Positions 1 through 64,000 of a DNA stretch of 64,000 nt are shown one piece after another. The first letter of the stretch is position 1; every line of letters begins with the position of its first letter. The notes below the pieces were generated by a model that worked only from the letters and a program-made list of their open reading frames with translations, ran no database searches and had not been told where the DNA came from. The translations under genes and the position numbers were made by a program. The stretch spans positions 1 to 64,000 of IMG/VR virus record IMGVR_UViG_3300012931_000667. One strand, written 5' to 3'. Origin of the DNA: a virus.

Positions 1-743
1 AATGATGAATCTTGTGGTCTTTTTACACCTGATATATCTTCTATCATTTTCATTTTTTCTATTTTTTTATTAGGACTAATAGAAGTAGCATACTTCCATA
101 TTGATTTTCTTTTTTGACCTATGTTATAAACTCCATAGGCATTATTAATAATAAGTATACTTATTTTCTTAGCTATAGTATTTACAGGTTCACGAGAAGA
201 ATAAGCATCAGTAAATGCTACATCTCTATGCCATTCTTTAGGACTAAAAGCACATCGAATTATTAAGTATTGATTTTCATTTAATTGTCTTACTATACCC
301 TCTCCAGCTAATTTACTCCATCCATACCTATTAACAGGAAATACATCATCATCTTCACTATAATTTCCATAATTACCTTTATAAATATATTCAGTAGAAA
401 TATATACAATTTTTTTAATATATCCTATAGCTACAAATTCTGATAGATATCCTGTACCTATAATATTAGTATTTATTGTATTACACACTATATCACTATC
501 ATCAATCATAAAGTTTTTTAATACATATTCAGGATGATGATGCTCTATTTTATTTTGATTTATTAATGCGGCACAATGAATACATACATCATAAGGTATT
601 TTACAATGAGATACTAGATACCTATTAACAGACTCTAAATTAGTAATATCTAATTCATCATGAGTAGGGCAATCAGCATCAGGAAACAATACATGTAACT
701 CTGATCCTAATTGTCCTGATGCTCCTACTATTAATATTCTCAT
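1..743 (-). CDS. RmlD-like NAD(P)-dependent sugar-nucleotide reductase (partial, runs off left edge)
   Basis: Reading leftward from an ATG at 743, about 247 codons stay open to the window edge. The product begins MRILIVGASGQLGSEL, the glycine-rich Rossmann motif of extended short-chain dehydrogenases. It also has DELDITN, a CAALIN stretch, YISTEYIYKG (the catalytic Thr/Ser and Tyr region normally reads STDYVFdG) and NRYGWSKLAGE (the YxxxK motif). Near the edge it reads RPQDSS, matching the RP..S-L region near the C-terminus of dTDP-4-dehydrorhamnose reductases. It probably reduces a 4-keto nucleotide sugar. The start overlaps the stop of the RfbH-like gene (ATGA), so the two are translationally coupled and likely act in one sugar pathway. 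A related NDP-sugar epimerase/reductase cannot be excluded. Confidence 0.78.
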   Translation of the reverse strand, partial: MRILIVGASGQLGSELHVLFPDADCPTHDELDITNLESVNRYLVSHCKIPYDVCIHCAALINQNKIEHHHPEYVLKNFMIDDSDIVCNTINTNIIGTGYLSEFVAIGYIKKIVYISTEYIYKGNYGNYSEDDDVFPVNRYGWSKLAGEGIVRQLNENQYLIIRCAFSPKEWHRDVAFTDAYSSREPVNTIAKKISILIINNAYGVYNIGQKRKSIWKYATSISPNKKIEKMKMIEDISGVKRPQDSS

Positions 744-3181
744 TTTAGATTATCCTTATTCTGAATAGCACTTAATACTGTTTTAGCTTCATAGTTAATA
801 TCTTCTTCGGTTAATCCATGCCATAATCCAATCCATAGCATATTGGTCATTATTTTATTAGTCATATCTAAATCATAATAAATACAATCTTTAATTTGAT
901 TAGAACAAGGTTGTGCTAATATATTTCCAGCAAATAATAATCTAGTTCCTATACCTTTACTATCAAGTTCTTTAATTACCTTTTGTCTATCTACAGTATC
1001 AGGTAATAATAATGGGTATCCAAAATAAGAAGGATCATAAGTAGAATAATAATTAGCTTTATCATCATGGTTACTAAAGAAAAATAATGAGTATTCTTCA
1101 AGTACTTCTTGTAGTAAACTAAAATTTCTTTTTCTAATGTCAATATATGCATCAAGTTTATCTAATTGAGAGTAAAGTAAAGCCGCACTAGGATTAGTCA
1201 TTTTTAAGTTATACCCAAAATGATTGTATACAAACTTATGATCAAATCCTACAGGTAATTGTCCATCAAGCCCAGGTTCATAAGTATGATCAAATCTATA
1301 TCCACATTGGTTATCTTGACCAGGGGAACAATTACATTCTTTTCCCCAATCACGCAATGATTGTACAATTTTATTAATTAATGGATCATCAGTAGCTATA
1401 GCCCCACCTTCACCAGAATTATGAACAGACATTCCACTTCCTGTCATAAAATTTTCATATCCAGCAACACTAATATCATATACAAACCCATTTATACAAT
1501 CAATTTCTTCTATTTTAGTTATTTTTGCTTGAGTCATATCCCCATAAAGTCTTTTTAAAGTATGATTACCTCTAAAACCTTTTGAATCTAAAATACTTTT
1601 ATTAGAATAAGATATTTTATAATTTTTTTTACAATTAGATATATACTCTTTCTTTGTTCCCTTATTAAATACTTTTTTTATTTCTGATTCTTCATTCCAT
1701 AAAGGTTGAATTCCTAAAGATAAAAGTAAATAAAATATTCCTGTAGCTAATTCTTTACTAATTGTTTTTGCTTCTTTATAAATAGTATCTTTACAAATAA
1801 AATTATTCAATTTATGTATTGTACCATCCCCACAATAGTACCCATTTAAAAACTCTTTTTTTATTTCTTTAGTAGAATTAAATATAAAAGAAGGTACTTT
1901 TTTATTAATAGCACCTCTGCCACAATACTTTAATAAAAATTCATATAATGCTTTATTAGAAGCAACCATATTTATTCCATTTTCAGTTTCTTTTTTATTA
2001 AAAATAGAGAATTTAAAATCTCCAAAATCTTTTATAGCATTATTAATCTTATTTAACCAATCACTTTCTTTTTTATGTAAAGATAAAATTATATTATAAT
2101 TTCCTGATTTTTTATTTTTATTAAAACTTCCTTCTGCAACAAATAACCCTAGAAACCAAGAAAATTCTTTAGTAATATCTATATTTTTGATATAGGACTC
2201 CCAATTTCCTTTTTTATATAATTTAATATCTATATCTTTTTTTTCAGGTAATAAAGGAATATTTTTTGGTAGTAAAATATAATCCCCTTTTTTAAAATTA
2301 GAAGTTTCTTTACCTTTAATTTCATCATTTTCTAAATAATACAAATTATGAGATGAAGTTACTGTTACATTTCTTCCTGTTTGTACTGTTATTTTATATA
2401 ATTTTTCTTTACATTCATGTTTAATTACTCCTGTAATAGGTTGATAAGATAATTTACCATCACTATTAAATACAATTGCTTCACTATTTTCATATAAACT
2501 ATTATATTCTACATAATCTCCAATCTTTACAATTTTTAATTCATTTTTATTTCTAATATAGATGTATTCATCATAAGGTAAACTTGTAACATGGTGAGCA
2601 GGATAAAAAGAATAAGTGGAAACTTGACCAAAAGTTCCTACTTTTTCTCTCATATATTTTGCTCCCAATGCATCACAACAATCTTCTATTAAAAACAAAT
2701 CATATTTTTCACATACACTTAGTACTTCATTAACATTAAAAGGAATTCCTAATGTATGTGCTAAGAAGATACCCTTAACATTATCATTAATATCACATGC
2801 TCGCTTTAATTGTTCAATATTAATTCCTAACTTTGAGTCTACATCACAAAAAATAGGAATGCATCCTGATTGAATAATAGGGCTAATAGTTGTAGGAAAT
2901 CCACAAGCTACAGTAATTACTTTATCTCCCTTATTAAGTCTCCATTTTTCATGCATTAATGGAGAAGTAAAAGCCATAAAAGCAAGTAGATTAGCTGAAC
3001 TTCCACTATTACATAATGATATATATTTTAATCCTAGATAATTACTTAATTTATCCTCTGTCATTTTTACATATTTTCCTCCACATACTTCACCTGACAT
3101 AATAGCATCAATCATTGTTATTTTGTCTTTATCAGTTAATACCATTCCACTATTTTGTATATACTTTCTTTTTTGTTCCAT
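740..3181 (-). CDS. RfbH/DdhC/AscC-like (E1) 4-keto-6-deoxyhexose 3-dehydrase, DegT/StrS fold, interrupted by an intein
   Basis: This is an 813-residue precursor; removing the intein (residues 200-588) leaves 424 residues, the usual family size. The host part is a PLP-type fold-I DegT/DnrJ/EryC1/StrS protein with SGSSANLLA, EDCCDALGA and SFYPAHHVT joined to SGEGGA. Ordinary members carry a Lys where this one has His (AHHVT), the hallmark of the dehydrase subgroup. The RDWGKECNCSPGQDNQCGYRF block, rich in Cys, matches the E1 (RfbH-type) enzymes, which bind an iron-sulphur cluster and make 3,6-dideoxyhexoses for LPS. The intein sits directly beside the catalytic His, so splicing is required for activity. 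The start overlaps the stop of the preceding reading frame (TAATG), and the stop overlaps the RmlD-like start. The substrate is inferred from the family. Confidence 0.88.
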   Translation of the reverse strand: MEQKRKYIQNSGMVLTDKDKITMIDAIMSGEVCGGKYVKMTEDKLSNYLGLKYISLCNSGSSANLLAFMAFTSPLMHEKWRLNKGDKVITVACGFPTTISPIIQSGCIPIFCDVDSKLGINIEQLKRACDINDNVKGIFLAHTLGIPFNVNEVLSVCEKYDLFLIEDCCDALGAKYMREKVGTFGQVSTYSFYPAHHVTSLPYDEYIYIRNKNELKIVKIGDYVEYNSLYENSEAIVFNSDGKLSYQPITGVIKHECKEKLYKITVQTGRNVTVTSSHNLYYLENDEIKGKETSNFKKGDYILLPKNIPLLPEKKDIDIKLYKKGNWESYIKNIDITKEFSWFLGLFVAEGSFNKNKKSGNYNIILSLHKKESDWLNKINNAIKDFGDFKFSIFNKKETENGINMVASNKALYEFLLKYCGRGAINKKVPSFIFNSTKEIKKEFLNGYYCGDGTIHKLNNFICKDTIYKEAKTISKELATGIFYLLLSLGIQPLWNEESEIKKVFNKGTKKEYISNCKKNYKISYSNKSILDSKGFRGNHTLKRLYGDMTQAKITKIEEIDCINGFVYDISVAGYENFMTGSGMSVHNSGEGGAIATDDPLINKIVQSLRDWGKECNCSPGQDNQCGYRFDHTYEPGLDGQLPVGFDHKFVYNHFGYNLKMTNPSAALLYSQLDKLDAYIDIRKRNFSLLQEVLEEYSLFFFSNHDDKANYYSTYDPSYFGYPLLLPDTVDRQKVIKELDSKGIGTRLLFAGNILAQPCSNQIKDCIYYDLDMTNKIMTNMLWIGLWHGLTEEDINYEAKTVLSAIQNKDNLK
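1418..2584 (-). mobile_element. LAGLIDADG intein in the RfbH-like gene
   Basis: This is a 389-residue in-frame insertion. It begins with Ser (SLPYDEYIYIR) after AHHVT and ends VHN before the extein Ser of SGEGGA, giving the classical splice set Ser1, terminal Asn and +1 Ser. Splicing block B is TVTSSHNLYYL. Two LAGLIDADG-type motifs are visible, LFVAEGS and GYYCGDGT, both with their acidic residue, so the homing endonuclease looks intact. The terminal block reads GFVYDISVAGYENFMTGSGM then SVHN. Re-joining the exteins restores the conserved HHxT-S/T-GEGG motif exactly. The insertion point is next to the dehydrase active-site His. Confidence 0.92.
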
Positions 3182-3663
3182 TATAGGTTTCCTTGATCAT
3201 CTTCATCAAAAGCATCTTCAAATTCATCATAATCATCATCATTACCTTCTGCATAACTAGTATCCACATATTCAGAAAAGTTTGTATCTAATATCTTAAA
3301 ATAAAAAATACCATTATTAAACTCATACTCTATTTTTTGTCCACATTTTACATCAAAAATTAATCCAGCACTTTTAATATAGTCATCTATACTTTCAATA
3401 TACTCTTTTTTCTATAATTCTTTAGAAACAAGTCCTAATACACCAGCATCAACAGGATATCTATCATGTTGTGTTCCTGAATATTCTCCATCCCCATAAG
3501 ATGTATTTGATACAATAAAAAATCCATCATTAACTATAAATTCACCATCACTATATCCATGTGTATCTCCCCATATTTTATCATAGATATCATCATCCAT
3601 TATATAACAAATATCACCAAAGTAAATTGTAGTATCATGATCAATAGTTAATATTTTACGCAT
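3181..3663 (-). pseudogene. 160-codon gene with one in-frame amber (TAG) codon
   Basis: The frame of the 83-residue upstream half continues after the TAG at 3414-3412 for 76 codons with no other stop. It ends with TAA at 3183-3181, overlapping the RfbH-like ATG. The second half (KKEYIESIDDYIKSAGLIFD ... ending DAFDEDDQGNL, very acidic) has no ATG, GTG or TTG near its beginning, so it cannot readily be translated alone. Either a nonsense mutation broke the gene, the TAG is suppressed, or there is a sequencing error. Other genes here end in TAG right before the next start (for example NrdG), so TAG is not reassigned genome-wide. Confidence 0.7.
3412..3663 (-). CDS. conserved phage protein, first half of a TAG-interrupted reading frame
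   Basis: This frame gives 83 residues from an ATG at 3663, ending at a TAG (3414-3412). It contains FGDICYIMDDDIYDKIWGD, GDGEYSGTQHDRYPVDAGV and LGLVSKEL. This resembles a family of phage proteins I remember as GDICY...W...YGDG...VDAG.IGVVPLEL, whose members normally continue after that point. No function is known to me. The same frame continues for 76 further codons after the TAG (see the 3181-3663 entry), so this may be a truncated form or the upstream part of a readthrough product. Confidence 0.6.
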   Translation of the reverse strand: MRKILTIDHDTTIYFGDICYIMDDDIYDKIWGDTHGYSDGEFIVNDGFFIVSNTSYGDGEYSGTQHDRYPVDAGVLGLVSKEL

Positions 3664-3678
3664 TATTTTCCTTCCTTT

Positions 3679-4020
3679 CTAATTTAAATAAAACCCAATA
3701 CCTTTTGTATTTTTTCCAGAATAAAAAGTAATACCAAATAAACACCCATGATAAAATCTATTAATTTTTCCAAAATTAGAATTTTGATCATACTGTACCC
3801 ATAAAGGATGTAACATTAATTTATGAAAAAAATCTATATCAACAAATAAAGGAAAATCAGTAATATCTTCATTTTTAAATAATTCTATATTAAAATTATC
3901 AAAAAAATCTTCTAATTTTTGAAGGGATTTTTGTAATGTTAATATAACTTCTGAATTTGTATCCTCTTTTTTTAATTCTAATAAATCATTCTTTAAAATA
4001 TTAACATTATCAAAAAACAT
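3679..4020 (-). CDS. hypothetical phage protein, 113 aa
   Basis: I do not recognise this gene. It is a soluble, acidic N-terminal half with a heptad-like Leu/Ile pattern (LKNDLLELKKED ... LQKSLQKLEDFF) that could form a short coiled coil, followed by an aromatic-rich C-terminal half (FYHGCLFGITFYSG). Its ATG overlaps the stop of the upstream gene (TAATG), and the ribosome binding site AAGGAAGG lies inside that gene's last codons. Confidence 0.7.
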   Translation of the reverse strand: MFFDNVNILKNDLLELKKEDTNSEVILTLQKSLQKLEDFFDNFNIELFKNEDITDFPLFVDIDFFHKLMLHPLWVQYDQNSNFGKINRFYHGCLFGITFYSGKNTKGIGFYLN

Positions 4021-4319
4021 TATTTTCCTTCCTTTAATAAGTCTACCTCATATAGAAAACCTTTTCCTACAGGAGTACCTAACCATTGTATTATAGTTGC
4101 TACTATTTTAAGTTCATGTTCAGATAAGTATTTTTCTGGTATATTAGGATTCCCTAATTTACCATAATCAACAGAAGAACCATAGACAAGTAAGTCCCAA
4201 AAGTTTTTATTTTGTTTTATATATTTATTAAATATTTCATTTAACTTACATTCATCAGCATTATAAGGATCATCAGGATTTAATCTATGTGATCTATACC
4301 CTACAATTTTTTTATTCAT
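4020..4319 (-). CDS. hypothetical phage protein, 99 aa
   Basis: This is an unrecognised small soluble protein starting MNKKIVGYRSHRLNPDDPYN. It has no membrane segment and no cysteine pairs suggestive of zinc binding. It is coupled to the next gene by a TAATG overlap and follows a 39-nt spacer from the upstream gene. Confidence 0.7.
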   Translation of the reverse strand: MNKKIVGYRSHRLNPDDPYNADECKLNEIFNKYIKQNKNFWDLLVYGSSVDYGKLGNPNIPEKYLSEHELKIVATIIQWLGTPVGKGFLYEVDLLKEGK

Positions 4320-4358
4320 GATGCTTCCTTAATTCCTTATAGTAATAAATAATTATAA

Positions 4359-4796
4359 TTAATTATCTTTTTTATTTATATAATGTTCATCACATAAACA
4401 TTGTACCCATGAAGTATCTCTTACTGATCCTAACTTTCCACATACCTCACAAGTAATAGATGATAATGTTTCTGCATAGTAAATAGCAGAGTTAATAGCA
4501 CTAACTATTCTATCTACTCTGGAATCATCAGCATTAGTATTAAATTGATAACTAATATAAAAATGTAATGTACCAAATTTTTCTTTAACTTGATCAACAA
4601 TAATTCCATCAGGAATTATATCTCTATTCCTTTCTAATATATATTGCAATACCATACAAAGAGCATATATTAATTGATACCATCCATCACCACATTCAAA
4701 TCCAAAAGCTAAACATGATTCTCGTGGAGATTTATTTCTATTTCTAAATAATTCAGAAAAATCAGTACATAATTTTTTATCTAATTCTTCAGTCAT
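4359..4796 (-). CDS. conserved phage/bacterial protein with C-terminal zinc-binding motif, 145 aa
   Basis: The protein contains the segments FGFECGDGWYQLIYALC and VKEKFGTLHFYI, which recur in a widespread family of uncharacterised phage and bacterial proteins. Its C-terminus carries CEVCG (about 119-123) and C-x-CDEH, likely a zinc site. It sits 1 nt downstream of the Rnl1-like ligase gene and could be co-translated with it. No function is known to me. Confidence 0.72.
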   Translation of the reverse strand: MTEELDKKLCTDFSELFRNRNKSPRESCLAFGFECGDGWYQLIYALCMVLQYILERNRDIIPDGIIVDQVKEKFGTLHFYISYQFNTNADDSRVDRIVSAINSAIYYAETLSSITCEVCGKLGSVRDTSWVQCLCDEHYINKKDN

Positions 4797-4797
4797 A

Positions 4798-5925
4798 TTA
4801 TTTCTCCTTACTAACCTTTGTCATAAGTTCAATAATAGTTTTATTACTAATATCATTAAAGGCATCTTTAAATGATACATATTTATTATCAGCTAAACTA
4901 AATTGTAATGATGGATACACACAATTCTTCATATTCCATATAGCCATTTCTTTTCTATTAATAAAACTATCCCTTAAAGATAGATAATCTGTAAAGTCAC
5001 ATGCTAATTTATTAATAACTTTATTATAACTATCTTTTATTTCTAATATAATTTCCTTAAATTCTGGAAAATAATTTAGAAATTCATCTAGTTCACCTAA
5101 TTTAATTAAATCTATAGCTCTAGATACTGATACCCCACCTTCCCCTTTTAGATGGTGTACAGCTACATAAGCAGGAGACTTGATCTTTACTCGATTAAAA
5201 TTACCATCTACAGCTACATATCCTTCTTCACTAAAAGGAAGTATAAAAGCCGCATTAATACAATCCTCTAATGAATGTAATGGATATTGATTAGGAATAG
5301 GAAATAATTCTGCTAATTTATGATTACCTATGTATTCTTCTTGATAAGTAATATTATTTCTAACACCAATAAAAGTTATATCAATTTCATTATGAGGAAC
5401 TACTACTTTATTGTATGGTGAAGTAAGCTCAAACATATAGGTATTATCAATAGTGAATACTTGATACCAATTTTCTCTTTTTATATATTTATCAAATGCT
5501 ACTAATGCTAATTCTCCAAAACTATGGTAAGGCATAGCATCACCGAATGATTCTATTTCAGCATCATAAGCATCAATAGTACCATTAGTAGCAATATTCC
5601 AACCATCATAATAATATAATTTAATTAATGATCCATCTATTTTAGTTAATACCCTAGTAGTAGACCAATCCAATTCTGGACAATAAGACTCACCATAATT
5701 CCCGAATTTATTATAAGGGTAGCAAACTACTCTCCATGTATCTACTTCAAGTATAATCCCTCTACACTCTCTTACTAGAGGATTACTAAAATCTGAAGCT
5801 ATTTGATTATACTTAAATAATCGTAATTTACCTTTTTCTTTAATATCAATACAATATGGTTTTTCTGATAGTAATTCTGCATAGTTATTAGGATGATCTA
5901 ATAGGAATTGTTGTAATTGTAACAT
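4798..5925 (-). CDS. rnlA: T4 Rnl1-like RNA ligase
   Basis: This 375-residue protein is the size of T4 RNA ligase 1 (374). The nucleotidyltransferase motif I is TKIDGS, with the predicted adenylated Lys at 95. Upstream is the Rnl1-type block RECRGIIL ... NKFGNYGE. Later come the motif IIIa-like FELTSP.NKVV, motif IV EEGYVAV and motif V RVKIKSPAYV. Rnl1 enzymes join 3'-OH and 5'-PO4 ends of broken tRNA anticodon loops. The gene belongs to a leftward cluster with a second ligase and a PPP phosphatase, which supports a role in RNA repair. No polynucleotide kinase is visible in this window, so the 5'-phosphate would have to come from elsewhere. Confidence 0.9.
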   Translation of the reverse strand: MLQLQQFLLDHPNNYAELLSEKPYCIDIKEKGKLRLFKYNQIASDFSNPLVRECRGIILEVDTWRVVCYPYNKFGNYGESYCPELDWSTTRVLTKIDGSLIKLYYYDGWNIATNGTIDAYDAEIESFGDAMPYHSFGELALVAFDKYIKRENWYQVFTIDNTYMFELTSPYNKVVVPHNEIDITFIGVRNNITYQEEYIGNHKLAELFPIPNQYPLHSLEDCINAAFILPFSEEGYVAVDGNFNRVKIKSPAYVAVHHLKGEGGVSVSRAIDLIKLGELDEFLNYFPEFKEIILEIKDSYNKVINKLACDFTDYLSLRDSFINRKEMAIWNMKNCVYPSLQFSLADNKYVSFKDAFNDISNKTIIELMTKVSKEK

Positions 5926-5939
5926 TGTAGAAACCTCTT

Positions 5940-6203
5940 TTATAGAGTTTTTATTACTCTTTTTTGCACACTACTTATATACAGGTTATTAAAACCTATA
6001 TTATTATGATTAAAATAATATTTAATACCTTTTCTTATACTATCCATATCTTTCTTATCTAATATTGATAAATAAATTTTTTTAGCTTCATTCATACACC
6101 ATCCTACTAATTCATAATTACTATTAAAAACAATAGTAGTACTATCAGGATGATCATGTAAAGTACTTATTAATGCTCCTATTATTTTCTTTTCAGTAAG
6201 CAT
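5940..6203 (-). CDS. hypothetical phage protein, 87 aa
   Basis: This is an unrecognised small protein (MLTEKKIIGALISTLHDHPD...). It lies between two RNA ligase genes. Its ATG overlaps the stop of the upstream ligase (TAATG), so it is made with them. Nothing in the sequence indicates its function. Confidence 0.68.
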   Translation of the reverse strand: MLTEKKIIGALISTLHDHPDSTTIVFNSNYELVGWCMNEAKKIYLSILDKKDMDSIRKGIKYYFNHNNIGFNNLYISSVQKRVIKTL

Positions 6204-6838
6204 TAAAAATCCTTATGCTTAATCTTAGTTATAATTCTCTCACCTTTTCTATTAAATATATCTACAATAGGAGTTACTACTACTCCTTCAGCTAAGAAAT
6301 TACCAAATACAGATTTTAATGTTTTAGATTTTATCATTTCTACCCAATCAAGTAGTGTAGCTTCTCCAATAATCTTAACAGTATCAATACCTAGTTTATA
6401 AGCTAAATCTACAACATCAAATCTTTTTAATAACCATCCATCAATTACTACATCAAATAGTATAAATGACTGTCCATCAGGGATATAGTTTCCACCACCT
6501 TTTTGTATTTTAGCTCCATAGCCTTCACCATATAATGTTACTTTAGCAGTAGAAAAAATTTTATCCATTTGATCAACATTAAACATAGAATGTAGTTTAT
6601 CTATAAGAAATTGTGGAGTATTAGCATCATTAGTTTTACCATTGAATAGTAATGCTTTAGTTTCCCCATCATAACTAACACGAATATTTGTTCCATCTAT
6701 TTTTTCAGTCCCTAACCATAAATTATTTTCTAAATACTTATATTCTTCTTGAGCATAATCACCTATAATTATTCTCTTATTTTCATCACGCTTATAGATA
6801 GAATTAATCTTCATATATTGACCATTGAATTGATACAT
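6203..6838 (-). CDS. RNA ligase (Rnl2-type nucleotidyltransferase family)
   Basis: The 211-residue protein has motif I EKIDGTNIRV with nucleophile Lys 46. It continues with the motif III-like LYGEGYG, a motif IIIa-like FILFDVVIDGW, motif IV EGVVV and motif V IITKIKHKDF. The length fits the compact Rnl2-like/minimal RNA ligases common in phages, without an evident C-terminal domain. It lies just upstream of the Rnl1-like gene and downstream of a PPP phosphatase gene on the same strand, so an end-healing and sealing operon is plausible. A DNA substrate cannot be excluded from sequence. Confidence 0.82.
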   Translation of the reverse strand: MYQFNGQYMKINSIYKRDENKRIIIGDYAQEEYKYLENNLWLGTEKIDGTNIRVSYDGETKALLFNGKTNDANTPQFLIDKLHSMFNVDQMDKIFSTAKVTLYGEGYGAKIQKGGGNYIPDGQSFILFDVVIDGWLLKRFDVVDLAYKLGIDTVKIIGEATLLDWVEMIKSKTLKSVFGNFLAEGVVVTPIVDIFNRKGERIITKIKHKDF

Positions 6839-6863
6839 TTTAGTACTCCTTATTATCTTCTAT

Positions 6864-7529
6864 TTAAATTTGTACTATAGTTATTTTACCAGATTCCCCT
6901 TCCCAATATTTTAGAAAAGAACCTGTATCAATATCTGTAACACATCCAAATTTAACAGGATTTTTAACAATAGTATGTCCAGCATAAACAATATTTATAT
7001 CTGAAATAAAATGATTATAACTTTTATCTCTTTCCCATAGTATGTATTCTTTTATATTTTGATAATAAGGATTATCAATTTTAATAGCTTCTTTTAATGT
7101 ATCAACAGTATTAAATTTAGGACACAAAGAATGTAAAATTAATACTTTACCTATATTAATAATTAATGGTAATTGTTCTAATAGTATCCCATATTCTTCT
7201 ATATATCTTTTATCTATTTCATTACACCACTGACCACCATTACTAAAATGCCAATATTTATCACTAGATTTATAATACCAACATTGTAAAAACATATCTT
7301 CATGATTTCCCATAACGGGGTGAAACCAAGGCTTTTTAATATATTCTAATGATTTATTAGATTCTGGTCCTCTATCAGCTAGATCACCTACACAAAATAG
7401 TCTATCTTTAGTAATATCAAAATTAATTTTTGCTAATTCTTCTTCAAGATCAGAGTAACAACCATGAATATCTCCACATACAAAATCTTTACCTATATTG
7501 TTTATAGGGTACTCAATAAATCCATTCAT
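6864..7529 (-). CDS. PPP-family metallophosphatase (lambda phosphatase/PrpA-like)
   Basis: The 221-residue product has all the signature motifs of bacterial and phage PPP phosphatases: GDIHGCY near residue 19, GDLADRGP, GNHEDM, a later LHS and AGHT. The PWFHPVMGNHEDM arrangement is characteristic of lambda phosphatase and PrpA. Family members dephosphorylate phosphoproteins, and several hydrolyse nucleic-acid phosphates including 2',3'-cyclic phosphates. Because the next two enzymatic genes are RNA ligases, end-healing of broken RNA is a reasonable inference, but a protein substrate is equally possible. Its ATG overlaps the stop of a small zinc-ribbon gene. Confidence 0.88.
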   Translation of the reverse strand: MNGFIEYPINNIGKDFVCGDIHGCYSDLEEELAKINFDITKDRLFCVGDLADRGPESNKSLEYIKKPWFHPVMGNHEDMFLQCWYYKSSDKYWHFSNGGQWCNEIDKRYIEEYGILLEQLPLIINIGKVLILHSLCPKFNTVDTLKEAIKIDNPYYQNIKEYILWERDKSYNHFISDINIVYAGHTIVKNPVKFGCVTDIDTGSFLKYWEGESGKITIVQI

Positions 7530-7702
7530 TATTTTACCTCATTAACTATTAATAATTTTTCTATATCTGTATTTCCATCATAGCCACACTGTGAACAAAT
7601 CCCTGATATTACATTAATAGCATAGTTTTCTAAACCACATTTAGGACAATGAGTTAAAAATAATTTATTATTTTTACCAATAAAACCAAATTTAGGATTC
7701 AT
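7529..7702 (-). CDS. small zinc-ribbon protein, 57 aa
   Basis: The frame from ATG 7702 to TAA 7529 encodes MNPKFGFIGK then CPKCG and CSQCGY, two CxxC knuckles 16 residues apart typical of a zinc ribbon. The stop overlaps the start of the phosphatase gene (TAATG). It is the first gene after the promoter at 7728-7756. Confidence 0.7.
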   Translation of the reverse strand: MNPKFGFIGKNNKLFLTHCPKCGLENYAINVISGICSQCGYDGNTDIEKLLIVNEVK

Positions 7703-7727
7703 TATTGTTCCTTAAATAATTTTAATA

Positions 7728-7756
7728 ACAGTATCATACTATCAGTGTATTGTCAA
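7728..7756 (-). promoter_or_regulatory. sigma70-like promoter for the RNA-ligase cluster
   Basis: On the minus strand, TTGACA (7756-7751) and TACTGT (7733-7728) are separated by 17 nt. The site lies between the terminator of recA and the first gene of the zinc-ribbon/phosphatase/ligase cluster. The same TTGACA-N17-TACnnT form recurs at other block boundaries in this window. Confidence 0.68.
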
Positions 7757-7768
7757 TAATAAAAGTAA

Positions 7769-7807
7769 AAACCCTCTAGAATGGGAGGTAATCATTGTAG
7801 AGGGTTT
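7769..7807 (-). terminator. intrinsic terminator after recA
   Basis: A 10-bp perfect stem (AAACCCTCTA paired with TAGAGGGTTT) encloses a 19-nt loop. On the minus strand it is followed by TTTTTACTTTT. It starts 32 nt after the recA stop and precedes the next promoter. Confidence 0.78.
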
Positions 7808-7839
7808 AGACATTTTTTACATTATTATTAAATTATTTA

Positions 7840-10188
7840 TTACATAAGATTTTTAACTTTATTGTATAATTCTTGATATTGATCTTTATCTAAATTTTGT
7901 ATCCATTTAATAGAATTATCAGCACCTTGCCCTACTTTTTCTTCACCATAAGTATACCAAGCACCTTTCTTATCTATTACTCCTTTATCTACAGCTAAAG
8001 AAAGTAAATCAGCATATTTGTTTATACCTTTACCAAATTCAAGTAAGAACTCTCGTTTACGGAAAGGAGGAGCTAACTTATTTTTAACAATTTTTATTTT
8101 TATTTTATTAGCAGTAGCATCATCATCATCATTTTTTCCACCACCTATAGTTTCAATTTTACGCACATCTAATCTTTGTGAAGAATAAAATTTTAATGCA
8201 TTTCCGCCACTTGTAACTTCTGGTGATCCAAACATAACACCAATTTTACAGTTATGAGTTAAATATTGTTCTACTGTAAATAAACTATCATTTTCTACTT
8301 CAATATCTATAGCATCAATTACAATGTTTTCTAATTCTTTTATTTCTGTAAATCTATTACTAGATATTAAATTAATGTATTTAGTATCTTCCATATATTT
8401 TAAAAATTCAATCATAGCAATTCTATCAAAATTTAATTTTTTATATAAACACATATTAAACTTTTTATAATCATAAAAATCAGTTATATTTTTATTTAAT
8501 TTTTTCATATCTTGAACTATAAGATATCCTAGAGAATAAGGTACAACATCATATTTACCTCTAGCATTAATATTTTTAATAAAACTTTCTGATATCTTTT
8601 GCTTCGTTGGTTCAGCAAATCCTATATCTTTACTAAATTTAACAGCATCACAACCACTAATATATAAGTAGTTACCTCTTATATCAGAAAAAATTCCTAA
8701 ATAATAAAGGATATTACTTATTTGTATTAAACTATCTTTATTTTCATTTGTAAAAATAAATTGACTTCCATTATTTTTTGGAGTATAAAAATGATGAGTA
8801 TCAAAAAAACAACCCCTGATGAAAGATATAATTACTGATTTTCTTGATTCATAAATTAATTTAGGAACATCCTTAAATTTTCCATATCTTTTTAATCCTA
8901 ATGCTTTAAAAAAATCTAAATATATTTTTCCATTCAAATTAATATGCCTATACTCTTTATGAATTGAAACTTCTGGAAATAATTTTTTAGTATATTCTTG
9001 TATTAAATTAAATCTTTCTTCATTTTTTTCTGACCATATAATACCATAAGTAGATTTATTATCAAAATCTAACATTGACCCATCAGAATAGTATGTTCCC
9101 ATAATAAATGCTAAATCTTCATTTAATACTGTAGGTAATTGTTTTATTCTACATTCTTTAGGTAAATTATTAATAATATTTTTAATAATATCTTCTAAAT
9201 TAAAGTATGGAACATTATTAGAAATAGCATTTGAATTAATAATAGGTTGAATTAACCAATCTTTAACTTTAATATCTTTAGCTAATTTTACTTCATAACC
9301 ATTATTAGAAATTACTGGTTGTTTATGATTTTCACTTATTTTAAAATCAGGTCTATATTTTGATTTTATTTTAATTCCATCAATTTTTCCAGAATTGTAG
9401 ATATCTAATACTTTTTTATCATATATAAAGCTATTTTTTTTAATATCTCCAAAATATGATAACTTACCATCAATTAAACACATCATACTTTTATCTACAC
9501 ATCTTAATTGATTGATAAAAATTAATGTAGTTTTTGTTTTAGATAATTTAGCAGTTAATTTTCGTAATGCTTGACTCATTAGCCTTGCCTGGAGGCCTAT
9601 GTGGGAGTCGCCCATGTCGCCTTCGATTTCAGCTTGTGGAGTTAAAGCCGCTACAGAATCTATAACAATAATATTAACAACACCAGAGTCAATTAAATCT
9701 TCAGTAATACCTAATGCTTGTTCACCACTATCAGGTTGTGATATCCATAGTGAATCAATATCTACCCCTAAATTTTTAGCATAGATAGGGTCTAATGCAT
9801 GTTCAGCATCAACAAAGGCCGCTATTCCTCCTCTACGTTGAATAGCCGCAACAGCATGTAAAGCTACAGTAGTTTTTCCAGAACTTTCAGGACCATAGAT
9901 TTCAATAACTCTTCCTTGACCGAAACCACCACCTAAAATATCATCAAGTCCTAATATGTCTGTACTTTCCATAGGGAACTTTTGAATATTAGTCCCATCT
10001 AAACATACTAAAGAATTTTTACCATATTTTTTTTCAATACCCTCAATGGATTTAGATAGTATCTCTAATTTAGCTTTTTTATCAGCAGGGACTTCTTTTT
10101 TTTCTTCAACTTTCTCTTTAGCTTTTTTTACTTTACCCTTATTTTCTTCTTCTAAAACAATAGTACTTATCTCTACACCATCACTCAA
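7840..10188 (-). CDS. recA: RecA recombinase interrupted by an intein
   Basis: The precursor is 782 residues; the host RecA after intein removal (residues 230-646) is 365. It is close to bacterial RecA rather than to T4 UvsX. Walker A is GPESSGKTT (99-107), followed by [10 protein letters not shown], the Walker B region [15 protein letters not shown], loop-L1 region [19 protein letters not shown] and, after re-joining, [28 protein letters not shown] and NKLAPPF. The first ~45 residues are a Lys/Glu-rich extension absent from most RecAs. RecA drives homologous recombination and repair of phage DNA. The intein lies where RecAs usually read NQLR-E/M-KIGV; the +1 residue here is Cys, needed for splicing. 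Downstream is a strong terminator. Confidence 0.95.
8251..9501 (-). mobile_element. LAGLIDADG-type intein in recA
   Basis: This is a 417-residue insertion from Cys ([14 protein letters not shown]) to THN, followed by extein Cys. The first endonuclease motif reads [10 protein letters not shown] with its acidic residue. The second is degenerate, [11 protein letters not shown] in place of a G-x-x-x-D-G-D form, so endonuclease activity may be weakened although the splicing residues (Cys1, final His-Asn, +1 Cys) are intact. The site follows INQLR at the start of the L2 region. Confidence 0.92.
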
Positions 10189-10203
10189 TCTGTAACTCCT
10201 TTA

Positions 10204-10518
10204 TTATGTATCAAAATTATAATAAACAAATAAACCTAAAGATTCATAAAATTTAACAAGTCTTTTTACATCTACCCCATATTCTTTTGAAACCGCATAT
10301 ATTATAATTTTTAATGTAGGATACTGTTTACTAATTATTGCTACTGCACTTGTAAGTAAACTACGAGCAAATCCTTGTCCACGATATTTAGGGTCTACAT
10401 AAAGATTATGAATTTCAACACAATCATATTCAATACCATTCTTATCTTCTTCAGTACAGAAATCCCAATAGACATATCCTTTATGTGTTTCAATTAATCC
10501 ACCTGATATAGTTAACAT
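10204..10518 (-). CDS. GNAT-family N-acetyltransferase
   Basis: The 104-residue product contains the acetyl-CoA binding motif A of GNAT enzymes, LYVDPKYRGQGFARSLL (Q/RxxGxG/A type), and a C-terminal KFYESLGLFVYYNF strand typical of the fold. It transfers an acetyl group to an unknown amine. It is directly upstream of recA with a 15-nt gap and shares its transcript. Phage GNATs can modify host proteins or toxins, but the target here is unknown. Confidence 0.83.
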   Translation of the reverse strand: MLTISGGLIETHKGYVYWDFCTEEDKNGIEYDCVEIHNLYVDPKYRGQGFARSLLTSAVAIISKQYPTLKIIIYAVSKEYGVDVKRLVKFYESLGLFVYYNFDT

Positions 10519-10523
10519 TATTT

Positions 10524-10751
10524 TTACTCACTATCATCAAAATCAAAATATGAATTTAAATCTCTCATACAACTATCAAATTTTTCAATATTATAATCAT
10601 TATCAATTCTAATTACATCCATATTATTTTTATCTTTTACTATTGTTGCATATGGTCCTAATATTATATAAATATCTCTTAATATTTCATGTGCTTTTTG
10701 TAATGTATTAATTTCAGTTATTAGTTTTTCTATATTACTGAACTCCATCAT
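10524..10751 (-). CDS. hypothetical phage protein, 75 aa
   Basis: This is an unrecognised acidic protein beginning MMEFSNIEKLITEINTL with likely N-terminal helix and coiled-coil character, ending FDFDDSE. The second Met may be the true start. It lies 5 nt upstream of the GNAT gene. Confidence 0.62.
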   Translation of the reverse strand: MMEFSNIEKLITEINTLQKAHEILRDIYIILGPYATIVKDKNNMDVIRIDNDYNIEKFDSCMRDLNSYFDFDDSE

Positions 10752-10759
10752 TTTTATCC

Positions 10760-11068
10760 TTAATCACTCTTAATACTATATCCATTTTCTTTTAACATTT
10801 TCTTAAACATCTTTCTACCCACATTAAAATCTTTATTTACTTTTCTTACTTCAGTAACCAAATATTTTTCTACTTCTTCATTATCAATAAAATTTTGATA
10901 ATCATTATTAGAATCATAGATATCTACTCCCATATATCTAACTTTTTCATTATTACCATCTGTATGATAATCAAAAGTAAACAAACTATAATTTTCACTT
11001 TTATAGTCAATATCATTAAAATACTTTTCATTTAAATTCTTAATTGCTTCTACTATTAAAATATTCAT
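10760..11068 (-). CDS. hypothetical phage protein, 102 aa
   Basis: This is an unrecognised small soluble protein (MNILIVEAIKNLNEKYFND...) with mixed alpha/beta composition and a lysine-rich C-terminal helix. It is in the same operon as the GNAT and RecA genes. No motif gives a function. Confidence 0.65.
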   Translation of the reverse strand: MNILIVEAIKNLNEKYFNDIDYKSENYSLFTFDYHTDGNNEKVRYMGVDIYDSNNDYQNFIDNEEVEKYLVTEVRKVNKDFNVGRKMFKKMLKENGYSIKSD

Positions 11069-11091
11069 ACTAATTACTCCTTAAATTAATT

Positions 11092-12042
11092 TTAATATTC
11101 TTCAAATGGTTTTACACTATTTTTTCTTGATAAATAAGTAACTTTATAATAAGAATCAGGTAAACTAAACATTCCTCCACCATATAAGCCAATACTAAAA
11201 GTAACAAAGTAATTATTAATATTATTTACTAGTTCTTGTTTTCTTTTTTCTTTTCTTTCATTTGCATCATTTACTTCTTTTTCTGTATAATGTCCACCTA
11301 ATTGCCCTATAGAATGTTCTTCATAATCAAATATAGTATTTAATTTATATCTAATACTCCCATCTATAGTTACTAAATCAAATTCTTTATATTTACCATC
11401 TACTTCTACCTTTTCACCATTTAACTGTTCTACAATATACCTACAATTTTGTTTTTCTATCTCTCTCCTACCACCATAGCATCCTACATCTACATGATAA
11501 GTACAATATGTTTTTATATAAAATGGATTACATCTATACATATAATTACTAAATAGTTTTTCTATAGTATAAACAGTAGCATGTTCTTTAATTTTTGTAA
11601 AGTCATAGTCTTGATCAATAGTATACCCTGATTGTTTACCATCTTTATTATAGTAAGGAGTAGTAATATCAGTTTGTTCTAGTTCATCATGATAATATAC
11701 TTTTGACATTCCTCTAGGTACAATATAAAATTGTTTTCCTAATAGAAATGGAAAGTCTTCATATGTATATATTTTATGTAGGGTAAACCCATTACAAGTT
11801 TCTTTAGTAAAACCATAGTACCAATGTGAACCTACTTTTGTCGTTGCTCTATATAGTAAGTAGTTATTTCTAGATAAATAATAAAAATTATCTTGGTCAA
11901 TAGAGGCTATAGGATTTTGACCATCACCATTGATAATGATATCATATGATCTACCACCATCACCTTTGCATACAAATATACCTACTTCATTTCCTTTATT
12001 TAATTCAGAATTCAATATTGACAATACTTCTTCATTATTCAT
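11092..12042 (-). CDS. hypothetical phage protein, 316 aa
   Basis: I do not recognise this family. The protein is rich in Tyr, Phe and Gly with many predicted beta strands (for example FYYLSRNNYLLYRATTKVGSH), suggesting a beta-rich globular fold, with a Lys/Glu-rich helix near residue 270. No signal peptide or membrane segment is evident. Its start overlaps the previous stop by 8 nt. Confidence 0.7.
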   Translation of the reverse strand: MNNEEVLSILNSELNKGNEVGIFVCKGDGGRSYDIIINGDGQNPIASIDQDNFYYLSRNNYLLYRATTKVGSHWYYGFTKETCNGFTLHKIYTYEDFPFLLGKQFYIVPRGMSKVYYHDELEQTDITTPYYNKDGKQSGYTIDQDYDFTKIKEHATVYTIEKLFSNYMYRCNPFYIKTYCTYHVDVGCYGGRREIEKQNCRYIVEQLNGEKVEVDGKYKEFDLVTIDGSIRYKLNTIFDYEEHSIGQLGGHYTEKEVNDANERKEKRKQELVNNINNYFVTFSIGLYGGGMFSLPDSYYKVTYLSRKNSVKPFEEY

Positions 12043-12295
12043 TTTTTGTATCCCATTCTATATAACCATATCCAAAATGGAAATTAGTATACATCCTATT
12101 AAAAAAATCATTTTCACTTTCAGTTAAAGCTTGTACCCTATGAGCAAACCATATATAACTTAGTATATCATGAAAAAATTCTACTGATAATATATTATGT
12201 TTTTCTTTAAATCTATTAATAGGAAATCCTATAATTTCTAAATCCTTTAATATCACCTTATAGTTTTCTTCAGTATACTCATATTCTTTTAACAT
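12035..12295 (-). CDS. hypothetical phage protein, 86 aa
   Basis: An unrecognised, mostly helical, aromatic-rich protein (FFHDILSYIWFAHRVQALTE). Its end overlaps the next gene by 8 nt, supporting co-translation. Confidence 0.65.
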   Translation of the reverse strand: MLKEYEYTEENYKVILKDLEIIGFPINRFKEKHNILSVEFFHDILSYIWFAHRVQALTESENDFFNRMYTNFHFGYGYIEWDTKNE

Positions 12296-12309
12296 GATAT
12301 CCCTTCTTA

Positions 12310-12648
12310 TTAATCAATATGAATACAAATATTTCCATTTCTCATACTATAGCCAAAGCATAAATTACCATCATCACAAATTAATGCTAAATAATTATTA
12401 GGTAAATCTAAACTATTTTTAATTATCTTGTATGAATGTGTACCATACCCTACACCAGTACTTTCGTAGACTATATCAAAATCATCAATAATTAATTTTT
12501 TATTTTCTATAAACCATTCAGTAGCTATTTTGTATGTTTCTTTTAACCATTTATAAGTTTCATTATTTATTTTACATTTATCCATTTCATCCTTTGTATA
12601 TGCCCATGAAGAATATACAGGATGTAAATCTAGTAGTGGTTGATCCAT
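12310..12648 (-). CDS. hypothetical phage protein, 112 aa
   Basis: An unrecognised protein with GVGYGTHSYKIIKNS and a C-terminal beta-rich tail (LCFGYSMRNGNICIHID). It sits 1 nt after the upstream gene. No function can be assigned. Confidence 0.66.
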   Translation of the reverse strand: MDQPLLDLHPVYSSWAYTKDEMDKCKINNETYKWLKETYKIATEWFIENKKLIIDDFDIVYESTGVGYGTHSYKIIKNSLDLPNNYLALICDDGNLCFGYSMRNGNICIHID

Positions 12649-12649
12649 A

Positions 12650-12931
12650 TTATTCCTCCTCTTCTTCTATTTCAACATAATCATCTATAGATTCATAGGT
12701 ATATACTAACTTATCAATCATTATTAATGGTTGTGCTAAATAGTATCCTTCTGGAATAAAAGTATCATCAACTTTTTTATTATAATGATGATATCTATCA
12801 TTTAATGGTCCACCTACACAATGAAGAATACCACTAATAGTATCTAACTGTTCTTTATATTCATCCATTATTAATTCTAATTTTCTAATCATTAATTGTT
12901 GTTCTATAATTAATTTATCTTTTTCATTCAT
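12650..12931 (-). CDS. hypothetical phage protein, 93 aa
   Basis: Residues 1-38 form a likely coiled coil (MNEKDKLIIEQQLMIRKLEL). The C-terminus is a run of acidic residues (EIEEEEE). The start overlaps the previous stop by 4 nt (ATGA). Function unknown. Confidence 0.66.
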   Translation of the reverse strand: MNEKDKLIIEQQLMIRKLELIMDEYKEQLDTISGILHCVGGPLNDRYHHYNKKVDDTFIPEGYYLAQPLIMIDKLVYTYESIDDYVEIEEEEE

Positions 12932-13176
12932 TCTTTTTTACCTTTTATATCAGGTTCAGCATGACATAACTCATCAGGCCAATGTAAACTTTTTTTTAAG
13001 TAATTTCCTGCTAAAGCGGCATCTTTACATTGTTCTACTGTTTTACCATAAGTAGTAATATGTTGTTGTCCTGATTTTGGATCATAACCAAAGATAACAA
13101 TTTCATCATAATTACTTTTTTCTGAAATTTCTTTTGCTAAACTAATAGGGATATCCATCATAAATATTTTTTCCAT
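12928..13176 (-). CDS. conserved phage protein with QQH-TTYGKT-QCKDAA motif, 82 aa
   Basis: The core DPKSGQQHITTYGKTVEQCK followed by DAALAGNYLKK and WPDE is a pattern I recall from small proteins in many unrelated phages. Its role is unknown. It is in line with the neighbouring leftward genes. Confidence 0.72.
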   Translation of the reverse strand: MEKIFMMDIPISLAKEISEKSNYDEIVIFGYDPKSGQQHITTYGKTVEQCKDAALAGNYLKKSLHWPDELCHAEPDIKGKKE

Positions 13177-13262
13177 TCATTATTGATAGCTTCCATAACA
13201 AATTCACCTAATGCATCTTGTAAATCTTCAGGTTTATACTCACTTTTAATATATTGTATCAT
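13158..13262 (-). CDS. possible small protein, 34 aa
   Basis: The short frame MIQYIKSEYKPEDLQDALGE... ends KKYL and overlaps the next gene by 19 nt. An AAGGA lies 10 nt before the ATG. It directly follows the TnpB gene, so it may be the surviving end of a gene that the element interrupted. Low confidence because of length. Confidence 0.35.
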   Translation of the reverse strand: MIQYIKSEYKPEDLQDALGEFVMEAINNEWKKYL

Positions 13263-13279
13263 TCCCCATCATTCCTTTT

Positions 13280-14485
13280 TTATAGAAAACTACTTTCTAA
13301 AATTAGGTCTTTTTCGGTAGAGGAATGATAACTTCCTCTAGTTAGAATATTTAAAGCCGCATTATAATCTGCATCTGCTTCAAATCCACAACTTTTACAT
13401 TGGTATTTCTCTCCTTGACGGTTTGATTTATCAACTTCACCACAATTTGAACAAATTTGACTTGTATAAGCTGGATTTACTTTTATCAATTGAAAACCTT
13501 TCTCTTGACTTCGTATCTCCAGCAAGTCTAAAACTTGGTTATAAGCAAAATATTGTTGTATATTTAATTGTTTTCTACTCAATTTAGATTTATATCTAAG
13601 TAATTTTAAATCTTCACATACTATTTTCTGTACATCATCATATTCATTTAGAAATAAATTAATATTCCTATTTATTGAATCCTTCTTATACTTTAAATAC
13701 TGACTATAATTTTTACTTCCTCGTACTTTATTAGAAAGTTTATTATAAATACTTTCCATTTCTTTACCATAATAGTCTTCATTTGAAGAGGATATCAATT
13801 TTTTATATCCTAAGTCAATACCTATAATTGGACCAACAGATTTTTTTATAGTATCCTCTTTTTCAAACATAAAAATAAATTCAAATTGTCCATTACAATT
13901 CTTTTTTAAAAATACTGTTTTTCTTCTATTCCAATCTTTGTATTTATTATATTGCTTATGATATTTAATGGGTAGATTTATTTGTATAGCTCGATGTTTA
14001 TTCTCATAAAAATAAGGTAATTTTAATCCTACAAATTCATTAAATTCTTTAGAATCAGTACTAAAATTAAATTGACGTTCATCTATAGGAATAGTAATAT
14101 TTTTTAATTGTATTTTAATTCTTTTCATATAGTTTATATTTAGTTCACTAAATTTTTTATTAGTAAATTGACTATGAATTCCTTTTTTAATAAAAATAGC
14201 ATACAATTTTTGATATTTCTTAAATGTTCTGTTTTTAGTATATTTTAAATTACTTCTTATTATTTCAGAAGCTTGTTTATATAATATTGATTTATAGTGA
14301 GAATGACTCAATCTAATTGTAGGTAATTCTTTACAGGATAATAATTTTTTAAAAGGTAAATTACCATTAAGAATTAATTTAATATATTCAGTTAAATCAC
14401 TATTATAATCAGTATATAGTTTTTCAAGTAAAGCTAACTTTTGAGTATTACTAAATTTAAGTGTTACTTTACTTGACCTTACCAT
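13280..14485 (-). CDS. tnpB: TnpB-family RNA-guided nuclease (IS200/IS605-type OrfB), no TnpA partner
   Basis: The 401-residue product has the complete RuvC-like catalytic set of TnpB: IGIDLGYKK (first Asp), IVCEDLKL (Glu) and DADYNAALNI (last Asp). The last is preceded by the zinc ribbon CSNCG ... CKSCGFEAD. TnpB proteins are RNA-guided DNA endonucleases that help retain their element and are ancestors of Cas12. No Y1 or serine transposase lies nearby, so this is a solitary TnpB that would depend on another TnpA or act as a homing-like nuclease. A 7-bp hairpin inside the 3' end of the gene (13319-13339) is where the omega RNA scaffold is normally found. The 180-nt AT-rich stretch upstream (14486-14667) contains no gene I can support and may hold the left end. 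Confidence 0.93.
   Translation of the reverse strand: MVRSSKVTLKFSNTQKLALLEKLYTDYNSDLTEYIKLILNGNLPFKKLLSCKELPTIRLSHSHYKSILYKQASEIIRSNLKYTKNRTFKKYQKLYAIFIKKGIHSQFTNKKFSELNINYMKRIKIQLKNITIPIDERQFNFSTDSKEFNEFVGLKLPYFYENKHRAIQINLPIKYHKQYNKYKDWNRRKTVFLKKNCNGQFEFIFMFEKEDTIKKSVGPIIGIDLGYKKLISSSNEDYYGKEMESIYNKLSNKVRGSKNYSQYLKYKKDSINRNINLFLNEYDDVQKIVCEDLKLLRYKSKLSRKQLNIQQYFAYNQVLDLLEIRSQEKGFQLIKVNPAYTSQICSNCGEVDKSNRQGEKYQCKSCGFEADADYNAALNILTRGSYHSSTEKDLILESSFL
13319..13339 (-). other. hairpin in tnpB 3' end, candidate omega-RNA/right-end element
   Basis: A perfect 7-bp inverted repeat, AGAGGAA and TTCCTCT, with loop GTTATCA on the minus strand lies within the last 20 codons of tnpB. In characterised TnpB systems the scaffold RNA overlaps the gene's 3' end and its guide begins just past the element boundary. 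Here the boundary is not defined by the sequence alone. Confidence 0.4.
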
Positions 14486-14667
14486 ATCCTTAAATCCTTA
14501 TTACTATATAGTTAAAAACTTTTATATTAACCCTTTTTTCTATACTTTACTATTTTTTACTATAAAATCAATAAACTATCTGTATCCTCTAATATCTACC
14601 ATCATTTAATTATTATTATCATAATATAAAATATTTTAGTATTTCACTCTTGATTTTAGTGTCCATA

Positions 14668-14862
14668 CTACCATCCTATTTCTTTAGAAATTGTAGGAGT
14701 CATACCGCCAAAGGATTGAAATCTAACCATAAAATAATCTGATAATTCTTTAGTAATGAATATTTCATCACCAGCAGGAGAAAACCTATAATAATATGCT
14801 AATTGATAATGATTCATACTATCAATTTTAGTTTTTAGTTCATTAATTCTTTCTATAGTCAT
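14668..14862 (-). CDS. hypothetical phage protein, 64 aa
   Basis: Start taken at ATG 14862 (MTIERINELKTK), which overlaps the upstream stop as TAATG; an upstream in-frame ATG at 14874 would overlap more. Sequence features include YYYRFSPAGDEIFI and a C-terminal GGMTPTISKEIGW. Function unknown. Confidence 0.65.
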   Translation of the reverse strand: MTIERINELKTKIDSMNHYQLAYYYRFSPAGDEIFITKELSDYFMVRFQSFGGMTPTISKEIGW

Positions 14863-15044
14863 TATATATACCATTTATCATAATTTAATTCTTCAATTTT
14901 ATTTTGAAGACCTAGATTGTTTATAAATTCTTGAATACCTTTAGGATTCCTATCAAAATCCCAAAAATTACCTTCAAAAATACATTTACCATCTTTACAT
15001 ATTCTCATCATTTCACATTTGGAATCATAAATTATATCAATCAT
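14862..15044 (-). CDS. hypothetical phage protein, 60 aa
   Basis: A short unrecognised protein (MIDIIYDSKCEMMRICKDGK...) with beta-hairpin character at the N-terminus and a helical C-terminal half. It is translationally coupled to the next gene by TAATG. Confidence 0.62.
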   Translation of the reverse strand: MIDIIYDSKCEMMRICKDGKCIFEGNFWDFDRNPKGIQEFINNLGLQNKIEELNYDKWYI

Positions 15045-15045
15045 T

Positions 15046-15369
15046 TTAATATTTCTCTTTCTTGATCTCTATAGTAACAGGTTTATCAGATTCAAAAATA
15101 ACTTTACCATCTACTATTACTTTTGATAATTCTCTTTCTTTATACATACTAATAACATCAGTAAATAAATAATTATTAAAATCAGTAATTAAGTAAGGAG
15201 TACCTTTACCTTCAAAATAACCAACACAAAATACTTCTTTTCTTTCAAAAAGATTTGCATATTGACTACTAACATCAACTCTAGGTGCTAATCCTTGTGA
15301 TAAATATTTATAAATTTCAGGATGACAGTTAAGATAATTCTTAATATTTACAGTTTCAACTTCTTTCAT
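15046..15369 (-). CDS. hypothetical phage protein, 107 aa
   Basis: The first gene after the promoter at 15400-15427. The product is soluble and unrecognised (MKEVETVNIKNYLNCHPEIY ...), ending in a Lys/Glu-rich tail. It starts a short operon leading towards the TnpB gene. Confidence 0.66.
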   Translation of the reverse strand: MKEVETVNIKNYLNCHPEIYKYLSQGLAPRVDVSSQYANLFERKEVFCVGYFEGKGTPYLITDFNNYLFTDVISMYKERELSKVIVDGKVIFESDKPVTIEIKKEKY

Positions 15370-15399
15370 AGTATACCCCTTTTATTTCTAATAAAAAAT

Positions 15400-15427
15400 A
15401 TTATACATAAATTACTAATTTTGTCAA
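15400..15427 (-). promoter_or_regulatory. sigma70-like promoter
   Basis: On the minus strand, TTGACA (15427-15422) and a perfect TATAAT (15405-15400) are 16 nt apart. It lies directly after the stop of a GIY-YIG gene and 30 nt before the next start. Confidence 0.8.
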
Positions 15428-15430
15428 TAG

Positions 15431-16213
15431 TTATCCTTCATAATACATCCAATGAAATCCACCAGCTTTATTTATTTCTCCTCTACAACAAGCTCCAATA
15501 CTTGTTCTATTAACTTTTGTTATTTTTGAAGCTTCATGTATAGATTCATAAACAATATTAGTTTCAATATATAAAACTTTTTTTGAGTTCACATTCAAGT
15601 TCCCTCTTTTACCATACATATGATTTTTTTCACCTAATTGTGCTATAGACATTTTATCTTTATGTTCTTTAGTAAATTTTTTACCTTTTCTTAATATACT
15701 CATTTTTGTTTTTGTTTCTTCTGAAGCTTTTTTTCCTAATTTTGTTTTTCTCATTTTTTCTTTAGATTTTTCAGTATGACTTCTTCCTAACCATATTTTA
15801 TTTCCTTTTTTAATTCTTCTTAAATTGTCTTTAACTTTTTCTGATCTTGGTTTCCCTAATTTTGATAAACTTATTTTTAATTTTGCTTCTTCAGTTAAAC
15901 CTCCATTAGTACCTCCTTCTTTCATATTGTACCCATATTCTTTATTTAGTGTCTTATAGAAACTAATGTAGAAACATTCCAAAATATTTAGAATTAATTG
16001 ATCTTTTCTATTTATGTTTGATAATATCTCAAATTTAAAATTATCTTTTCCATAAGTAATCCAAGATTTTTGTAGATGTTTATTATAATGCTTATTATTA
16101 TTTAATAATTTTTTATGATCTTTCCATCTATTATCAATATTTATGCTTTGACCTATATACTTTTTATTATTAATTAAATTAGTAATACAGTAAATCCCAA
16201 TAATTTTTTCCAT
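15431..16213 (-). CDS. GIY-YIG homing endonuclease with NUMOD DNA-binding repeats
   Basis: The 260-residue protein opens with GIYCITNLINNKKYIGQS, the GIY-YIG core, then conserved RWKDHKKLL. It is followed by two or three NUMOD3-like repeats (for example GKPRSEKVKDNLRR, HTEKSKEKMRKTKLGKK) and a C-terminal NUMOD1/IENR-like module ending AGGFHWMYYEG. Such free-standing enzymes cut cognate alleles to spread. It lies directly after the Hen1-ligase gene, separated from it by the structured leader at 16226-16329. It reads in the same direction and has the ribosome binding site AAGGGA. Confidence 0.92.
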   Translation of the reverse strand: MEKIIGIYCITNLINNKKYIGQSINIDNRWKDHKKLLNNNKHYNKHLQKSWITYGKDNFKFEILSNINRKDQLILNILECFYISFYKTLNKEYGYNMKEGGTNGGLTEEAKLKISLSKLGKPRSEKVKDNLRRIKKGNKIWLGRSHTEKSKEKMRKTKLGKKASEETKTKMSILRKGKKFTKEHKDKMSIAQLGEKNHMYGKRGNLNVNSKKVLYIETNIVYESIHEASKITKVNRTSIGACCRGEINKAGGFHWMYYEG

Positions 16214-16225
16214 TATTTTTCCCTT

Positions 16226-16329
16226 TTAAGTGGTTCCCGCCACTAATACAAATAGTTAAAAAATTAAAAGAGTTAGCTTAAAATTATTAATTTCGAGCAA
16301 CAGGCGGGAACCTGCTGTCCTCTTCTAAT
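16226..16329 (-). ncRNA. kissing-loop leader RNA, copy A (GIY-YIG gene)
   Basis: Minus-strand leader between the Hen1-ligase stop and the GIY-YIG ribosome binding site. Hairpin 1 (16318-16299) has stem CAGCAGG/CCTGTTG with loop TTCCCG. Hairpin 2 follows, with one mismatch and an AAT loop. Hairpin 3 (16245-16230) has stem AGTGG/CCACT with loop CGGGAA. The loops of hairpins 1 and 3 are exact reverse complements. Linker sequence (AGAGGACAG, AAGCTAACTCTTTT, TTTTTTAACTAT, TTAAAAGG) matches copies at 48557-48672 and 55343-55465, whose loops are different but also mutually complementary. Function is unknown. Masking or exposing the adjacent ribosome binding site is one possibility. Confidence 0.85.
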
Positions 16330-18942
16330 TTATAAAGTTTTATCAATATTATTAAAGGAAATTCCCTCCATTCCTAAAAATCCTGCTACTAATCTTTTAG
16401 TTACTAGTTGTCTTTTATGAATAAAAGAACTTAAAATTAAATCCCCTAGTTCATTTTCTTGTATTGCTAATAATCTTTTCATTTTTGTTTGTCTTTTACA
16501 AATTACATTAAAATTTTTATTTTCATACATGTCAATACCATAAATTAGTAATAAATAATCTTTTCCTCTTACTTTAAGAGAAGGCTGTATCATATATCCA
16601 TTTTGAGCATATTGCCTTTGTACTAATGGTTTAAATACAAAACCTTCACCACCATTTTCAGTATACTCTATCCATGAACTAATACAATTATTTATTGATT
16701 TAGGATCATTAAGATTTACATGAATAGACTCTACACATTTAAACTTATCATTTTCAATTGATCGAATGTATCCTAATTTTTCAATGTTGTCAAGTTCTTT
16801 CCCTAATATCCAATCATACTTATTACCAACTTTATCCCCTAATGCTAATATATTAAATACTCTGCAATATGGTTCTTCTTCTGCAATATAATTCTGTAAT
16901 GACTGCATATATTTATCTACATTAATTAATCCATTAACATCTTTTTTAATTGTTCTATCTATAGTAGCACATTCTCCTATACCTTGGAACTTATTTCTAA
17001 TTAACCATTTTCCTTTTAATGACCATGGCATCATTTCAGTATCAAGTATAGTAACGTCATATTCTAATTGATCTACTATTGAATCATAGAATTCTTGATC
17101 CATACTATCATCATCAAAAAATTTATTACCATTACGAGTATTAATATAAATCAATTTATCCATATTAAAATCTTTAGCTATATCTAATGATTTAAATAGT
17201 AATATATGTGCTCGACTACCCATGTACTTCTTTTCTGCTACAAGTTCAGTTATTCCCCTTGATCTATAATAATCAAAAACTGTAGTAGGGTATTCTAGAT
17301 AATCATTATGATCCTTACTAAAGTCTACAGGAGGAACAGTAGGAGCAATATAAAATATATTAGCACTATTAGTAAGGAATGCTCGATTAGAGTATCCATT
17401 AGAAATCTCTTTACCCTCTATGATATAATCACTAACAGGTAAATATATTTGAGAATGAAAACTAGATGTTTTATAACTAAAAGGTAACTTTCTATTAGGA
17501 TCAGAATTAGCAATTACAGCTAATATAGATGGAGTATCATAATAAGGTACTCCACATCCAGGCATATTTGCTCCATCAAGAATCCAACTATGAATAATAC
17601 TTTCTTTTTTATCTTCTGCTAGTTCAATTCCAGCATAACTAATTTCATATTTATTTTTTTCAAAATAACTACTAACTTCACTTTTGAATTGATCCCATGT
17701 AAACTCTATTTTATGCCCTTTATCCCTATAACCATTATTTCCTTGAATCTTTCCACTATCAAATAATTTTGAATTGTAATCATAATTAGGAGTAGTTAAT
17801 ATTATTACTTTAGGATTAATTACATTTATAATAAAATCCATTAATTGTTTTCTTTCATGGTCATCAAAATGCTCTATGATTTCAGATAACAATACAATAT
17901 CTATAGATTGTGGTAGTATTGATACATTAGGATATAGTAAATTCATTTGATAAAAATGAATATGCTTAAATTTATCTAATCCTCTTCCTGCTTTTTCTGA
18001 TGCATCATAAGCATAGATATCAAAAGGAATATTTTCATCTTTTAATTTATCATTTATCATTACTGATAATCTACCATTAGCACAACCATAATCAATAATA
18101 TTTAAATGTTCTGTTACTACTTGTTTTTCTTTTTGCATTAAACTGTAGTACATTACTACCTGATCACTAATCCATTTATGTCGTAATTGATGTAATGTAG
18201 TAAAATCAATATATAGTTGTTCCTTTACTACCTCTTGATCATCATCAATATCAATTACTGATTCTATAAATTTTTTCTCTAATGACTTATTACTTCTGCA
18301 TAATGTACGAATAATATTTTTAGTATAACTATTATCACTTTCTAACCATTGACACATTTTGATATACTTATCTATTTGTTCATCAGAAATAGGAAACATA
18401 TTATAATTAAAAGTAGAGTATAAACAAATCATAAATACTTTCTGTAATGCTACCTGTAATGTACTTTTAATGGTTAGATGTAATCCATAAGCTACATCAA
18501 AATTATCATATGTTTTAAATACATTAAAACCTAATGAACTAAAGACATTATGAATATCTCCAAAATCACATAAAAATGGTCCTATATCAAAACATATATA
18601 CCTTTCTCTAATGGATTCATCTTTAAGAACTGTACCCTTATTCATAAAATTAATAATTTCATCTTTATAATTATTAGTAAAAGCAGAACGTAAACACTCA
18701 TAGATTGAATTTAAAAAATATGGAGTAACCCCATATAACTGATATGAATTATATACTTCTTCATTTCTTTCTTTTAGTGTAGGAAGTAATTCAGTGAAAC
18801 TTAAATTAGAAGTAATACTATACACATTTCCTAAGTATTCTCCTCTTATTTTATTTTTATCATAAATTGATCCTGGCTTTTTGCATAAAAGGTATGAGAA
18901 TATTGAATCATTTTCCTCACCAGAATAAATATTAAAAAACAT
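16330..18942 (-). CDS. Hen1-type RNA 2'-O-methyltransferase fused to a Pnkp-type RNA ligase
   Basis: The 870-residue protein has three regions. Residues 1-~270 fill the position of the Hen1 N-terminal domain, which activates Pnkp ligase. Residues ~275-450 are a SAM methyltransferase with IIDYGCANGRLSV (282-294), SEIIEH (Glu354, Glu357, His358), TTPNYDYN and DKGHKIEFTW (His410); this E-x-x-E-H...H set is the metal site specific to Hen1. Residues ~530-870 are a nucleotidyltransferase resembling the ligase domain of bacterial Pnkp: EKKYMGSR with nucleophile Lys572, GGEGFVFKP and SLKVRGKDYLLLIYG. Bacterial Pnkp/Hen1 normally uses two proteins, with kinase and phosphatase domains on Pnkp. Here the kinase and phosphatase are absent and Hen1 and ligase are one chain. 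The likely role is to seal and 2'-O-methylate cleaved RNA so that it resists recleavage. Domain limits are estimated. Confidence 0.87.
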   Translation of the reverse strand: MFFNIYSGEENDSIFSYLLCKKPGSIYDKNKIRGEYLGNVYSITSNLSFTELLPTLKERNEEVYNSYQLYGVTPYFLNSIYECLRSAFTNNYKDEIINFMNKGTVLKDESIRERYICFDIGPFLCDFGDIHNVFSSLGFNVFKTYDNFDVAYGLHLTIKSTLQVALQKVFMICLYSTFNYNMFPISDEQIDKYIKMCQWLESDNSYTKNIIRTLCRSNKSLEKKFIESVIDIDDDQEVVKEQLYIDFTTLHQLRHKWISDQVVMYYSLMQKEKQVVTEHLNIIDYGCANGRLSVMINDKLKDENIPFDIYAYDASEKAGRGLDKFKHIHFYQMNLLYPNVSILPQSIDIVLLSEIIEHFDDHERKQLMDFIINVINPKVIILTTPNYDYNSKLFDSGKIQGNNGYRDKGHKIEFTWDQFKSEVSSYFEKNKYEISYAGIELAEDKKESIIHSWILDGANMPGCGVPYYDTPSILAVIANSDPNRKLPFSYKTSSFHSQIYLPVSDYIIEGKEISNGYSNRAFLTNSANIFYIAPTVPPVDFSKDHNDYLEYPTTVFDYYRSRGITELVAEKKYMGSRAHILLFKSLDIAKDFNMDKLIYINTRNGNKFFDDDSMDQEFYDSIVDQLEYDVTILDTEMMPWSLKGKWLIRNKFQGIGECATIDRTIKKDVNGLINVDKYMQSLQNYIAEEEPYCRVFNILALGDKVGNKYDWILGKELDNIEKLGYIRSIENDKFKCVESIHVNLNDPKSINNCISSWIEYTENGGEGFVFKPLVQRQYAQNGYMIQPSLKVRGKDYLLLIYGIDMYENKNFNVICKRQTKMKRLLAIQENELGDLILSSFIHKRQLVTKRLVAGFLGMEGISFNNIDKTL

Positions 18943-18955
18943 ATGTTACCTACCT

Positions 18956-19399
18956 TTAATTTAAGTATGATAATGGAAATCTTGATATAATAGAATATAG
19001 ATTAGGAGTTACATAATCTTTAGCTTCTTCCATAGTAACATACATAAAATTATCAACTTCTGGACTATTACTATTATCAATAAGGGAATTACATTTTAAA
19101 CTAGATGTAGAAAGTAACCAATTAGAACTATTGTTAGGATTCCAAAATTTTAATTCATATAAAACTAAGAATTTACCCCTAGTATAAGAATGAATACCTA
19201 AAAAATTAATAGAAGAATCATATATATGTCTATTAATATTTGTTTCTTCATATAATTCTCGTGAAGCACATTCTAAATAACTTTCATTATCTTCTTTTAT
19301 ACCTTTTGGGATATCCCACCTAGAAGGATTAGAATTAGTTACATGACAAATTAAGAATTTTTTGGTATCGTGTACTAAAGTTCCACATGTATAGATCAT
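18956..19399 (-). CDS. Nudix hydrolase
   Basis: The 147-residue protein carries the Nudix box GIKEDNESYLECASRELYEETNI, matching G-x5-E-x7-REU-x-EE-x-x-U with one change (Asn for Gly near the end). WDIPKG immediately precedes it, as in many NUDIX hydrolases. It cleaves a nucleoside diphosphate linked to another group; the substrate (dNTP, NAD, capped RNA or other) cannot be read from the sequence. It sits 13 nt upstream of the Hen1-ligase gene on the same transcript. Confidence 0.88.
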   Translation of the reverse strand: MIYTCGTLVHDTKKFLICHVTNSNPSRWDIPKGIKEDNESYLECASRELYEETNINRHIYDSSINFLGIHSYTRGKFLVLYELKFWNPNNSSNWLLSTSSLKCNSLIDNSNSPEVDNFMYVTMEEAKDYVTPNLYSIISRFPLSYLN

Positions 19400-19450
19400 A
19401 ATACCTTCTTTATTAAAAATATTTATTGAATTGTATCAGAAATAATTAGT

Positions 19451-20002
19451 CTAGTCTAGTCCATAGGTTTTGATCTTATTAGCAATACCATATTTTATAC
19501 AATCTTTAGCTGTAAAATATTTTTCCTCATATTTTAATTTTATATCTAACATTGATTTAGGTATTCTAGTTTCTTTTTCATATATTGATTTCATAGAGTT
19601 ATTAAATTTAATAGCATAGTCAAGATCATCTTCACTATCACCAAGTTTAGGATCATCATTAGAAGTTCCATGACAAGAATGTATTAAAAATAATGATGAT
19701 GGTGATACATATCTATTTTCTCCTGCTAGATAAAGTAATGTACTAGCAGAACAACAATACCCATTTATGTATGTATTTACTGTTATAGGACAAGTTTTAA
19801 TATAGTCATAAGCTCCACATGGATCACCACCTAGTGAGTCTATCACTATATTTATTTCATCAAAATCTCTCATAGCAATTATTTCCATCATATATAATTG
19901 TAAATGATAAAAGGATACTCTATCTAATTCATCATAGAAAAAGATAGTATTATCTTTTTTATATACTGATATTAGTTCTTCTTTTGATGATCGATCAGCC
20001 AT
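19451..20002 (-). CDS. ClpP-like serine protease
   Basis: The 183-residue product follows the ClpP fold order: IDSLGGDPCGAYDYI, the nucleophile motif GYCCSAST (Ser85), and LIHSCHG (His108), then the YFTAKDCIKYGIANKI region. In place of the usual Asp in the D/E-R-x-F/Y-x-x-A block the sequence reads KYEEKYFTA, so the third catalytic residue may be Glu or altered. No ClpX/ClpA ATPase is nearby. It could work with the host unfoldase or act as a head-maturation-type protease, but no capsid genes lie next to it. Confidence 0.85.
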   Translation of the reverse strand: MADRSSKEELISVYKKDNTIFFYDELDRVSFYHLQLYMMEIIAMRDFDEINIVIDSLGGDPCGAYDYIKTCPITVNTYINGYCCSASTLLYLAGENRYVSPSSLFLIHSCHGTSNDDPKLGDSEDDLDYAIKFNNSMKSIYEKETRIPKSMLDIKLKYEEKYFTAKDCIKYGIANKIKTYGLD

Positions 20003-20013
20003 AACAATAATAG

Positions 20014-20409
20014 TTAATCAAATTTAATTTCTGATAACTTTATATTTTTCATTTGTTCATCCCTATATTCTTTTGTACAATTTTGACTATAAGTAGGAAT
20101 CTCTAGGTTTAATCTTAATATTTTATTTTGATATTCTTTTGTTTCTTCTAATAGTATACCTTGTAAGTATTCTTTTAATTTTTCTTTAGCAAAATTAATA
20201 TTAAAAGTATATATACTTAAACTATCTATAGACCAACTATACACTCCTTTTTGAATAATATCTAACTGATTTATTGGCAATCGTTTACTACCATTAATAA
20301 TATAATTTTTTTCAGTTTTCTTAACATCTAACTTTTCTATAAAATAATGATAATCATGTTTTTCATAAGGATAATATAAATTAACACAATAAATATAATT
20401 TTCTTCCAT
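20014..20409 (-). CDS. hypothetical phage protein, 131 aa
   Basis: An unrecognised protein with an N-terminal beta-rich half (YIYCVNLYYPYEKHDYHYF) and a long Lys/Glu-rich helical C-terminal half. It lies 11 nt upstream of the ClpP-like gene. Confidence 0.66.
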   Translation of the reverse strand: MEENYIYCVNLYYPYEKHDYHYFIEKLDVKKTEKNYIINGSKRLPINQLDIIQKGVYSWSIDSLSIYTFNINFAKEKLKEYLQGILLEETKEYQNKILRLNLEIPTYSQNCTKEYRDEQMKNIKLSEIKFD

Positions 20410-20420
20410 TAGATTTTCCT

Positions 20421-20999
20421 TTATATAGAGTAATTATGAAAAATATTTCTTCTTACCCATCGTTTAAATTCTTTATAATCATAATATAATGTTTTTATTG
20501 TAAATCTTTTTTTAATAATAAGATTCCATATGTTATCTTGTTCACTTCTACATTTTTTCTTACTTATAATTTGATATGTATTTATCCATTGATTTCTACT
20601 TCCCCAAGGAACAACAAAAGAATATTCTTCATGTTCTATTTTAACAGTAGGATCATTTACATTATTTTCATAAATTAAATTGTCATATTCTATAGAAACA
20701 TGAGTAATATCAGGACTTCTTATTAATCTGTCAATAACTTTTTTTGTTATTGTATTATCCCCTAATGGGAAATATAATAATTTATCTAAATCTTCTATTG
20801 AAATAATGAATTTATTAACAATTAAATTTTGTGATAATATATAACTATCAACATATTCTTTTGAAAAACAATTATATAGTATCCAATATTCCTTATCTAA
20901 AAACCAACAAAGACTTCTAATATTTTCAATAGGAATAATTATACTTTCACAATTTTCTAATATTAATTTTACTTTAATTATCTTTTTTGTAATATACAT
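20421..20999 (-). CDS. hypothetical phage protein, 192 aa
   Basis: An unrecognised alpha/beta protein with a basic C-terminal region (KKRFTIKTLYYDYKEFKRWV) that could contact nucleic acid. It overlaps the upstream gene's stop by 1 nt. No catalytic motif seen. Confidence 0.68.
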   Translation of the reverse strand: MYITKKIIKVKLILENCESIIIPIENIRSLCWFLDKEYWILYNCFSKEYVDSYILSQNLIVNKFIISIEDLDKLLYFPLGDNTITKKVIDRLIRSPDITHVSIEYDNLIYENNVNDPTVKIEHEEYSFVVPWGSRNQWINTYQIISKKKCRSEQDNIWNLIIKKRFTIKTLYYDYKEFKRWVRRNIFHNYSI

Positions 21000-21256
21000 T
21001 ATTTACTATCCTTTTGTGGTTTAATAATTCCCCATTCTGTACCATTATAATTAAAATCAATCAATAATTTTTGTGATGTAGCATTAATTTCTATATGTTT
21101 AACTTCAATTTCTTTACCATTAATTTTTGATTCATCCATTATAGTACCATCATTTCTTATAGCCCCACAATAACAATTGCGTAAATCTTGTTTACATCTA
21201 TTATAAACAATAAAATTACAATTAGGACATTTATAAGCAGTAACAGTCATACTCAT
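20999..21256 (-). CDS. zinc-ribbon-like phage protein, 85 aa
   Basis: CPNC near residue 9 and a second cysteine pair (C...NCYCG) about 15 residues later suggest a zinc knuckle. The rest is unrecognised. Stop and start overlap with both neighbours, so it is part of a coupled series. Confidence 0.68.
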   Translation of the reverse strand: MSMTVTAYKCPNCNFIVYNRCKQDLRNCYCGAIRNDGTIMDESKINGKEIEVKHIEINATSQKLLIDFNYNGTEWGIIKPQKDSK

Positions 21257-21630
21257 ATACTTTCCCCTATACCAAAATCTTTATACATCTTATGTAATGG
21301 ACATAAATTAGGATTACAGTTTCCTTCTACATCTTCTTCATTACTTCTATGATTACAGTATACTAACACAGGATCAATTTTATCACCATCATCAGGTTCA
21401 AATTGACCAATAAAATATTCACAATCTTGTCCAAAATAAGTAAAACGTTTATAGCTACCTACTAATTTACCATCATCACTATCAAAATAATGTGCCCACA
21501 TAATTTCTTTATTATTCTTTAAGTAGTTCATTGTATAATCCCAAGAAGAATCATCAAAATCATATTGATAATTTGAATCAAAGTTTGATCCATACCTATG
21601 AGTATGATATATCATTGTGTACTTTTTCAT
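21253..21630 (-). CDS. hypothetical phage protein, 125 aa
   Basis: An unrecognised soluble protein with HTHRYGSNFDSNYQYDFDD and a Cys/His-rich C-terminus (VYCNHRSNEEDVEGNCNPNL then CPLH), which could bind a metal. It overlaps the next gene by 4 nt. Confidence 0.66.
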   Translation of the reverse strand: MKKYTMIYHTHRYGSNFDSNYQYDFDDSSWDYTMNYLKNNKEIMWAHYFDSDDGKLVGSYKRFTYFGQDCEYFIGQFEPDDGDKIDPVLVYCNHRSNEEDVEGNCNPNLCPLHKMYKDFGIGESI

Positions 21631-21637
21631 ATATTAT

Positions 21638-22003
21638 TTACCTTAATTCATAAATAGTATTTAATGTTTCACACTTATTATTAGTAAAATCAATATTTAA
21701 TATTTTAGAAGATTCTAAATGATGACCACTTTCTATTCGAGGATGCCTTACACAAGTTCCTACTAACATACAAAAATCAGTAATATGCATTATGTCCCAG
21801 TCTTTAATTACAGCTATCGGTTTTTGTACATATTCTTGAACAATCTCACCAGTAGTACTATTAATTATTTTAAACCATTTAATTTCTATTAATTTTTTAA
21901 GGTTATCAATATAGTGTTCTCTAAATTCGATATCATTCATATTTTCTTGAATTACTGAATTCATAGCACTATTAAATCTTATTAATATACAATTATCATA
22001 CAT
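21638..22003 (-). CDS. hypothetical phage protein, 121 aa
   Basis: An unrecognised protein with FCMLVGTCVRHPRIESGHHL in its second half. It is in line with neighbours at 5-7-nt spacing. No function can be assigned. Confidence 0.66.
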   Translation of the reverse strand: MYDNCILIRFNSAMNSVIQENMNDIEFREHYIDNLKKLIEIKWFKIINSTTGEIVQEYVQKPIAVIKDWDIMHITDFCMLVGTCVRHPRIESGHHLESSKILNIDFTNNKCETLNTIYELR

Positions 22004-22008
22004 TATAT

Positions 22009-22395
22009 TTACTCCTTATCATCATCAAAATATTTATCAAAATCTTTCCAATCAAATCCAAATTTATTAGCCATATTTTCAATATCAACTTTAGCATCTT
22101 TAGCATTATTTATTATAGTTTCTTTATAACCTTTATTACTAAAAATTGATTGAAACAATGTATTTGCTCCTAGTATAAAGATTTCATATAGTAGGTTATG
22201 TACTCCATCTTCACCATCTTTATATGTAGACTTCTTTATACCAAATTCATATTTACTCTGCATTTCCTTAAACCATATTCCATAGTCTGTAGCTTCTTTT
22301 GGGTATAATTTACATCCTTCTTCAGCTTGCCTATATACATACCAAAAATTAGATAGAAAATTTTGTAAATCAGTTTCAATTTCTTGTTTATTCAT
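22009..22395 (-). CDS. hypothetical phage protein, 128 aa
   Basis: A largely helical, acidic protein (MNKQEIETDLQNFLSNFWYV ...) ending FGFDWKDFDKYFDDDKE. Unrecognised. Its ATG lies at the stop of a small membrane-protein gene. Confidence 0.66.
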   Translation of the reverse strand: MNKQEIETDLQNFLSNFWYVYRQAEEGCKLYPKEATDYGIWFKEMQSKYEFGIKKSTYKDGEDGVHNLLYEIFILGANTLFQSIFSNKGYKETIINNAKDAKVDIENMANKFGFDWKDFDKYFDDDKE

Positions 22396-22560
22396 TTAAA
22401 TCCAACCTAATTGTTTTGATGCATAGTACATAATGTACAATCCACCAAAGAAAGGAAGTATTTTTAGTAGAAATATATTATAAAATTTAGAAGCTCTAAT
22501 AAAAAAATTTTGAGCAACAAAGTAACAACCTACAATAAAAAGTGCTGATGCCATATTCAT
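22396..22560 (-). CDS. small membrane protein, 54 aa
   Basis: The frame starting MNMASALFIVGCYFVAQNFF contains two hydrophobic stretches (about 4-20 and 28-46) separated by a basic loop (IRASKFYN), consistent with a hairpin of two membrane helices. The stop abuts the ATG of the following gene. Function unknown. Confidence 0.6.
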   Translation of the reverse strand: MNMASALFIVGCYFVAQNFFIRASKFYNIFLLKILPFFGGLYIMYYASKQLGWI

Positions 22561-22579
22561 ATAATCCTCCTATAAAGTA

Positions 22580-22726
22580 TTAAGGCTTAAATTCATCATC
22601 AGATATTTCATCCAATACCCACATTAAAGCTTCTTGTACTCCTTGTTCATAAGTCATAGAAGGATATTTACTTTCTTCTGTTTCTAAATTTAATAAGATA
22701 TCATTAATATCTTTTTCTGTTTTCAT
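22580..22726 (-). CDS. small acidic protein, 48 aa
   Basis: The frame MKTEKDINDILLNLETEESK ... ISDDEFKP is strongly acidic and helical, preceded by a ribosome binding site AAGGAG. Unrecognised. Confidence 0.55.
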   Translation of the reverse strand: MKTEKDINDILLNLETEESKYPSMTYEQGVQEALMWVLDEISDDEFKP

Positions 22727-22727
22727 A

Positions 22728-22901
22728 CTATAACTCCTTCATTGCTAATTGGTAATCTTTAAAGTACTGACTACCTTTTTCATCATAACACATTGTACAT
22801 ACATATCCAAAATCGATTATGACCTTTAGTGTAGGTTCTTTTTTACTATTACATATTTTACAAGGAGTATTCCTATTATCATTATTAATGAATACTCCCA
22901 T
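22728..22901 (-). CDS. small zinc-binding protein, 57 aa
   Basis: The frame MGVFINNDNRNTPCKICNSK ... VCTMCYDEKG has two CxxC knuckles 20 residues apart, a likely zinc ribbon. Its stop lies next to the following ATG and its last codons contain that gene's AAGGAG. Confidence 0.6.
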   Translation of the reverse strand: MGVFINNDNRNTPCKICNSKKEPTLKVIIDFGYVCTMCYDEKGSQYFKDYQLAMKEL

Positions 22902-22902
22902 T

Positions 22903-23145
22903 TTACTTTGTCCTTTTATTTCTGTATTTCTCCATATAGATTTTTCTGTTTATATCAATTTTACTAATTTCAATAACTACTAGTAATCCTAAAACTACAA
23001 TAGGACTCTCATATTTATCATGAAAATGTTTTATTGTCAAGCCTAATCCAAGTTCATGTCTATTCTTCCCCCACTTTAACCCAAAGCCTAATATAGGGAA
23101 AATTACAGCATTATCACTATAGGTTTCTATATATTTATTTTTCAT
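22903..23145 (-). CDS. hypothetical membrane-associated protein, 80 aa
   Basis: A hydrophobic stretch SPIVVLGLLVVIEIS (about 47-61) followed by a basic tail (RKIYMEKYRNKRTK) suggests a single membrane helix. The start overlaps the upstream gene by 11 nt. Unrecognised. Confidence 0.58.
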   Translation of the reverse strand: MKNKYIETYSDNAVIFPILGFGLKWGKNRHELGLGLTIKHFHDKYESPIVVLGLLVVIEISKIDINRKIYMEKYRNKRTK

Positions 23146-23461
23146 TTAGTAGTATCCCTAATAAATCAAATCTTATTGCACTTCTAAATGAAGGAATTTC
23201 TTGTTGATTATTAATATAATTATCCATAACAAATTTATGGAACAAATCACAAAAAGTTTTATGATCATCAACAAACTTTTGAGTTAAAGTAATCCCTTCT
23301 AGTATTACTTCAATTCCCATTAACCCTATTGAAAGAAATTGATCTTTAGACAATGACACAATATAGTTTAAACAATCTTCTATTTGCTCACTATTTATAT
23401 AATTACCTATTTTTTTAATTATATCCCATGCTTCATCAGATATATTATCATAAGTATGCAT
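23135..23461 (-). CDS. hypothetical phage protein, 108 aa
   Basis: A helical, acidic protein of unknown function (MHTYDNISDEAWDIIKKIGN ...). It is coupled to its upstream neighbour by TAATG. Confidence 0.63.
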   Translation of the reverse strand: MHTYDNISDEAWDIIKKIGNYINSEQIEDCLNYIVSLSKDQFLSIGLMGIEVILEGITLTQKFVDDHKTFCDLFHKFVMDNYINNQQEIPSFRSAIRFDLLGILLNEK

Positions 23462-23601
23462 TAATTATTTTCCTTTCTTGTTAACACTTTTAATATATTA
23501 TCAACTTTTTTATCTATCTGTACATTACTTCCCATAGGCCAATATTCTTTTAGTAATAGGGATATTGTAAGTTTTAAGTCATTCTCATCAATAATGATCA
23601 T
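23461..23601 (-). CDS. small protein, 46 aa
   Basis: The frame MIIIDENDLKLTISLLLKEYWP ... is helical and unrecognised. It overlaps both neighbours (4 nt upstream, TAATG downstream), the arrangement of real genes in this operon. Confidence 0.5.
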   Translation of the reverse strand: MIIIDENDLKLTISLLLKEYWPMGSNVQIDKKVDNILKVLTRKENN

Positions 23602-23795
23602 TTTTCTTCTACTTCTTCTTCTAACACTTCTATAGTAATCTTTATTCTTCTACCCTTATAGTTATTTTCAATAAAATTATCAATATTATCATCATCTATA
23701 TAAAGTCCTTTATCTACATCTGACCAATTACCATATGGATTTCTTCTTACTAATCCATCTAAAGTAGTACTACCAAATTTATAAATAATACTCAT
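23598..23795 (-). CDS. hypothetical phage protein, 65 aa
   Basis: A small protein with FGSTTLDGLVRRNPYGNWSD in its first half and an acidic C-terminus (EVLEEEVEEK). Unrecognised. Confidence 0.6.
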   Translation of the reverse strand: MSIIYKFGSTTLDGLVRRNPYGNWSDVDKGLYIDDDNIDNFIENNYKGRRIKITIEVLEEEVEEK

Positions 23796-23809
23796 TTAGG
23801 ATAATCCTC

Positions 23810-24118
23810 CTATCCTATTAATTCTACCCAACAATTCTTTTTACCATTCCATTCACCATCTAATGATGCATCTGCCCAACTATACAAATTTTTCATTGCA
23901 TCATCAAAGTTTTCTATTTCACTACCATCATCATTTGATGAAGTAGCAATAATATTAAAATCATCAATAAGAAATTGAATATCTTCATTTAATTTATTAG
24001 GATCAAAAACACTTAGTTTATCAATTAGTACTTTAGCTAATTGTTGAACTGTTATTTCATGGTTTTTGCATTGTTTCCATTCAATACTAATATCTAATTT
24101 TCTAACCCATTGTGCCAT
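23810..24118 (-). CDS. hypothetical phage protein, 102 aa
   Basis: An acidic soluble protein (MAQWVRKLDISIEWKQCKNHEI ...) containing YSWADASLDGEWNGKKNCWV. It resembles small uncharacterised phage proteins of this composition; I cannot name a family. Confidence 0.65.
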   Translation of the reverse strand: MAQWVRKLDISIEWKQCKNHEITVQQLAKVLIDKLSVFDPNKLNEDIQFLIDDFNIIATSSNDDGSEIENFDDAMKNLYSWADASLDGEWNGKKNCWVELIG

Positions 24119-24123
24119 TTTAT

Positions 24124-24351
24124 TTACTCCTTTACTTCTTCATAATTAAAGTTTTCATTACCATATTCACCTAGATACCATACTTTATTTAATTCTTTTA
24201 CCTTACTTTCAGCTTCTTTTAAATTATATAAAGTTGCATCTTTTTTATTTATATAACCTCCATTTGTTCTTTCCCATTCACCTTCTTGATAATACCTTTT
24301 ATCCCAACCAATTTCATCACAAGTATCTTTATATATTCTATACTTTTTCAT
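24124..24351 (-). CDS. hypothetical phage protein, 75 aa
   Basis: A small charged protein (MKKYRIYKDTCDEIGWDKRYYQ...) containing NKKDATLYNLKEAESKVKEL, which looks like a beta-hairpin plus helix. Unrecognised. Confidence 0.62.
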   Translation of the reverse strand: MKKYRIYKDTCDEIGWDKRYYQEGEWERTNGGYINKKDATLYNLKEAESKVKELNKVWYLGEYGNENFNYEEVKE

Positions 24352-24362
24352 TTACCTTCTCC

Positions 24363-24749
24363 TTATCTCTTAATTAAATATTCTAATTCTACTATTAATG
24401 CTTCATTTCTTTCATATGCTGTAGAATGATGATTAGGATACCTAGTATACAGATTAGGAGAATAAATTATATTATTCATCATACCATAAATTCCCCACCA
24501 ATACTGTATATCAGGATATCTCTTATTATACTCTGGATCACCATTTACAAATCCATATTTTTTAAGTATATTATCAATATAATCATAAATAGGTGTAGAC
24601 CATTCTTTTAGTCCATCATAAAAACCTTGATGCGAAGCTGTAGATCGTAAACTATAGCAAATTGATAATAGCCCTTGTACATCTTTTATAGCATTATTAG
24701 AAACATTTACTATTTTCTTTGTTTCGTTAGTATCATACATATAACTCAT
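24363..24749 (-). CDS. hypothetical phage protein, 128 aa
   Basis: A helical protein with many Tyr and Asn residues (YNKRYPDIQYWWGIYGMMNN). Start overlaps the upstream stop by 4 nt. Unrecognised. Confidence 0.65.
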   Translation of the reverse strand: MSYMYDTNETKKIVNVSNNAIKDVQGLLSICYSLRSTASHQGFYDGLKEWSTPIYDYIDNILKKYGFVNGDPEYNKRYPDIQYWWGIYGMMNNIIYSPNLYTRYPNHHSTAYERNEALIVELEYLIKR

Positions 24750-25240
24750 TTAAATATTTCCTTTCCTAATATCACTTTCATTTTTTTCATAATCCATTTA
24801 TTTTTCACATCTTCTAGATATTTATCATAATCATTACCCATTTTTATATAAAAATAATATTCAATACTACTACTGATTTCAGTTAAATAACTATCAGGTA
24901 ACTCTAGTATTAACTCAAATCTTAATCCTTTTCTATATCCATGAAAGTTATCACCATCATAAATAGATATATTTGCTATCAATTTATCATCATAAATATA
25001 GTTTATACTTATACAATTATTATCAAAAGTAGACCAGGTATCAATAATAGTATAATCTATGGGAGATTCCCAATCATAGATATCCTCTTCATGCTTTTTC
25101 TCAAGTATTATAGCATTATTATTTTTTAGTAATTCTACTATTGTGCTAATGTTATTCCAATTATTAGAATCCTTGTATTGAATAGGAGCAAAAGTAAGCA
25201 TTTTTTTCAGAGTAAGAATGTCAATCTTTTTATCTTCCAT
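24746..25240 (-). CDS. hypothetical phage protein, 164 aa
   Basis: Mixed alpha/beta with an N-terminal LTLKKMLTFAP helix and a central beta region (IDTWSTFDNNCISINYIYDD). No known motif. A basic C-terminal helix ends EIFK. Confidence 0.66.
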   Translation of the reverse strand: MEDKKIDILTLKKMLTFAPIQYKDSNNWNNISTIVELLKNNNAIILEKKHEEDIYDWESPIDYTIIDTWSTFDNNCISINYIYDDKLIANISIYDGDNFHGYRKGLRFELILELPDSYLTEISSSIEYYFYIKMGNDYDKYLEDVKNKWIMKKMKVILGKEIFK

Positions 25241-25251
25241 ATAATTTCCCC

Positions 25252-25698
25252 TTATTTATTTCTATTAATTTCTACAGCACAATCATTACCACCAAAATAA
25301 GAATAAAACACCTGCTTATTATTAATAGAAACTGTCACTCTGCCACCATCATAAAAAAATCCTAAATAATTTATTTTATCTGGTAAATTAATACTTTTTT
25401 CTTCATTATAACAATCATCTTTCCAATTATTAAAAATTAGTTTACTATTCCCATTTTCTTCTTCATTAACTTTTTCCCATGATATAGAGTTTTCATTATG
25501 AATTATTTTATATATATCCCATTTTTTATGCATGGTGTCTCTATATTGTTTAGCACCTTCTAATGAAAATGTAGAAGCATACATAAAAGTAGTATCAGAA
25601 GGATATCCACCTGATGTCTCATCAATACGAATAAAATAATTAGTAGCAGAATCTTTTAATATATACTTATCTTCCATATTATTTTTCTCCTTTACCAA
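25252..25698 (-). CDS. hypothetical phage protein, 148 aa
   Basis: Contains DKYILKDSATNYFIRIDE and SLEGAKQYRDTMHKK, then a beta-rich C-terminal half (YFGGNDCAVEINRNK). The true start may be the internal Met at residue 8 (MEDKYILKD). Unrecognised. Confidence 0.64.
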   Translation of the reverse strand: MVKEKNNMEDKYILKDSATNYFIRIDETSGGYPSDTTFMYASTFSLEGAKQYRDTMHKKWDIYKIIHNENSISWEKVNEEENGNSKLIFNNWKDDCYNEEKSINLPDKINYLGFFYDGGRVTVSINNKQVFYSYFGGNDCAVEINRNK

Positions 25699-26015
25699 AT
25701 ATGTTCAGAAAATAAACAAGGATGCCAATTTTCTTTTACTATTTCTATTCCTTTTATTTTTGTGTAATTTTCATTCCATTTTTGTTCTGAACATTGATTA
25801 TAATTGAAAGCTTCATAGTATGCTTCTTCTCTAGTTAAAAACTGTAGACTATCATTAATAAACCCTTGTATACAATCTATATGTAATTTTTGTACTACTT
25901 CCCATTCTACACCAGCTTTTCTGTATAGGTCTATTAAATTCTTAAAACAAGCTGAATGATTATTTCCTACAAAAACTCTACTATCTACTAATTTAATTGC
26001 GGCTGATACTATCAT
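25692..26015 (-). CDS. conserved phage protein, 107 aa
   Basis: The order GNNHSACF, IQGFINDSLQFLTREEAYYEA, YNQCSE is shared with a small phage family that typically reads QGF.t..g.F..R.EA...a. No activity is known. It overlaps the next gene by 7 nt. Confidence 0.66.
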   Translation of the reverse strand: MIVSAAIKLVDSRVFVGNNHSACFKNLIDLYRKAGVEWEVVQKLHIDCIQGFINDSLQFLTREEAYYEAFNYNQCSEQKWNENYTKIKGIEIVKENWHPCLFSEHIW

Positions 26016-26085
26016 ATAAAATTACTTTTTCATTATCAGGAGCATATTGTTTTTTTTCTTCTTCTGTCCAATCAAACTTAATCAT
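25993..26085 (-). CDS. possible small protein, 30 aa
   Basis: The frame MIKFDWTEEEKKQYAPDNEK ... overlaps the following gene by 23 nt and follows an AGGAGAAG ribosome binding site. It is very short, so the call is tentative. Confidence 0.4.
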   Translation of the reverse strand: MIKFDWTEEEKKQYAPDNEKVILYDSISRN

Positions 26086-26550
26086 TTATTTCTTCTCCTT
26101 TTTTACAATTTCAATCTTATTAATAACAGATATGTCATAAACATCATAAAAGGTATTATCCTTACCCCACCACCAAGCAGTAGCTTTTTCATCTGCTAAA
26201 TACTCTGATTTTGCTTTAATAAAAATTGAACTAATAAAATCTTGTGTGTCATGTCTATAAAAAGATACCTTATACTCATATCCAAAAATTCTATGGTAAA
26301 TTAACTTAAAAAACTGTGTAGGATGCTTTGTATATTTCTTAATCTCATTCTTTATAATTATATATTTATAATTTACTTCTTTTCTTTCTACAGCATACAC
26401 AAACCATAACCATTTAAATACATACTGTCCTCTATCAGGACTCCATGACATACATGGCATATAATGAGGAAAGATATAGAATTTGCCATTAGGGTAAAAC
26501 CTAAATTTAATTTCATTATTACCAGGACGATTATCAAATTTAATCTTCAT
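26086..26550 (-). CDS. hypothetical phage protein, 154 aa
   Basis: A basic, aromatic-rich protein. It starts MKIKFDNRPGNNEIKFRFYP and contains FPHYMPCMSWSPDRGQYVFK and a hydrophobic WLWFVYAV. Unrecognised. Confidence 0.64.
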   Translation of the reverse strand: MKIKFDNRPGNNEIKFRFYPNGKFYIFPHYMPCMSWSPDRGQYVFKWLWFVYAVERKEVNYKYIIIKNEIKKYTKHPTQFFKLIYHRIFGYEYKVSFYRHDTQDFISSIFIKAKSEYLADEKATAWWWGKDNTFYDVYDISVINKIEIVKKEKK

Positions 26551-26692
26551 GTTCTTCCTCTTTTAAGGTAGTCAATAGTAAATTACAAGCTTCATCATCA
26601 GTAAGAACTAATTGATTATATTCTTTCATATCTTCAAAAGGTACAGGTTCTCTTATTTTTTTAATTAATTTCATTGCTTTGTTTCTATTCAT
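26540..26692 (-). CDS. small helical protein, 50 aa
   Basis: The frame MNRNKAMKLIKKIREPVPFE ... KEEEHED goes from a basic to an acidic end and overlaps the next gene by 11 nt. Unrecognised. Confidence 0.52.
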   Translation of the reverse strand: MNRNKAMKLIKKIREPVPFEDMKEYNQLVLTDDEACNLLLTTLKEEEHED

Positions 26693-26929
26693 CTATTTTC
26701 CTTTGACTACTATTACATTATGGGTATAATCATAAATAACATCTATTACCTCTGTAGCAGGAGTATAACCCATGAATACTTTTTCTCCTATATGAGGAAT
26801 ATATGAAGGATTTTCTATTACTCTTGCTTTTCTAGTATCACTATCAATAGGAAGGGATAATAAAACATCTATATCATCATAGTATACATCAAGTAAAATC
26901 ATTGTCATTTGATACTCCTTAATCATCAC
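26693..26929 (-). CDS. hypothetical phage protein, 78 aa
   Basis: A small beta-rich protein (PHIGEKVFMGYTPATEVIDVI) that resembles an SH3-like barrel pattern, though this is only composition. It overlaps its upstream neighbour by 11 nt. Confidence 0.6.
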   Translation of the reverse strand: MMIKEYQMTMILLDVYYDDIDVLLSLPIDSDTRKARVIENPSYIPHIGEKVFMGYTPATEVIDVIYDYTHNVIVVKGK

Positions 26930-27143
26930 TCATTTGAACACAATTACAATTAGGACAAGCAAGTAAAGCTACTCTATGTTCTCCCCCATGATAGCTACTA
27001 TTATCTACTAAAAAAGTTCCATTAATATGTATAAATTTTTTCTTATGATCCTGCATATTACTAATTTTTAAAGCTAATACATTATCATCTTTTTCTTCCC
27101 AATCATGAACATAAAAATAATGGCAAACAGGACAAGTAGTCAT
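26919..27143 (-). CDS. zinc-ribbon phage protein, 74 aa
   Basis: CPVC at residues 4-7 and CPNC near 66-69 bracket a beta-rich core, consistent with a zinc ribbon. Function unknown. Confidence 0.68.
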   Translation of the reverse strand: MTTCPVCHYFYVHDWEEKDDNVLALKISNMQDHKKKFIHINGTFLVDNSSYHGGEHRVALLACPNCNCVQMSDD

Positions 27144-27152
27144 ATATTTCTC

Positions 27153-27602
27153 CTATATTTTCTTTAATTCTACATACTTCTTTAGTACTTCTACTATATT
27201 TTTAGGATTACTAAAACCAGCTTGAACCATTTCCAATGATATTGATTCAAATTTCTTTATTTGCTTATATTGAATTAATGAAGCTTTTAATGCAGGAAGA
27301 AAGTCTATGTAGTCTTCTTCTTTTCCAGTATACATCATTATAGGTCGAATATCCATCATTTTGTCAAGAGGATTATTAGTAGTTACCATAGATAAATCAA
27401 TTCCCATTTTTTCAGCTTTTGATCTACGTCTACCCTCTTGCATAGCCTTTTTTTGTGCTTCAGATACTATCCTCCCCTTTCGCTTATCAGCTTTAGGAAG
27501 AGTAGGAGCATTAGGCATAGTAATTGTTTGAATTATAGATTCAGTATGGTATTCTAATACAGATACTTTGGGCTTATTTTTGCTTCCTTTAGGTCTTAAC
27601 AT
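27153..27602 (-). CDS. basic phage protein with AT-hook-like N-terminus, 149 aa
   Basis: The N-terminal RPKGSKNKPK resembles an AT-hook-type or RPKGSKN minor-groove motif found in many phage proteins. A second basic stretch (EGRRRSKAEKMG) follows, with a helical C-terminal half. It probably binds DNA. The family is not recognised. Confidence 0.66.
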   Translation of the reverse strand: MLRPKGSKNKPKVSVLEYHTESIIQTITMPNAPTLPKADKRKGRIVSEAQKKAMQEGRRRSKAEKMGIDLSMVTTNNPLDKMMDIRPIMMYTGKEEDYIDFLPALKASLIQYKQIKKFESISLEMVQAGFSNPKNIVEVLKKYVELKKI

Positions 27603-27833
27603 TTAATTCTCCTTATGTACTGTCATTAGTATATACTTAGGACCATCATGACTATGATCAGCAAAGAAAGCATAAGCTTTTCTATTACCAATATCATTTT
27701 CCATTTTTGCCATTTGTCGTAGTCCTGATGGATATGAAGCACAAAGTAGTTTAGGGTATAGATTTCTTTTTTTAGCATCAGTAAGAAAGGAATAAAGTAC
27801 ATCAATGTTGTTAGTAAAAATCATACCATTCAT
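27603..27833 (-). CDS. hypothetical phage protein, 76 aa
   Basis: The first gene downstream of the promoter at 27865-27893. The product (FADHSHDGPKYILMTVHKEN at the C-terminus) is unrecognised. Confidence 0.62.
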   Translation of the reverse strand: MNGMIFTNNIDVLYSFLTDAKKRNLYPKLLCASYPSGLRQMAKMENDIGNRKAYAFFADHSHDGPKYILMTVHKEN

Positions 27834-27864
27834 TTAAATCTTCTCCCTCTCATTTTGTTATATC

Positions 27865-27893
27865 ATAGTACACTACGACTAATAATATGTCAA
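27865..27893 (-). promoter_or_regulatory. sigma70-like promoter for the 20-28 kb accessory block
   Basis: Minus-strand TTGACA (27893-27888) and TACTAT (27870-27865) with a 17-nt spacer. It lies in the only sizeable gap between 20 and 28 kb and points into the accessory block. Confidence 0.75.
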
Positions 27894-27954
27894 TATATAA
27901 ATAAAAGTATTTTGATTATATTAAATGGAGATTTTAGATTTATACATTGTATAT

Positions 27955-28122
27955 TTAATCAAATAGTCTTGTTTGATAAACACCAGGGGATACCTCTTGA
28001 AGTTTAGTACCTGGCATTTTAGATAACCTATCTTTTTCAATTTCAAATTCTTGTTCTGTTAATCGTCTACCATTAACAATATATACCTTATTAACATTAG
28101 TATTTTGTACTGTATCACTCAT
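27955..28122 (-). CDS. small protein, 55 aa
   Basis: The frame MSDTVQNTNVNKVYIVNGRR then LTEQEFEIEKDRL and PGTKLQEVSPGVYQTRL has protein-like composition and overlaps the Nudix stop (TAATG). It is unrecognised. The 130 nt after it hold the promoter at 27865-27893. Confidence 0.6.
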   Translation of the reverse strand: MSDTVQNTNVNKVYIVNGRRLTEQEFEIEKDRLSKMPGTKLQEVSPGVYQTRLFD

Positions 28123-28685
28123 TATAATTTACCCTCTTTATAAAGATTTTCACTAAGTATACTTTGTAGTCTATAATAAGACATTAAAAAAATTAAATCA
28201 TAGTTAGTTTCATAATCAATAATGTTTTTCATTTCTTCCAATGTCATTAATATAGATTCAGATTTTTCCTCATAAATAGTACCATCTCCAGTAGGTTTAC
28301 CAATATCATAAGAGGTAAGACCTAAAATATATAAATTACATCTTATATTACTATTCTTCCATATAGGTAATTCTTTTTCTTTTATATACCATTCTAAATC
28401 AAAGTCATAAATACCACTTTCTTCTTGAATTTCTCGCATCAACCCATCTTCTATACTTTCATTTTCCTCCACCATTCCTGATAATAAGGTAAAATATTTT
28501 TTAACTTCATTATCTTTACAAAAATAAGGAGGACATAATTCAGAACGTACTATAATTTTATTCTCATTTATAAGATAAGGTAATACTATTACTTCTGAAC
28601 CTTCATTTAAAATTTCATAGGGATATTGTATAGGAGAAATAATTGAAAGAAACTTTCCTTTCCATAGTTGTTTAAATGGTATCAT
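28122..28685 (-). CDS. Nudix hydrolase
   Basis: The 187-residue product has a canonical Nudix box, GMVEENESIEDGLMREIQEESGI, with every consensus residue present, preceded by YFTLLSG. The longer N-terminal beta region (PYEILNEGSEVIVLPYLINE) is typical of ADP-ribose or nucleoside-diphosphate-sugar pyrophosphatases, but the substrate is undetermined. It is the second Nudix gene in the window. Confidence 0.9.
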   Translation of the reverse strand: MIPFKQLWKGKFLSIISPIQYPYEILNEGSEVIVLPYLINENKIIVRSELCPPYFCKDNEVKKYFTLLSGMVEENESIEDGLMREIQEESGIYDFDLEWYIKEKELPIWKNSNIRCNLYILGLTSYDIGKPTGDGTIYEEKSESILMTLEEMKNIIDYETNYDLIFLMSYYRLQSILSENLYKEGKL

Positions 28686-28711
28686 TCTATTTCTCCTAAT
28701 TAAATAGTTAT

Positions 28712-29746
28712 TTATACATAAAATTGTAATATTTCTTCAATAAATTTTTCTTCCCAATAAGGAATTCTAATTAAGTTAATATTATTATTTTTACAATATT
28801 CATTTTTAGTACTATCCCTTTTTTTAATGAGAATAAGATTTTCTTCCCATCCAAATAAATTAATAGCTTCATAGTGCTGTCTACCATCAAATTCTATTAA
28901 ATACTTTAACTTAACTTTTTCTTTATCTTCAAAAATAGCAAAATCAAAGAATAAGGAATAAACATATTTACAATCCTTAATTTTATATTCCTTAATATAA
29001 AAAATATCATTTTTATTTAGATATTGGGTTATTAAAGTTGCTCCTTTTGATTCTTTTCTATTACTAGTACAAATAGAGCATCCAGAATTAAGAATTACCC
29101 TTGTTTTTATACTTGTATACCACTCATGACCACATTCTTTATTTTTCCACCATGCTTTTTTATCAGTTTTAGGATAAATTCTTTTAGGATCAAGACCTAA
29201 TTTATTATTTTTTTCATAATCCCATTCTAATAATAATTCTGGATACTTAAAATATAGAGATTTTTCAATATTATTACAAATAGAATTAGATTTACCAATT
29301 TGTATCATTCCACAATCATAACATTGATGTAACTGTATTTTCTTATTCCTTAGTCTTCCACTTAAAATTTCAAATTCTTTTCCACAATCACATCTAACAA
29401 GATAAATACATTCCTGTCTTTTAGAATCAACTCCTATTTTTTTTAAAACTAATAATTTATCAAATTTCTGTCCAACTAAATCTTTTTGATATGCTTTACC
29501 CATATTTATATAACTACATTTTTTACAACCTTCTCCTAATAAATCTTTAGAAACACTATGCCAGAAATTTCCATGTAAAAAACAAGTGTATTCTACTAAA
29601 GTTTTAGTAGTATTATATGTTTCATTAAATAATCCTATAACTCCTTTTTCATTTTTATATCTTCCAGTTAAAATAATAGGATTTTCTTTATTTTTCCAAA
29701 TTTCATTATGTCTAAAAATAATTTCTTGTTCTGTTAATTTTCTCAT
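28712..29746 (-). CDS. EDxHD/Vsr-like homing endonuclease with treble-clef zinc modules
   Basis: The 344-residue protein has several CxxC pairs (CKKC near 78, CDCG, CYDCG, CSICT) set in repeated zinc-binding modules. Its C-terminal nuclease domain reads LKYLIEFDGRQHYEAI, then KKRDSTKNEYCKNNNINLIRIPY, the arrangement of phage EDxHD homing endonucleases related to Vsr and PD-(D/E)XK enzymes. It stands alone between a Nudix gene and two beta-rich genes. Unlike three other endonuclease genes here it has no kissing-loop leader. Confidence 0.82.
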   Translation of the reverse strand: MRKLTEQEIIFRHNEIWKNKENPIILTGRYKNEKGVIGLFNETYNTTKTLVEYTCFLHGNFWHSVSKDLLGEGCKKCSYINMGKAYQKDLVGQKFDKLLVLKKIGVDSKRQECIYLVRCDCGKEFEILSGRLRNKKIQLHQCYDCGMIQIGKSNSICNNIEKSLYFKYPELLLEWDYEKNNKLGLDPKRIYPKTDKKAWWKNKECGHEWYTSIKTRVILNSGCSICTSNRKESKGATLITQYLNKNDIFYIKEYKIKDCKYVYSLFFDFAIFEDKEKVKLKYLIEFDGRQHYEAINLFGWEENLILIKKRDSTKNEYCKNNNINLIRIPYWEEKFIEEILQFYV

Positions 29747-29764
29747 AATAAATTAAAATGGTTA

Positions 29765-30292
29765 TTACCCTATTTTTTCAGCAAAATTTAAATCTATACT
29801 CATTCTCATACTTACTGAAGGTATTAATTGTAATGAATATGTATAATTAGGAGGAAATATAAAATATGATATTTCTGCTCCTGTAGTTCCTGTAGAAAAT
29901 TGACCAGGATTTGTACCATAATTTATTAGTCTATCTCTCATTAATGTTTGATATCCAGAAGTACTAATAGTATTTCCTGTATAGAATTTTGATCTAAAAG
30001 TATAACCATTAGTATTATATCTATTATAATTTATAGGATTGACTATTGTTCCTGAAACAGTTATTACAGGTCTCTCTTTTAATAAATATTGTACTTGACC
30101 TTGAGTTTCTATTACAACCCAAGCTAACATTACACAATCATTAATAGAAACTAATAAATTTAATTCAGTACCTTGAGTAGCTTGTAATGAAATAAATCCA
30201 TAATATCCATTATTTCTAAAAAATTCATCTGGTGATTCAAAAATAGGCATATTAGATTTAATATCAATAGGGATATCATCAAAAGCTCCCAT
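29765..30292 (-). CDS. putative structural (virion) protein, 175 aa
   Basis: A beta-rich, Ser/Thr/Gly/Asn-rich protein with few charged residues (TGNTISTSGYQTLMRDRLIN, SYFIFPPNYTYSLQLIPSVS), composition typical of phage virion or decoration proteins. It is paired with the next gene by a 1-nt overlap. The exact part is not identifiable. Confidence 0.5.
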   Translation of the reverse strand: MGAFDDIPIDIKSNMPIFESPDEFFRNNGYYGFISLQATQGTELNLLVSINDCVMLAWVVIETQGQVQYLLKERPVITVSGTIVNPINYNRYNTNGYTFRSKFYTGNTISTSGYQTLMRDRLINYGTNPGQFSTGTTGAEISYFIFPPNYTYSLQLIPSVSMRMSIDLNFAEKIG

Positions 30293-30642
30293 TATTTATT
30301 ACCTCTTAAATATACTGTAACAGTACCAGAACTTGATATACTACTAAATTTCATTAAATTACAAGGTATAATTTTTGTACTAATACTAAAGTTAATACCT
30401 GAAAAAACTAATGGTCCAATGTGGATATATTCAAAGTGAATACCAGAAATAGTGTTAGTTACATCATTTATATATTTTTGTGAATTATTACTTAATTGAA
30501 TCTGATAAATAGGATTACCACTTATTACAGTTTGTATTGATATAGAAGAGAAATTACCACTTACTCCTAGTATTTTAGTTCCACTAGGAGTAAGAGTAAA
30601 TTGATAATTAGAACCTAAATACTCATCATAGAGTATAGACAT
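30292..30642 (-). CDS. putative structural (virion) protein, 116 aa
   Basis: A Ser/Ile/Gly-rich all-beta protein (TPSGTKILGVSGNFSSISIQ) with conspicuously few acidic residues. The composition resembles tail or head accessory proteins. Its stop overlaps the start of the 175-residue gene. Confidence 0.5.
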   Translation of the reverse strand: MSILYDEYLGSNYQFTLTPSGTKILGVSGNFSSISIQTVISGNPIYQIQLSNNSQKYINDVTNTISGIHFEYIHIGPLVFSGINFSISTKIIPCNLMKFSSISSSGTVTVYLRGNK

Positions 30643-30672
30643 ATATAAATAGTTACTCTTTATAAATAAATA

Positions 30673-31167
30673 TCACTTTTTTACTTTTTTTATTTTTGAC
30701 CATCTATCATTTTCTTTTTTAATATAAAAAGTAAAATTAGTATAAGGTAAAGAAAAGAAATCTTCTTCTATCTTTTTTCCATTTTCATCTTCATCAGAAT
30801 ATTTAGTTGGTTTTTTTATTATTTCACCTTTTGTTAATATTTCCTTCATGTCAATTGTAGCTAATGATGAGAAATCATGATTAAACATAATAAAAATACT
30901 AGACATACTTTCATGTTTTCTATAAGGAATATGAATAGTATCCCAACATTCTTTTTTCCATTTAGGTTCATCCCATACGAATTTTACTTCTACTTCAACT
31001 AAAATTTTATTTCCATTGGGATCAATAGAATAAAAATCACCTTTTTTATATAATTCTTTGTCTGACAATACTGATTTATATCCTAATTGATTAAGAAACT
31101 TAATAGCTTCAATTTTTGATATTTTATCTGATTGATTATAAGTCTCTCGTGAAAATGTTTTATTCAT
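30673..31167 (-). CDS. putative PD-(D/E)XK-type nuclease, 164 aa
   Basis: The pattern KKGDFYSIDPNGNKILVEVE followed by VK matches the D...(E/V)xK catalytic signature (Asp of GDF, then E-V-K) of PD-(D/E)XK nucleases, preceded by a helix ending LNQLGY. The protein has a basic C-terminus. It follows NrdD by 1 nt. The nuclease assignment rests on the motif only. Confidence 0.5.
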   Translation of the reverse strand: MNKTFSRETYNQSDKISKIEAIKFLNQLGYKSVLSDKELYKKGDFYSIDPNGNKILVEVEVKFVWDEPKWKKECWDTIHIPYRKHESMSSIFIMFNHDFSSLATIDMKEILTKGEIIKKPTKYSDEDENGKKIEEDFFSLPYTNFTFYIKKENDRWSKIKKVKK

Positions 31168-31168
31168 A

Positions 31169-34100
31169 TTAATCTATAGCTTTAAATTGTCTACGAGGGA
31201 ACTCCCAATTTCTACGAGTAATATTCCATCCACTTATCTTTGTATAAAAGCCAACAACACGAGTTAAATAATCAGTAATTTCTTTTCCACAAATGGGACA
31301 TATCTTTTGTTTACCAAAAGAACTATGACCATCTACACATTCACTATATACAGAATTCAAAGCAAAAAGTTCACATCCAGATTTAATAGCATAATCTATT
31401 ATTTTTTTATTTTGAGTAGTAGTAGTTTTTTCTCCTAAATTAAAGAAACAAATAGAACCACCTGTATATAATTTTTGATATTTACCATCTATTTCCATTC
31501 TTTCCCATATTGATTTATCTTCCCATAAAGGAATAAATTGATTAGAATATAATTCATAAGGTACACAACTTTCACCATAAATTAATTTATCAATTTGTGT
31601 TAATCTTATCGCCATAGTTTCACCAGGAACTTGTTCTATATTAAATGGTGTTTTTAATTCATTAGTCCAATAAGAAGCTTTATCATTAAGAAGTTTTAAT
31701 GATTCCTCAATTAAATCTTTATTAAAATCACCAAATTTTTTAAGCATTGTTTCTTTTGTTTCAGTTAATCCAATAATACCATAAGTAGAAAACATTTTTT
31801 TTAATTGAATCCAACCTAAAGTCATTAATGGTTGCATTCCTTTATCAATAGTATCTTGTAACATCTTTCTATGAGAATAAAGTATTTTAGTAGCATCATC
31901 TATTCTTTCTGATAATATTTTAAAAAATGAATCATAATCAGTAGCTTCAAGAGCTATACGATTAAAATTAATTAATACTACTCTATGAGAACCTAAACTA
32001 ATAGCACTCCCACCAAAAGAATTTGATAGTCCTCCTAAATTAAACATATCAGCATCACTTAATAATCGACAATTATGTGTTATTACTCCATTAGGTAAAG
32101 TAAAATAAGGTTCTTCTTTATTTCTCATTTCAAAACAATATACACTTTCTTTATTATATTCTTTTATTTCTTCAATAGAGTTTATTTTAAAATAAATATT
32201 TCCATTTCTAAAAATATATACATTTTCTTGTTTTCTTTTTGATTTTCTATCATACCACCTAATAGAATAAGATGGATAATTTCTATTATAGAAATTATCT
32301 CTAATAAATACTTTTTCATTTGTTCTATCTACACAATCAATACAAGAAACTTTACCTAATGAAGTTAATAAAGTTTCCATATTAGAAATTAATTTTTTAG
32401 AAGAAGAATAAATTCTATTAGAGTTTCCACCATCTGTTAAATATAATCCTTTTAGGATACCCTTTCTAAAGTCTTTAGATTCTAGTAGACATTCAAGATT
32501 TAATTCTTTTTCATAAGAATAATTACCATATACCCAATATTTTATAAAATTATATAAATTAATATCATGAATACAAACATTATAACAATTATTTTTTAAT
32601 TCATTTTTATAAATATTTTTATTAATCCCCAATTGTTTAAGAGCAATTTCAAATATAGGAATTAACTCTTTATCTTTTTTAAGATTTAAAGAAAAACAAA
32701 TAATAGTTCCATTATTATCCTTATTTTTATAAGAACTTCCATCTCCTAAATAAGAACCTATTAAAATTCCTTGTTCATAAGTTAAAATACTTTTTTTATT
32801 ATATCTACCAGGAGTAGACTCATTTAATAGATTATTATTAAATAGTAAGTAATCATCCTCTGTTAATTCACATACTTTTTTATCTTTTTCTAATGTTAGA
32901 AAAATATGGTCTTCAGTTACAATCATTTCTTTTTTATTAGATGTGATAATTTTATACATTTTCTTATTTTCTCTATTAACTTTTATAGGATTTCCAAATA
33001 ACCAATTTCCATTATGAAAAATTCTTAAATTTATTCCATTTTTAGGCATTTCATATACTTCTTTTAATTTTTTTTCTTCTACTCCATTAGTACTATAAAT
33101 TAATACTTTTGTATCTTCATCAAAACAGCAAGAACTTATTTTATTACCTTCAGAAACATAAGTATGATATCTATAAACATCATGTTTACAATACTCTTTT
33201 TCAAAATCTTTATCTACTACATCAATTACACCATTAATATTTTTACGAGAAAGGTTAACTGTTGATACAGGAAAAGTATAAGGCTTTCCATTAGATAGAG
33301 GATCACCTTTATCAAAAAAATCCATATATAATTTTTCAAGATAAATAATATATTCAATAATGTAATTAATGTCTATTTTTTCAAAATACCAACCCATATT
33401 ATCTTTAGCTAATAAATTTTTAAGTTTTTCTCTATCAAATAAAGAGATATTGGTAAAAGGACTTTCAATATTATTTCTTGACATAGGATTATTAACACTA
33501 TGTACAAAAGTTTGATAGCAATTAATAATATATTTTTGTAATTCTTTAGATTCTTGTAATTGTTCTAAAGTAACTTTTTCTCGATAATAAAGAACATGGC
33601 AAATATCAAAAAAGAAAGTACCTATAGCGATAGCCCCTGCTAATTGAGAAGACATTTGATGAATAATTTCTTTTAAAGAATCAATATAACTAGAAACTCT
33701 ATGAGGAGGATTAGATTTTAATTGCCCAAAAGGAACCCCTTGAATAACAATTTTTGATGCATCAAAAGCCCAACAATAAGGTAATAATAGTTTACCACTA
33801 TCATGAATAGCTAAAGACATATCATACATTTCACCAGTTAATTTTTTAGCTTCTTTTTTACCATATAAATCTTTAATTTTTCTATATAAAGCTCTATACC
33901 CTACCATTTTATATAAAGGAATTGATGATTCATATTGTAATCCAGCTAATGTTTTTCCACTTTTATTAGCATTAGTATCTAAAGAAGTATCTGCTAAATT
34001 ACTATTTGTTAATAACTCAATATTATTTATAAAGTCAAAATTATCTTTACTTAACCCATGCATTTTTAATATTTTTTCTGTAATATCATCATTCACAATT

Positions 34101-34180
34101 CCATACTTTTTATATAAAGAATAATTTAAAGTATTCTTTACTCTTTTAACTGAAGCATTAATACCAGAGTCTTCAAACAT
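31169..34180 (-). CDS. nrdD: anaerobic (class III) ribonucleoside-triphosphate reductase NrdD, interrupted by an intein
   Basis: Start chosen at ATG 34180 (MFEDSGINASVKRV), 2 nt after the nrdG stop and behind an AAGGGAG; a longer frame would add 30 residues inside nrdG. The precursor is 1003 residues and the spliced enzyme 651. Re-joined exteins read GNKISSCCRLLSD, the active-site Cys-Cys-Arg region. It also shows GGSAISLGSHRVVLINFNRI and, at the C-terminus, the zinc motif CPICGKE and the glycyl-radical segment TRVVGFYTKISGWN. NrdD makes dNTPs without oxygen after NrdG activation, so the phage replicates in anaerobic cells. The intein splits the two active-site cysteines. Confidence 0.95.
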   Translation of the reverse strand: MFEDSGINASVKRVKNTLNYSLYKKYGIVNDDITEKILKMHGLSKDNFDFINNIELLTNSNLADTSLDTNANKSGKTLAGLQYESSIPLYKMVGYRALYRKIKDLYGKKEAKKLTGEMYDMSLAIHDSGKLLLPYCWAFDASKIVIQGVPFGQLKSNPPHRVSSYIDSLKEIIHQMSSQLAGAIAIGTFFFDICHVLYYREKVTLEQLQESKELQKYIINCYQTFVHSVNNPMSRNNIESPFTNISLFDREKLKNLLAKDNMGWYFEKIDINYIIEYIIYLEKLYMDFFDKGDPLSNGKPYTFPVSTVNLSRKNINGVIDVVDKDFEKEYCKHDVYRYHTYVSEGNKISSCCFDEDTKVLIYSTNGVEEKKLKEVYEMPKNGINLRIFHNGNWLFGNPIKVNRENKKMYKIITSNKKEMIVTEDHIFLTLEKDKKVCELTEDDYLLFNNNLLNESTPGRYNKKSILTYEQGILIGSYLGDGSSYKNKDNNGTIICFSLNLKKDKELIPIFEIALKQLGINKNIYKNELKNNCYNVCIHDINLYNFIKYWVYGNYSYEKELNLECLLESKDFRKGILKGLYLTDGGNSNRIYSSSKKLISNMETLLTSLGKVSCIDCVDRTNEKVFIRDNFYNRNYPSYSIRWYDRKSKRKQENVYIFRNGNIYFKINSIEEIKEYNKESVYCFEMRNKEEPYFTLPNGVITHNCRLLSDADMFNLGGLSNSFGGSAISLGSHRVVLINFNRIALEATDYDSFFKILSERIDDATKILYSHRKMLQDTIDKGMQPLMTLGWIQLKKMFSTYGIIGLTETKETMLKKFGDFNKDLIEESLKLLNDKASYWTNELKTPFNIEQVPGETMAIRLTQIDKLIYGESCVPYELYSNQFIPLWEDKSIWERMEIDGKYQKLYTGGSICFFNLGEKTTTTQNKKIIDYAIKSGCELFALNSVYSECVDGHSSFGKQKICPICGKEITDYLTRVVGFYTKISGWNITRRNWEFPRRQFKAID
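32072..33127 (-). mobile_element. LAGLIDADG intein in nrdD
   Basis: This is a 352-residue insertion starting CFDEDTKVLIYS and ending VITHN before extein Cys. Block B is IVTEDHIFLTL (the usual TxxH reads TEDH). Two endonuclease motifs are complete: LIGSYLGDGSS and LKGLYLTDGGN. All splice residues (Cys1, His-Asn, +1 Cys) are present. The N-extein also ends in Cys, so Cys352 of the precursor, not the preceding Cys, is intein residue 1; the opposite phasing would leave the intein without its nucleophile pattern. Confidence 0.92.
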
Positions 34181-34181
34181 A

Positions 34182-34745
34182 CTATTCGTTTTCTCCCTTG
34201 AATGTATAATAGTTATCAATCGATATTTGATTAAAATTAGAATCATATAACTTTTGATTTTTAGATGCAAAAATTAATTGATTATTTACTTTACCCATAC
34301 TATTATCTTTTAATTCCTCTATATATTTTCCACATTTATAAAATTGTGCTCCATATATTCCCATATCCATAACTTCATTAATTAAATATCCAGTATAAAT
34401 ACATATATCAAACTTTTTATTACTAAAATTAATGTTTAATAAACTTTTTATAAAATTTCTATTATCAATAAATAAAGGATCACCACCTTCAAATACTATT
34501 TTATTTGTATGTTGTTTGTTACATTCCCTTTCTAAAGCAAACCAAAAATCATAATAATCATAATCTTGATCATTTAAATCAATAATTATATCTTTACTTT
34601 GTTCACAACTATAATTATAATTTTGAAATTCTTTATTATGACAATTTTTACAATTATGCTCACATCCTAATGTATAAACTACAACAGCATTGTCTTGTGA
34701 AGGATAATCTTGCCAAGAAACAGAAAAGGGATAAACTACTTTCAT
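34182..34745 (-). CDS. nrdG: anaerobic ribonucleotide reductase activating protein NrdG (radical SAM)
   Basis: Start chosen at ATG 34745 (MKVVYPFSVSWQDYPSQ), which overlaps the TGA of an upstream frame; a longer frame exists but begins inside that gene. The 187-residue product has the CxxxCxxC iron-sulphur motif (C28, C32, C35 in GCEHNCKNCHN) and FEGGDPL, typical of NrdG. It generates the glycyl radical on NrdD using SAM. The stop is 1 nt before the nrdD start, so the pair is co-translated. Confidence 0.93.
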   Translation of the reverse strand: MKVVYPFSVSWQDYPSQDNAVVVYTLGCEHNCKNCHNKEFQNYNYSCEQSKDIIIDLNDQDYDYYDFWFALERECNKQHTNKIVFEGGDPLFIDNRNFIKSLLNINFSNKKFDICIYTGYLINEVMDMGIYGAQFYKCGKYIEELKDNSMGKVNNQLIFASKNQKLYDSNFNQISIDNYYTFKGENE

Positions 34746-34968
34746 TCTATTATTGGTTTCCCATCTATATCTTGTAGTATTAATGCATTGATACAAAAAT
34801 TAGTATAAACATCATTACCTATATAAGCTAATGGAAATTTCTGATTTTCTTTAAATTCTATTTTTTGTAATAGTCCTGATTCATAATAATTTGGCTACTT
34901 GTTAATATTTTGTATGATACTTTTTTACCTATAAAAGATTCTAATTTCTTTAATTCTTCTTCAAACAT
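34742..34968 (-). pseudogene. small gene upstream of nrdG split by a frameshift
   Basis: An ATG at 34968 opens MFEEELKKLESFIGKKVSYK ... and stops after 36 codons (TAG 34858). In the -1 frame the same stretch continues as YYESGLLQKIEFKENQKFPL ... DIDGKPIIE and ends with a TGA that overlaps the nrdG ATG. That second half has no start codon of its own. The switch must occur around the ATTATTATG run near 34890. It is either a recent mutation or sequencing error, or a programmed -1 shift. Confidence 0.6.
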
Positions 34969-34988
34969 AATATTCCTTTTTATTATTT

Positions 34989-35017
34989 AGTGTATCAGAT
35001 AATAGTAGTAATGTCAA
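34989..35017 (-). promoter_or_regulatory. sigma70-like promoter for the nrd operon
   Basis: Minus-strand TTGACA (35017-35012) and TACACT (34994-34989), 17-nt spacer. It sits directly after the terminase stop and upstream of the split gene, nrdG and nrdD. Confidence 0.72.
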
Positions 35018-37093
35018 CTAACTGTTAACTATTAAATTAAATTTACTGCTTATTTCCTCTAATGCTGATTTATATCCACCTTTATCATTTTTAATAATTT
35101 CTTTTTCCTCATTATATACAAAATCCGCATTGTCTGTAGCAAAAGAATCTGCTAAAGCAATACTAGCTACTACAGCATCAGATAAGTCTTTACCAAAATA
35201 TCCACATTGAGAAGTTTCCCAATTTTCATTTAGTAAATCAATCCATTCCCCTTGAACATGGTCTACTTTAAATTTTCCTGATTTAGGTGTTTTACTATTA
35301 ACTAAAGATTTTAAATTATTTTTCATTACTAAGTTTTTACCCATTTTAACTCTTCCAGTTTGTAAGTAAGATACAAAAGACATGTAAGGTTCAGGTGAAC
35401 GATCTACAGAGAAGTCTATAACATCAATATCATGTCTAATTAATGATTGTTTAGCTGAAGAGGATTGATATTGATCAAAACTAACTTTTTTAATATTAAT
35501 ATTCCCATATTTTACTAAATCTAATATTAAAAATTTAAATGCATCTAGGTTTATATCCTCTTTAGTTCTATAAATAGCTAATGAAAAATCTACAATATAT
35601 ACTTTTTCATTTTTTAGATTACGTTCTATATGTGACATAGCAAAAGCCGCCATATCATGTTTTTCTGCTAAGTCTATTGATATAAATCTTTCAATTTTAG
35701 GATTACGATAGAAATCATAGTGATTCCCTTGACCTGAATAAATAAAGAATTTTTTCTTTACTATATCCCATAGTAATCCTTCAGGAGGTAATGATACAGG
35801 AGCATGTTCATACATATAAAAATTCTTTAATGATAGTGTAAACATGCTCTCTATTAAATCTATATTTGATATGAATTTAGCATCTGTTCCTGATGGTCTA
35901 CCACCATAATCTTTTATTACTTTTGATAATCCATCAATAGCTAATTGTTTTATATCAATAGGAAAATCTAATACTTCTTCATTTTTGTATAAATCAGAAT
36001 TTAATGATTCTTCTTTATCTATTATTCTAGGTGCTTTAGAAGAATTACCTAAATAAACTGAAAAAGTTTCTCCAGTTTTCTCCCAGATTGGAAACAAATT
36101 GGGTTGTAATCCCCATTTACTTCCCATTAACCTTAATACACTAGGATCTTTTATACTATCATAATAAATATATCTATCTACAGGATTATTTAAATCATTA
36201 GGAGAACTATCTATTATTGTTCTAGCTAAATAATGATTACTAAACCTAGAATAAACACGCCCTTTAGCATCAGTTAATAACCTCATAGCAGTTTCAGATT
36301 TCATTCCTTTTTCTTGCATAAAGGCTAACTCTACTAAAGCACAATTAATCATATTTAATCCTAACATATTAGAAGGTTCACTAATAACATGAAAGTGTAA
36401 ATCACCTACTCTAAATATAGCATTACCTTGTGTAGCAGTTGTATAATATATTGTATCTAAGTCTTCTTTTACTTTTCTTAATAATTGATCTTCTTTTGTA
36501 CATCTATAAAATTTAGTACTAGTACTCATAGTATTCATTAATGGTTTAATTGTTAAATCTATTGCCATATCTTGTGTTAATGATACTACTCCAGTAACAA
36601 TATAAGTAGCGGCAGAAAGTTTAAAAAATTGTTTATAATCTCGTAGATAGTAAACTATAGTAGATACATATAATAATATTAATGAACATAACAAACTTTT
36701 TCCTGTACCAATAGGATAATATAAAGCTAAATTTCTATATAAAGAGTTAGGATTAAAAAAATCTAAGAATGCTTTTTTAATATGTGGATATAAACTATCA
36801 GCAGTTGGACCTATCCAATAATCAGTTAGGAACTCTTCTGGTGACGGAGGTTTACGAGTATAATTAACTTTCCACATATTATTAATGTAATCAGCTTTTT
36901 TATCATCACATACTTTTTCATCTAATAATATTATTTTAAAAGCTTCATTTAAACTTTCAATTTCTGATTTTGAAAATATTTCAGACTTTAATATACCCTT
37001 TAAATAATCTTTCTCTTTAGAATCCTCAAAATTAGGATGATTTAATACATCCTTTTCCATATCAATTAAATTTTTAAATTCTCTAGTATCCAT
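35018..37093 (-). CDS. terL: terminase large subunit
   Basis: Start at ATG 37093, behind AAGGA, rather than the GTG one codon earlier. The 691-residue protein has the ATPase Walker A YYPIGTGKS (about 126-134) and an acidic segment INCALVELAF as possible Walker B. The C-terminal RNaseH-fold nuclease is marked by FISIDLAEKHDMAAFA, VSFDQYQ and GKDLSDAVVASIAL (three conserved Asp). This motor packages phage DNA into heads. No small terminase, portal or major capsid gene is recognisable beside it. The gene follows a small hairpin terminator. Confidence 0.93.
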   Translation of the reverse strand: MDTREFKNLIDMEKDVLNHPNFEDSKEKDYLKGILKSEIFSKSEIESLNEAFKIILLDEKVCDDKKADYINNMWKVNYTRKPPSPEEFLTDYWIGPTADSLYPHIKKAFLDFFNPNSLYRNLALYYPIGTGKSLLCSLILLYVSTIVYYLRDYKQFFKLSAATYIVTGVVSLTQDMAIDLTIKPLMNTMSTSTKFYRCTKEDQLLRKVKEDLDTIYYTTATQGNAIFRVGDLHFHVISEPSNMLGLNMINCALVELAFMQEKGMKSETAMRLLTDAKGRVYSRFSNHYLARTIIDSSPNDLNNPVDRYIYYDSIKDPSVLRLMGSKWGLQPNLFPIWEKTGETFSVYLGNSSKAPRIIDKEESLNSDLYKNEEVLDFPIDIKQLAIDGLSKVIKDYGGRPSGTDAKFISNIDLIESMFTLSLKNFYMYEHAPVSLPPEGLLWDIVKKKFFIYSGQGNHYDFYRNPKIERFISIDLAEKHDMAAFAMSHIERNLKNEKVYIVDFSLAIYRTKEDINLDAFKFLILDLVKYGNINIKKVSFDQYQSSSAKQSLIRHDIDVIDFSVDRSPEPYMSFVSYLQTGRVKMGKNLVMKNNLKSLVNSKTPKSGKFKVDHVQGEWIDLLNENWETSQCGYFGKDLSDAVVASIALADSFATDNADFVYNEEKEIIKNDKGGYKSALEEISSKFNLIVNS

Positions 37094-37117
37094 CACTATC
37101 CTTATAAATTAAAAATA

Positions 37118-37135
37118 CTACTACTTAAATAGTAG
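37118..37135 (-). terminator. possible terminator between the 197-aa gene and terL
   Basis: A 6-bp stem CTACTA/TAGTAG with a 6-nt loop, followed on the minus strand by TATTTTTAATTT. It is short and AT-rich, so termination may be partial. Confidence 0.4.
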
Positions 37136-37158
37136 AATTAATAATTATTTTATTACTA

Positions 37159-37752
37159 TTAAAAATGTCCTTGCATAACTACAAAATAATCATCCATTTT
37201 ATCAGCTTCAAATTCACCATTTATTTGATTATCACTTATTAGTCTTGCCCAATCAAAATAACCTTCACCATTAACTTTTTCTAATTGTTTCTTTAAATCA
37301 GGAAAAAAGTTATCTGCATATTCCTCTACCCATGTTTCAGGATAATTATTACCATAATTACCTATTAACCAATTATCTCTTTTAGCATCATACACTTCTA
37401 CATTATCAATATAGTCATTAATATTAGTTCCTGAACCAGCATTTTCAATAATAAACCCTGCTTTAATACCAAATTCATCATCAGCAAAAACTTTATCAAT
37501 AATTTTTTTATCTAATAGTCCTTTTTTATCAGTAAGAATATCTTTCCAATTAATATTACCAGGGGATTCTATACCCTCTACCCATATATCATCAATCCAT
37601 ATTTCTCCTACATCAATTTGTTGTTTACGAATATCTTCCCATGCAGAATCAAAAATAGCATCTAAATCATTAGAATTCTTTTCATCTACATATTGAGTAG
37701 ATGAACCTATAGAAGATACATACATTACTACTATTTTCTTTTTACTTGACAT
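37159..37752 (-). CDS. hypothetical phage protein, 197 aa
   Basis: An acidic, aromatic-rich protein (DVGEIWIDDIWVEGIESPGN, GYFDWARLISDNQINGEFEA). The end YFVVMQGHF and the region NINDYIDNVEVYDAKRD hint at an antirestriction (ArdA-like) type of acidic protein by composition only; I cannot assign it. Confidence 0.62.
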   Translation of the reverse strand: MSSKKKIVVMYVSSIGSSTQYVDEKNSNDLDAIFDSAWEDIRKQQIDVGEIWIDDIWVEGIESPGNINWKDILTDKKGLLDKKIIDKVFADDEFGIKAGFIIENAGSGTNINDYIDNVEVYDAKRDNWLIGNYGNNYPETWVEEYADNFFPDLKKQLEKVNGEGYFDWARLISDNQINGEFEADKMDDYFVVMQGHF

Positions 37753-37768
37753 TAATATAAACTCCTAC

Positions 37769-38092
37769 TTACTTAGCAAAATTAGGACTACGATTAGTAA
37801 TAAACCTCTTTAATTCATCAATTGTAGGTATTTTCCAATCTTTATTATATTGAGATTTAATGTAATCTTCAGCATCTTTTTTTACTTCTAATGGATTAGT
37901 TACCCCATCAAAAAATCCATTATTTTCAGCTTGAACCATTAATGGATTAATCATTTTAGATACCTCTTCTACAGACATGCATTGTCCAGTTTCTTTATTA
38001 ATAAGATGCTTAGGATCATCTTGTTCTAATAGATAATTAATACCTTTTTTAATCTTATAATTTTCAATATAGTACTCTTTTGTTGTTTCCAT
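37769..38092 (-). CDS. hypothetical phage protein, 107 aa
   Basis: A charged helical protein with LINKETGQCMSVEEVSKMIN and a Lys-rich C-terminal half. Unrecognised. Confidence 0.62.
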   Translation of the reverse strand: METTKEYYIENYKIKKGINYLLEQDDPKHLINKETGQCMSVEEVSKMINPLMVQAENNGFFDGVTNPLEVKKDAEDYIKSQYNKDWKIPTIDELKRFITNRSPNFAK

Positions 38093-38135
38093 AAAATATC
38101 CTACTTAAATAGTTAAAAAAATATAAAAAGAAAGA

Positions 38136-38945
38136 TTATTTATAGTTTCTAATAATAATTTCAGATTCCTTTTGATTACTTTTTATAGAAGAATTTCTCA
38201 TACCATAGGTAACTTCTATTTTATTAATATAAAAATTAGAGTATAAATCTCTAATATAATTAGAATCATCATAAGATAAACACCATTTATGATTACAATT
38301 TTTTAAATTTTCATATAAGGTAATATGATTAAAATTATTTTGTAATATCCCTTTTTTTCCATATAATTTCTTTACTGAATAATATGGTGGATCAATATAA
38401 ATAAAAGTATTATTATTAGTATTATAAAGAAATTTACTATAATCATCATTATTAATTTCTACATTTTTTAATAAAGAAGATGCAAATTTTAATCTTTCAA
38501 TACTAGAAATTGTAAATCTTTTTTCATATGATTCTTGAGAATACCCTCCTGCTTCTAATATGCCAGAAAAAGTAATTCTATTTAATATAAAAAACAATGT
38601 TGCAATTTCTAAATCATTAGTTGAAATAGAAATTTTATTAATAATATAATTATATAAGTCTTTACCATTAGTATACTTATTTTTTAATTCATAGACATTA
38701 TTATATAATTGATCATAATTTTCCTTTAATTGTTTCCAAAATATAAATAAATATGAATATAAATCATTTACAATAATTTTTGATGGTTTATACTGTTGTA
38801 GAACATATAATAAAGAAGAAGCTCCCCCTAGAAAAGGTTCTATATATTCATCAAAATTATCTGGAAAATAAGGTACTATATACTTTAATAATTTTGATTT
38901 TCCACCTGGATATCTAAGAGGACTTTTTATATATTTTGTCAACAT
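38136..38945 (-). CDS. D12-class (Dam/DpnM-like) N6-adenine DNA methyltransferase
   Basis: The 269-residue protein has all alpha-class Dam motifs: PLRYPGGKSKLLKYI (SAM binding), EPFLGGASSLLYVL (motif I), ILNRITFSG, and DPPYYS (motif IV catalytic). Dam-type enzymes methylate adenine in GATC-like sites. Its first 32 nt overlap the end of a nuclease-like gene, so the two are translationally coupled. This arrangement is like a restriction-modification pair. The recognition site cannot be read from sequence. Confidence 0.93.
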   Translation of the reverse strand: MLTKYIKSPLRYPGGKSKLLKYIVPYFPDNFDEYIEPFLGGASSLLYVLQQYKPSKIIVNDLYSYLFIFWKQLKENYDQLYNNVYELKNKYTNGKDLYNYIINKISISTNDLEIATLFFILNRITFSGILEAGGYSQESYEKRFTISSIERLKFASSLLKNVEINNDDYSKFLYNTNNNTFIYIDPPYYSVKKLYGKKGILQNNFNHITLYENLKNCNHKWCLSYDDSNYIRDLYSNFYINKIEVTYGMRNSSIKSNQKESEIIIRNYK

Positions 38946-39480
38946 ACACTACCTTTTTCTTTCCTTTTAAGTAATCTAATTTTGGTTCTTCAAATATAAT
39001 ATTCTTTATTTGACAGGGGGGATATATTCTAGCAGTTTTTTCATCACTTTTAATAGTACAAAAAAATACCCAAGAATCTAGTTTTTCTAAAATTGGGTCA
39101 TGTCGTGGATAATTTTGAAAAACCCAAGATATACCATATTTTTCTCCTTGTCCAGCAGATTGAGATTTTACAGCATAACCAATAGTATCTATATATAAGT
39201 CAGAATCAAAACTTTTGCCATACTGATTATATATAGTAAAATCAGGTTCTTCTATAGTAGTAAACTTTCTTTTAAGAATATTATATACTGCTACTTCTCC
39301 TAACTTTGATATATAATGATCAAATTTAATTTTATTTATATTATTTTGATTTGTATCAGAATAATTAGTTGTTTTTACAACTTCTTTAGCAAAATCATAA
39401 CATTTAATTCTATCTTCTTCAGAAAGAGAATAAAGAATAGGTAATTTCCAAGAAAGTAACATATTATTAATATCTTCCAT
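38914..39480 (-). CDS. putative restriction-endonuclease-like protein coupled to the Dam-like methyltransferase
   Basis: The 188-residue product contains KLGEVAVYNILKRKF (Glu on a helix), EPDFTIYNQYGKSFDSDLYI (Asp on a beta strand) and YAVKSQSAGQG, spacing that resembles an E...D...(V)xK PD-(D/E)XK core. It reads into the methyltransferase gene (32-nt overlap). The nuclease call rests on this motif and on gene order. It may instead be an accessory protein of the methyltransferase. Confidence 0.55.
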   Translation of the reverse strand: MEDINNMLLSWKLPILYSLSEEDRIKCYDFAKEVVKTTNYSDTNQNNINKIKFDHYISKLGEVAVYNILKRKFTTIEEPDFTIYNQYGKSFDSDLYIDTIGYAVKSQSAGQGEKYGISWVFQNYPRHDPILEKLDSWVFFCTIKSDEKTARIYPPCQIKNIIFEEPKLDYLKGKKKVVYVDKIYKKSS

Positions 39481-39510
39481 ACTTTATTAATTCCTTACTA
39501 TTTTATAAAT

Positions 39511-39539
39511 AAAGAGCACTTTTTATATAAGTGCTCTTT
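39511..39539 (-). terminator. strong bidirectional-type hairpin terminator
   Basis: A perfect 11-bp stem AAAGAGCACTT/AAGTGCTCTTT with a 7-nt loop, flanked by T-rich sequence on both strands. It lies 33 nt after the stop of the putative ssDNA-binding protein gene. Confidence 0.85.
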
Positions 39540-39572
39540 ATTATTTTTTAAATGTATTTTTACTTAATTCTA

Positions 39573-40928
39573 TTAGTATTCAGCACCACAATAAATACAT
39601 ACCTTAGCAGCATTAGGAATTTCCTCTCCGCACTTATCATCTCCGCAAGTAGCCATATCATCAGTATTCCATATAATTTCTTGATTCTCTACATCAATTT
39701 TTTTGATTAGTGCTAACTCTTCTGGTTTATTCTTAATTAATTCTAATCCGGGCCATAGTGTAATCATTGTATCAGTAATATCAGTAGCTTTTAATGATTC
39801 TACTTCTTTCTTAGGAACTTTCTTAACAGGCTTCTCTTCCTTTACTTCTTTTTCAGGTTCAGTAGGAAGATCATCACCTTCAGGACTATCACTCATTTCC
39901 TCTTTGTTTTGTTTAGTTGTAGGTGAACTAGAACCCATGAAATTACTAGTCTCTTTATCCTTTTTTTCTTGTTCCCATAACTCTTTTTCTACTGCTTTTA
40001 ATTCTACTAATTGTTCATATACATTAGAACCATAAGCTTTATCAACATCTTTAATATATGTTCCTAGTTTCTTTAATATAATACCAGCAGGAGTAGGTTT
40101 AGAAACAAAAGGAACATTTTCTAATGAATATCGTTCATAAGCTTTTTCTTCATCAGTTATTTCACCTTCTACAATAACAGAATAGTAATCTTTCTTATCT
40201 TTTTCTGACCATCGAGTAATAGCTGTTTTTTCTTCTTTCCAGTAAATTGAAGAATTTGTTTGATCATCTGGACGAGTTTTTTCATCATAACGACGAATTA
40301 CTAAATCTACATATTCAAAATGATCACCAATCTCTGTACACTTCTTATCAAAGATAGATGAATAAAGAGAACTATGAATTCCATTCTCATAATATACTTT
40401 ACCATCTTTTTCAGTAGTACACCATGATAGTAATTTAGAATGTTTGTTTTCTTTGCACCAATCATCCATACGATCAATACAATTAATTAATACTACTGAT
40501 TTAGGATCAAAACCATTTTTAATGGCTGTTTGTTGGTTATTAGTAAGCCATCGAATTAGTAATGGATCACCATCATGATCATATTCAGGACCACCTTTTT
40601 TATTATTAAGTTCTTTATTCCACTTATATTTAGCAACAGTTTTCTTTAGATTCCACATAGGCCAATCATTATCTTCTGTATTCCAGATTAATGTAAACCA
40701 AGTATTATCATCAGCTTTAATTAATGATCGTTTAATTTGTAATGGATCAGTAGGATTCTTTCTAGTTTCTACTGATTCTCCTAATAGTCTTACAACTACA
40801 CATTTATTTTGTCCAATATCAACAAATTCATATTTAGGCATTTCAAAAGAACCAAAACCACCTTTTTCATCTAATGCCTTTTTTCTTGCATCTTGAGCCG
40901 CCTTAAACCTTTCTTCTCTTGTACTCAT
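39573..40928 (-). CDS. putative ssDNA-binding protein (gp32-like) with C-terminal zinc ribbon
   Basis: Start at ATG 40928 (MSTREERFKAAQDARKKALD), behind AAAGGAG; an in-frame upstream ATG at 40955 would add nine residues. The 451-residue protein has a basic N-terminal helix, a large central domain rich in aromatic residues (TWFTLIWNTEDNDWPMWNLK), an acidic linker (DSPEGDDLPTEPEKEVKEEK) and C-terminal CGDDKC ... CIYCGAEY. Large phages often encode such a single-strand binding protein next to replication genes, and the exonuclease and clamp lie nearby. The family assignment is from layout and composition, not a clear motif. The leader carries two small hairpins. Confidence 0.5.
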   Translation of the reverse strand: MSTREERFKAAQDARKKALDEKGGFGSFEMPKYEFVDIGQNKCVVVRLLGESVETRKNPTDPLQIKRSLIKADDNTWFTLIWNTEDNDWPMWNLKKTVAKYKWNKELNNKKGGPEYDHDGDPLLIRWLTNNQQTAIKNGFDPKSVVLINCIDRMDDWCKENKHSKLLSWCTTEKDGKVYYENGIHSSLYSSIFDKKCTEIGDHFEYVDLVIRRYDEKTRPDDQTNSSIYWKEEKTAITRWSEKDKKDYYSVIVEGEITDEEKAYERYSLENVPFVSKPTPAGIILKKLGTYIKDVDKAYGSNVYEQLVELKAVEKELWEQEKKDKETSNFMGSSSPTTKQNKEEMSDSPEGDDLPTEPEKEVKEEKPVKKVPKKEVESLKATDITDTMITLWPGLELIKNKPEELALIKKIDVENQEIIWNTDDMATCGDDKCGEEIPNAAKVCIYCGAEY

Positions 40929-40944
40929 ACTTTCTCCTTTTTTT

Positions 40945-40980
40945 GTGCTATGCACTACTTTATTTTTTGCTCTATGAGCA
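40945..40980 (-). promoter_or_regulatory. twin small hairpins in the leader of the putative ssDNA-binding protein gene
   Basis: Two hairpins, each with loop ATA on the minus strand, TGCTC/GAGCA (40980-40968) and GTGC/GCAC (40955-40945), precede the ribosome binding site. T4 gene 32 is controlled by its own protein through a leader structure, so a similar role is possible, but this is only inference. Confidence 0.4.
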
Positions 40981-40991
40981 TTAATACATAG

Positions 40992-41288
40992 TTAAAATAT
41001 AAAATTAATTACATTCTTATAATCATTAGATTGATAAATAATTTGACCTTCATTATTGTAAACCAAAAAGTAATACCCTTTAGACATATCATATTGATAG
41101 TAATCAGATAAACAAGCATTTTCTTCTAAAGAAACATCAATAATATAAACCATTATACTATGTTTCTTACAATCAGTTAAAAACTCATTAAAACTTTTAC
41201 TAATTTCTTGTCCAACACTCCAAATAACTAATGTATAATCATTTTTAAATGTTGTAGGATCAAAAGTTTCTGATGTTAAATACTTCAT
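40992..41288 (-). CDS. thioredoxin-fold-like small protein without CxxC, 98 aa
   Basis: The order FDPTTFKNDYTLVIWSVGQ..., VYIIDVSLEEN and GYYFLVYNNEGQIIYQSNDY follows the beta-alpha-beta pattern of thioredoxins, with the CxxC position reading SVGQ. If correct it is a redox-inactive relative. The call is by pattern only. Confidence 0.35.
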   Translation of the reverse strand: MKYLTSETFDPTTFKNDYTLVIWSVGQEISKSFNEFLTDCKKHSIMVYIIDVSLEENACLSDYYQYDMSKGYYFLVYNNEGQIIYQSNDYKNVINFIF

Positions 41289-41557
41289 GGTAATTCTTCT
41301 TTATCCCCTTCTTTATTAATATCTTCAATTTCATTCTGACCTTTAAGCATATCACCAAGAATAATAGATAAATAGTCTATAACAGAATAACTTAGTTCTT
41401 TAACAGGAATTTCATTATGAAAAGATTTATAATCCTTTCTAAAAAATCCCATTTTTAATATAGACTCTCCATCATCACTTGATTTTAATTCCAATATAAT
41501 TCTCTGCATACTAGGATGTTCTAGAATTACAGAAAATTGTTGTAATCCTTCATTCAA
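41285..41557 (-). CDS. hypothetical phage protein, 90 aa
   Basis: A small acidic protein ending NEIEDINKEGDKEELP. It overlaps the next gene by 4 nt and lies in the replication block. Unrecognised. Confidence 0.62.
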   Translation of the reverse strand: MNEGLQQFSVILEHPSMQRIILELKSSDDGESILKMGFFRKDYKSFHNEIPVKELSYSVIDYLSIILGDMLKGQNEIEDINKEGDKEELP

Positions 41558-41573
41558 GATAAGTACCTTCCTT

Positions 41574-42851
41574 CTAAATAAAATTTCTACTTATAATTTC
41601 AACAGTAGGCTTTAATTCATTATGTACATTATAGGTTTCTAATTCTTCACTAATTTGATATCCATCAACACCATTAGTATTTTGTAAATCAATTTTAATA
41701 GCATTTACTGATAAATCGTTATCTACTAAGTATAAATTTTGACTAGCACGAGAATTATACATTAAATCATTTGAGTATGCATTACCTCCACATAAAGATG
41801 ATGATCGATAACTAAAATCAGTTAAACAAGCAGAATGATAATGCCCATAAAAAACACCATGGATAGAAATTCCTTCATATAAATACTTAGTTATTATTTG
41901 TGCTATAGACTTATCAATGGTTAATTGAGATTTAAAGTTATGTCCATGTAGTAGTAATGCATTGTAACCATTTTCCATTTTTACTATAGATTGCAAATTA
42001 TTCTTAGGTTTAATAAACTTAAAATTTGGGTATTTACCACTAAGCATTAAGTTTATATTATTACAAATTAAGTAATCCCAATTTTCAGAACTTAATATAT
42101 CTGTTGACTCCATCTCTTCATTAATTCTAGACTCATTACCAACACAAAAAGTAAAATATACTTTATATTTTTGTAATAATTCTAGTATTACTTGTTCTAA
42201 TAGTACTGTTGCTAATAAGGAAGCCCTAACTAAAGAAGAATTTTGTGCTAATTTTTCTGATAACCTTCTTTGAGAATTTACAAGATCGCCACTACACAAA
42301 ATGTATACAGTAGAACAGTTATAAAAGTCAAGAAGTTTTATAGACTCTGTAACATATTTTTTTAATCTTTTTGAAGCAATATTAAAATCATAACCATTAC
42401 CAAAACTTTCTTCAGGATATATTAATTCATTTAAATGTAAATCTGATAAATGTATGATACCAATTTTACCACCACTATTTATATTTGTGATATCTCTAAT
42501 TTTTATTTTAGGTAATTCAATTTTTTTAAGTAAGGATACATACTCACTATAAGTACTTTCTAGTATATTATATAATCTATAACTTTCTCTATTTTCTTTT
42601 CGTACTACATTATTTATATCTTGTAACTTTGTTTTTTGTGCATCAAGTTTTACAAAGGATTCTTCTGAAAAATCTAATTGTTCATTATTTCTTATTAATT
42701 CTTCATATGCTCTTCTTACTATTCTTTTATAAGATTCTAATGAATAATTACTATTAGTTTCATTAACACAAATTTCATATAAATCATAAATTACTTTTTT
42801 ATCAAAATTGTTTTCTCTAAGTTTTTGTTTTATCCAACTATAACAATTCAT
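41574..42851 (-). CDS. calcineurin-like metallophosphoesterase (phage replication-block type)
   Basis: The 425-residue protein has an N-terminal helical region (about 1-130, possibly coiled coil) and then metallophosphoesterase motifs in order: GIIHLSDLHLNE, LCSGDLVN, FCVGNESR, LLLHGHNF and YGHYHSAC. The usual GNH(D/E) triad reads GNES, so the catalytic His appears replaced by Glu while metal ligands remain. It lies between the putative ssDNA-binding protein and 5'-3' exonuclease genes. This suggests a DNA-processing role (SbcD/Mre11-like or phosphodiesterase), not proven. Confidence 0.82.
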   Translation of the reverse strand: MNCYSWIKQKLRENNFDKKVIYDLYEICVNETNSNYSLESYKRIVRRAYEELIRNNEQLDFSEESFVKLDAQKTKLQDINNVVRKENRESYRLYNILESTYSEYVSLLKKIELPKIKIRDITNINSGGKIGIIHLSDLHLNELIYPEESFGNGYDFNIASKRLKKYVTESIKLLDFYNCSTVYILCSGDLVNSQRRLSEKLAQNSSLVRASLLATVLLEQVILELLQKYKVYFTFCVGNESRINEEMESTDILSSENWDYLICNNINLMLSGKYPNFKFIKPKNNLQSIVKMENGYNALLLHGHNFKSQLTIDKSIAQIITKYLYEGISIHGVFYGHYHSACLTDFSYRSSSLCGGNAYSNDLMYNSRASQNLYLVDNDLSVNAIKIDLQNTNGVDGYQISEELETYNVHNELKPTVEIISRNFI

Positions 42852-42861
42852 AAATAAATAG

Positions 42862-43836
42862 TTATCCTCTTTCTTTTTGTATTCCTTCTAGCATTGAATC
42901 TAATAAATCCATATTACTTTCTTTATACTTTATTCTAGAATCCATTAATCCTATTAAATTTAATGACTCATAAATTATTCTTAATTTATCCTCTTTGTAA
43001 TAACACTTTATTTCATTAGACCTTAAATCAATTTCACCTAGTTCTACGACAGTAACAAGATTCCAATTTAATTGTAATTTACCTATTTCTTTTTTAAATT
43101 TAGCTTTCCATCCTAAATCTAAATAAGAAATATTATTAATATTAAATATTAATTGATCCATAGTTGAAAATTGATCAATTAATTTTAAGAATAGCTGTTG
43201 AGGTAAAGTAGGAATAGCCCCTATAATATTATCTGAAACATCACCATAAAAGCATTTATTAAAACAGATATTAGAGTAGGTAGGCTTATAATTAAATACC
43301 TCTTCAAATTTATCTATATCATATATTAATTTATCTTGTAAATAGAGTTGATCAACATTTGTGTTTATTCCTCTAAACCAATCTTGATCCCCACTAATAA
43401 GAAGAACATTCTTATCTTTATTTTGGGCGTAATCAATTATATATGAAACATAGTCATCAGCTTCAAGAAATTTTTGTCTGTATATGAAGCTATTATTTCT
43501 ATAAAAATGTAGTATTAGTTCTAAATTATCTAATGATTTATAAAACCATTCTGGTTGTTCTGCTCTAGTTTTTTTATAGTTTTCATCTAATGATTTTCTA
43601 TATTTTTGTATAGAAGATTTAGCATTATCAAAAAGCCAATATATTATTAACTCATCATTATTTTCAGCATATTTTTTAATATAGGAATCCATCATCTTAA
43701 AGAACATTAATATTCCTTCAAGATGGTATTCCTCTTTACCTTTTTTCACTATTTGTTGACACTCATTTCCATAAGTGGAATGAAACATCATATTATAAAC
43801 ATCAACAATAAATATATTATACTTTTTTTCAATCAT
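42862..43836 (-). CDS. 5'-3' exonuclease/RNase H (FEN/PIN fold)
   Basis: The 324-residue product shows FIVDVYNMMFHS (first Asp), YWLFDNAK, KKTRAEQP, FLEADDYVSYI (Glu-Ala-Asp-Asp), ISGDQDWFR and YGDVSDNIIGAI, the metal-ligand ladder of T4 RNase H and related flap nucleases. It would remove RNA primers and process flaps during lagging-strand synthesis. It directly precedes the phosphoesterase gene (10-nt gap). Confidence 0.9.
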   Translation of the reverse strand: MIEKKYNIFIVDVYNMMFHSTYGNECQQIVKKGKEEYHLEGILMFFKMMDSYIKKYAENNDELIIYWLFDNAKSSIQKYRKSLDENYKKTRAEQPEWFYKSLDNLELILHFYRNNSFIYRQKFLEADDYVSYIIDYAQNKDKNVLLISGDQDWFRGINTNVDQLYLQDKLIYDIDKFEEVFNYKPTYSNICFNKCFYGDVSDNIIGAIPTLPQQLFLKLIDQFSTMDQLIFNINNISYLDLGWKAKFKKEIGKLQLNWNLVTVVELGEIDLRSNEIKCYYKEDKLRIIYESLNLIGLMDSRIKYKESNMDLLDSMLEGIQKERG

Positions 43837-44011
43837 AAATATCTAATTGTTCCTTAGTTATTATTTCATTTCCACAAACAGTACAAATATACTTATATTT
43901 AGGAGGATAGGTGCATAATACATAATTACTTCTTACTAATTCCCCACCATAATCACAAACTACTTTATCCTTATATTCTGGATATTCTATTTTTACTTTA
44001 ATTGTTTTCAT
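43829..44011 (-). CDS. small zinc-ribbon protein, 60 aa
   Basis: Contains VCDYGGELVRSNYVLCTYPP and YICTVCGNEI, the pattern of short phage zinc-ribbon proteins (CxxC near 43-46). It overlaps the exonuclease start by 8 nt, so it is co-translated. Confidence 0.7.
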   Translation of the reverse strand: MKTIKVKIEYPEYKDKVVCDYGGELVRSNYVLCTYPPKYKYICTVCGNEIITKEQLDIYD

Positions 44012-44175
44012 TCTGTTATATGCTCTTTTAAGAAATCATACACAAAATGTCTAAATGATAAATCAGTGTCTAGTTGATTTGAAAAAGATTCATATGAATC
44101 AAAACCCATAAGCTCCATAGGATCATTATTTTTAATTAAATACTTATTAAAATTATTCCATAAATCTGTAAACAT
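44008..44175 (-). CDS. small protein, 55 aa
   Basis: The frame MFTDLWNNFNKYLIKNNDPM ... DFLKEHITE is helical with ATGA coupling to the next gene. Just upstream lies the hairpin at 44188-44222. Unrecognised. Confidence 0.58.
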   Translation of the reverse strand: MFTDLWNNFNKYLIKNNDPMELMGFDSYESFSNQLDTDLSFRHFVYDFLKEHITE

Positions 44176-44187
44176 AAAAATTATTTA

Positions 44188-44222
44188 TACATCATAGGTA
44201 GGTATTAATTACCTATGATGTA
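44188..44222 (-). terminator. hairpin terminator after the 187-aa gene
   Basis: A perfect 13-bp stem TACATCATAGGTA/TACCTATGATGTA with a 9-nt loop, followed on the minus strand by AAATAATTTTTATG. It separates the clamp operon from the exonuclease block. Confidence 0.75.
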
Positions 44223-44236
44223 TTTATTCCTTCCTT

Positions 44237-44800
44237 TTATCCTAAAACCTTTTTGAATTCATAAGCTTCAAAGAATACCTTTGACATAGATTCAGCATCC
44301 TTTTCTAGTTTCTCTAGAAAAGTAGCAGTTGGAATGTGATGAGTCTTAAATCGTAGTTTAAACTTTAGTAATTTATTTGTCTCTAAATCAAGAACATCAA
44401 ATTCATTAAATCTATGATGAGCACGAATAATTTGATACTTTTGTACCTTAGTAGTATGTACAAGCTTTAATGCATCCTTAACAGATAGTCCATTCTTAAT
44501 TTCATTCTCCATTTCATCAGGAGTATAAGGAACTACTTTTACTTGAGTAATAGTAGGATAAAAGTATTGTAACTTTTCCTTAATTACTCTAATTTGAGTA
44601 TGCTTATCAGCAGTAGGATCAACATCTACACTAAAACCATCAATACTTTTACCTTCTTTGATGATTTCAATATAGATTTTACCATTATCAGGAGACAGTG
44701 AACTTTTAAGTGTTAGTGGACACTTAGAAAAGAAATTATTCAGCGAAGGCATAAAATCCGCTAGATAATCCTTTAAAGAAACTTGTGCAGTTGTAACCAT
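44237..44800 (-). CDS. hypothetical phage protein, 187 aa
   Basis: A soluble alpha/beta protein (FKLRFKTHHIPTATFLEKLE, GFSVDVDPTADKHTQIRVIK) immediately downstream of the sliding clamp. Unrecognised; its position suggests a replication or late-transcription partner. Confidence 0.68.
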   Translation of the reverse strand: MVTTAQVSLKDYLADFMPSLNNFFSKCPLTLKSSLSPDNGKIYIEIIKEGKSIDGFSVDVDPTADKHTQIRVIKEKLQYFYPTITQVKVVPYTPDEMENEIKNGLSVKDALKLVHTTKVQKYQIIRAHHRFNEFDVLDLETNKLLKFKLRFKTHHIPTATFLEKLEKDAESMSKVFFEAYEFKKVLG

Positions 44801-44837
44801 TTCAGTACTCCTTATAAAAAATATTTTTTAGCCAATA

Positions 44838-45905
44838 TTATTTATTGACTAGTTTACTAGAATAAAGGTATTCATTATAAATCCTATTTATAACAACACA
44901 AAAAATATTTAGATCACTATTTTCATAAATTGTAATTGTATCTTCTGGTTTCCATGAAAAAATTTTTAAGGCAGATACAATTAAATCAATATTAAAAGAA
45001 AACTCTATTTCTCCAAAGAAAGAATCCATGTCTAATTCACAATTTTTGTTATTAACTTCTATTTTAACTTTAGTATCCTTTATAGTAAGAGAAGCTTTAT
45101 TGTTAACTTCTTTAGCATAAAACCTTAGATAGTCAAGTTTAGAAATAAAATTTATAACATTAACAGTAAAGTAATTAGAACTAAATAATTTTTTTTGTAA
45201 AGAAGTAAATTTTTCTTCAAATAAAGGAAGTACAGATACCTTATCCACAGTAGCATAAATAATATCTATATTAGAGCTAGATACATAAATAGAGTTTTCT
45301 TGTCGAGAAATATTAATAGGATAATTAGTATACTTTAATAAATCAATTAATCCACAAGGTAAAATTAATTCTTCTATTGGATTATCAAATATAAAGTCAT
45401 TAATATAGATACGATACATTGAAGAACTAAATATCTTATTATTTTTTATAAAGGTAAACTTTGCTTGATTATTTTTATCTTCTGCATTAGTAAATCTATT
45501 TGCTACTACTAATTGATTATATTGATCTTTATTCTCAATACAATAATTATATTCACTTTTATTATTAAATAATTCCTTTAAAGATTCATACATATATGAT
45601 TGACTACTATCACTATTAAAAATTCCATGTATATTAGTATCTGTATTATACTTATTATTAGAATCAATCTCTACTTTTGATGAGTAGGGAATTAAATGTA
45701 ATAAGTCTGCTTTATTTAAAGTCAATACTACATCATTTTTAATTTCTTGTTCTGTTGCTTCTAAATTAATATTAATTCTAATAAACTTATTATCATCATT
45801 AATATATAATGCTTTTTCAACAATTGATATTAAACATGTTGGTGTTTCTTTACCAATAGATAATAATGAATCAAAACTCTTTAATGATGTTAAATCTAAA
45901 ATCAT
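44838..45905 (-). CDS. putative DNA polymerase sliding clamp (DnaN-like)
   Basis: The 355-residue protein matches the length and three-repeat layout of bacterial beta clamps. Each third shows a beta-strand-rich unit, with NISRQENSIYVSSSNIDIIY in the middle and FSFNIDLIVSALKIFSWKPE, then TITIYENSDLNIFCVVI at the C-terminus, which is close to the DnaN ending. Sliding clamps tether the polymerase to DNA. It is transcribed from a promoter at 45947-45975. The sequence is divergent, so the assignment rests on size, repeat pattern and neighbourhood. Confidence 0.6.
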   Translation of the reverse strand: MILDLTSLKSFDSLLSIGKETPTCLISIVEKALYINDDNKFIRININLEATEQEIKNDVVLTLNKADLLHLIPYSSKVEIDSNNKYNTDTNIHGIFNSDSSQSYMYESLKELFNNKSEYNYCIENKDQYNQLVVANRFTNAEDKNNQAKFTFIKNNKIFSSSMYRIYINDFIFDNPIEELILPCGLIDLLKYTNYPINISRQENSIYVSSSNIDIIYATVDKVSVLPLFEEKFTSLQKKLFSSNYFTVNVINFISKLDYLRFYAKEVNNKASLTIKDTKVKIEVNNKNCELDMDSFFGEIEFSFNIDLIVSALKIFSWKPEDTITIYENSDLNIFCVVINRIYNEYLYSSKLVNK

Positions 45906-45946
45906 AGTAATCCTTTTTAGTTAATAACTATTTTTAATATAGTAGG

Positions 45947-45975
45947 ATAGTATCATGGATCAAAACGTTTGTCAA
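45947..45975 (-). promoter_or_regulatory. sigma70-like promoter for the clamp operon
   Basis: Minus-strand TTGACA (45975-45970) and TACTAT (45952-45947), 17-nt spacer, 42 nt upstream of the clamp ATG. It lies across the start codon of the opposite-strand gene at 45955. Confidence 0.75.
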
Positions 45976-46392
45976 GATAGTACATTAGAAAAATTAGAAT
46001 CTATTAAAGAAAATTTAATATTCATTGTTTGTCGTCCTTATAAAGAAAATTACTATTATTATTCAATCAATAATGTTGATAACTACAAAGTAATTGATAA
46101 ATATGAATTAAAAAAAATAATTTCATTTCTAGATGCTAAAGATATCAATCAACTAGAAGTAATAGTTACAAGATTTAAAGCATTTGTTTATATTCATGAA
46201 AAAAATATCATAAAAGAATTAGTATTAAATGAAGATGAAGCTATAGAGCAAATATTAAAAGATGAAATAATAATTAGTACTATGAAAAAAGAAGCTAATA
46301 AAAAAGATACAACAAATAAGTATGAAGATATACTAAATTCAATTAAAAAGAAATTGAAGCACACAAAAACTATTATTAAGAAATTTAATTAG
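45955..46392 (+). CDS. hypothetical protein, 145 aa, opposite orientation
   Basis: A Lys/Glu-rich alpha-helical protein (MDQNVCQDSTLEKLESIKEN ... KKKLKHTKTIIKKFN) starting behind AGGA. It is the only rightward gene left of the divergent junction. Its 3' end overlaps the convergent gene's end by 8 nt. Its start lies under the clamp promoter. Function unknown. Confidence 0.65.
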   Translation: MDQNVCQDSTLEKLESIKENLIFIVCRPYKENYYYYSINNVDNYKVIDKYELKKIISFLDAKDINQLEVIVTRFKAFVYIHEKNIIKELVLNEDEAIEQILKDEIIISTMKKEANKKDTTNKYEDILNSIKKKLKHTKTIIKKFN

Positions 46393-46789
46393 TTAATCTT
46401 ATTTTATTAAATTCAATAAACTTGGTATTCTCTAATTTTTTTGTACTACTTTTTTTCTTTGTTTTCCTTTTTAGGGGAACAACAAAATCATAACTAAATG
46501 GAATAATATTACATTTATATAAATTTGATGTTCCTTCTCTGTAGGTCTTACTTATCCATCCATATAGTTCTAAACGTTTTAATGATCTAAAAACAGTTGA
46601 TCTAGAAACAAAGGTATCATTAACAATAGTAGATATCCTAGGAAAAGAGTATGAACTTAATCCTTGACGTATTTTTAAGTATGTATAAATGCGAATATCA
46701 TTTAGATTTAATCTTCTATCTTGAATAAGAGAAATAGGAATAGCACCAGTTTCTATAGAATTAATTATGCTTCCTTTTTTATCCACCAT
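46385..46789 (-). CDS. winged helix-turn-helix protein, putative replication or transcription regulator
   Basis: The 134-residue product contains IPISLIQDRRLNLNDIRIYT followed by FPRISTIVNDTFVSRSTVFR, SLKRLELYGWI, a helix-turn-helix of the type found in replication-initiator and DnaD-like N-terminal domains, with a basic C-terminal tail (KRKTKKKSSTKK). It lies next to the repeat- and hairpin-rich divergent junction, so these may be its binding sites. This link is inferred. Confidence 0.7.
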   Translation of the reverse strand: MVDKKGSIINSIETGAIPISLIQDRRLNLNDIRIYTYLKIRQGLSSYSFPRISTIVNDTFVSRSTVFRSLKRLELYGWISKTYREGTSNLYKCNIIPFSYDFVVPLKRKTKKKSSTKKLENTKFIEFNKIRLTN

Positions 46790-46824
46790 GATTATTTACC
46801 TACTTCTATTTTGTTTCAATTAGT

Positions 46825-46854
46825 ATATTAGTCATAAATAGTACTTTATGTCAA
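46825..46854 (-). promoter_or_regulatory. sigma70-like promoter for the HTH gene
   Basis: Minus-strand TTGACA (46854-46849) and TAATAT (46830-46825), 18-nt spacer, upstream of the winged-helix gene. Confidence 0.6.
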
Positions 46855-46866
46855 GTAGGGTCAATG

Positions 46867-46902
46867 AGTGTCAAAACAGTGAAAAAGTGTCAGTAGTGAC
46901 AC
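46867..46902. repeat. AGTGTCA repeats, two direct and one inverted
   Basis: AGTGTCA occurs at 46867-46873 and 46886-46892, and TGACAC at 46897-46902. The last two form a hairpin GTGTCA-GTAG-TGACAC. They sit between the leftward promoter and the large hairpins, as operator or iteron-type sites would. Confidence 0.6.
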
Positions 46903-46924
46903 CCATAATAATTACATTAAGGAA

Positions 46925-47050
46925 GATTTCAATCACTTCGTTCTTGAAATCCAAATCATTGAAAGGAAATCTAGTTACTAATTGTATGTTCAGTCGCTTC
47001 GCTCCTTCACATACAATTAGTAACTATCACAATTTCGCTTCGCTCAATTG
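46925..47050. repeat. three hairpins sharing a GCGAAGC-type mini-loop and tandem G-A mismatches, at the divergent junction
   Basis: Hairpin 1 (46925-46951): stem GATTTCAA/TTGAAATC. Hairpin 2 (46972-47026): an 18-bp perfect outer stem (46972-46989 with 47009-47026). Hairpin 3 (47030-47050): stem CAATT/AATTG. Read on the minus strand, every one is capped by GA-(G/A)C-GAA-G(C/T)-GA, i.e. a GCGAAGC or ACGAAGT mini-hairpin flanked by tandem G-A mismatches. Hairpin 2 carries a second GA/GA mismatch pair after a 2-bp AG/CT step. The junction (46790-47221) has no gene I can support. Confidence 0.8.
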
Positions 47051-47146
47051 CTCATATTATAATTTGATTAATACTAAATTAATTATATAATATTTAATTT
47101 TAATTTAATATAAATAATGAAAAGGAATATTAAAGAGGAGGACTAC

Positions 47147-47175
47147 TTGACAAAGAATCTACTTCATGTTATTAG
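47147..47175 (+). promoter_or_regulatory. sigma70-like promoter for the rightward gene block
   Basis: TTGACA (47147-47152) and TATTAG (47170-47175), 17-nt spacer, about 45 nt upstream of the PIF1 helicase start. Confidence 0.65.
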
Positions 47176-47221
47176 TAATCTCTAATTATAATTGAAATAT
47201 AATAAAAAAAGGAATATTCTA

Positions 47222-48556
47222 TTGATAATCCCATCAAAGTTTTCAAATTTAGATTTAAGTGATCCTATTTATAGTTATGCTTTAGATCAATTAGTAAATA
47301 CTAATAATAATCTAAATATAATAGGTTCAGCAGGAACAGGAAAAAGTATATTATTATCTCTTGCTTATGATATGTTAAAAAATCAAGGAAAAAATGTAGT
47401 AGTAGTTTGTCCTACTGGAATTGCTTCTTTTAATTTACAAAAAAAAGGTATTCCTGCTGTAACAATTCATAGCTTTTTTAAACTTCCTCCTGCTTCAGTA
47501 TATAGTTCTGGAATGATTCATATTAATAATAATTTGTATGAATTAATGAATAATATAGATGTATTAATTATAGATGAAGTTTCATTTATGAATTGTTCAT
47601 TATTAGATTTTATACATGAATTACTATTAAACTATAGGTCAAAACAAGAACAAAATATTCCTAGAATGATTCTTTTTGGAGATCCTTTACAATTAGAGTC
47701 TCCAATGGATAAGAAAGATAAAGCAGTAATGAAATATTTTGATGAATTATATGAAGGAAAAATTAATTATTTTAATGCTAACTCTTTTAGAGACTATGGA
47801 TACAAAGTAATTCAACTAACTAAGATATTTAGACAGTCTAATGAAGTATATCAAAGTATTTTTAATCGTGTACGTCAAGGTACACAAACTAATGAGGATT
47901 TAATAATACTAAATGAGCAAGTAATAAGTGAAGAAGAATATTTTAAAAGAAATGAAATGTATTTATATCTCTCCCCTACTAATGCTGGTGCAGATTTAGT
48001 AAATAAAAGTTACTATGATATTCTTGAAGGTAGACCAAGAATGTATGAAACATATATTCATGGTGATGTTGATTTAAGTAAAAAGAAGAATATTCATGAA
48101 AGAATTTACTTAAAAAAAGATTGTCAAGTTATGTGTTTATTTAATGCTCCTGATGGATCATATGTAAATGGAACTTTAGCTAAAGTAACAAAATTAAATG
48201 ATGATGATGTAGAAGCCATAAAAGAAAATGGTGAAATTATTACTATTGGTAGGCATCAACTACAAGATTACAAGTATGATTATAATGAAATTACAAAACA
48301 AATTACATTAAATAAATGTGGAGATATTGATACATTAGGATGTACATTAGGATTTAGCTTGACCTACCATAAAACACAATCTATGAGTTTAGATACCTAT
48401 TATATAGACTTAGCGAAAGGAATGTTTGCTAATGGAATGTTATATGTAGCAATTAGCAGAGCTGTTGATTTTACTAAAGTAGGATTATCTAGACCTTTAG
48501 CACATCAGGATGTAATTGTGTCAAATGAAGCACTTGAATTTTTAGGTACTATCTAA
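47222..48556 (+). CDS. PIF1/Dda-like SF1 DNA helicase
   Basis: Start chosen at TTG 47222 (reading MIIPSKFSNLDLSDP), because AAGGA lies 8 nt upstream; the frame opens earlier at TTG 47192 without a ribosome binding site. The 444-residue protein has Walker A GSAGTGKS, motif Ia CPTGIASFNL, motif II IIDEVSF, motif III LFGDPLQLESP, motif IV-like FRQSN and the C-terminal SLTYHKTQSMSLD and YVAISRAVD. PIF1/Dda/RecD-like helicases unwind 5'-3' and remodel forks. A kissing-loop leader and GIY-YIG gene follow its stop. Confidence 0.92.
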   Translation: MIIPSKFSNLDLSDPIYSYALDQLVNTNNNLNIIGSAGTGKSILLSLAYDMLKNQGKNVVVVCPTGIASFNLQKKGIPAVTIHSFFKLPPASVYSSGMIHINNNLYELMNNIDVLIIDEVSFMNCSLLDFIHELLLNYRSKQEQNIPRMILFGDPLQLESPMDKKDKAVMKYFDELYEGKINYFNANSFRDYGYKVIQLTKIFRQSNEVYQSIFNRVRQGTQTNEDLIILNEQVISEEEYFKRNEMYLYLSPTNAGADLVNKSYYDILEGRPRMYETYIHGDVDLSKKKNIHERIYLKKDCQVMCLFNAPDGSYVNGTLAKVTKLNDDDVEAIKENGEIITIGRHQLQDYKYDYNEITKQITLNKCGDIDTLGCTLGFSLTYHKTQSMSLDTYYIDLAKGMFANGMLYVAISRAVDFTKVGLSRPLAHQDVIVSNEALEFLGTI

Positions 48557-48672
48557 ATTAAGAGGACAGTAGGTTGACGCCTATTGCTAAAATTATTCCA
48601 GTTTTAGCTAACTCTTTTATTTTTTTTAACTATATAAAATAAAGTTGCGTCAACAACTTAAAAGGAAAAATT
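48557..48672 (+). ncRNA. kissing-loop leader RNA, copy B (GIY-YIG gene)
   Basis: Between the helicase stop and the GIY-YIG start. Hairpin 1 (48567-48586): stem CAGTAGG/CCTATTG, loop TTGACG. Hairpin 2 (48587-48607): CTAAAA/TTTTAG. Hairpin 3 (48642-48659): stem AAGTTG/CAACTT, loop CGTCAA. Loops 1 and 3 are exact reverse complements. Then comes TTAAAAGGAAAAATT and ATG. Linkers match copies at 16226-16329 and 55343-55465; loops and stems differ by compensatory changes. Confidence 0.87.
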
Positions 48673-49524
48673 ATGGAAGAAAAAGTATTGTTACTTGAAG
48701 ATCGTAGATTTTATGTTTATATTTATCTAGACCCTAGAAAACCTGGAAATTACAACTATGGTGAATACCATTTTGATTTTGAACCTTTTTATGTTGGTAA
48801 AGGAAGTGGATATAGAGCTTGGAGTCATTTGCAATCTTATATGTTAAAAGAAACTGGAAATTTAAGAATTAATAAATTTAGAAAAATTATTAATAATGGA
48901 TATAAAATAGAACCTATAATAATTAAAACTAATATTTTAGAAAAAGAATCTTTTTATTATGAAAAATTATTAATTAAATTGATAGGAAGATATGATAAAA
49001 ATAAAGGACCATTAGTTAATCAAACAGATGGTGGAGAGGGTACTTGTGGAACTATTTTTTCTAAAGAAGCTATAGAAAAAATGAGACAAGCTAATTTAGG
49101 TAGAAGATATTCCAATGAAATTAATAAGAAAAAAGGAAGAAAAGGAAGATTAGTTTCAGAGGAAACTAAAGAAAAACATAAACAATATAAAGTTTCTGAA
49201 GAAGTAAAGAGAAAACAATCTAAAAATAAAGAAGGAAATAAAAATCCTAGATTTGGAAAACCAGCAATGAATAGAGTTAAAGTTATTTATGTAAATGAGA
49301 ATAAAGAATTTAATTCTTTATTAGAAGCTGGAGAGTACACTAATAGGTGTTCAAGTGATATTCACAAATGTTGTTCTGGAAAAGTAAAATCAATAGGAAG
49401 AAATAGTGGAAATAAATTTTATTTTATGTATGTATCAACTTATATTAGTTTATCTAATGAAGAAAAAAAACAATTATTATCTAATTTTGATTTAACACAA
49501 CAATTTATCTTAAACCATATATAA
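48673..49524 (+). CDS. GIY-YIG homing endonuclease with NUMOD repeats
   Basis: The 283-residue protein opens with a GIY-YIG variant (FYVYIYLDPRKPG ... EPFYVGKGSGYRAWSH), then GGEGTCGTIFSKEAIEKMRQ. NUMOD3-like repeats follow (GNKNPRFGKPA) with a NUMOD1/IENR1-like end (FNSLLEAGEYTNRCSSDIHK, NKFYFMYV). The enlarged loop between the two halves of the GIY-YIG motif marks the subgroup whose YIG part reads YVGKG. It follows the PIF1 helicase and carries the kissing-loop leader. Confidence 0.88.
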   Translation: MEEKVLLLEDRRFYVYIYLDPRKPGNYNYGEYHFDFEPFYVGKGSGYRAWSHLQSYMLKETGNLRINKFRKIINNGYKIEPIIIKTNILEKESFYYEKLLIKLIGRYDKNKGPLVNQTDGGEGTCGTIFSKEAIEKMRQANLGRRYSNEINKKKGRKGRLVSEETKEKHKQYKVSEEVKRKQSKNKEGNKNPRFGKPAMNRVKVIYVNENKEFNSLLEAGEYTNRCSSDIHKCCSGKVKSIGRNSGNKFYFMYVSTYISLSNEEKKQLLSNFDLTQQFILNHI

Positions 49525-49576
49525 TAATTACCTAAATAAAAATTTTAATTATAAAATATAAGGAGAATAAATAATA

Positions 49577-50149
49577 ATGCATTTTAACGATTATCAGCGA
49601 GAGGCTAGGAAGACTGCAATCTATCCTAAAGAATATAAAATAGTTTATCCTTCATTTGGATTGATGGATGAGTTTACTGAATTTGTAGAAAAAGAAGAAG
49701 ATAGATTTATTAATCATGTTAAAGATATTGAAATTGTAAAAGAAATATTCGATACTTTTTGGTATATTTCTAATTTAATATCTGATATTTATGAAAATAA
49801 AAATTGGAATTATAACTTATATAATGTATTTCCTGATAGTGAAATTGATATTAAAGAATATATAATAGAGAATACTTCAGATATTGACAAATGGGATAAT
49901 CATACTATTTTTAGAAAGATAGGACAAATACAAGGTAAAATAAAAAAGTTATTAAGAAAAGATTATACTGAACTTTCTACAGAAACAATAAATTTTATTA
50001 TTAATAATATTAAATATATAGGTTACTACTTAATTGATAAAGCTAATATATATGGATATGAAATAGAGGATGGATTACAATTGAATATTGATAAGCTTAA
50101 AGATAGACAGGAACGTGGAGTATTAAAAGGGAATGGCGATAATAGATAA
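49577..50149 (+). CDS. MazG-like nucleotide pyrophosphohydrolase
   Basis: The 190-residue product shows NDYQREARKTA, YPSFGLMDEFTEFVEK (the E-x-x-E metal motif, here DEFTEF) and VKEIFDTFWYISNLI (E/D-x-x-D motif). This is the four-helix MazG/dUTPase-like core. Such phage enzymes hydrolyse NTPs or alarmones such as ppGpp, and could tune host starvation signalling. The substrate is not determined. Confidence 0.82.
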   Translation: MHFNDYQREARKTAIYPKEYKIVYPSFGLMDEFTEFVEKEEDRFINHVKDIEIVKEIFDTFWYISNLISDIYENKNWNYNLYNVFPDSEIDIKEYIIENTSDIDKWDNHTIFRKIGQIQGKIKKLLRKDYTELSTETINFIINNIKYIGYYLIDKANIYGYEIEDGLQLNIDKLKDRQERGVLKGNGDNR

Positions 50150-50160
50150 AGGAGACAACT

Positions 50161-50394
50161 ATGGCTACTAATGGAAACAAAGTTATTACAGTTTATGATT
50201 TAATTGAATATCTTAAGTTACTACCTAATTATAAATTATATATAAATACTACTGGTAGTGATAATATGAATGACTGGTATAATTTAGAGGAGTTTGATCT
50301 TATTACTAAAATTGCTACTATTAAAACTCTGATAAATACAGTAGAACAAAGTAGTAATGATGAAAATTATGTTGTTATTAGTTTGGAAGGCTAA
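50161..50394 (+). CDS. hypothetical phage protein, 77 aa
   Basis: A small acidic protein (VITVYDLIEYLKLLPNYKLY ...). The N-terminal DLIEYLKxLP pattern is common in small phage proteins. Behind AAAGGAGA. Unrecognised. Confidence 0.65.
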   Translation: MATNGNKVITVYDLIEYLKLLPNYKLYINTTGSDNMNDWYNLEEFDLITKIATIKTLINTVEQSSNDENYVVISLEG

Positions 50395-50396
50395 AG

Positions 50397-50939
50397 ATGA
50401 ATACTAATAAACTAACTACAGATAATAATGATCCTGAATTAAGAGTTACTGAACCTGATGGACAATATAAAAAGTATTTAGTATTAAGTGATGAGGAAAG
50501 GTCTAAAGGATTTATTCAACCAGTTAGAAGAAGTTATGTACATAAAATTTGTGGTGGATTAACCACAATGGGAAAAGAATTAAGTGAAACCTATGCTAAA
50601 AACCCTAATTTCTATTCAGGAACTTATTGTTGTTCTTGTGGTACTCATTTTCCATTAAAAGATACTGATGGTAACTATAATTTTTATTGGGACGATGATG
50701 GTACAGGGGTAGGTGAAACCACTACAGAAAAAGAAAGAGAGTATAGTAAAGTAGTAACTAGAGTAGCATTAGAACAAAATAATAGTGAAGCATTATTACA
50801 ATTACAAAGAAGAAATAGTGTTTATAAAAAATTATTATCCTCTATTGATGACTATTCATCAAGACTTTATGTTAAATTTGATAATAGTGATCAAGTAATT
50901 ATGCAAGCAATAGGTAAATTAAATTCTTTATTGAAATAA
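50397..50939 (+). CDS. conserved phage protein with zinc knuckle, 180 aa
   Basis: Contains HKICGGLTTMGKELSETYAK followed by YCCSCGTHFPL, a cysteine-rich pattern recurring in uncharacterised phage proteins. It begins 2 nt after the previous gene. Function unknown. Confidence 0.7.
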   Translation: MNTNKLTTDNNDPELRVTEPDGQYKKYLVLSDEERSKGFIQPVRRSYVHKICGGLTTMGKELSETYAKNPNFYSGTYCCSCGTHFPLKDTDGNYNFYWDDDGTGVGETTTEKEREYSKVVTRVALEQNNSEALLQLQRRNSVYKKLLSSIDDYSSRLYVKFDNSDQVIMQAIGKLNSLLK

Positions 50940-50951
50940 AAGAGGTATATT

Positions 50952-51590
50952 ATGAATCTTTCTATTCCTACTAATGAACTAGAAAAACTATTTACTATTT
51001 TTAATGAACATTATTATCAATCAAAACTTGATAAAACAATGATTGTTATTCAATCTATAGGTAAAAAACCTTGCTATGGATTTTTTACCGTAGGAAAAAT
51101 GTGGAAGGATTCTACAGATAAAGAATTTCATGAAATAACTATTGGTGCAGAGTATCTTAATAGGAATGTCTATGGAATTTGTGTTACACTATTACATGAA
51201 ATGGTACATGCAATAAATAGTCAATTAGGAATTGTAGATACTTCTGCTAATTATAAATATCATAATAAAAAGTTTCGTGAACAAGCAGAATTAGTAGGAC
51301 TTGTTTGTAAACATGATACTAAATTTGGATGGGGCATAACAGAGCCTTCAGAAGAATTTATGAAATATATTGATACATTAACTATAAATAAAGATTGTTT
51401 CAATATTTTTAGACAAAAGGTAGTAGCATTAAAAGTAGCTAATAATAATAAATTATATAATTATGTTTGTAATTGTGGTGAACAAATTAAAAGTAAATTA
51501 GAATTAGATGAATTAAGTATTACTTGTAATAATTGTGGTACTAATTTTAAATTTATGGAAATTAAAAGAGGAAGGAAAAGAAAAGTATGA
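50952..51590 (+). CDS. SprT-like metalloprotease
   Basis: The 212-residue protein has the zinc metalloprotease motif HEMVH (in TLLHEMVHAINSQLG) followed by NYKYHNKKFREQAELVG (third His ligand). A C-terminal zinc ribbon follows (CNCG ... CNNCGTNFKFMEI) and a basic tail. SprT/Spartan proteins digest DNA-protein crosslinks or remain catalytically modest in bacteria. It ends in an ATGA overlap with the next gene. Confidence 0.87.
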   Translation: MNLSIPTNELEKLFTIFNEHYYQSKLDKTMIVIQSIGKKPCYGFFTVGKMWKDSTDKEFHEITIGAEYLNRNVYGICVTLLHEMVHAINSQLGIVDTSANYKYHNKKFREQAELVGLVCKHDTKFGWGITEPSEEFMKYIDTLTINKDCFNIFRQKVVALKVANNNKLYNYVCNCGEQIKSKLELDELSITCNNCGTNFKFMEIKRGRKRKV

Positions 51591-51757
51591 AAGTAAAACT
51601 TTATGCTCAAACTAGGTATGTTGGTAGTAAGGATAGTATAGTAATTGATGTAGATGATGATGATTGGAATAATCTGAATGATAATGAAAAAAATCAGTAT
51701 ATGCAAGATGAATATGAAAGTAGCAATTTAGTTGAATGGGGATGGGAAGAAGTTTAG
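51587..51757 (+). CDS. small acidic phage protein, 56 aa
   Basis: The frame MKVKLYAQTRYVGSKDSIVI ... VEWGWEEV overlaps the SprT-like stop (ATGA). Its pattern (YVGSKxSxxI, LVEWGWEE) resembles short conserved phage proteins; no function known. Confidence 0.68.
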   Translation: MKVKLYAQTRYVGSKDSIVIDVDDDDWNNLNDNEKNQYMQDEYESSNLVEWGWEEV

Positions 51758-51772
51758 TTAAAGGAATTTAAT

Positions 51773-52156
51773 TTGAGTACTATTATTGTTAATAAATTAC
51801 CTATGAAGTATAATACTCCATTAAGTAATAAAAATAAGGAATATTATAATCATTCATTAATTGATGCTGTACAAAAGTATGCTACTGATGTAGGTTATAT
51901 ATTAAATTATAATGAATTTAGAAAAGATAATTATAAATATGAAACAGAAGATGTAATAGCTCAAATGGGAACTAATGTATACATCTCATTAGATAAAGAT
52001 ATAGAATTTTTAAGTTCTATCATAAATGAAAAATATGATTATATATCCTCATTAGGATGCTCATTTTTATATGTATGGCCTAGAATGGAAGTTAATCATC
52101 ACTCTAATGGGAATATTCAAGTTAAAGATATTTATGGATTAGAATTACTTATTTAA
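51773..52156 (+). CDS. hypothetical phage protein, 127 aa
   Basis: Begins at TTG (51773) behind AAAGGA. Contains TNVYISLDKDIEFLSSIINE. Unrecognised. Confidence 0.65.
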   Translation: MSTIIVNKLPMKYNTPLSNKNKEYYNHSLIDAVQKYATDVGYILNYNEFRKDNYKYETEDVIAQMGTNVYISLDKDIEFLSSIINEKYDYISSLGCSFLYVWPRMEVNHHSNGNIQVKDIYGLELLI

Positions 52157-52171
52157 TAATAGGAAAAAGCT

Positions 52172-52516
52172 ATGTATAAGTTTAAAGGTAAATCTATAGA
52201 AAAAAATGAATATATCTATGGTTCACTTCTTACTATAAATGATAAATATTATATTTATCCTCATGATTATGGAGATTTATCTGATATTGATTTTGGATAT
52301 GCTTTTGAAGAAGTATATAAAGATTCTGTAGTACCATTAGTAGGATTCGATAGTGATAATAATGAAGTATACCCTGGTGATTATCTTCATAAAGAATCTT
52401 ATGATAGTTGGGTAATTCAAAATAATTTTAAAATTGAAATTAAGAATAGTATGAATATAAATAGTAGTAATCACTTATTTATTGATGTAGAAGATTTAAA
52501 ATATAGGAAAAAGTAA
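52172..52516 (+). CDS. YopX-like protein
   Basis: The 114-residue product follows the YopX family pattern: MYKFKGKSIEKNEYIYGSL (family: kFRgk....WvyGs) then VVPLVGFDSDNNEVYPGDYL (family: tGlkDknGk.IyeGDi). YopX proteins are common in phages, and their role is unknown. Confidence 0.68.
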   Translation: MYKFKGKSIEKNEYIYGSLLTINDKYYIYPHDYGDLSDIDFGYAFEEVYKDSVVPLVGFDSDNNEVYPGDYLHKESYDSWVIQNNFKIEIKNSMNINSSNHLFIDVEDLKYRKK

Positions 52517-52518
52517 GT

Positions 52519-53106
52519 ATGAATAAACTGGTAATTGGAATTGATATGGATAATACTATAAATGATTTTACTAATCAATTTTTAGTATATGCAACAAATT
52601 TAGGGTATAAAATTGATGTAAGTAAGGCTAAAAGAATATGGGGTTTAGAAGAATCTATTATAGGATATTCTAAAGAAGACCAATCTGCAATTATGAATAG
52701 TATTATGGAAATTGATGATTATTGGACTACAATGAAGGCTATTCCTTATGCTATAGAATATGTAAACTGGTTAGCAGTTAGGGAAGATTGTTATATTGTT
52801 ACTTCTCCTTGGAGAAATGAAGATAAATTTTATGATACTAAAATACAATGGGTAGAAGAGAAATTACCATTACTAAAAAATAAAATAATATTTTCTCATG
52901 ATAAATGGAGTTTAGATTTAGATGTAATCATTGATGATAAACCTAAAACACTAGAAAAATGTAATGATGTAGGGATAATAACTATAGGAGTAGACTATCC
53001 ATATAATAGTAATGTTGATGTAGAATACCGAATGAAGGTCTGGTATAACCTTCCTTGTTATATAAAACAAATAAGACATACACTATCTTATAAAAATAAT
53101 TTATAA
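52519..53106 (+). CDS. 5'(3')-deoxyribonucleotidase-like HAD phosphatase
   Basis: The 195-residue protein begins IGIDMDNTINDFTNQF, the HAD DxDxT motif I, with YIVTSPWRNED (motif II) and VIIDDKPKTLE (motif IV). These match NT5C-type deoxyribonucleotidases that dephosphorylate dNMPs. The neighbouring thymidylate kinase and MazG-like genes suggest nucleotide-pool control. Confidence 0.83.
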   Translation: MNKLVIGIDMDNTINDFTNQFLVYATNLGYKIDVSKAKRIWGLEESIIGYSKEDQSAIMNSIMEIDDYWTTMKAIPYAIEYVNWLAVREDCYIVTSPWRNEDKFYDTKIQWVEEKLPLLKNKIIFSHDKWSLDLDVIIDDKPKTLEKCNDVGIITIGVDYPYNSNVDVEYRMKVWYNLPCYIKQIRHTLSYKNNL

Positions 53107-53119
53107 TAGAGGTTTATTT

Positions 53120-53869
53120 ATGTATGATGCTATTAGTATTAGGTTTAAAGAATATGAATCAGTATCTAGACAATTTCTAATTAATAAACTTCCAGTAATA
53201 GTTAGAATAGATGGTAAAGCGTTCCATACATGGACTAGAAATTTAAATAGTCCTTTTGATTCTGATTTAATGGAGGCAATGAATAAAACTACTGAAATAA
53301 TATGTAAAGAAATGCAAGGATTCAAATGTGCTTATGTACAATCTGATGAAATATCAATTGTACTTTCAGATATTAGTCATAATGTAAATACTCAAGCATG
53401 GTTTAATAATAATAGAGATAAAATAATTAGTATTAGTTCTTCTTTAGCTTCTGCTAATTTTAATTCTATTGTGACTAACTATCCTCATTTAAAACATGAA
53501 GCAATAGATAGACATGGATTAGCTTATTTTGATTCTCGTGCTTTTAATTTACCTTTACATGAAGTAGAAAATTACTTAATTTGGAGATACAAAGATTGTG
53601 TGCGTAATAGTTTATTTTCAGTAGCACAATTTAATTTTTCTCATAAAGAATTAATGAATAAGAATCAATCTGATGTTCATGAAATGTTGCATACAAAAGG
53701 AATCAATTGGGCAACTGATTTTAGTTCATGGGAAAAGAATGGTAGATTTTTTTGGAAACCACATGAAGAAGAAAATAGTGGGTATGCATGGTTAAAAGAA
53801 ACACCGGACTTTACAGATATTGATTTTAGACAAACAATAGTAAATTTAATACAAGGAGATATTTGGTAA
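53120..53869 (+). CDS. Thg1-like protein (tRNA-His guanylyltransferase family, 3'-5' polymerase)
   Basis: The 249-residue protein has the Thg1 catalytic strands VIVRIDGKAFHTWTR (Asp31) and YVQSDEISIVL (Asp76-Glu77), and FDSRAFNLP and YLIWRYKDCVRNS. Thg1 adds G to the 5' end of tRNA-His; bacterial and phage Thg1-like proteins repair 5'-truncated tRNAs by templated 3'-5' addition. With the RNA ligases and Hen1-ligase in this genome it completes a set able to rebuild damaged tRNA. The stop lies 1 nt before the thymidylate kinase start. Confidence 0.92.
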   Translation: MYDAISIRFKEYESVSRQFLINKLPVIVRIDGKAFHTWTRNLNSPFDSDLMEAMNKTTEIICKEMQGFKCAYVQSDEISIVLSDISHNVNTQAWFNNNRDKIISISSSLASANFNSIVTNYPHLKHEAIDRHGLAYFDSRAFNLPLHEVENYLIWRYKDCVRNSLFSVAQFNFSHKELMNKNQSDVHEMLHTKGINWATDFSSWEKNGRFFWKPHEEENSGYAWLKETPDFTDIDFRQTIVNLIQGDIW

Positions 53870-54525
53870 TGATTTCTATTAATAAACCAGAAAAATTTAT
53901 AAATAAATTAATTGTTTTAGAAGGTGAGGATCATTCAACTAAAACAACAATTGGTAATCAACTTAATTATATATTAAATGATCATGGTATTAATTCTATA
54001 TATACATTTCAACCAGGAGGAAATTGGGATAAAGAGTTAGCTCCACAATTTAGAGCTTATTGCAAAGATAAAAAATATAATTTTGATGATTTAACAATAT
54101 TATTTCTATTTTTAGCTGATAGGTCTGAACATACTAAAAAATTAATTATTCCATCATTAGATGAAGGTAAAACAGTAATTTGTGATCGATATTGGTTTAG
54201 TACAATAGCTTTTCAATTTTGGGGAAATGAATTATTATTTAAGTATACTATGAATGAAGATTTTGCTTATTGGATGAATAGACTTGCTTCTCATTATTGT
54301 ACTCCTGATTATTCATTATTAATTAATAGAGAACAATCAGAAATACAAAAAGTAAAAAATGATGTTAATGATATCTATGAAACTAAGGATAGTTCATTTA
54401 AGAAAAGAGTACATGATGGATACCAACAATTAGTTAATGATGGATTATTAAATAAAGTAAATATTATAGAAAATGATATAGAGGGTACTGTACAAAAAGT
54501 TATTAATTTTATTGAGGAAAAATAA
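53869..54525 (+). CDS. tmk: thymidylate kinase-like dNMP kinase
   Basis: Start at ATG 53869, behind AAGGAGAT, overlapping the Thg1-like stop. The 218-residue protein has the P-loop LEGEDHSTKTTIGNQL, the DR motif ICDRYWFSTIAFQF and a LADRSEH segment, all typical of thymidylate kinases. The P-loop reads GEDHSTK rather than GxDGxGK. It converts dTMP to dTDP for DNA synthesis. Confidence 0.86.
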   Translation: MISINKPEKFINKLIVLEGEDHSTKTTIGNQLNYILNDHGINSIYTFQPGGNWDKELAPQFRAYCKDKKYNFDDLTILFLFLADRSEHTKKLIIPSLDEGKTVICDRYWFSTIAFQFWGNELLFKYTMNEDFAYWMNRLASHYCTPDYSLLINREQSEIQKVKNDVNDIYETKDSSFKKRVHDGYQQLVNDGLLNKVNIIENDIEGTVQKVINFIEEK

Positions 54526-54527
54526 TA

Positions 54528-55109
54528 ATGCTATCTAATCAAGAATTATATGAATTAACAACTTCAAATAATAATTGGCAAGAGAATTCTATTACGGATA
54601 CTCAATGGAAACTAGTAACTATAAATGGTCAGAATATATTAGTGTTTCCTCCTACACAAAGTACATTAGATTGGAAACAGAATTTTGATTTTTTTATTGT
54701 ACCTTATAAAAATATGACAAAAAAATGGTATGCTCATAGAGGATTTTTATTAAAGTATAAATCAGTAAATGATAATATTTTAAATGCAGTAAAAGGACTT
54801 GACAATTTAACCATTACTGGATATTCTCAAGGTGCGGCATTAGCAGTATTAGCACATGAGGATATACACTATAATTATCTTAATTTAAATATTAATTCTA
54901 TAGTATTTGGTTGTCCTAAAGTAGTAACTTGGAATGCTCCTAGTGTGCGATGGTCTACTTTTGTAAGATATAAAAATGGTAATGATATAGTAACTCATGT
55001 TCCTCCTAGTATTTTTGGATTTAAATATGTAGGTACTGAAATTAAGGTAGGAGTAAAAAGATTTTTTCTAAGTATAAGGGATCATGCTAATTATTCAGGG
55101 AATATTTAA
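54528..55109 (+). CDS. class 3 lipase-like alpha/beta hydrolase
   Basis: The 193-residue product has the nucleophile elbow GYSQGAALAVLAHED (GxSxG), AHRGFLLKYKS upstream, and DIVTHVPP and a late His (RDHANYSG), in the order Ser-Asp-His of class 3 lipases. It lacks a signal peptide, so it is cytoplasmic or a virion enzyme. Possible roles are host membrane damage at lysis or a non-lipid hydrolase; unknown. Confidence 0.78.
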   Translation: MLSNQELYELTTSNNNWQENSITDTQWKLVTINGQNILVFPPTQSTLDWKQNFDFFIVPYKNMTKKWYAHRGFLLKYKSVNDNILNAVKGLDNLTITGYSQGAALAVLAHEDIHYNYLNLNINSIVFGCPKVVTWNAPSVRWSTFVRYKNGNDIVTHVPPSIFGFKYVGTEIKVGVKRFFLSIRDHANYSGNI

Positions 55110-55342
55110 TGGAACAACAAAACTTTGATTATAGAATATGTTTTCATAAAATGATTCATAATGAAGAATATTATGAAATACATAAAGTATACTATAAAAA
55201 AGATGGAACGATAGATAGAATAATTGATGCTCATCCTATTATAGGGAAAACTATTAGCGATATGAATACTGCATTAGGCATGATGTTATGGGCGGATAAA
55301 AAACCCATTATAGATTATAGTACTAAAAAGGAGATAGAATAA
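55109..55342 (+). CDS. hypothetical phage protein, 77 aa
   Basis: A small charged protein (FDYRICFHKMIHNEEYYEIH) overlapping the lipase stop by 1 nt. The pattern EYYEIHKVYYKKDGTI resembles short conserved phage proteins. A kissing-loop leader follows 8 nt after its stop. Confidence 0.66.
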   Translation: MEQQNFDYRICFHKMIHNEEYYEIHKVYYKKDGTIDRIIDAHPIIGKTISDMNTALGMMLWADKKPIIDYSTKKEIE

Positions 55343-55465
55343 TTTATAGGGACAGCAAGGCGCTAACCTTGTTGCTAAGGTAATTCCAGCTTTAGCTAAC
55401 CTATTTTTTAATATTTTTAACTATTTAAAAATAGAAGTCTTTAGCGAGACTTAAAAGGAAAAATT
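55343..55465 (+). ncRNA. kissing-loop leader RNA, copy C (HNH gene)
   Basis: Hairpin 1 (55353-55374): stem CAGCAAGG/CCTTGTTG, loop CGCTAA. Hairpin 2: CTAAGG/GCTTTAG region. Hairpin 3 (55435-55452): stem AAGTCT/AGACTT, loop TTAGCG. Loops 1 and 3 are exact reverse complements. It is followed by TTAAAAGGAAAAATT and ATG. It precedes an HNH gene, whereas the other two copies precede GIY-YIG genes. Confidence 0.87.
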
Positions 55466-56416
55466 ATGGAAAATAGATTTCAAGAGGCATTTAGTAAATT
55501 ACCATCAGTTGATTTAGAGCATCAAATTCATTTGAATAGGTATATTAAATTTATTAGTAGCAGACTAGAAAGAAAATTTGAATATAAAAAAGGTTTGTGT
55601 AAACATCATGTACATCCTGTTTCTTTTGGAGCAAATAAAGGTTTTAAAGAAAAATGGAACATAATTGTACTAACAGAAAGAGAACATTTTATTGCTCATT
55701 TAATTCTATATAAATGCTATGGTGGAAAAATGACAAGAGCCTTTTTTATGATGAATAATGGAAAGAATATTTTAAGTGGTAATTATAGTAATTTAAATTC
55801 TAAACAATATGAAAAATTAAGAAAAGAGTATACAGAAAAAATAAGTGGAAAAGGTAATCCTATGTATGGTAAAGAAATGAAGGAAATAAATAAAAAATTA
55901 AGAAAAATTCTTTGGACAGGTAAAAATAATCCTATGTATAATTCAAAAAGATATAAAAATAAAAATCCTTTCTATGGTGAACATCATACTGAAGAAACTA
56001 AGATTAAATTAAAAAAAATAGATAAAACAAAAATAATGAAAAAAGTTATATTATTAAATACTAAAAAAATATTTAATAGTATAACAGAAGCTAGTAAGAT
56101 AACTAATATAAGTGCTAGTTCCATAATAGGTTGTTGTTCACATAATCCAAAAATTACTTGTACTCATTATGGATATGAAAATTATTATTGGTTATATATA
56201 GAAGAGTATGACCCTAATTTTGATTATAGCTATTTATTAGATTCTAAAAAAATTATTTGTATAGAAAAAAATGAAATATTTAATAGTGTAAAAGAATGTT
56301 CATTAAAAATGAATATTTCTGAAACATATTTATCATTATGTTGTAATAATAAAGTAGATTCTGCAAAAGGATATCATTTTATGAAGTATAATGCATATAA
56401 AGGAAAAAATGATTAA
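55466..56416 (+). CDS. HNH homing endonuclease with NUMOD repeats
   Basis: The 316-residue protein has the HNH core CKHHVHPVSFGAN ... NIIVLTEREHFIAHLIL (two His-rich strands around a conserved Asn-Ile-Ile), then NUMOD3-like GNPMYGKEM, NNPMYNSK and NPFYGEHH repeats and NUMOD1-like C-terminal modules ending AKGYHFMKYN. It ends overlapping the SNF2-like helicase start by 8 nt and supplies that gene's ribosome binding site. It carries the kissing-loop leader. Confidence 0.88.
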   Translation: MENRFQEAFSKLPSVDLEHQIHLNRYIKFISSRLERKFEYKKGLCKHHVHPVSFGANKGFKEKWNIIVLTEREHFIAHLILYKCYGGKMTRAFFMMNNGKNILSGNYSNLNSKQYEKLRKEYTEKISGKGNPMYGKEMKEINKKLRKILWTGKNNPMYNSKRYKNKNPFYGEHHTEETKIKLKKIDKTKIMKKVILLNTKKIFNSITEASKITNISASSIIGCCSHNPKITCTHYGYENYYWLYIEEYDPNFDYSYLLDSKKIICIEKNEIFNSVKECSLKMNISETYLSLCCNNKVDSAKGYHFMKYNAYKGKND

Positions 56417-58220
56417 TTGTTATTGTAATATGAATACTGGTACTTTTAATTTTAAATTTTCTGAAGATATTCAATATTTTTCTGATATAATTATTTTATT
56501 AAGAGAAAATTATCATTGTACTTATAATAAGGTTATTCATGAATGGTTTACACAAAAAGCATTAGTAGCTCAATCTATTATTTTAGATTTAAAAGCATAT
56601 GATGATGTGTTTATTAGTAAAGAAGATGAAGAACTTATTGAGAATATGATATATCCAAAAGATTTTTCTTATAAAAACATAAAAAAACAAATTAATAATG
56701 AATGGTTAAAAAAATTTCCATGCATAATTGGAAAATCACCTTTTGAGAATTATCAAATGGATACTATCAGATTTTCTTTAAATAGAAATAGAGCTATAAT
56801 ATCTTTAGCACCAGGAACAGGTAAAAGTTATATTATGGAAGCAATTATATCCTCTTTAAAGGATATAGGTAATAAAAAAATATTATGGGTTAATAGATTA
56901 GAAGGACAAACAACTCAATATTACAAAATATTAAAATTTCTTTCTGATTTTTATAATGAAGAAGATGTAAGTATTGTAGAAACTAATAATAGAGAAATAG
57001 AAGACTACTTTAATAAAAAAGTTATTATTACTAACTATACATCATTAAGATTATCAAATGAATATTATTATCATATTAAAAATAAAAAACATAAAAAAGG
57101 AAGTAAGCCAGGAAAAGATTATATTGATTTTAGCAAATGGGGTAAACCAGAGGATTTAATATTAATTCTTGATGAAACACAATCTATATGTAACTATTCA
57201 TCTTTGCAATCTCAAGTAATACAATTTCATAAAAATTATTTTGATACTAGGTATTTAATGTCAGGAAGTATTGGATATAAAATTTTGGATTATTTTGCAT
57301 TATGTAAAGTATTAATTCCAGAATCTGTTCCTTATTCTTTTTCAGAATTTAGAGACTATCTATCAGTTAGAGGTACTTATGGTAAAGAATTAATTCCTGA
57401 ACGAGTGAAAAAGTTTAAAGAAAAAGTAATTGATAAAATACAAATTAGTTATGGTGAAGAAGTACTAGATTTAAAACCATTTATTGAAGAAGAAGTATTT
57501 ATAGATATGTCACCTAAAATGAGAAAAATGTATAAAGATTTTGTTGATGATAAAGTGAATGTAATTGAACATAAAAAAGATAGTGTTAATATTAGTACTA
57601 TAGAAGCAAATTTTGGATCATTACTATTATTTACTTCTGATCCTATACTACTAAACTTTCCTAATTGGAAATTTACTGAAAATCCTAAAATTGATTATTT
57701 AAAATCAATGCTAGAAAGATATATTGATGATGAGGGTAGAAAAGTAGTAGTATGGTCTAATCATCCTATGGTTATTAATGAATTAGGAAAAGTATTTAAT
57801 AAATATGACCCTATAATTATACATGGTGATGAAAGTACTTCAGTTAAAAGAAAAATGAGAGATAAATTAATACAAGATTTTAGAACTAATAATAATAAGC
57901 ATCTACTTATATGTTCATATGTACTTAACTCTTCTATTGATTTATATGAAGCTACTAGAGAAGTATATTGGGATAATATTACAGATAATGATAAACGTGA
58001 TCAATCTAAAAAAAGATTATGGAGATTGGGACAATTAGAATCTGTTAAATCTCATTATTTCCTCTTTGATAAATCAATAGATATATATTGTTATTATGAA
58101 ATACTATGTAGAAAAAATAAAGTTAGAAATTTATTAATGGAAAAAAACAAACTATCATTAGAAGATTATGCTACAGTATTTAATGCTAAAGCTCAATATT
58201 ATTGGAAAGATACTGATTGA
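56409..58220 (+). CDS. SNF2/UvsW-like SF2 helicase
   Basis: Start at ATG 56409, behind AAGGA in the HNH 3' end; an upstream in-frame ATG at 56391 has no ribosome binding site. The 603-residue protein has a Q-motif-like ENYQMDTIRFSL, Walker A LAPGTGKSYI, motif II ILILDETQ (DExx), a motif III-like YLMSGS, and the helicase C-terminal KVVVWSNHPMVINEL, motif V-VI region IDLYEATREVYW ... QSKKRLWRLGQ. The RLWRLGQ ending is typical of SNF2-family enzymes. A role in fork reversal or recombination-linked replication like UvsW is inferred. Confidence 0.86.
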   Translation: MINCYCNMNTGTFNFKFSEDIQYFSDIIILLRENYHCTYNKVIHEWFTQKALVAQSIILDLKAYDDVFISKEDEELIENMIYPKDFSYKNIKKQINNEWLKKFPCIIGKSPFENYQMDTIRFSLNRNRAIISLAPGTGKSYIMEAIISSLKDIGNKKILWVNRLEGQTTQYYKILKFLSDFYNEEDVSIVETNNREIEDYFNKKVIITNYTSLRLSNEYYYHIKNKKHKKGSKPGKDYIDFSKWGKPEDLILILDETQSICNYSSLQSQVIQFHKNYFDTRYLMSGSIGYKILDYFALCKVLIPESVPYSFSEFRDYLSVRGTYGKELIPERVKKFKEKVIDKIQISYGEEVLDLKPFIEEEVFIDMSPKMRKMYKDFVDDKVNVIEHKKDSVNISTIEANFGSLLLFTSDPILLNFPNWKFTENPKIDYLKSMLERYIDDEGRKVVVWSNHPMVINELGKVFNKYDPIIIHGDESTSVKRKMRDKLIQDFRTNNNKHLLICSYVLNSSIDLYEATREVYWDNITDNDKRDQSKKRLWRLGQLESVKSHYFLFDKSIDIYCYYEILCRKNKVRNLLMEKNKLSLEDYATVFNAKAQYYWKDTD

Positions 58221-58245
58221 CATTAATCATAAATTTTGATAGAGT
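58217..58245 (+). promoter_or_regulatory. sigma70-like promoter after the SNF2 helicase gene
   Basis: TTGACA (58217-58222) overlaps the helicase stop codon; TAGAGT (58240-58245) follows after 17 nt. The next gene starts at 58271. Confidence 0.66.
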
Positions 58246-58270
58246 ATCAAGAAAATAAGTAGGTAAAATA

Positions 58271-58411
58271 ATGTATATTACAGTAAATTATTTAAATAAA
58301 AAAGAGTTAGGGATTAATCAGACAGAATTCCAATTATCAGATATTGACACTGATGTCAAGGTTTATGTAAATGGAAAAGATTTTGATTTAGGTGAATACA
58401 AAAGTTATTGA
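58271..58411 (+). CDS. small protein, 46 aa
   Basis: The frame MYITVNYLNKKELGINQTEF ... GKDFDLGEYKSY is acidic with two possible beta hairpins. It overlaps the following GTG-initiated gene. Unrecognised. Confidence 0.5.
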   Translation: MYITVNYLNKKELGINQTEFQLSDIDTDVKVYVNGKDFDLGEYKSY

Positions 58412-58700
58412 TCAACTAACTTTATCTGATATTAAAGATATTATTTGTGATAAGGATTATACTGCTAGTGATTTGGATTTAGACATTGAAGATGAAGATG
58501 AAATCATTTATGAATATTTTGATAATAAAGATTTATATGATATTATTTCTGATCGCTTTGATGATACTGATGTTTATCATTATATTGAAAAAAGGTTAAG
58601 TAAAGATAAAAAAATTGATATTACTAATTTTATTAGTGAAAATGTAATAGTAAATCAACTAAGATTATTAGGGTATGAAATTAAAAAGGAAAATAATTAA
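58392..58700 (+). CDS. hypothetical phage protein, 102 aa
   Basis: A strongly acidic protein (YTASDLDLDIEDEDEIIYEYF) starting at GTG 58392 with a 20-nt overlap with the previous frame. It ends coupled to the next gene (TAATGG). The acidity suggests a DNA-mimic or partner-binding role, but that is speculation. Confidence 0.6.
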   Translation: MNTKVIDQLTLSDIKDIICDKDYTASDLDLDIEDEDEIIYEYFDNKDLYDIISDRFDDTDVYHYIEKRLSKDKKIDITNFISENVIVNQLRLLGYEIKKENN

Positions 58701-58870
58701 TGGATTTACCGATAGAAGTTATGGATATTCTTAAAAAATACTCAAGGTATCCTAATAGTGGATATATTAATCCTTATTTTCTTTCAGATATTTCAAATTT
58801 ACTGAAAACGTATTATCAATTATCAGATGATACTGTTGATACATGGATTTATAATATATTTGGTAGATAA
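58700..58870 (+). CDS. small protein, 56 aa
   Basis: The frame MDLPIEVMDILKKYSRYPNS ... WIYNIFGR is helical and coupled to its upstream neighbour. Unrecognised. Confidence 0.55.
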   Translation: MDLPIEVMDILKKYSRYPNSGYINPYFLSDISNLLKTYYQLSDDTVDTWIYNIFGR

Positions 58871-58900
58871 TATTTAATTATAAAAAAAGGAAAATAAAGA

Positions 58901-59269
58901 ATGTTGGAAATTAATCAAGAAGAGAAACAGATAGTAGAACTATTACGAGCATTATCATCAGAATCAGAAGAAAGAATATATAACATCCTACTAGCATTAA
59001 TGAAATATGCATTAATGCAAACTACTGATGGTAAACAGATTACTATCCCTATGTTTGGAGATTTTTTTATCAAGTATAAGGGGGATATAGTAGTTAATGA
59101 TAAGTTAGAAGCTGATTTAGATTGCTACTTCACTCCTTCTACATTATTAAAAAGATCAATAGGACAATACAAAGATGTAGAAAAAGGTAAATTAGCTATG
59201 CAAGATATGGATATTATAAAATATCATAAGTTAAATATTGAACGAATAATAAGAAGCAAAGTAGATTAA
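58901..59269 (+). CDS. phage protein with weak resemblance to HU/IHF-like DNA-binding proteins, 122 aa
   Basis: An N-terminal pair of helices (ELLRALSSESEERIYNILLA), then KQITIPMFGDFFIKYKGD, which resembles the IPGFGxF strand of HU-family proteins, and a C-terminal FTPSTLLKRSIGQY. It precedes the DnaC- and DnaB-like genes. The assignment is tentative. Confidence 0.4.
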   Translation: MLEINQEEKQIVELLRALSSESEERIYNILLALMKYALMQTTDGKQITIPMFGDFFIKYKGDIVVNDKLEADLDCYFTPSTLLKRSIGQYKDVEKGKLAMQDMDIIKYHKLNIERIIRSKVD

Positions 59270-59280
59270 GGATACATATA

Positions 59281-60048
59281 TTGAATACTGATGATACTAT
59301 ACTATGGTTTCCTCATTACAAGCCATGTACAAAATGTCAATCAGGGTTTATTATAAATGAAGGAAAAGCAACTAAATGTGAATGTAAAATAATGTATGAT
59401 ACTGAATTATTATTTATTAATGATTTAATTGATAGTAACCTACTACAAGTATTCTCTTCCGAAGCTCAATATACCTTTTTAAAAGAGTATACTATAGATT
59501 CATATAGAGGAATTGATAATAATAAAAATAAGGATAAAATAAATAAGTATATATCTAAATTTAATGATAAGTATAATAGTGTCAATCTATTTTTTAGTGG
59601 TGAACCAGGAACACAAAAAACTACACTAGCAAAATATATATTATGCTCATTATTAAGACAAAAAAAGAATGGGTATTACATAATTGCTAATGATTTATTT
59701 AATACATTAACTAACTCTGAAAGAAATGAAGAAGCTAGAGAAAAATTAAAAGAATTAATCACTAAGGATATATTAATAATTGATGAATTTGATGAAAGCA
59801 AAATTACATTATATAACTCTGATTGGAAACAAAAATTTATATTACCTTTTTTAAAGATAAGGTTAGAAACTGTAAGGAAAGCAACTATATTTATTTCAAA
59901 TAAACTACCTACTGAATTAGGAGAAAAATTTGATGGTGCTATTCAAGATTTAATAGTGAGAGAAACATCAGGTTCAGTATTAATTTTTAATGATAATTAT
60001 GCTAAATATAAAGATAATATAAAAATAAGTAGCATTTGGGACGATTAA
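59281..60048 (+). CDS. DnaC-like replicative helicase loader (AAA+)
   Basis: Starts at TTG 59281, behind AAGGA. The 255-residue protein has an N-terminal zinc-ribbon CTKCQSGFIINEGKATKCEC, Walker A SGEPGTQKTTLAK, Walker B ILIIDEFDE, sensor-1 TIFISNKLP and an arginine-finger-like LIVRETSG. This is the layout of DnaC/DnaI/IstB-type loaders. It sits directly upstream of the DnaB-like helicase. Confidence 0.87.
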   Translation: MNTDDTILWFPHYKPCTKCQSGFIINEGKATKCECKIMYDTELLFINDLIDSNLLQVFSSEAQYTFLKEYTIDSYRGIDNNKNKDKINKYISKFNDKYNSVNLFFSGEPGTQKTTLAKYILCSLLRQKKNGYYIIANDLFNTLTNSERNEEAREKLKELITKDILIIDEFDESKITLYNSDWKQKFILPFLKIRLETVRKATIFISNKLPTELGEKFDGAIQDLIVRETSGSVLIFNDNYAKYKDNIKISSIWDD

Positions 60049-60064
60049 CTAATAAAGGTAATTA

Positions 60065-61462
60065 ATGTCTACTAATAATATCAATATCACTATAACAGAA
60101 AAACAATTACTTCATGCTTTGTATGATAATCTAAAATTATTAGATACCCTTAGTATAGATGAATTCATTACTGATGTAGCTAATGAATTTTATGGTGTGT
60201 TCATTAAACTATATGATTTAAAGTTAGAAGTAATTCCTGAACATATATTAAAATATAAATCAGAATTTATTAAGATAGAAACATTAACTGCTATTATTGA
60301 TACAAAGTATCAGTTAGATAGTATTGATCAATATGTTAAAGAAATAAAAGAGTATAGTCTATATAAAAATCTAGAAGAAAAGGTATTAAAAGATACTTTA
60401 TATGAACTAGGTAAAAAGAATACTACTAATAGGTTAGAAATTCTTACTAATTGCTATCAACAGTTTGGTAATACACTACAAAAATTAAAATCTGATAATA
60501 ATGAGGAAAAGGAGTACTTAACATTTGAAAATTTAATATCTGATCATAAGGAAGTAATAACTGAACGTAGTAAGATTATAAAACAAACTACTGGATGTCC
60601 TAATTTTGATCTTTTACTTCCACAGATTGTTCCTGGATTAGTAATAATTGCTGGTTATAGTGGAAGTTGTAAAAGTACATTATTAATGTATTTAGAACGT
60701 CAAAGAGTAATAAAAAGATTAAATTGTATAGCAATTAATACTGAAATGGCTAAAACAGCATATAATGATTCTTTATTTCCTTCATTTTTAAAAGTAAATT
60801 ATTATGATATGCTAGGAATTAATAAAAAAGAAGATATAGATTATGATTATATATTAAGTAGAATGAATGAAATAGAAAATAAATATAGTGGAAAAAGTAA
60901 TTATCTATATTTAAATAAGTATGATGCTTCAATTGATGATTTAGAAAAATTTGCTATTTTTGCTAGAGAGTTTATGAATTTAGATAAAAGTAAAACTTTG
61001 TTTTGTTTCATAGATTTATTATCAATGATAAAAGATTTTAATCTAAGTAAAAGTGGATTTAATAAAGCAGATTCTATTGAATTAGGGGTTAATCGTTTAA
61101 ATGAATTTTGTTTGAAAAATAATGTATTAACTATAGGAACATTACAATTAAAACGTAAGGATGATACAAAAAGAATTGAAAGATTAGATCAAATTGAAAA
61201 TTATAGATGTAATGCTTCTGATATAAAGTCATCAGGTTCTTGGGAAGAAAGAGCACGAATAGTTATGTCTGTATTCAATCCTTGGTCAATTGTGCATCGT
61301 AATCCTACTTCACAAGTTATTAGAGATTCAATTGATCCTATTATTGATGTAGATATTAATAAAGACAATTATTTTTCTCAATCTGGTAAAAGAATACAAT
61401 ACCTTTATCAAGAAAATTATAAAACTTTTATACCTTATTATAATAATGAAGAAAATAAATAG
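60065..61462 (+). CDS. DnaB-like replicative DNA helicase, C-terminus replaced by a homing-element copy
   Basis: The 465-residue protein has an N-terminal helical domain and a RecA-like C-terminal domain: IVPGLVIIAGYSGSCKSTLL (Walker A, residues 197-204, where the third Gly reads Cys202), CIAINTEMAKT, LFCFIDLLSMI (Walker B), TIGTLQLKR and SSGSWEERARIVMSVFNP. It unwinds the fork 5'-3'. Its last 25 residues (GKRIQYLYQENYKTFIPYYN ...) have a second, out-of-place copy downstream of the GIY-YIG gene at 62425-62493. That copy probably was the original end. Confidence 0.86.
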   Translation: MSTNNINITITEKQLLHALYDNLKLLDTLSIDEFITDVANEFYGVFIKLYDLKLEVIPEHILKYKSEFIKIETLTAIIDTKYQLDSIDQYVKEIKEYSLYKNLEEKVLKDTLYELGKKNTTNRLEILTNCYQQFGNTLQKLKSDNNEEKEYLTFENLISDHKEVITERSKIIKQTTGCPNFDLLLPQIVPGLVIIAGYSGSCKSTLLMYLERQRVIKRLNCIAINTEMAKTAYNDSLFPSFLKVNYYDMLGINKKEDIDYDYILSRMNEIENKYSGKSNYLYLNKYDASIDDLEKFAIFAREFMNLDKSKTLFCFIDLLSMIKDFNLSKSGFNKADSIELGVNRLNEFCLKNNVLTIGTLQLKRKDDTKRIERLDQIENYRCNASDIKSSGSWEERARIVMSVFNPWSIVHRNPTSQVIRDSIDPIIDVDINKDNYFSQSGKRIQYLYQENYKTFIPYYNNEENK

Positions 61463-61464
61463 TT

Positions 61465-62400
61465 ATGATTATAGGTATTTATAAAATAAGTAACAAAGTT
61501 AATGGAAAGGTTTATATTGGACAATCTTGGAATATTGAAAAAAGATTTAAAGAACATAGAAAAAGAGAACTTAATAATCATTTAAAAAATGCTTTTAATA
61601 AATATGAAATTGAAAATTTTTCTTTTGAAATAATAATGACCTTTAAAAATGGTCCCTTTACTCAAAAATATTTAGATAAATTTGAAGATTATTACATTAA
61701 ATTTTATGATTCAATGAATAGTAAAAAAGGATATAATAAACGTGAAGGAGGAAGTAATGGAAAGATGTCTAAAGAGTCAAAAATTAAAATAGGTAATGCT
61801 AGTAGAGGTGAAAAAAATGCTAATTATGGAAAAAAATTTTCTAAAGAAACCTTATTTAAAATGAGAATAGCTAAATTAGGAATTAAACAATCTGAAGAAC
61901 TTAAAATAAAAAGAGGAATATATAAAAAAGGAAAAGATAATCCTCACTATGGCATTATTCGTTCTGATGAAACAAAATATAAAATAAAAATTAGTAGAAA
62001 TAAAATGGCTGTTGTCTGTATAGAGACTAAAGAAAAATTTGATTCTGTAACAGAAGCTAGTAAAAAATATAAAATAGATAAAAAATCAATATTAAATGTT
62101 TGTAGAAATATTATCAATTATAATACTGCTGGTGGCTTTCATTGGATGTTTTTAAGTGATTATGATGAAAATAAAATTTATAATTTTAGAAAAAACAAAA
62201 CAAATGAAATTAAGGTAATAAATATAGATACTATGGAAATTTTTGATTCAATTACAAAAGCCGCTAAAAAATATAATTTATCTATTTCTAATATTCATTC
62301 TTGTTGTAATAAAAAACAAAAAACTGCTGGTGGTTATCAATGGATGTACTATATTGAATATTTAAAATTAGGACTTGACAAGAAAAGTATAATATGTTAG
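61465..62400 (+). CDS. GIY-YIG homing endonuclease with NUMOD repeats, inserted at the helicase 3' end
   Basis: The 311-residue protein begins GIYKISNKVNGKVYIGQSWN, the full GIY-YIG motif, then FSFEIIMTFKN, YNKREGGSNGKMSKESK. NUMOD3-like NPHYG repeats follow and two NUMOD1/IENR1-like modules (VVCIETKEKFDSVTEASKKY and VINIDTMEIFDSITKAAKKY), each ending AGG(F/Y)(H/Q)WM. The ATG is 3 nt after the helicase stop. No kissing-loop leader precedes it. Confidence 0.91.
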   Translation: MIIGIYKISNKVNGKVYIGQSWNIEKRFKEHRKRELNNHLKNAFNKYEIENFSFEIIMTFKNGPFTQKYLDKFEDYYIKFYDSMNSKKGYNKREGGSNGKMSKESKIKIGNASRGEKNANYGKKFSKETLFKMRIAKLGIKQSEELKIKRGIYKKGKDNPHYGIIRSDETKYKIKISRNKMAVVCIETKEKFDSVTEASKKYKIDKKSILNVCRNIINYNTAGGFHWMFLSDYDENKIYNFRKNKTNEIKVINIDTMEIFDSITKAAKKYNLSISNIHSCCNKKQKTAGGYQWMYYIEYLKLGLDKKSIIC

Positions 62401-62403
62401 AAT
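62375..62403 (+). promoter_or_regulatory. sigma70-like promoter overlapping the GIY-YIG stop codon
   Basis: TTGACA (62375-62380) and TAGAAT (62398-62403) with a 17-nt spacer; the -10 box includes the stop codon TAG of the endonuclease gene. It would drive the genes from 62506 onward and may compensate for the insertion. Confidence 0.68.
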
Positions 62404-62424
62404 CTTATATTCATATAATATAAA

Positions 62425-62493
62425 AAAAGATTACAATACTTATATCAATCTGATTTCAAAACTTTTGTTCCTTATGTAGAAATTAATACTTAG
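62425..62493 (+). pseudogene. displaced original 3' end of the DnaB-like helicase gene
   Basis: Codons here read KRLQYLYQSDFKTFVPYVEI NT then TAG. They align one-for-one with the end of the helicase, KRIQYLYQENYKTFIPYYN..., with many synonymous and conservative differences. No start codon or ribosome binding site precedes it, so it is a stranded gene fragment. The next gene's AGGAGG overlaps its stop. Confidence 0.88.
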
Positions 62494-62505
62494 GAGGGTT
62501 ATTAA

Positions 62506-62775
62506 ATGGATCAATATTTTAAACTACCTCCATTTACTATGTCTGAAATACTATTTCATGACCCTCCTCAATATGATATTATGACTCCTATTAAACTAAC
62601 AAATGAAGAAATAGTTGATCATTTAGAAAAAGAAAATAAATTATTAAGAAAATCAATAGAGAATTTAAAACAATATTATGGTGTAGAATATTTAGAAGCA
62701 GTAAGAGAATTAGAAACATATTTAATTTATTCTAGAATAGAAGTAAAAGAGGAAAAAGATGGATCAAACAATTAA
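62506..62775 (+). CDS. hypothetical phage protein, 89 aa
   Basis: The first gene after the promoter at 62375-62403, with ribosome binding site TAGGAGG. Residues 40-80 form a likely coiled coil (VDHLEKENKLLRKSIENLKQ). Unrecognised. Confidence 0.68.
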   Translation: MDQYFKLPPFTMSEILFHDPPQYDIMTPIKLTNEEIVDHLEKENKLLRKSIENLKQYYGVEYLEAVRELETYLIYSRIEVKEEKDGSNN

Positions 62776-63505
62776 ATTACCTGAAGATATTCATATTGAA
62801 ACTGTAGAATTAGTGGGGGTAGATTCTTTAGGAAGAAAACATGCTATAACTTGTGATATTGCTTTAGAAGATAATAAAGGGTATATAAATTATTATAATC
62901 TTCAGGGACAACTTACCACCAATAAAGATTATTTAATTGATGGGCTAGTTACCCATTATAAATGTGCTACTTGTGGTAGTACTTATCCTAAAGAGGAAAG
63001 TAGATACTATACAAATAAAATTTGTAGGAAATGTAGAGATATAGAAGAAAAAAATAAAGAGATTGATAAATATAATAGTTTAGAGATAGAAGAAAATCCA
63101 GAGTTTCCTATTGTAGATTACATAACTAATAAATATTTCTTTAATTATGAAGATTTAATTGATCAATTAATTGAAAATACAAATTTTTATACTATGAGCT
63201 ACTTAGGAATTGATGAGTATTTATCTAATTTACACTTTGTTACTGCAAAACCTATGGAAGCTCCTACTATTGATTTAATTGAACTATTAGATGAAAGGGA
63301 TGATTATTTTAATGATAATGATGATTTATCAAATTTATTAGGGCATACTGATGATGGAGAAAATATAAATAATTTAAATATTTTAGTACAAGAGTCTTTA
63401 TCTCAAATGTGGAAAAATGGTAGTAAGGTATATACACCTACTAATAAAAGATTTGATATTAAAAAATTAATAAAAATTAGTGATTTAAAAGAAGTGAAAG
63501 AATAA
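62759..63505 (+). CDS. phage protein with central zinc motif, 248 aa
   Basis: Contains CATCGSTYP ... NKICRKCRD (two CxxC pairs, about 69-93), a likely zinc finger, between an N-terminal beta region and a long acidic C-terminal part (ELLDERDDYFNDNDDLSNLL). It overlaps the upstream gene by 17 nt. Unrecognised. Confidence 0.68.
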   Translation: MDQTIKLPEDIHIETVELVGVDSLGRKHAITCDIALEDNKGYINYYNLQGQLTTNKDYLIDGLVTHYKCATCGSTYPKEESRYYTNKICRKCRDIEEKNKEIDKYNSLEIEENPEFPIVDYITNKYFFNYEDLIDQLIENTNFYTMSYLGIDEYLSNLHFVTAKPMEAPTIDLIELLDERDDYFNDNDDLSNLLGHTDDGENINNLNILVQESLSQMWKNGSKVYTPTNKRFDIKKLIKISDLKEVKE

Positions 63506-63508
63506 TCT

Positions 63509-63772
63509 ATGGAAAAGCAAAAGTTATTAAAGAATATTTATATTGCTAAAGATTTTAATAGTATTGTTATAGGCTTAATTTTAGCAAGAGACAAAGATAT
63601 AGCTAAAGTCTTTTTTGATGGCAAGTATCCTTCTAAAGTAAATTCAATAGAAGAAATAGACATTGAAGATATAGATAAAAAAATACCAGGACAATTATAT
63701 TTTAATATTATAGAAACAGAAGAGTTATCTATTAATTATAAGGACAAGGTAAGAGTAACTATTCAAAGATAA
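63509..63772 (+). CDS. hypothetical phage protein, 87 aa
   Basis: A small alpha/beta protein (LARDKDIAKVFFDGKYPSKV ...). It follows its neighbour after 3 nt and is followed by AAAGGAGA for the next gene. Unrecognised. Confidence 0.65.
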   Translation: MEKQKLLKNIYIAKDFNSIVIGLILARDKDIAKVFFDGKYPSKVNSIEEIDIEDIDKKIPGQLYFNIIETEELSINYKDKVRVTIQR

Positions 63773-63783
63773 AGGAGATTACT

Positions 63784-64000
63784 ATGGATAATAAAAAAGA
63801 AGAAATTAATGTAGTTTCTAGATTTAAAATAAAAGTTGGTGCTACAGAATTAGAACTAAGTAAGGATGATGCTGAAGCACTATATAATGCACTATTTATT
63901 GCATTAGGAAAGAGTCTACCTACTACAATTAATATCCCTTACATTATTAAAGAAATTCCTTATTGGGAACCTTATAAATATAAGTGGAATAATGAACAAC
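63784..64000 (+). CDS. hypothetical protein, partial at right edge
   Basis: Seventy-two codons are open from ATG 63784 (MDNKKEEINVVSRFKIKVGA ...) to the window edge. Behind AAAGGAGA. It includes LSKDDAEALYNALFIALGKS, a helical stretch; not recognised. Confidence 0.65.
   Translation, partial: MDNKKEEINVVSRFKIKVGATELELSKDDAEALYNALFIALGKSLPTTINIPYIIKEIPYWEPYKYKWNNEQ

Follow-up and report, generated by a model that had tools for sequence, protein, structure and literature searches.

What could be the function of a structured leader that precedes homing endonuclease genes of unrelated families in one phage? To our knowledge, the control of free-standing homing endonucleases, which are selfish genes, is almost unstudied outside T4. 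The window, that is, the whole stretch of DNA analyzed here (64 kb of a 77.9-kb virus contig), holds three such leaders, named copies A, B, and C (Table 1). An earlier note on this DNA had described them as a three-hairpin RNA of possibly regulatory function in which the loops of hairpins 1 and 3 make a selected contact.

Leaders of the window phage and their fold

All three leaders are present, two before GIY-YIG genes and one before an HNH gene. As the earlier note had claimed, their loop pairs (TTGACG/CGTCAA in copy A, CGCTAA/TTAGCG in copy B, and TTCCCG/CGGGAA in copy C) are exact complements that differ between copies. A fourth copy was found outside the window at 75472-75542 of the same phage, with its own loop pair (CTACTAA/TTAGTAG) and followed by an endonuclease VII-like gene.

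Table 1. Positions of the RNA copies, their parts, and the following genes in the window; the last row refers to contig L051.
Feature	Position	Strand	Remarks
Copy A three-way-junction RNA	48553-48622	+	Covariance model match, 67.6 bits; covariation; minimum-energy fold is a three-way junction
Copy A P1	5' strand 48560-48564; 3' strand 48612-48616	+	
Copy A P2	48567-48586	+	Loop TTGACG, 48574-48579
Copy A P3	48587-48607	+	
Copy A CTAA junction	48608-48611	+	
Copy A hairpin 3	48642-48659	+	Loop CGTCAA, 48648-48653, complements P2 loop; directly 5' of Shine-Dalgarno (from sequence)
Copy A Shine-Dalgarno AAAAGGA	48660-48666	+	From sequence
LEM-3-like GIY-YIG homing endonuclease gene, after copy A	48673-49524	+	PF22945, 6.7e-11; phrog_314 homing endonuclease
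Copy B three-way-junction RNA	55339-55410	+	Covariance model match, 67.4 bits
Copy B P1	5' strand 55346-55350; 3' strand 55400-55404	+	
Copy B P2	55353-55374	+	Loop CGCTAA, 55361-55366
Copy B P3	55375-55395	+	
Copy B hairpin 3	55435-55452	+	Loop TTAGCG, 55441-55446, complements P2 loop (from sequence)
Copy B Shine-Dalgarno AAAAGGA	55453-55459	+	From sequence
HNH-type homing endonuclease gene with NUMOD1/NUMOD3, after copy B	55466-56416	+	phrog_655
Copy C three-way-junction RNA	16262-16331	-	Covariance model match, 71.3 bits
Copy C P1	3' strand 16268-16272	-	
Copy C P2	16298-16317	-	Loop TTCCCG, 16305-16310
Copy C P3	16277-16297	-	
Copy C hairpin 3	16229-16244	-	Loop CGGGAA, 16234-16239, complements P2 loop (from sequence)
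Copy C Shine-Dalgarno AAAAGGG	16221-16227	-	From sequence
GIY-YIG homing endonuclease gene with NUMOD3, after copy C	15431-16213	-	PF01541, 4.1e-9; phrog_314
L051 RNA	3714-3787	-	

When the whole window was scanned for exact instances of two hairpins (4 bp, 6-nt loops) lying 40 to 130 nt apart and having complementary loops, only leaders A, B, and C were returned. A Markov null yielded 0.55 such motifs per 64 kb, with a maximum of 2 in 40 runs. The motif alone is only mildly unusual, and it gains weight because it occurs in register within homologous leaders. The four loop pairs are nearly exclusive to their own copy, with duplex energies of −5.4 to −7.8 kcal/mol within a copy versus −2.6 kcal/mol or weaker between copies. 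The foot of hairpin 3 lies 0 to 2 nt from the Shine-Dalgarno AAAAGG, and the P2 loops are complementary to the loop of this added hairpin rather than to the Shine-Dalgarno or to themselves. No late promoter was evident at the copies of the window phage.

The hairpins of the three-hairpin layout are present, but the enclosing helix P1 (AAGAG/CTCTT and variants), which surrounds hairpin 1 (P2) and hairpin 2 (P3), had been missed; hairpins 1 and 2 form with it a covarying three-way junction. The conserved unit reads P1, GA, P2 (closing CAG/UUG), P3, CUAA, and a three-way junction is the minimum-energy single-sequence fold of copies A and B. Comparison with homologues bears out this predicted fold: in an alignment of 12 sequences both sides change in 15 of the 21 pairs, and the covariation score exceeds that of shuffled alignments for 12 sequences (0.742 versus 0.201), for 28 sequences (0.721 versus 0.232), and for 45 distinct sequences of subtype 2 (0.562 versus 0.166). 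The third base pair of P2 is a conserved wobble (GU 22, AC 4, and UU 2 among 28 sequences) and, together with the GA and CUAA junction nucleotides, is near-invariant across distant phages. On the sense strand G-U mismatches outnumber A-C mismatches (51 versus 12), an excess that points to an RNA transcribed from this strand.

Two further genes of the window phage were noted. A GIY-YIG homing endonuclease at 61465-62400 (+), also phrog_314, lacks the RNA leader, which means that not all endonucleases of this phage carry the RNA. The other, at 16330-18942 (−), is the gene preceding the copy C endonuclease; its 870-aa product combines methyltransferase and PNKP ligase domains and resembles a fused Hen1/Pnkp-type RNA repair enzyme, here encoded by a phage.

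Members of the family and their neighbors

Covariance models and a homologue search, which had been proposed as a check, revealed 83 distinct elements in viral contigs, with the strong covariation given above. The sample consisted of metagenomic contigs; the elements were collected with two covariance models (R1 and R2), run on whole virus records, and with pattern scans, the first of which gave ten distinct homologues and the second of which used the core type GGGACAG..TTTCC..GGATTACC. Part of the set came via queries with endonuclease proteins, and the core-pattern scans started independently of endonuclease genes. By R1 and R2, the window phage carries four copies, one 204-kb phage seven, and one 224-kb phage seven.

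Most elements sit 5' of homing-endonuclease-type genes, and comparison across contigs indicates that this association spans several nuclease families: LEM-3 GIY-YIG, Seg-like GIY-YIG, endonuclease VII/HNH-like, zinc finger with HNH or DUF7487, and phrog_559-type endonucleases. In the first pattern scan all ten distinct elements adjoin a nuclease gene or a nuclease remnant. The proposal that the leader travels modularly with unrelated nucleases is therefore borne out by its homologues. It is not exclusive to them, since about ten elements from the second scan precede other phage genes, among them replication initiators, a terminase, a ParB/methyltransferase-like gene, and phrog_709. The targets have no common metabolic theme. 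In 34 of the 83 elements, about two fifths, the RNA is divergent from its target.

The statement that the leader belongs to no described family agrees with Rfam 15, which gave no credible match over the window, copy A, element L188, and ten subtype-2 loci; the sole hit, preQ1-II, scored 17.9 bits against a cut-off of 47. The statement had, however, overlooked a functional parallel, the C4 antisense RNA of phage P1, to which we return below. We found no isolate phage carrying the element, either by blastn of the elements against isolate phages, where the matches were at chance level and one fell in a coding part whose annotated genes leave the leader no space, or in the whole records of T4, S-SRM01, B23, RN05-S, S-N03, S-B68, and Kimel. 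A weak match in B23 was rejected, being inside a coding sequence. In bacteria, R2 had no match at E ≤ 0.1 in 62 loci (476 kb) among the matches listed by a similar loose pattern. Searches for an empty insertion site via neighboring genes gave no relatives.

Several loci show particular arrangements. At L202 (1501-1578), L300, L472, L463, L464, and L189, the RNA and its loop match to the ribosome-binding site (RBS) persist beside deleted or broken endonuclease genes; L202 resembles an orphaned RNA copy, and the following gene may now be using its promoter. In two phages a tRNA-like sequence (T-arm and acceptor end) follows the RNA within about 20 to 60 nt, in L194 after 1575 and in L051. An opposite-strand 337-aa ORF downstream of the RNA in L186, next to the endonuclease, appears by eye to be intein (Hint)-like. 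L482 bears both core types on one contig, at 3621-3687 (−) and 5593-5662 (−), one preceding an HNH gene and the other a ParB/methyltransferase-like gene.

Loops, ribosome-binding regions, and promoter boxes

In the divergent layout the RNA and the endonuclease gene are read in opposite directions from opposite strands, and the endonuclease start codon is located upstream of the RNA. The P2 loops of these elements nearly copy the complement of the endonuclease RBS, as in ATTCTACTCC (L186), TATACCTCAC (L229), TTTCTCCTG (L200), and GTCTTCCT (L051). Across 26 divergent elements the longest exact match between the P2 loop and its own RBS averages 7.5 nt versus 4.5 nt when permuted (z = 12.8; 0 of 20,000 permutations), and the duplex energy is −13.0 versus −7.0 kcal/mol. 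The permutation exchanges RBSs between elements, and related elements of one phage are not fully independent in it. The P3 loop of the same 26 elements was at null level as an anti-RBS, and the RBS of the other neighboring gene shows no match to either loop.

The choice of loop is reversed in the co-directional layout. For 15 such elements, the window phage excluded, it is the P3 loop that matches its own RBS (7.1 versus 5.0 nt, 0 of 20,000; L470 reaches 12 nt), and it is the P2 loop that is at null level. Ten non-endonuclease targets follow the P3 rule as well (0 of 20,000). The matching bases include the Shine-Dalgarno or lie directly beside it, and L184 and L196 have an exact identity of only 4 to 5 nt. 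Paralogues of one phage illustrate the matching: loop ATTGCTCC corresponds to RBS sequence GGAGCAAT in L188, and CACTCC corresponds to GGAGTG in L199. Their endonucleases are 61% identical, yet loop and RBS have changed in pairs.

This comparison across elements establishes, at the level of complementarity, a match between loop and target whose loop depends on the layout, and it upholds the suggested regulatory role as a probable one. The contact between the loops of hairpins 1 and 3 fares differently. The loop complementarity stands, but the homologues outside the window phage have no hairpin 3, and the kissing of hairpins 1 and 3 would be a local variant of the window phage. A universal contact of this kind is nearly refuted by these homologues, whose loop is predicted to pair with the RBS region instead.

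Boxes of the sequence TATAAATA, with at most one mismatch, were found 5' of 24 of the 26 divergent elements (3.1 expected), mostly 9 to 14 nt before the core, and such a box also precedes 15 of the 20 co-directional elements (5.7 expected). On the opposite strand the box reads TATTTATA, and in this form it occurs on the 3' side of 21 of the 26 divergent elements (5.5 expected; exact in 17), whereas no exact copy was present in the 20 co-directional ones. We take these boxes to be late promoters, by inference from T4. So read, the comparison suggests that the RNA of a divergent element lies between two T4-late-like promoters that face each other and serve the RNA itself and the endonuclease mRNA, respectively. 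The late promoters of T4 endonucleases have been reviewed (PMC2988022).

The P2 loop of the co-directional elements has a property of its own. Of 34 distinct loops outside the window phage, 20 contain a palindrome of at least 6 nt (3.5 expected; no more than 11 in 1,000 shuffles), and 27 contain a palindrome of at least 4 nt (13.9 expected; no more than 21 in 1,000 shuffles). Divergent P2 loops are at null level (1 of 26 and 6 of 26, respectively). The palindromes, for example, TTGCAA, TTCGAA, TCATGA, TGGCCA, GTGCAC, and TCGCGA, differ in sequence, which shows that palindromy and not sequence is conserved. Loop-loop homodimers are known from the retroviral dimer initiation hairpin and, by this analogy, would be the obvious reading of the P2 palindromes. 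A tentative extension, which we hold possible rather than probable, is that co-directional RNAs homodimerize via their P2 loops while the P3 loops silence the RBS, and that the individually matched RNAs also work in trans from one co-infecting phage to another. This would give the endonuclease cassette RNA immunity or copy control, similar to that of plasmid antisense RNAs.

Known systems and the candidate mechanism

The closest functional parallel is C4 (RF01695; targets c4-a1b1), like the new RNA a three-way junction of 70 to 80 nt in which P1 encloses adjacent P2 and P3. In the C4 antisense RNA of phages P1 and P7, too, the loops carry the specificity (PMC5320573). The C4 of P1 is annotated at 48343-48419 of NC_005856, directly 5' of icd, and scores 68.8 bits with the Rfam model; its P3 loop consists of the b' sequence TCACTAAC, whose pairing partner b2 is located at the icd RBS, and its a' sequence CTGTCAA lies in the junction. 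C4 is cut by RNase P out of the precursor of its own target and works in trans. As in C4, the co-directional elements are encoded in the leader of their target on the same strand and, outside the window phage, their P3 loop complements the target RBS; this complementarity is absent in divergent members and in the window phage.

Nevertheless, the covariance models of C4 and of the new family match in neither direction. At its gathering threshold C4 had no match in the window or in ten subtype-2 loci, and up to E = 1 it had none in copy A or L188. The junctions are GA, 0, and CUAA in the new family versus 0, 0, and 7 nt in C4. Moreover, C4 has a second contact, a', in its P3-P1 junction, which pairs with a2 upstream of the RBS, whereas the junction of the new family is invariant; a junction complement equivalent to a' was absent in all 18 readable leaders of 20 co-directional ones, while the P1 control recovered both a' and b'. 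We know of no divergent layout, facing promoters, palindromic P2 loop, or kissing hairpin among the features of C4. So the new family would work like C4 without being classed as C4. A literature search, which covered few subscription journals, gave no paper linking C4-type RNAs with homing endonucleases.

T4 homing endonucleases are known to be controlled by RNA hairpins that sequester the RBS (PMC2988022); in the T4 group such hairpins are found at I-TevI, I-TevII, I-TevIII, segB, and Aeh1 mobE, and late promoters are involved (PMC2988022, PMC3014915). The new family would likewise hide the endonuclease Shine-Dalgarno in RNA structure. The T4-group structure is, however, a single hairpin that includes the RBS strand, with the late promoter sited so that late transcripts lack the hairpin, whereas the new RNA has several helices and loop pairing, follows the promoter, and can be encoded opposite its target. 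Its RBS is not part of a stem of the T4 type but lies outside the three-way junction, where it is complementary to a loop or follows hairpin 3. HEARO and OMEGA RNAs are also structured RNAs adjoining the nuclease gene of a mobile element. In contrast to these, the new loops match the RBS of an mRNA rather than a DNA target, the nuclease families are mutually unrelated, and there was no Rfam match in the window.

Taken together, the comparisons make it very probable that the leader represents a new family of C4-like antisense RNAs that silence the translation of neighboring, usually selfish endonuclease, genes. We infer that the RNA is transcribed, pairs with its target in cells, and represses it. 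The three-way junction with its invariant core (P1-GA-P2-P3-CUAA and the one P2 wobble) would present two loops, one of which, adapted in each copy to the neighboring gene's ribosome-binding region, would block translation initiation. In the divergent layout the RNA would start at a T4-late-like promoter, and its P2 loop would act in trans on the endonuclease mRNA made from the facing promoter. In the co-directional layout the RNA would be part of the mRNA leader, and its P3 loop would pair with the Shine-Dalgarno region as in C4 of P1, acting in cis, or in trans once processed. The window phage would be a third variant of the same brake, in which the P2 loop kisses the hairpin beside the Shine-Dalgarno; here the mechanism is drawn by analogy, the paired site being a loop next to the Shine-Dalgarno in four copies of one genome.

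The near-invariance of the junction nucleotides across distant phages could also reflect a pocket for a ligand or a protein, with the pairing between loop and Shine-Dalgarno as the expression platform, and the co-directional layout does resemble an aptamer followed by RBS sequestration. Such a riboswitch or protein-binding leader is unlikely, however, since the divergent members would have to act on another molecule, the targets have no metabolic theme, and no Rfam riboswitch matched. We give very little credence to the earlier note's reading of a purely cis-acting kissing-loop leader specific to endonucleases. It accounts for the matched and mutually distinct loop pairs of the four window-phage copies but not for homologues that lack hairpin 3 and have other loop targets, for divergent members, which cannot be cis leaders of the endonuclease, or for members that precede other genes.

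The joining of one module to unrelated nuclease families at the cassette edge, in up to seven copies per phage, would suit a DNA structure for recombination or cleavage that aids the movement of endonuclease genes, with the promoters incidental; but the conserved G-U wobble fits an RNA, a match between loop and RBS plays no part in DNA mobility, and non-endonuclease neighbors exist, which makes this highly improbable. Least probable of all is that the element processes the mRNA as a self-cleaving ribozyme or as the remnant of an intron, given that, despite the compact junction, its near-invariant nucleotides, and the loop contacts, no Rfam ribozyme or intron family matched and loops that track the RBS are unexpected of a ribozyme.

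With silencing by a C4-like antisense RNA as the favored explanation, several nuclease families have apparently taken up one RNA module, which a change in one loop directs to each new target, the loop used depending on gene orientation. Antisense control of the C4 type, known from P1-like phages, would thereby extend to another RNA scaffold, for which no sequence relationship is detectable, and the natural set of more than 80 loop-target pairs may be usable for the design of orthogonal RNA repressors.
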